This document shows, one piece after another, positions 1 to 16,953 of a stretch of DNA of 16,953 nucleotides. Made by a program: the position numbers and the translations under genes. The stretch covers positions 1-16,953 of the forward strand of contig CAJWBV010000004.1 in NCBI GenBank assembly GCA_913020275.1, read 5' to 3'. Position 1 is the first letter of the stretch. Each line of letters begins with the position of its first letter. Below the pieces are notes generated by a model. That model was not told where the DNA came from. It saw only the letters and a program-made list of their open reading frames with translations, and did not search any database. Source of the DNA: an uncultured Rhodobiaceae bacterium. Its GTDB lineage: Bacteria; Pseudomonadota; Alphaproteobacteria; RS24.

Positions 1-290
1 GCGCTCACATCGCAAAGGTCTTGGCTGATGACGATATCGGGTGCCAAAGCCTCCAGCCGCGCAATGTCGAGTTCGTAAAGCGGCCCGGAGCTGTTTTTCA
101 CCTGCGCGTCAATGTCACCGGCCGGAGCGTTCTTGTCGATCAATGTGCTCGTCAAGACCGGCAAATGCGCCCAGTCGCCGTCGCAACTGTGGCTGACCCC
201 CACAAGCAAATCGCCCGCGCCCAAGGCGGCCATAATGTCGGTGGCGCTTGGCAGCAAAGAGACAACGCGTGGTTTGACGGTAAGTGGCAT
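1..290 (-). CDS. BtuF-like cobalamin/corrinoid-binding protein, 3' part cut by window edge
   Basis: Reading leftward from an ATG at 288-290, an open frame of 96 codons runs off the window. It begins with a short lead and then PRVVSLLPSATDIMAALG, followed by GVSHSCD, an LYELD segment, and APDIVISQDLCDVS. This pattern is typical of the COG0614 periplasmic-binding-protein fold, in the subgroup often annotated as cobalamin-binding protein. The same positions in that subgroup usually carry SHECD and a QD-C motif. There is no signal peptide: residues 1-6 are polar and the fold starts at once, so this is probably the cytoplasmic-type branch rather than classical periplasmic BtuF. An in-frame GTG lies two codons upstream. 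The gene starts 57 bp after the tgt stop and could be the last member of the gyrA train. Its substrate cannot be read from this fragment. Confidence 0.75.
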   Translation of the reverse strand, partial: MPLTVKPRVVSLLPSATDIMAALGAGDLLVGVSHSCDGDWAHLPVLTSTLIDKNAPAGDIDAQVKNSSGPLYELDIARLEALAPDIVISQDLCDVS

Positions 291-346
291 GGGCACCCGC
301 TTTTTATTGTGTTTGTTCTACTTTGAAAGGTACCAAGCGAGCCGGC

Positions 347-1477
347 TCAGTCAAGCGGGGGCAGATCGCCTCCGGCCTGCTCCTTTTCGAAACCGTCAAT
401 GAATTCCGATGTTTTACCTGCCTCAATCGCTTCGCGCAGGTTGCCCATGAGTTGCTGGTAATAATGCAAATTGTTCCATGACAACAACATCGGCCCCAAA
501 TATTCATTGCATTTGAACAGATGATGCAAATAGGCACGGCTATATTGGCTGGCGGCGGGACACGCGCTTTCATCGTCCAGGGGCCGCGGGTCATGAGCAT
601 GACGGGCATTACGGAGATTGACCTTGCCCCGGCGCGTATAGGCCAGCCCATGACGGCCGGCGCGGGTCGGCATCACGCAATCAAACATGTCAATACCGCG
701 GGCAACAGCATGAACAAGGTCGTGCGGTGTGCCGACACCCATCAAATAACGTGGGGCATCAGCCGGCAGAGCCGGCACGGTAAAATCAAGCACACGCAAC
801 ATTTCATCATGCCCCTCGCCCACGGCCAGGCCACCCACGGCATAACCGTCAAAGCCAACATCGATAAGCGCTGCCGCGCTTTCGTGGCGCAAATCTTCGT
901 AAACGCCGCCCTGAACAATACCGAACAGCGCGTCGCCTTTTCCGGCATCGTATTTTTCGAAAGCGGTTTTCGACCTTGCCGCCCAGCGCGTCGACAAATG
1001 CATTGAGCTTTGCGCCACCTCATGTGTGGCCGGAAAAGACGTGCATTCATCCAGCACCATGCGAATATTTGCGCCCAGAAGCGTTTGAATTTCAATACTG
1101 CGTTCGGGTGTCAGCATATGTTCGCTACCGTCAATATGGCTCTGAAAACGCACACCGTCTTCACTCATTTTTGCAAGCTTTGCCAATGACATAACCTGAA
1201 AACCACCACTATCGGTTAAAATTGGGCCATCCCACTGCATGAAGTTTTGCAAGCCCCCCAGCGCGGCAACTTCCTCCGCACCCGGACGCAACATCAGATG
1301 ATAGGTGTTGCCCAACACGATATCGGCACCAAGTTCGCGCACTTGGGTCGGATACATGGCCTTGACCGTACCGGCGGTGCCAACGGGCATGAAAGCGGGC
1401 GTTCTAATCGCACCTCTGGGCGTATCAATGCGCCCCAATCTTGCTGTGCCGTCTGTTTTCAGAAGTTCAAACTTCAC
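347..1477 (-). CDS. tgt: tRNA-guanine transglycosylase with a degraded zinc site
   Basis: The 376-residue protein has the normal family length. The enzyme swaps guanine 34 of GUN-anticodon tRNAs for preQ1, the committed step of queuosine formation in the cytoplasm. Visible motifs are DSGGFQ (catalytic Asp89), [15 protein letters not shown] and [13 protein letters not shown] (nucleophile Asp266). Cys145 of DECT and Val218 of GGLAVGE fit the bacterial preQ1-using form, which agrees with queA next door. The structural zinc ligands of the Zymomonas enzyme (C318, C320, C323, H349) align here with Ser304, Cys306, Ala309 and Asn335, so three of four are missing although the flanking YSRAYLHHL and NLHYYQ are intact. 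The start is GTG at 1475-1477, supported by MKFEL, the usual family N-terminus, and by a ribosome binding site inside queA. It overlaps queA by 11 bp. Confidence 0.97.
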
Positions 1478-2573
1478 CGTTATTCTCCGTGCCCGTTTTT
1501 TCAGTACGCGTCAAAAGGCACGCATCACCGTAAGAATAAAACCGATAGCCTTTCGCAACCGCCTCGGCATAGGCGGCCTGCATCACCGAAAGCCCCGAAA
1601 AGGCCGACACCAGCATAAACAGGGTTGAGCGTGGCAGATGAAAATTTGTGAGCAGCAAATCGCATATTCTGAATTGATACCCCGGCGTGATGAAAATATC
1701 CGTATCCCCGCGAAACGCCGCTATGCGCCCTGCCTCAGGACACGCACTTTCCACCAAACGCAATGCCGTTGTGCCAACACAAACAATGCGCCGGCCTTGC
1801 GCACGCGCCGCGTTAATCGTATCCGCCGCACTTTGCGTCACCTCGCCCCACTCGCTGTGCATCACATGAGACGCTATATCGCTTACTTTCACCGGTAAAA
1901 AAGTGCCGGGCCCGACATGCAAAGTCACCCCGACGAGTTGTATCCCCCTGTCTTTGAGGCGCGCGACGAGTTCGGGCGTAAAATGCAACCCCGCCGTAGG
2001 TGCAGCAACCGCACCGGCATGCGTAGCGAAAAGCGTCTGGTAATCATCGTCATCGCGCGCATCCGGAGCGCGTTTTCCGGCGATATATGGCGGTAGCGGC
2101 ATGGCACCGATACGCGCCAAAACCGGCTCCATCGCATCCGGTTCGAGGTCAAATTCCAGTTCGGCATTTGCCCCGCTACGCGCTCTGACACGGCCCGTGA
2201 CCGTATTGTCATCACTGCTGTCGAACATAATGCTGTCACCGACCTTGACCCGACGTGCAGGTTTCAGCATGCAGTTCCAAGCAACCGGCCCCAACCGTTC
2301 GGTCAGGGTCAGTTCAACCTTGGCTCCTGTATTGGCTCCTGCATCCGTGACCTCGCGCACGCGTCGACCCACAAGCCGCGCGGGGATGACTTTGGTGGTG
2401 TTGACGACCAGCACATCGCCCGCGCCCAAAAACTCCGGCAAATCCGAAACCACATGATGCCCGGCTTGGCCCGTCGCCCCGACATGCAACAGCCGTGCGC
2501 TGTCTCGCGGCACCGCAGGGCGCAGGGCAATCAGCTCTTCCGGCAGGTCAAAATCAAACAGATCGACCTGCAT
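1467..2573 (-). CDS. queA: S-adenosylmethionine:tRNA ribosyltransferase-isomerase
   Basis: The 368-residue protein is a clear QueA. It transfers and isomerises the ribosyl group of SAM onto preQ1 in tRNA, giving epoxyqueuosine, and acts directly after Tgt. Diagnostic stretches are [19 protein letters not shown] at the N-terminus, [10 protein letters not shown] in the middle, [10 protein letters not shown], and [13 protein letters not shown] followed by LVSAFSG near the C-terminus. The loop around residues 76-84 (TDAGANTGA) is slightly longer than in E. coli, which explains the length at the upper end of the family. The start is ATG, five bases after the stop of the upstream cyclophilin gene. 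The 3' end overlaps tgt by 11 bp, so the two queuosine genes are a translationally linked pair. Confidence 0.97.
1485..1488 (-). promoter_or_regulatory. Ribosome binding site of tgt inside the queA 3' end
   Basis: The minus strand carries GGAG seven bases before the GTG at 1475-1477. Because this site and the GTG both lie inside the last codons of queA, tgt translation is probably coupled to queA. The site decides in favour of the GTG start over any downstream ATG. Confidence 0.6.
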
Positions 2574-2578
2574 TCGGG

Positions 2579-3106
2579 TTAGTCGTCCAAGGTCAGGCTG
2601 ATAATTTGGTCGGGTTCCGCCGGCGGCTCGCCGCGTGTAATCGCGTCGATATGCTCCATACCCTCTACAACCTCACCGAACACAGTGTACTGGCCGTTTA
2701 GCCACGAAGCATCCTGAAAGCAGATGAAGAACTGGCTGTTGGCACTGTCCGGGTGTTGTGAGCGCGCCATGCCCAATGTGCCGCGGCGGAAGGGTTCGCT
2801 GGAAAACTCGGCACGCAAATCAGGATAATCCGACCCGCCCATGCCGGTGCCGGTCGGGTCACCTGTTTGGGCCATAAATCCATCGATCACGCGGTGGAAA
2901 ATAATGCCGTCATAGAATTTTTCGCTGACCAATTGCTTGATACGCTCGACATGATTGGGGGCGAGGTCGTCGCGCAATGCGATTTTGACCGTTCCGCTTT
3001 TGAGTTCCATCAACATATGTGACTCCTTACTGCTGGTGTTTGCCCATGCGGAAACCGACCCAAAAACAACCATGGCGGCGAAAAAGGAAGATATTAAGTA
3101 ACGCAT
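2579..3106 (-). CDS. Secreted cyclophilin-type peptidyl-prolyl cis-trans isomerase
   Basis: The 175-residue protein has a signal peptide: MR, a hydrophobic stretch of about 17 residues, then SAWA with likely cleavage after Ala22. Residues ~31-175 form a compact cyclophilin domain that isomerises prolyl bonds in exported proteins. Active-site elements are FHRVIDGFMAQTGD (Arg72 and Gln80 are the usual catalytic and binding residues), MARS, NSQFFI, and WLNGQYTVFGEV. Trp135 corresponds to the tryptophan linked to cyclosporin binding in human CypA, which E. coli PpiA lacks. A good ribosome binding site (GGAG, six bases before ATG) supports this start. A shorter cytoplasmic product from Met31 is conceivable but has no equally good site. 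Related genomes often carry two such genes in tandem here; only one is present. Confidence 0.93.
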   Translation of the reverse strand: MRYLISSFFAAMVVFGSVSAWANTSSKESHMLMELKSGTVKIALRDDLAPNHVERIKQLVSEKFYDGIIFHRVIDGFMAQTGDPTGTGMGGSDYPDLRAEFSSEPFRRGTLGMARSQHPDSANSQFFICFQDASWLNGQYTVFGEVVEGMEHIDAITRGEPPAEPDQIISLTLDD

Positions 3107-3126
3107 GATATACTCCGGTTAATTAT

Positions 3127-3615
3127 CTATTTTAATTCATTTATTTTTTTCAGAACTGAGGCAGGTACAAACGGGTCGACAACCCCGCCCATGCCGACAA
3201 TCTGGCGCACCAATGTCGACGAAACGAAACCAACCTCCGGCGATGCGGGCAGAAAAATCGTCTCGATTTCCGGTGCCATAGCGCGGTTCATTGCGGTCAT
3301 TTGCGTTTCATATTCAAAATCGCCGGCAGAGCGCAGCCCGCGAATAATGAGATTTGCCTTATATTGCCGCGCGACATCAACCAGTAGAGTGTCGAAACTG
3401 ATAACTTCCAGACGCACATCGCGCGCCGCCGCTTTCGGGCCCACCTCTTCCTCAATCATGGCAAGACGCTTATCAAGCTCGAACAGCGGGGTCTTGGTGG
3501 CGTTTTTGCCAATGGCAATCACCAGATGGTCCACAATGGTGAACGCCCGCTCAATAATATCGATGTGCCCGACGGTAATCGGGTCAAAACTTCCGGGATA
3601 CAGTCCTACACGCAT
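3127..3615 (-). CDS. coaD: Phosphopantetheine adenylyltransferase
   Basis: The 162-residue protein has the usual CoaD length. It joins 4'-phosphopantetheine and ATP to make dephospho-CoA, the next-to-last step of coenzyme A synthesis in the cytoplasm. The nucleotidyltransferase signature appears at once as GLYPGSFDPITVGHIDI, with His17 of the (T/H)xGH motif. Further family marks are IRGLRSAGDFEYE, which contacts the pantetheine arm, and SSTLVRQIVGMGG for ATP binding. The start ATG is three bases after the gyrA stop and the stop is 20 bases before the cyclophilin start, so the gene depends on transcription from further upstream. The gyrA-coaD pairing is common in alphaproteobacteria. I see nothing unusual in the protein. 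Confidence 0.97.
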   Translation of the reverse strand: MRVGLYPGSFDPITVGHIDIIERAFTIVDHLVIAIGKNATKTPLFELDKRLAMIEEEVGPKAAARDVRLEVISFDTLLVDVARQYKANLIIRGLRSAGDFEYETQMTAMNRAMAPEIETIFLPASPEVGFVSSTLVRQIVGMGGVVDPFVPASVLKKINELK

Positions 3616-3618
3616 AAA

Positions 3619-6522
3619 CTATCCATCTTCCGCTTGCGGATCACCGGCACCATCATCGTCCTCACCGACTTCACCATCCTCATCATCATTGGCCTCGCCC
3701 AAACGGGCCACTGAAACCACGCTCGCGTCTTCTTCTGTCTTGAATATGGTCACGCCCTGCGTGTTGCGCCCGGCGATACGCACATCGTCAACCGGACACC
3801 GGATCAATGTGCCATTATCCGAAACCAGCATGACCTGATCGCTGTCTTCAACCGGAAACGCTGCCAGCAAATCGCCGTTACGCTCGGTAAGGGTCATGGC
3901 GATAATACCCTTACCGCCGCGCCCGGACACGCGATACTCATAGGCCGAAGACCGCTTGCCATAGCCATTGGCACTGATGGTCAGAATAAACTGCTCGGCT
4001 GCCCCCAATTCGGCATAACGCTCGGCAGACAACGCGGTGGTTTCTTCGCCACCTTCATCATCCGCAGCGATTTCTTCGACCTCGGCCTCGCCCTCTTCGG
4101 CTGCCGCCCGACGAATGGCCGCCGCCTGACGCAAATAGGTGTTGCGCTCCGCCGGTGTTGCATCACTATGGCGCAAAATCGCCAGTGATATCACCTCGGC
4201 ACCTTCGGCCAGCTTGATGCCGCGCACGCCGGTCGAATTGCGACTGCGGAAGACGCGTACGGCCTCGACCGGAAAACGAATGGCGCGTCCGTCCGATGTT
4301 GTCAGCAATACATCATCGTCAGTCCCGCAGGTTTCAACACCGATAATGCGCTCATCCTCATCCGGTTTCATGGCAATTTTGCCGCCGCGATTAATCTGCA
4401 CAAAATCCGACAACTCGTTGCGGCGAATATTGCCGAAACTGGTGGCGAACATGACGTTTAGCGCGCCCCACTGCGTCTCGTCTTCCGGCAGCGCCATGAT
4501 ATCGGCAATGCCTTCACCACTGTCTAGTGGCAGAAGATTGACCAAAGCCTTGCCGCGCGATTGCGGACTGCCGAGGGGCAACTTCCACACTTTCATTTTG
4601 TAAACCATCCCCGTGGTCGAGAAAAACAGCACCGGCTGGTGGGTGTTGGCGACAAAAATGCGGGTGACAAAATCCTCGTCCTTGGTCGCCATGCCCGAGC
4701 GCCCTTTGCCGCCGCGCCGTTGCGCGCGATAGGTCGAAAGCGGCACGCGCTTGATATAACCCGCATGCGATACGGTAACGACCATATCTTCTTGCGGTAT
4801 CAGGGCTTCATCATCCACTTCGCCGTCATGCTCGATAAATTCCGAGCGGCGCGGGGTGGCAAATTCGTCGCGTGTTTCCACCAACTCATCGCGGATAATC
4901 GCCATCACGCGGGTGCGACTGCGTAAAATATCCAGAAGGTCGGAGATTTGCGCGCCCAATTGCTTCAACTCGTCCCCTATTTCGTCACGCCCCATGGCCG
5001 TCAAGCGTTGCAGGCGCAACTCAAGAATGGCGCGGGCTTGTGTTTCGCTCAGCCGATAGGTGCCACCATCGCCCACCTTATGCAACGGGTCATCGATCAA
5101 CGCGACCAGATCGGCCACATCAGCCGCCGGCCAATCGCGCCCCATGAGCTGAACCCGCGCCTCGGCCGGAGATGGTGCCTTGCGGATAAGTCCGATAACC
5201 TCATCAATATTCGCAACCGCAATCGCCAGCCCAACAAGCACATGCGCGCGATCGCGAGCCTTGCCCAGTTCGAATTTTGAACGACGGGTGACAACTTCTT
5301 CGCGGAAAGCGATGAAGGCCTTGAGCATGTCGCGCAAATTCATCAATTGCGGGCGGCCACCGTTCAGTGCCAGCATGTTGGCACCGAAAGACGTCTGCAA
5401 TTGCGAATAGCGGTAAAGTTGGTTGAGCACCACATCCGACACGGCGTCACGCTTCAATTCAACAACAACGCGCATGCCGTGGCGGTCGGATTCATCACGC
5501 AAATCCGATATGCCCTCAATGGTCTTTTCGCGCACCAAATCGGCGATTTTTTCAATCATCGACGCCTTGTTCACCTGATAGGGAATTTCGTGAATGATAA
5601 TCGCTTCGCGGTCTTTCTTAATCTCTTCAATGCTGACACGCCCGCGCATGATAATCGACCCGCGCCCTGTCGTTACCGCAGACCGCGCGCCCGCAGACCC
5701 CAATATGAGCCCTCCGGTCGGGAAATCCGGCCCCGGTACAATCTCCAGCAAATCGGCATCGGAAATATCATCATTGTCGATGAGCGCGAGACACCCGTCC
5801 ACCACCTCGCCCAGATTGTGCGGCGGCACATTGGTCGCCATGCCAACAGCAATGCCATTGGCACCATTGACAAGCAGGTTCGGAAACCGCGCAGGCAAAA
5901 CAACCGGCTCGCGCTCGGAATTGTCATAATTGTCCTGGAAATCAATCGTATCCTTGTCGATATCGTCAAGAAGTGCGTGTGCGGGCTTTGCCATGCGCAC
6001 TTCCGTATAACGCATGGCGGCGGGTGGGTCGCCGTCTACCGAACCGAAGTTGCCCTGCCCGTCAAGCAGTGGCAGGCGCATGGAAAAATCCTGCGCCATG
6101 CGTACCAATGCGTCATAAATCGACTGGTCGCCATGCGGGTGATATTTACCGATAACATCGCCCACTACGCGGGCTGATTTGCGATACGGCTTGTTATAGT
6201 CATAGCCGTTTTCATTCATCGAATGGAGAATGCGCCGATGCACCGGCTTTAGGCCGTCGCGGACATCCGGCAGAGCCCTGGAGACGATTACGCTCATGGC
6301 ATAATCAAGATACGAGGTTCGCATCTCTTCTTCGATATTTACCGGGCTGATATCGCTGCCATCATCATCGCCGCCGAGTGGCCGCGCGCCGGTTCCGGGC
6401 GGAGCGCCCACACCACTTTCGGCTTCGGAAGCACCAATGTCTTCATCGACAGCTTCAGTATCAACGGGCGTGTTATCGTCGTTATTATCGCTCAATTCGG
6501 CACTTTCGGTTGCGGCACTCAA
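3619..6522 (-). CDS. gyrA: DNA gyrase subunit A with acidic N-terminal extension
   Basis: The 967-residue protein is GyrA rather than ParC: it has the GyrA box QRRGGKG and a complete C-terminal DNA-wrapping domain. With GyrB it introduces negative supercoils. The breakage-reunion domain starts at [10 protein letters not shown] (residue ~58). The catalytic tyrosine is Tyr172 (MRYTE). The quinolone region reads [17 protein letters not shown], so the residue at E. coli position 83 is Gln133 here, and Asp137 matches Asp87. Residues 1-57 are an acidic, low-complexity extension absent from E. coli. A Glu-rich insert lies inside the C-terminal domain, and the protein ends in an acidic tail rich in Asp and Glu. 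The chosen start is TTG with no clear ribosome binding site. In-frame TTG (codon 10) and GTG (codon 38) are alternatives, and the core does not need the extension. A stop lies eight codons upstream of the TTG. Confidence 0.96.
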
Positions 6523-6570
6523 TGTGCGGACATAACTCAGAACTTACCATAATTCCATGGCAAAGAACAC

Positions 6571-6596
6571 AAAAACAACCCCATCCGCACAGGATG
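6571..6596 (-). terminator. Weak hairpin with T-rich tail after ssb
   Basis: On the minus strand CATCC, a five-base loop and GGATG form a short stem, followed within a few bases by TTGTTTTTG. It lies about 30 bases past the ssb stop and 50 bases before gyrA. The stem is only five pairs and the T-run is not immediate, so it may be a weak terminator of ssb or chance. The rest of the 104-bp gap must hold the gyrA promoter if gyrA is transcribed alone, but I could not identify convincing hexamers. Confidence 0.25.
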
Positions 6597-6626
6597 CAAG
6601 CTGTTGAAATATTGTTATTTTCTGGC

Positions 6627-7076
6627 CTAAAACGGGATTTCGTCGTCGATCTCGCCACCGCCGCCCTGCGCCAGCGCCGGACCACCCGAATCGCCGCCTA
6701 CAGCCTCAAAACCGCCGCCCGAATTGCGCGAGTCCAACATGGTCAGCGTGCCGCCATAATTTTGTAAGACAACCTCTGTCGAATACCGGTCATTGCCGCT
6801 GTCATCCTGCCATTTGCGGGTTTGCAATTGCCCTTCGACATAGACTTTCGAGCCTTTTTTCAAATATTGCTCGGCGATGCGGCAAAGCCCTTCGGAAAAC
6901 AGGACAACACGATGCCATTCGGTTTTTTCGCGGCGCTCGCCGGAGTTTTTGTCACGCCAGCTTTCGCTGGTTGCCACACTCAAATTCACTACCGGACGCC
7001 CGTCTTTGGTGCTTCTGACATCAGGGTCAGCCCCAAGATTTCCCACCAAAATGACCTTATTCACGCTTCCTGCCAT
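6627..7076 (-). CDS. ssb: Single-stranded DNA-binding protein
   Basis: The 149-residue protein coats single-stranded DNA in replication, recombination and repair. Residues 1-~110 form the OB fold: [19 protein letters not shown], then [20 protein letters not shown], and [19 protein letters not shown] short Gly/Ser-rich linker (~115-142) follows. The protein ends in the acidic tip DDEIPF, the docking site for partner proteins such as RecO, exonuclease I and PriA. It is shorter than E. coli SSB (178 residues) because the linker is short. AAGGAG lies seven bases before the ATG, so the start is secure. It is divergent from uvrA, an arrangement shared by many proteobacteria. It may be co-transcribed into gyrA, because only a weak hairpin separates them. 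Confidence 0.97.
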
Positions 7077-7264
7077 GATTCGTCTCCTTGTTATTGCGCT
7101 AGACTATCCGACCATGCTTCATTCACATAACCAAGATTCTCCGATTTACGGGTTAGCTGTGGAAAAACACCGCGCGCGACTATCGGCTTTTCAGATTTTT
7201 CGTCATTGCGGTTTGGACACCGGCCCCAACAGGGCTAAGTTATTGTTAAACAGTCAGGACACCC
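7077..7264. promoter_or_regulatory. Divergent ssb/uvrA intergenic region
   Basis: This 188-bp spacer must hold the promoters of both genes. It contains the ssb ribosome binding site (AAGGAG on the minus strand) and that of uvrA (AGGA just before 7265). I searched it by eye for the alphaproteobacterial LexA box GTTC-N7-GTTC and for GAAC or GTTC at all and found neither, nor an E. coli type CTGT-N8-ACAG. I see no further gene. Confidence 0.7.
7213..7241 (+). promoter_or_regulatory. Candidate uvrA promoter
   Basis: TTGGAC at 7213-7218 and TAAGTT at 7236-7241 are separated by 17 bases and end 23 bases before the uvrA start, a sensible place. The -35 element is fair, but the -10 element matches the sigma-70 consensus poorly, so this is a tentative call. 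Confidence 0.3.
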
Positions 7265-10231
7265 ATGCCCACGCCCAGTAAAAAGCACACGCCGCAGGCA
7301 CGAAAGATACGCATTGTCGGCGCGCGCGAGCACAATCTTAAAAACGTCTCACTGGATTTGCCAAGAGATGAATTGATTGTCATTACCGGGCTGTCCGGGT
7401 CAGGTAAAAGCTCGCTTGCCTTTGACACGATTTATGCTGAAGGCCAGCGGCGCTATGTTGAAAGCCTGTCGGCTTATGCCCGCCAGTTCCTCGAAATGAT
7501 GCAAAAGCCCGATGTCGACCAAATTGACGGGCTGTCACCGGCCATCTCCATTGAGCAGAAAACCACCTCGCGCAACCCGCGTTCCACCGTTGGCACGGTG
7601 ACGGAGATTTACGACTATCTGCGCCTGCTCTATGCGCGCATCGGTGTCCCCTATTCGCCCGCCACCGGCCTGCCGATTGAAAGCCAGACCGTCAGCCAGA
7701 TGGTTGACCGGCTTATGGCACTGGATGCCGGCACACGGCTTTATCTACTGGCGCCCATTGTCCGCGGTCGCAAGGGCGAATATAAGCGCGACTTTGCCGA
7801 ACTGCAAAAGCGCGGCTTCCAGCGCGTCAAAGTCGATGGCAGCTATTACGAAATCACGGAAGTGCCGGCGCTCGACAAAAAGCTGAAACACGATATTGAT
7901 GTGGTGGTCGACCGGCTGGTTATCAAAGACGACCTCGGCAACCGCCTGGCCGACAGTCTCGAAGTGGCGCTTGGGCTGACTGATGGCATTGCCGTTGCGG
8001 AAATGGCGGATACCAAATCTGAGGGCGAAGATCCCGAACGCCTGATTTTTTCAGCGCGCTTTGCCTGCCCCGTCTCCGGCTTCACGATTGACGAAATTGA
8101 ACCGCGCCTGTTTTCGTTCAACAACCCTTTCGGCGCCTGTCCGGCATGTGACGGGTTGGGCACGCAGTTTTTTATCGATCCGGTAGCCGTTGTGCCCGAT
8201 GGTGGCCTGTCGCTCTATAAGGGCGCAATTGCACCTTGGTCGCGAAGCACATCACCCTATTACACGCAAACACTGGAAGCTCTGGCACGCCATTACGGAT
8301 TCAAAATGTCAAGCGCATGGAATGATTTGCCCGAAGACGCCCGCAATGTCATTCTCTATGGCTCCGGCGAAGAAGTCATCACTTTTCAATATGATGATGG
8401 TTTGCGGAATTATAAGACCCGCAAGGCGTTTGAAGGGGTTATTCCGAACCTCGAGCGCCGCTATCGCGAAACCGACAGCAGTTGGGCGCGCGAAGAAATA
8501 GAAAAATACCAGTCAATTACCGATTGCGAGACTTGTGGCGGATATCGCCTGAAACCGGAGGCGCTGGCCGTCAAACTTGGGGGACTTCATATCGGCCAGG
8601 TGGTGCAGCAATCCATTCGCGCCGCCGAGCAATGGTTTAACGACCTCGAAAAACAGCTTACCGACAAGCAAAAACAAATAGCCGTGCGTATTTTGAAGGA
8701 AATTCGAGAACGGTTAAAATTTCTGAACGATGTCGGTCTTGAATATCTGACGCTTTCGCGCAATTCGGGCACGCTTTCCGGCGGGGAAAGCCAGCGCATA
8801 CGCCTCGCCTCTCAAATCGGGTCGGGGTTGACCGGCGTTCTCTATGTGCTTGATGAGCCGTCCATCGGACTGCATCAGCGCGACAATACCCGCTTACTGG
8901 ACACGCTGGTCAGATTGCGCGACCTCGGCAATACTGTCGTCGTTGTAGAGCACGATGAAGAGGCGATTATGGCCGCCGACCATGTGGTCGATATCGGCCC
9001 GGGCGCTGGCCTGCATGGTGGCGAAATTATAGCGCAAGGCGCGCCGGCGAAGATTATCTCCGCCAAAAAAAGTCTGACCGGGCAATATCTGGCCGGCACC
9101 AAACAAGTGCCGGTGCCGAAAAAGCGCCGCACCACAAAAGCCGACAAGTGCATCACAGTGAAAAACGCGCGCGGCAACAACCTTAAAAATATTGATGCTG
9201 AAATTCCGCTCGGCACGTTTACCTGCGTGACCGGCGTTTCCGGTGGCGGCAAATCCACCCTGCTGATTGACACATTGTATAAATCGCTCGCCCGCAAACT
9301 CAACAATGCCCGCGCCACCCCCGCCGAGCACGACACAATTGAGGGGTTACACCTGCTCGACAAGGTAATCGACATTGACCAATCGCCGATCGGTCGCACA
9401 CCGCGGTCAAATCCGGCGACCTATACGGGCGCCTTTACACCCATCCGCGAATGGTTTGCCGGTCTGCCGGAGTCCAAAGCGCGCGGTTATCGTCCGGGGC
9501 GGTTTTCATTCAACGTGAAAGGCGGGCGCTGCGAAACCTGCCAGGGCGACGGGGTCATTAAAATCGAAATGCACTTTCTGCCGGATGTCTATGTCGAGTG
9601 CGACAGTTGCCACGGCCAACGCTATAACCGCGAAACGCTTGAAGTGCGCTTCAAAGACAAAAGCATTGCCGATGTTCTGGACATGACGGTCGACGAAGCC
9701 GCCGAATTTTTTAAGGCCGTGCCGATGGTGCGTGATAAAATGTTGACTTTGCAACGCGTCGGGCTGGGATATATCAAGGTCGGGCAACAGGCCACCACGC
9801 TTTCGGGTGGCGAAGCGCAGCGCGTCAAGCTGGCCAAGGAATTGTCGAAGCGCGCGACCGGCCGCACGCTCTATATTCTGGATGAACCGACTACGGGCCT
9901 GCATTTTCACGATGTCGCCAAATTGCTGGAAGTGCTGCACGAACTGGTCGACACAGGCAATACGGTAACTGTCATCGAGCACAATCTCGAAGTTATCAAA
10001 ACCGCCGACTGGATTATTGATATCGGCCCGGAAGGTGGCGACGGCGGCGGCGAAATCGTAGCAACCGGAACGCCCGAAGACGTCGCCAAGGTAAAACGCA
10101 GTCATACCGGAACCTATCTGGCCCCTATTCTTAAAAAAACGGCGACACAGAAAGCGCCAAAGACAACAACAAAGAAAACGTCACCCAAACCCAAAAAACG
10201 CACCAACCAGCGACCGAAAGCCGCCGAATAG
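7265..10231 (+). CDS. uvrA: Excinuclease ABC subunit A
   Basis: The 988-residue UvrA is the damage-sensing ATPase of nucleotide excision repair and loads UvrB. It has two ABC ATPase modules. Module one has Walker [10 protein letters not shown] (42-50) and signature LSGGESQR (504-511) followed by [13 protein letters not shown]. Module two has Walker [10 protein letters not shown] (657-665) and LSGGEAQR (846-853) followed by [13 protein letters not shown]. The first zinc module reads C268-P-V-S271 then C292-P-A-C295, so one expected cysteine is serine; I recall the same CPVSGFT in other alphaproteobacteria. The second module is complete (Cys756, 759, 779, 782). The last 32 residues (957-988) are a Lys/Thr/Pro-rich basic tail with ten lysines. 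The start ATG follows AGGA by six bases. Confidence 0.98.
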
Positions 10232-10270
10232 GTTCTTTTCGTGGCGCCCTGAACATTGTATGTCTGTACC

Positions 10271-11695
10271 ATGACAGACGCGCGCAAACTTCACATTATC
10301 GGCGGCGGGCTGGCGGGTTCAGAAGCCGCATGGAAAGCCGCCAATGCCGGAAGGCACGTGGTACTTCACGAAATGCGGCCCGTGCGTAAGACGGACGCGC
10401 ATGTCACCCAATCGCTTGCCGAACTGGTTTGTTCAAACTCTTTTCGCTCTGATGATGCGGAGACAAATGCTGTCGGGCTGTTGCACGCGGAATTGCGCGA
10501 TGCCAACAGCCTGATTATGAAATGCGCTGACGACAACCAAATTCCGGCGGGATCGGCACTGGCAGTGGACCGCGAAGGCTTTGCCGAAGCCGTGACCGCC
10601 GCGCTGGAAGCCCATGCCAATATTGAAATCCGGCGCGAGGAAATATCCGATATACCCGCAAATTGGGCCAGCACCATCATTGCCACCGGCCCGCTGACCG
10701 CGCCTGCGCTCTCGAAAACTATTGCCAATATGACAGGCAAAGACAGGCTGGCCTTTTTCGATGCCATTGCTCCGATTGTCTATCACGACAGCATTAATAT
10801 GGATGTTTGCTGGAACCAATCGCGCTACGACAAGCTAGGCCCCGGCGGAACGGGCAAGGATTACATCAACTGCCCAATGGATGAGGCACAATATAACCGC
10901 TTCATCGACGCCCTGCTCGACAGTGAAACCGCCGATTTTAAGGAATGGGAAACCGACACCCCCTATTTCAACGGTTGTCTGCCTATTGAGGTGATGGCCG
11001 CGCGCGGGCGCGAAACCCTACGCCACGGGCCGATGAAACCGCGTGGGCTGACCAATGCCCACCAGCCGGACGTCAAACCTTATGCCGTTGCGCAATTGCG
11101 CCAAGATAATGCGCTGGGCACGCTGTTTAATATGGTCGGCTTTCAGACCAAGCTGAAATATGCCGGTCAGACGGATGTGTTCCGCCTTATTCCGGGGCTT
11201 AAAGAGGCGCGCTTTGCCCGTCTTGGCGGTTTGCACCGCAACACATTTTTGAACAGCCCCACCCTGTTGGCGGGTGATCTGTCGCTCAAAACCCGGCCCG
11301 ACATTCGTTTCGCCGGTCAGATAACAGGCGTTGAAGGCTATGTGGAAAGCACGGCCATCGGCTTGCTGGCCGGACGCTTTGCCGCCGCCGAGCTGATGCA
11401 AACGCCTCTGCCCGCACCGCCGCCGACAACGGCCTTCGGTGCTTTGCTGGCGCATATCACCGTCAATGCCGAAGCGGGCACATTTCAGCCTATGAATATG
11501 AATTTTGGCCTGATGCCACTGCCCGACACAAGCGACGCAGAGCAGGCACCGCGCAATGCCGATGGCAAAAAACTGCGCGGCAAGGCGCGCATGCACGCGC
11601 GAAAACTGAACCGGCAACGTGCCTACACACGCCGCGCGCGAACCGATTTTGCGCCCTGGCTGACCGCGATAAATATGTCGCGCGCCGCAGAATAG
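10271..11695 (+). CDS. trmFO: Folate-dependent tRNA uracil-54 C5-methyltransferase (TrmFO)
   Basis: The 474-residue flavoprotein makes ribothymidine at position 54 of the tRNA T-loop, using methylenetetrahydrofolate and FADH2 instead of SAM. The FAD-binding loop is at the N-terminus ([13 protein letters not shown], residues 9-21). Conserved cysteines are Cys54 in [12 protein letters not shown] and Cys236 in [13 protein letters not shown], matching the catalytic pair known in B. subtilis (Cys53, Cys226). The glycine-rich [10 protein letters not shown] and the C-terminal [12 protein letters not shown] are family hallmarks. I chose ATG 10271 because [13 protein letters not shown] has the usual short lead. 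An in-frame TTG at 10256 would add five residues. No clear ribosome binding site precedes either. The gene lies 39 bases after uvrA on the same strand and could be co-transcribed. Its stop is directly adjacent to the stop of the convergent next gene. Confidence 0.96.
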
Positions 11696-12394
11696 TCAGA
11701 TTTTTCCTCGAAACGCCGACAGGAGCAGTCGCATTTGATGGCGTAATAACGACTCCCGCATGGGCCAAGCTCGCGCAAAGCGCGCGGTTAGTCCAATTAT
11801 CAAAAAAGCCGGCAACAGCTTTGCCCGCTCGCGGCGTGGGCTCGCATTGAAGCCGGCGCGCGCCGTCTCAAGCCATGACGACGCCCGCTCCATCACGACT
11901 TCGGTCGGCCCGTCATGCGCAAGGCGAACCAGCTCGAACCCGATACCGGCATCGCGCAGCCAGGCGGGGCACACCGCAGGCGAAAGCCCCAAAACTTCAA
12001 GCGAAAGTCGCATGAAAGCCGGGCCCACAATAGTCGCCTCAGCCTCCAGCTCTTCAAGTGTCGGCATTTGTGTGCGTTCAAGCGCGGACATTCGACCATC
12101 AATCAGACAGGCAATATCCTCGACACAAAAGTCACAAGCGGCCAATGCTGCCACAAAAGGTGATGCGTTGGACGCATCCGGTGTGTCCCCAAGCACATCG
12201 CGCCACCATTGCAGGCGGATGGCCCCGACCATGGGTTCACTCACTTCTGACGGAATGCGCGCAATCTCCGTATAGGCTGCATAAAGCGCCAGCATGCGCA
12301 AACGCTTGTCGGCGGGCGTGAATAAATGACAGAGATATAAATCGCCATCATTCGCCCGCAACTGCGTTCGCAAGATATGTGCGTCTTCTTCCAT
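11696..12394 (-). CDS. Squalene/phytoene synthase-fold protein, NDUFAF6-like
   Basis: The 232-residue protein shows YLCHLFTPADKRLRMLALYA, then EIARIPSEVSEPMVGAIR and LQWWRDVL, followed by AFMRLSLEVLG and a C-terminal helix-rich part. The strings SEPM and RLQWWRD are typical of the COG1562 branch that includes mitochondrial NDUFAF6, a complex I assembly factor. The aspartate-rich motifs that bind prenyl diphosphate in true squalene and phytoene synthases are not visible, so carotenoid or hopanoid synthesis is unlikely and complex I assembly is the better guess. It is about 40-50 residues shorter than most relatives. AGGA just before the ATG supports the start. In related genomes this gene often lies near secDF and trmFO. 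It is separated from the upstream PuuD-like gene by a strong terminator, so it needs its own promoter, which I could not find. Confidence 0.8.
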   Translation of the reverse strand: MEEDAHILRTQLRANDGDLYLCHLFTPADKRLRMLALYAAYTEIARIPSEVSEPMVGAIRLQWWRDVLGDTPDASNASPFVAALAACDFCVEDIACLIDGRMSALERTQMPTLEELEAEATIVGPAFMRLSLEVLGLSPAVCPAWLRDAGIGFELVRLAHDGPTEVVMERASSWLETARAGFNASPRRERAKLLPAFLIIGLTARFARAWPMRESLLRHQMRLLLSAFRGKI

Positions 12395-12426
12395 ATTTCC
12401 TTTCTAGGCTGGAGCGTCACAAAAGA

Positions 12427-12478
12427 CAAAGGCCCGCACAGAGGCGGTCAAAAAACAAAGGGCCGCACAGAGGCGGCC
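12427..12478. repeat. Imperfect tandem duplication containing terminator sequence
   Basis: Two 23-base units at 12427-12449 and 12456-12478, offset by 29 bases, differ at only two positions (C/G at unit position 7, T/C at position 22). Both contain CCGCACAGAGGCGG. Only the second, at higher coordinates, extends into a full 11-pair hairpin. The first keeps a four-pair stem and a T-rich tail on the minus strand. Confidence 0.85.
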
Positions 12479-12483
12479 CTTTG
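12450..12483 (-). terminator. Rho-independent terminator after the PuuD-like gene
   Basis: On the minus strand AAAGGGCCGC, a six-base loop and GCGGCCCTTT form a perfect ten-pair stem (eleven with the outer C-G pair), followed by T6. It starts 17 bases past the stop of the PuuD-like gene. There is no T-run on the plus side, so it acts in one direction. Confidence 0.88.
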
Positions 12484-12500
12484 CAAAATTTCAGATGGCT

Positions 12501-13103
12501 CTAATACAGGTTTTGTGCAGAAACCATAGAGAACAGCATCGGGATCGACAGCATGGTGTTGGTTCGTGAGAACAACATTGCCGTGCGCGCCGAAGCCGCT
12601 TTCGTGTCAGCGTCAGCTTCAACAATCCCAAGTGCTTTTTTCTGATTGGGCCAGATCACAAACCAGACGTTAAACCACATCACAATGCCCAGCCACATGC
12701 CGATACCGATAGCGATATTTTTCGGCACGGCGAAGTCGTTCATGGCACCAAGAGACATGGCGTCATGGATATAGCCGTTGAGATAACCCAGAATTAGACC
12801 GGTCAGCACCGTAACCATCGCCGCCCAGCGGAACCACCACAGCGCCGCAGGTGCTATGACTTTGCTGACGGCAGGCTTCTGCTCATCGGGAATATTGGGC
12901 ATGTTGGGAATTTGTACGAAATTGAAATAATACAGCAGGCCAATCCACATAATGCCAGTTAGCACATGGAGCCAACGGAACAGAAATGCATAAAAGGCGG
13001 TATCCATCATGCCGCCGCCATTCAGATACATAAGCTCCAGAATGAACGCCAGGACAAAACCCGCGATTACCGTATTGCGTAGTGAGGTTAAAATCATCGC
13101 CAT
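12501..13103 (-). CDS. Short integral membrane protein like the PuuD N-terminal domain
   Basis: The 200-residue protein has about five membrane segments (near 10-28, 40-62, 88-110, 128-150, 178-196). The strings FRWLHVLTGIMWIGLLYYFN, WFRWAAMVTVLTG, MWLGIVMWFNVWFVIWPNQK and a C-terminal SRTNTMLSIPMLFSM resemble the membrane domain of PuuD urate hydroxylase (urate oxidase N-terminal family). His46 and the paired Trp residues are of the kind that could serve haem or quinone contact, but this is inference. PuuD proper is about twice as long and carries a C-terminal cytochrome c with CxxCH; that part is absent here and no purine genes are nearby. Function is therefore unknown. GGGGAG lies seven bases before the ATG. 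It has its own candidate promoter and a strong terminator, so it appears to be a single-gene unit between secF and the NDUFAF6-like gene. Confidence 0.75.
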   Translation of the reverse strand: MAMILTSLRNTVIAGFVLAFILELMYLNGGGMMDTAFYAFLFRWLHVLTGIMWIGLLYYFNFVQIPNMPNIPDEQKPAVSKVIAPAALWWFRWAAMVTVLTGLILGYLNGYIHDAMSLGAMNDFAVPKNIAIGIGMWLGIVMWFNVWFVIWPNQKKALGIVEADADTKAASARTAMLFSRTNTMLSIPMLFSMVSAQNLY

Positions 13104-13138
13104 GTTTCATCTCCCCGGTCGATTTGATTCTTCGAAAC

Positions 13139-13167
13139 AGTGTACATGCGACAGTTTTTAAGGGCAA
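13139..13167 (-). promoter_or_regulatory. Candidate sigma-70 promoter of the PuuD-like gene
   Basis: Reading the minus strand, TTGCCC (13162-13167) and TACACT (13139-13144) are 17 bases apart and end 35 bases before the start codon, leaving room for the GGGGAG ribosome binding site. The match is moderate (four of six for the -10). It lies in the 77-bp gap after secF. Confidence 0.5.
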
Positions 13168-13180
13168 CCGAACACAGGGT

Positions 13181-14101
13181 CTAACCGCTTTGCACCTCAG
13201 ACCAATCCCGCTTGACACCAAGCTGGATAAGTAATGGCGCGGCAATGAAAATGGAGGAATAAGTGCCCACCAACACACCCCAAATCATCGCAAAGGTAAA
13301 GCCGCGAATAACTTCGCCACCCAGCGTGTAAAGCGCAATCAGGGCAAGCAGTGTCGTTACGGAAGTCATCACAGTGCGCGACAAGGTCTGGTTAATGGCA
13401 ATATCCAACAATTCGGAAATATCCATTTTCTTGTATTTGCGTAAGTTTTCGCGCACGCGGTCATAGACAACGACAGTGTCGTTCATCGAATAACCGACAA
13501 TGGTCAGGATGGCGGCGAGGATCGACAGATTAAAATCCAGTTGCAAAAGCGAAAAAACGCCAATGGTCAATATCACATCATGCACCAGCGCCATTACCGC
13601 GCCGACGCTGAACTGCCACTCAAAACGGAACCAGATATAAATCAGCATTGAACTGATCGCCGCAACAACGGCAAGAAGACCTGTCTGTATCAATTCGCGG
13701 CTCACCTGCGGCCCAACAATCTCAACACGGCGGATTTCAAATTCGCCTTCCAGATCTTGGCGTATCGCATCAACCGCACTCAAGTCGCGTTCGGTGGAAA
13801 CCGCGCCATCGGCTTCGGCCACCCGGATCAAAACATCCGTCGGCGTGCCGAATTGCTGAATTTGCACCTCGCCCAGTTCAAGCGTCTGCATACGGCCGCG
13901 CAAATTGCCAATATCAACCGGCTCGGAAGAGCTGATTTCAACCAGAATACCGCCCTTGAAGTCGATGCCGAAATTCAAGCCTTGCATCAAAAACGCCACC
14001 AGTGACCCGATAATCAACACGCTTGAAACCACAAAAGCACGGCGGTTGTAGCGTACAAATTTAAAATCCGGTGTGCTGGGAACCAGCTTCAGAGTTTTCA
14101 T
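13181..14101 (-). CDS. secF: Protein translocase subunit SecF
   Basis: The 306-residue membrane protein pairs with SecD to pull exported proteins across the inner membrane using the proton gradient. The first membrane helix (~23-40) is followed by GLNFGIDFKGG (41-51), the SecF hallmark, then a periplasmic domain to ~135. Five further helices follow, with ALVHDVILT (171-179) and SMNDTVVVYDRVRE (205-218), the conserved segment that contains the Asp/Arg residues of the proton path. The length matches the family. It begins 20 bases after the secD stop. The first residues, MKTLKLVPSTPDFKFV, match many alphaproteobacterial SecF proteins. Confidence 0.97.
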   Translation of the reverse strand: MKTLKLVPSTPDFKFVRYNRRAFVVSSVLIIGSLVAFLMQGLNFGIDFKGGILVEISSSEPVDIGNLRGRMQTLELGEVQIQQFGTPTDVLIRVAEADGAVSTERDLSAVDAIRQDLEGEFEIRRVEIVGPQVSRELIQTGLLAVVAAISSMLIYIWFRFEWQFSVGAVMALVHDVILTIGVFSLLQLDFNLSILAAILTIVGYSMNDTVVVYDRVRENLRKYKKMDISELLDIAINQTLSRTVMTSVTTLLALIALYTLGGEVIRGFTFAMIWGVLVGTYSSIFIAAPLLIQLGVKRDWSEVQSG

Positions 14102-14121
14102 TTAACCGTGTCCTTTGCAGC

Positions 14122-15738
14122 CTATACGGGCAGTGTATCCGGCCGCCCTTGTCGGCGTAGCCATAATGAAATGAAAAACCGCGTCAACGTAAACGCGGTG
14201 AAAACCGACGTTACAATGCCGATGGCCAACGTCACCGCGAACCCGCGAATGGGCCCTGCCCCAAGCTGGAACAAAATCAGCGCGGCCAGCAATGTTGTGA
14301 TGTTGGCATCAAGAATGGTGCCCAATGCCCGATTATATCCAAGATCAATCGACGTGACCGAGTTTTTACCGGCAGCGATTTCCTCTCGTATCCGCTCGAA
14401 AATCAGAACATTTGCATCCACTGCCATGCCGACGGTCAAAACAATGCCGGCAATGCCGGGCAAGGTCAGCGTGGCCTGAAGCCCCGACAGCACACCCATC
14501 ACCAAAAACAGGTTAATGATGAGCGCAATATTTGCGAACACACCAAACAGGCCGTAACTTACACTCATAAAGCCGATCACGGCGGCAAAACCGACTATTA
14601 GCGCAATGCGCCCGGCGGCCACGCTGTCGGCACCCAGCCCAGGCCCCACCGTGCGCTCTTCCAGAATATTCATCGGCGCCGGCAATGCACCTGCGCGCAG
14701 CAAAATGGCGAGGTCATTGGCTTCCTGAACCGAGAAACTTCCGGTTATGCGTCCGGCACCACCCAGAATGGCCGTTTGAATGACCGGCGCGGAGATGACC
14801 TTGTCGTCCAGAACAATGGCAAAGGGACGCCCGACATTCGCGCGTGTAACTTCACCGAATTTCTTGGCACCGATGGAGTCAAACCGGAAATTAACCTCCG
14901 GCGCACCGGTTTGCTGGTCAAAACCAATGCTCGCATCTACCAGATTTTCACCGCTGACCATGGCGCGGCGTTTGATGAGATAGGGCACAGCCGGTTCGGT
15001 ATCGGTATAAACCAGTCGCGACCCGGGCGGCATGCGCCGCCCGTTCACCACTTCAAACGCGCCGACATTTTGGTCGACAAGATGGAAGTTGAGCTTCGCG
15101 GTTTGCCCCAACAACGCCTTAAGGCGTTGCGGGTCATCCAGTCCCGGCACCTGAACCAGAATACGAGTTGCGCCTTGGCGCTGAATGGTCGGCTCGGTCG
15201 TGCCCAGTTCGTCAATCCGCCGACGGATAATTTCAATCGATTGCTGCAAGGTGCTGGTGTTGCGCGCCAGTGTCGCCTCTTCGGTAATCAGCAGATGAAA
15301 TGTCTGCCCCTCCATCGCTTTGACATCAAGATCGACGGCCTGATTAAACCCGCCGAAAACATTTGCCACCACGGGCTGCGCGAGGCCGGCAAGCACTTCG
15401 CGCGCCAGTTCGACATCGTTCGCATCACGAATGGTGACCGTCACACCGTCACGCAGGCGGCCAAGGCCCGTATATCCGATTTGGCGCCCGCGCAAAGCCT
15501 GACGAACATCAGAAACAATTTCTTCAATGCGTTCGCTCTGCACAACGCCCGTATCGACTTCCAGCAAGAGATGAGAACCGCCCTGCAGGTCGAGCCCCAA
15601 ATTGAGCTGTCCGCCAGGTAAAAATCCGGGCAGTGAAAGACGCGTCCTCTCATCCATGAAATTCGGGGATGAAAACAAAAAGCCCAGAAAAACTATCAGC
15701 CCGATGCCGATGATTTTGAGATTGGAAAAATGGAGCAT
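14122..15738 (-). CDS. secD: Protein translocase subunit SecD
   Basis: The 538-residue membrane protein has one N-terminal helix (~8-24), a large periplasmic head with P1 and base subdomains (~25-365), and five C-terminal helices of the RND type. Signatures are LNLGLDLQGGSHLLLEV (46-62) and VGMAVDANVLIFERIREE, with Asp441 in the conserved DANV motif of the proton path. The head contains the IEIIRRRIDELGTTEP and ILVQVPGLDDPQRLKALLG segments expected for SecD. It acts with SecF and YajC on the SecYEG channel. The start ATG is eight bases after the yajC stop. The length suits alphaproteobacteria, which have a smaller head than E. coli SecD (615 residues). Confidence 0.97.
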   Translation of the reverse strand: MLHFSNLKIIGIGLIVFLGFLFSSPNFMDERTRLSLPGFLPGGQLNLGLDLQGGSHLLLEVDTGVVQSERIEEIVSDVRQALRGRQIGYTGLGRLRDGVTVTIRDANDVELAREVLAGLAQPVVANVFGGFNQAVDLDVKAMEGQTFHLLITEEATLARNTSTLQQSIEIIRRRIDELGTTEPTIQRQGATRILVQVPGLDDPQRLKALLGQTAKLNFHLVDQNVGAFEVVNGRRMPPGSRLVYTDTEPAVPYLIKRRAMVSGENLVDASIGFDQQTGAPEVNFRFDSIGAKKFGEVTRANVGRPFAIVLDDKVISAPVIQTAILGGAGRITGSFSVQEANDLAILLRAGALPAPMNILEERTVGPGLGADSVAAGRIALIVGFAAVIGFMSVSYGLFGVFANIALIINLFLVMGVLSGLQATLTLPGIAGIVLTVGMAVDANVLIFERIREEIAAGKNSVTSIDLGYNRALGTILDANITTLLAALILFQLGAGPIRGFAVTLAIGIVTSVFTAFTLTRFFISLWLRRQGRPDTLPV

Positions 15739-15746
15739 AATGCGCG

Positions 15747-16070
15747 TTAGCTTTTCTTGGCCGGTTCGCCTTTGGCGCGGACGGAAATAATCATTGATTT
15801 GATAACCGAAACACGGGTGTTTTCGGCAATATCAACTTCAATTTCATCTTCAGCAACTTTCGCCACCTTGCCGACAAGACCGCCTTGCGTGACAACGGTG
15901 TCGCCGCGGCGCAGAGCCTCGACCATATTGGCATGTTCGCGTTGGCGTTTTTGCTGGGGTCGCAAAATCATGAAATAGATAATGGCAAACACCATAACCA
16001 GCGGAAACAGCAACTCGAACAATGAGCCACCGGCGGCGGTAGATTGGGCATAGGCTGGCGATATCAACAT
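15747..16070 (-). CDS. yajC: Sec translocase accessory subunit YajC
   Basis: The 107-residue protein has a short lead (MLISPAYAQS, common in alphaproteobacteria), one membrane helix (~17-36, ending in YFMILRPQQKRQ) and a small cytoplasmic domain with RRGDTVVTQGGLVGKVAKV. It binds SecDF and is usually encoded directly upstream of secD, as here. GGGAG five bases before the ATG gives a strong start. The gene has its own good promoter in the gap after the M23 gene, so yajC-secD-secF form one transcription unit. Confidence 0.96.
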   Translation of the reverse strand: MLISPAYAQSTAAGGSLFELLFPLVMVFAIIYFMILRPQQKRQREHANMVEALRRGDTVVTQGGLVGKVAKVAEDEIEVDIAENTRVSVIKSMIISVRAKGEPAKKS

Positions 16071-16099
16071 TTTAGCTCCCTCAGGTAATTCTGCGGCGG

Positions 16100-16128
16100 A
16101 CTATACGAAAGTTGACCGCTAACGCCAA
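16100..16128 (-). promoter_or_regulatory. Strong candidate promoter of yajC-secD-secF
   Basis: Reading the minus strand, TTGGCG (16123-16128) and TATAGT (16100-16105) are separated by exactly 17 bases and end 29 bases before the yajC ATG. Five of six -10 bases match the sigma-70 consensus. This is the best promoter in the window. Confidence 0.7.
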
Positions 16129-16157
16129 GCCTTCCGCGCATGGAAAACAAAGAAATC

Positions 16158-16171
16158 CGCTCAAATGAGCG
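16158..16171 (-). terminator. Small hairpin over the stop of the M23 gene
   Basis: The minus strand reads CGCTC, ATTT, GAGCG with the TGA stop inside, followed by GGATTTCTTTGTTTT. The stem is five pairs. It could be a weak terminator separating this gene from yajC, which fits the separate promoter at 16100-16128. Confidence 0.3.
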
Positions 16172-16916
16172 TTTTAGGATTAATCGCGCGGGTTCCTTTG
16201 CGCAACTCGAAATGCAATTGCGGACGGTCGACATTTCCCGAACTGCCAACTTCGGCAATAACCTGCCCCTGCTTGACCTTTTCACCGGCGGCTACGCGAA
16301 ACTTCGAGGTGTGCGCATAAGCCGACACCCACCCGTCCGAATGGCGCACGAGCAGAAGATTGCCATAGCCACGCAATTCATTGCCGGCATAAACAACAAC
16401 GCCGTTTTCCGCCGCTTTTATCGGCGCGCCTTCAGGGGCCGCAATGTTAATGCCGTCATTGTGCAGGCCACCGGCTTTCGGCCCGAAATTGGAAATCACC
16501 CGCCCGTCAACTGGAATTAAAAACCTGCCTGCGCGCCGCGGTGTCGGTGCCTTGGCAATCGATTGTGCGGCTTTTGATGTTTGGCGTCTGGGTGCCGGGG
16601 CGCGCGCATCGCCACCGGGCACTTGCAATTCCTGTCCTACCTGAATTGTATATGGCGCTGACAGTCGATTAACGCGCGCAAGTGACGCCACATCGGTCCC
16701 ATGGCGACGCGAGATCGCATATAAGGTATCGCCGCGTTGCACGGTGTAGGATTTCGGGCGCGGCAGCTGCACGCGGTCGCCGGGCCTCACCCTAGCCGCG
16801 GCCAAGCCCGCTGCGGACAGGGGCGCCAGCAGCGTGTCTAAGCGATCCTGCAGCTCAGCCCAGGTTTCTCCAGCGCGCTGATTCCAGTATTCAATTTGCT
16901 CTTGGTTCGACGACAT
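16161..16916 (-). CDS. Chimeric ORF: methyltransferase N-terminus joined to LysM + degenerate M23 (NlpD-like) body
   Basis: The 251-residue frame has three parts. Residues 1-49 (MSSNQEQIEYWNQRAGETWA onward, ending RPGDRV) match the start of cytoplasmic class I SAM-dependent methyltransferases, in which RPG-RV is followed by the SAM loop DVGCG; here that loop is absent. Residues ~56-100 are a LysM domain (SYTVQRGDTLYAISRRHGTD to VGQELQVPG) that binds peptidoglycan. Residues ~130-251 are a LytM/M23 domain (NFGPKAGGLHNDGINIA, RGYGNLLLVRH, YAHTS, QLHFEL). The metal ligands of active M23 enzymes align with Asn and Gln (NDGIN for HxGxD; QLH for HLH), so it is probably an NlpD/EnvC-type amidase activator, not an enzyme. 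Such proteins need a signal or lipobox, and none is present. A stop lies in frame seven codons upstream, so no longer start exists. Confidence 0.85.
   Translation of the reverse strand: MSSNQEQIEYWNQRAGETWAELQDRLDTLLAPLSAAGLAAARVRPGDRVQLPRPKSYTVQRGDTLYAISRRHGTDVASLARVNRLSAPYTIQVGQELQVPGGDARAPAPRRQTSKAAQSIAKAPTPRRAGRFLIPVDGRVISNFGPKAGGLHNDGINIAAPEGAPIKAAENGVVVYAGNELRGYGNLLLVRHSDGWVSAYAHTSKFRVAAGEKVKQGQVIAEVGSSGNVDRPQLHFELRKGTRAINPKTLI
16770..16916 (-). other. Methyltransferase-derived 5' segment of the chimera
   Basis: These 49 codons carry the methyltransferase-like part. They include two AGG arginine codons close together (16791-16793 and 16785-16787), whereas CGC dominates in the neighbouring genes. 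The stretch ends at GTG (Val49), right where the SAM-binding loop should begin. The break lies near 16765-16775. Confidence 0.7.
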
Positions 16917-16953
16917 GGTTTTTTTCTCGCTAACTCATACGCTAGCCAGTATC

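Follow-up and report, generated by a model that had tools for sequence, protein, structure and literature searches.

We show that the open reading frame at the right-hand end of this contig, in which a methyltransferase head appears to be fused in frame to a LysM/M23 envelope protein, combines sequences from two different protein parents, and we consider it very probable (roughly 0.94) that the apparent fusion is a metagenome assembly chimera at the contig end, not a gene fusion. That estimate rests on the contig end, the stretch shared at the join and the existence of intact relatives. The window, meaning the whole stretch of DNA analysed, is the entire contig C4 (16,953 bp) of genome G000, an assembly of 1,166,654 bases in 237 contigs that is 74.6% complete and 2.09% contaminated. 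The frame occupies 16161-16916 on the minus strand and codes for 251 aa, starting from an ATG at 16916 with a TGA stop in the same frame seven codons upstream of it, all as the first-pass annotation had described. The nearby window edge to which that annotation drew attention is a true contig end, since the contig stops at 16953, 37 bp past the start codon. Because the window is the whole contig, the portion we read as foreign corresponds to its final ~166-184 bp. The features discussed below are as follows.

15747..16070, minus strand: yajC, native neighbour downstream of the body
16161..16787, minus strand: native body with LysM and LytM/M23, residues 44-251
16770..16787, minus strand: junction, coding for RPGDRV (residues 44-49)
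16788..16916, minus strand: head read as foreign, methyltransferase codons 1-43 (residues 1-43)
16917..16953, minus strand: upstream flank of 37 bp from the ATG to the contig end, presumably foreign too

The body is closely matched by an intact protein. Residues 44-251 are identical at 207 of 208 positions to P0001, a 304-aa alphaproteobacterial LysM/LytM(M23) lipoprotein that represents a cluster with 221 members at 90% identity (longest contig 1,889,079 bp), and residues 1-43 agree with the same protein at 3 of 43 positions in an ungapped comparison. Pfam places a LysM domain at residues 57-100 (64.2 bits; cut-off 20.9) and Peptidase_M23 at residues 153-247 (112.9 bits; cut-off 28.7). P0001 carries a lipobox-like VAAC at residues 17-20, followed by a first LysM-like repeat and then by LRPGDRVQLPRPK; the frame studied here has neither the native lipobox nor that first repeat, and its N-terminus is the methyltransferase head, which bears out the earlier observation that an export signal is absent. 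Of the 120 listed relatives, 101 have a match to a permissive lipobox-like pattern within their first 60 aa, a count made without a chance control. Within the genus, the body is 91-97% identical to its orthologue in G001, G002 and G004, and 78% identical over residues 39-148 in G003, where the match ends at base 3 of the contig. Same-genus matches to the full frame start at residue 42 (G001), 41 (G002), 39 (G003) and 44 (G004), and among the matches listed from the 61 genomes searched, none but the window's own starts before residue 39.

The head has a different set of relatives. When residues 1-49 were searched against 5.8 billion proteins at E<=10, eight proteins matched. Five of these (P0121-P0125, 379 members) are clusters of 271-272-aa SAM methyltransferases with 90-94% identity over all 49 query residues, and the other three, of 283-288 aa, show 54-59% identity over 69-98%. 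Agreement with P0121-P0125 extends over residues 1-43 (39-41 of 43 identical) and is lost over residues 50-90 (1-3 of 41); everything from LDVGCGCGD onward is gone, including SAM-binding motif I, the glycine loop. The first-pass annotation was correct in both of its domain assignments and in describing a two-part protein; the switch between the parents is sharp. A Pfam scan of residues 1-49 alone returned no domain. At the nucleotide level the head agrees with the native locus in three genomes of the genus at 2-8 of 18 positions per block. Neither another copy of the head nor a native methyltransferase parent was found in the source genome: the best same-genus matches reach 42-44% in three of the four genomes, G001 has no match at E<=1, and the DNA of 16770-16953 (head, junction and flank) matches nothing else in G000 at E<=1. 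Weak, short DNA matches to this segment occur at E<=1 in 43 of the 61 genomes, a count that includes G000. Apart from G000, the best lies in G059 (35 nt, 86%, E 2.8e-4) and spans the end of the head together with the junction stretch; no RPGDRV was found when that locus was briefly inspected for it.

Composition and codon usage were tried as a means of telling head from body and failed, the head being too similar to the window. Its GC content is 57%, near that of the rest, and its codon usage is unexceptional overall, with 60 of 902 overlapping 43-codon stretches scoring equal or lower. Two AGG codons in the head had been singled out as deviating from local usage. AGG is indeed scarce locally (6 of 350 Arg codons across 13 window genes), and the codons lie at residues 42 and 44; the second, however, is also present at that place in the same-genus locus L009 and so need not derive from the head.

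The sequence at the join explains why the reading frame survives it. The two parents share RPG[D/E]RV, in the same frame, at residues 44-49: in the lipoprotein family RPGDRVQLP closes the first LysM-like repeat, and in the methyltransferase family RPG[D/E]RV directly precedes motif I (RPGERVLDVGCG), with RPGDHV in P0124 and RSGERV in P0125 as variants. Nucleotide identity to L007, L008 and L009 rises in all three from 6-7 of 18 at 16788-16805 to 15-16 of 18 at 16770-16787. Judged from these alignments, the switch point falls within residues 44-49 (16770-16787). The protein is composite, as had been proposed, but the join lies inside the stretch that the parents share, not exactly at residues 49/50. 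Because the motif is common to both, a crossing anywhere within these 18 nt necessarily stays in frame and leaves a head that ends directly ahead of the SAM loop, the two features that the first-pass annotation had remarked on.

Two loci from the same genus were inspected closely, the comparison that the first-pass annotation had proposed for the M23-yajC region, and both have an intact lipoprotein N-terminus. The gene order is serS-surE-LysM/M23-yajC-secD in L007 and serS-surE-LysM/M23-secD in L008, where yajC falls below the listed size. The window has yajC and then secD downstream of the body, as in L007, and the contig ends where L007 and L008 have surE and serS upstream of the gene. In L007 (955-2133) and L008 (1036-2127) the LysM/M23 open frame extends back across the end of surE, so the frame alone does not fix the true start of the lipoprotein. 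Within G000, in searches that had no positive control inside that genome, surE was not found, and a query for another copy of the lipoprotein N-terminus returned only LysM cross-matches within the same frame. An assembly that is 74.6% complete would be expected to have such gaps, and with neither sequence found in it the true continuation could not be read directly.

Several observations favour an assembly chimera: the contig ends 37 bp past the ATG, the head is 90-94% identical to five database clusters but at best 42-44% to anything matched in the genus, RPG[D/E]RV occurs at the join in either parent, and no other protein with this architecture appears in the lists of 120 relatives for the frame and eight for the head. 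We infer that the joining was done by software, not in a cell, and that the head comes from another organism. In the source organism the contig would run on into the 5' part of the lipoprotein gene and then into surE and serS; the assembler would instead have crossed, at the RPGDRV-coding sequence (some 18 nt at most), into a methyltransferase gene from a different member of the community and run ~166-184 bp further until the contig ended. The joining of assembly graphs by common k-mer sets is named as a recognised cause of chimeric metagenome contigs in a review (PMC7299287), and the stretch shared at the join, the position at a contig end and the make-up from two lineages are consistent with such a cause.

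The first-pass annotation had left open whether a deletion had fused two genes or the assembly was chimeric; the evidence favours the chimera. A genuine fresh fusion, in which a methyltransferase gene was acquired, came to be placed ahead of the LysM/M23 gene in the same orientation and recombined with it at RPGDRV, appears improbable to us. It would account for the preserved frame and for a head with its own ATG and an upstream in-frame stop, the composition of the head is not distinctive, and deletions between short homologous stretches can also arise in cells. Such a history nevertheless requires several events (the gene must be acquired, the region ahead of LysM/M23 rearranged and the two fused), has no independent support, would have to fall no more than 184 bp from a contig end, and has left the join nowhere else among the matches listed from the 61 genomes and the listed database relatives, while a nearly identical intact copy exists in P0001. 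Its product, 43-49 methyltransferase codons followed by LysM/M23 with a foreign start and no export signal, would be cytoplasmic and probably functionless; a genuine join would amount to a single gene-breaking accident of modest interest. Under the chimera reading, the earlier concern that the body is stranded in the cytoplasm is probably moot.

The two other readings that we weighed have, in our judgement, a negligible chance of being right. Were a methyltransferase N-terminal segment a normal part of this LysM/M23 family, full-length relatives would be expected, and none appears among the matches listed; none of the 120 listed relatives of the frame (5292 passed) carries any of three head words of 6-8 residues, all eight relatives of residues 1-49 are proteins of 271-288 aa with a methyltransferase domain and no M23, and we found no point in support of an established architecture, which we reject on the matches listed. 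Equally remote is the idea that the foreign sequence is the body and the head is native. Every chimera does have two parents, but here the body is followed by yajC and secD in the conserved gene order of L007, which contradicts this reading, and its identities to the orthologues in G001-G004 speak for a native origin.

We sought the donor of the head with P0122 as the query; the genome sets are samples, and the empty results below come from searches run without a positive control. Among 385 genomes of the class, 26 matches passed E<=1e-60, the best at 51% identity. Two overlapping draws from the phylum gave one match among 398 genomes at E<=1e-70 and 27 among 349 genomes at E<=1e-50, with a best identity of 49%. 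No match was obtained among 78 genomes of the order of G457 (E<=1e-65), among 78 genomes of its class (E<=1e-70; apparently the same 78), or among 369 genomes of the class of G518 (E<=1e-75). A close copy of the donor gene was not found in any sampled genome set, the best match being 51% identical to P0122. Elsewhere, public genomes gave one 57% relative of the head among the matches listed, in Neoroseomonas soli; viral contigs gave one relative of P0122 at 47%; and among phage records there were 11 short matches, 80-95% identical, the top two of the five listed covering 16% and 17%. The 120 listed relatives of P0122 include proteins with Gammaproteobacteria names, P0151 (89% over 66%), P0144 (63%) and P0188 (57%), as well as proteins named for Pseudomonadales (52%) and Myxococcota (53%). 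P0151 aligns only to P0122 residues 91-270, outside the head, and is therefore uninformative on the head's origin; P0144 is the best Gammaproteobacteria-named protein that covers the head, where it is 58% identical. The names suggest a gammaproteobacterial donor as a lead only. Another methyltransferase match, P0219, shares DGINI with the body, a lone five-residue word.

Two further frames in the window merit mention. The frame at 3619-6522, which we take to be a DNA gyrase A-like protein, has a TTG start, an acidic low-complexity N-terminal stretch and an acidic tail at its end; its true start may lie further in. The frame at 3-296, truncated by the left contig end, presumably encodes a periplasmic metal/cobalamin-binding transport protein.

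As a probable artefact, the apparent fusion has little biological interest. It illustrates that a chance coding match, here RPGDRV in two unrelated families, can make a false fusion at a contig end look clean and in frame, and we suggest that fusions this near contig ends be presumed chimeric unless reads or relatives show otherwise.

The join aside, the body is an ordinary LysM + LytM envelope factor. Its closest solved structure is DipM (7qrl, E 5.2e-35), followed by the M23-family structure 9gy1 and by EnvC (4bh5). Scanned without its native N-terminus, the frame reaches the curated cut-off for none of the 25 NCBIfam models listed; ActS is the best match (192.6 against a cut-off of 375), and the scores for DipM and NlpD are 177.9 against 900 and 152.4 against 311; as no cut-off is passed, we do not assign it to DipM, ActS or NlpD. 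In the M23 domain, HNDGIN (residues 152-157, window 16446-16463) aligns with RNDGLN of DipM and has the same D/N pair. The LytM domain of DipM is reported to have a degenerated active site and to be catalytically inactive (PMC10336132). The likeness between the two motifs suggests degenerate metal ligands and a regulator over a peptidase, and the body is probably a DipM/ActS/NlpD-like regulator of cell-wall hydrolases that does not itself cut peptidoglycan.

The frame can be set beside three known systems. It resembles chimeric metagenome contigs in that two ancestries are joined at a short shared sequence near a contig end. With the 271-272-aa class I SAM-dependent methyltransferases P0121-P0125 it shares the N-terminus, but it lacks the SAM-binding loop LDVGCGCGD and all that follows in those enzymes. 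Finally, LytM regulators of the DipM/ActS/NlpD/EnvC type, which activate amidases or autolysins, have the LysM and C-terminal LytM arrangement found in the body, although the frame itself differs from them in having no native N-terminus and in scoring below the NCBIfam cut-offs.
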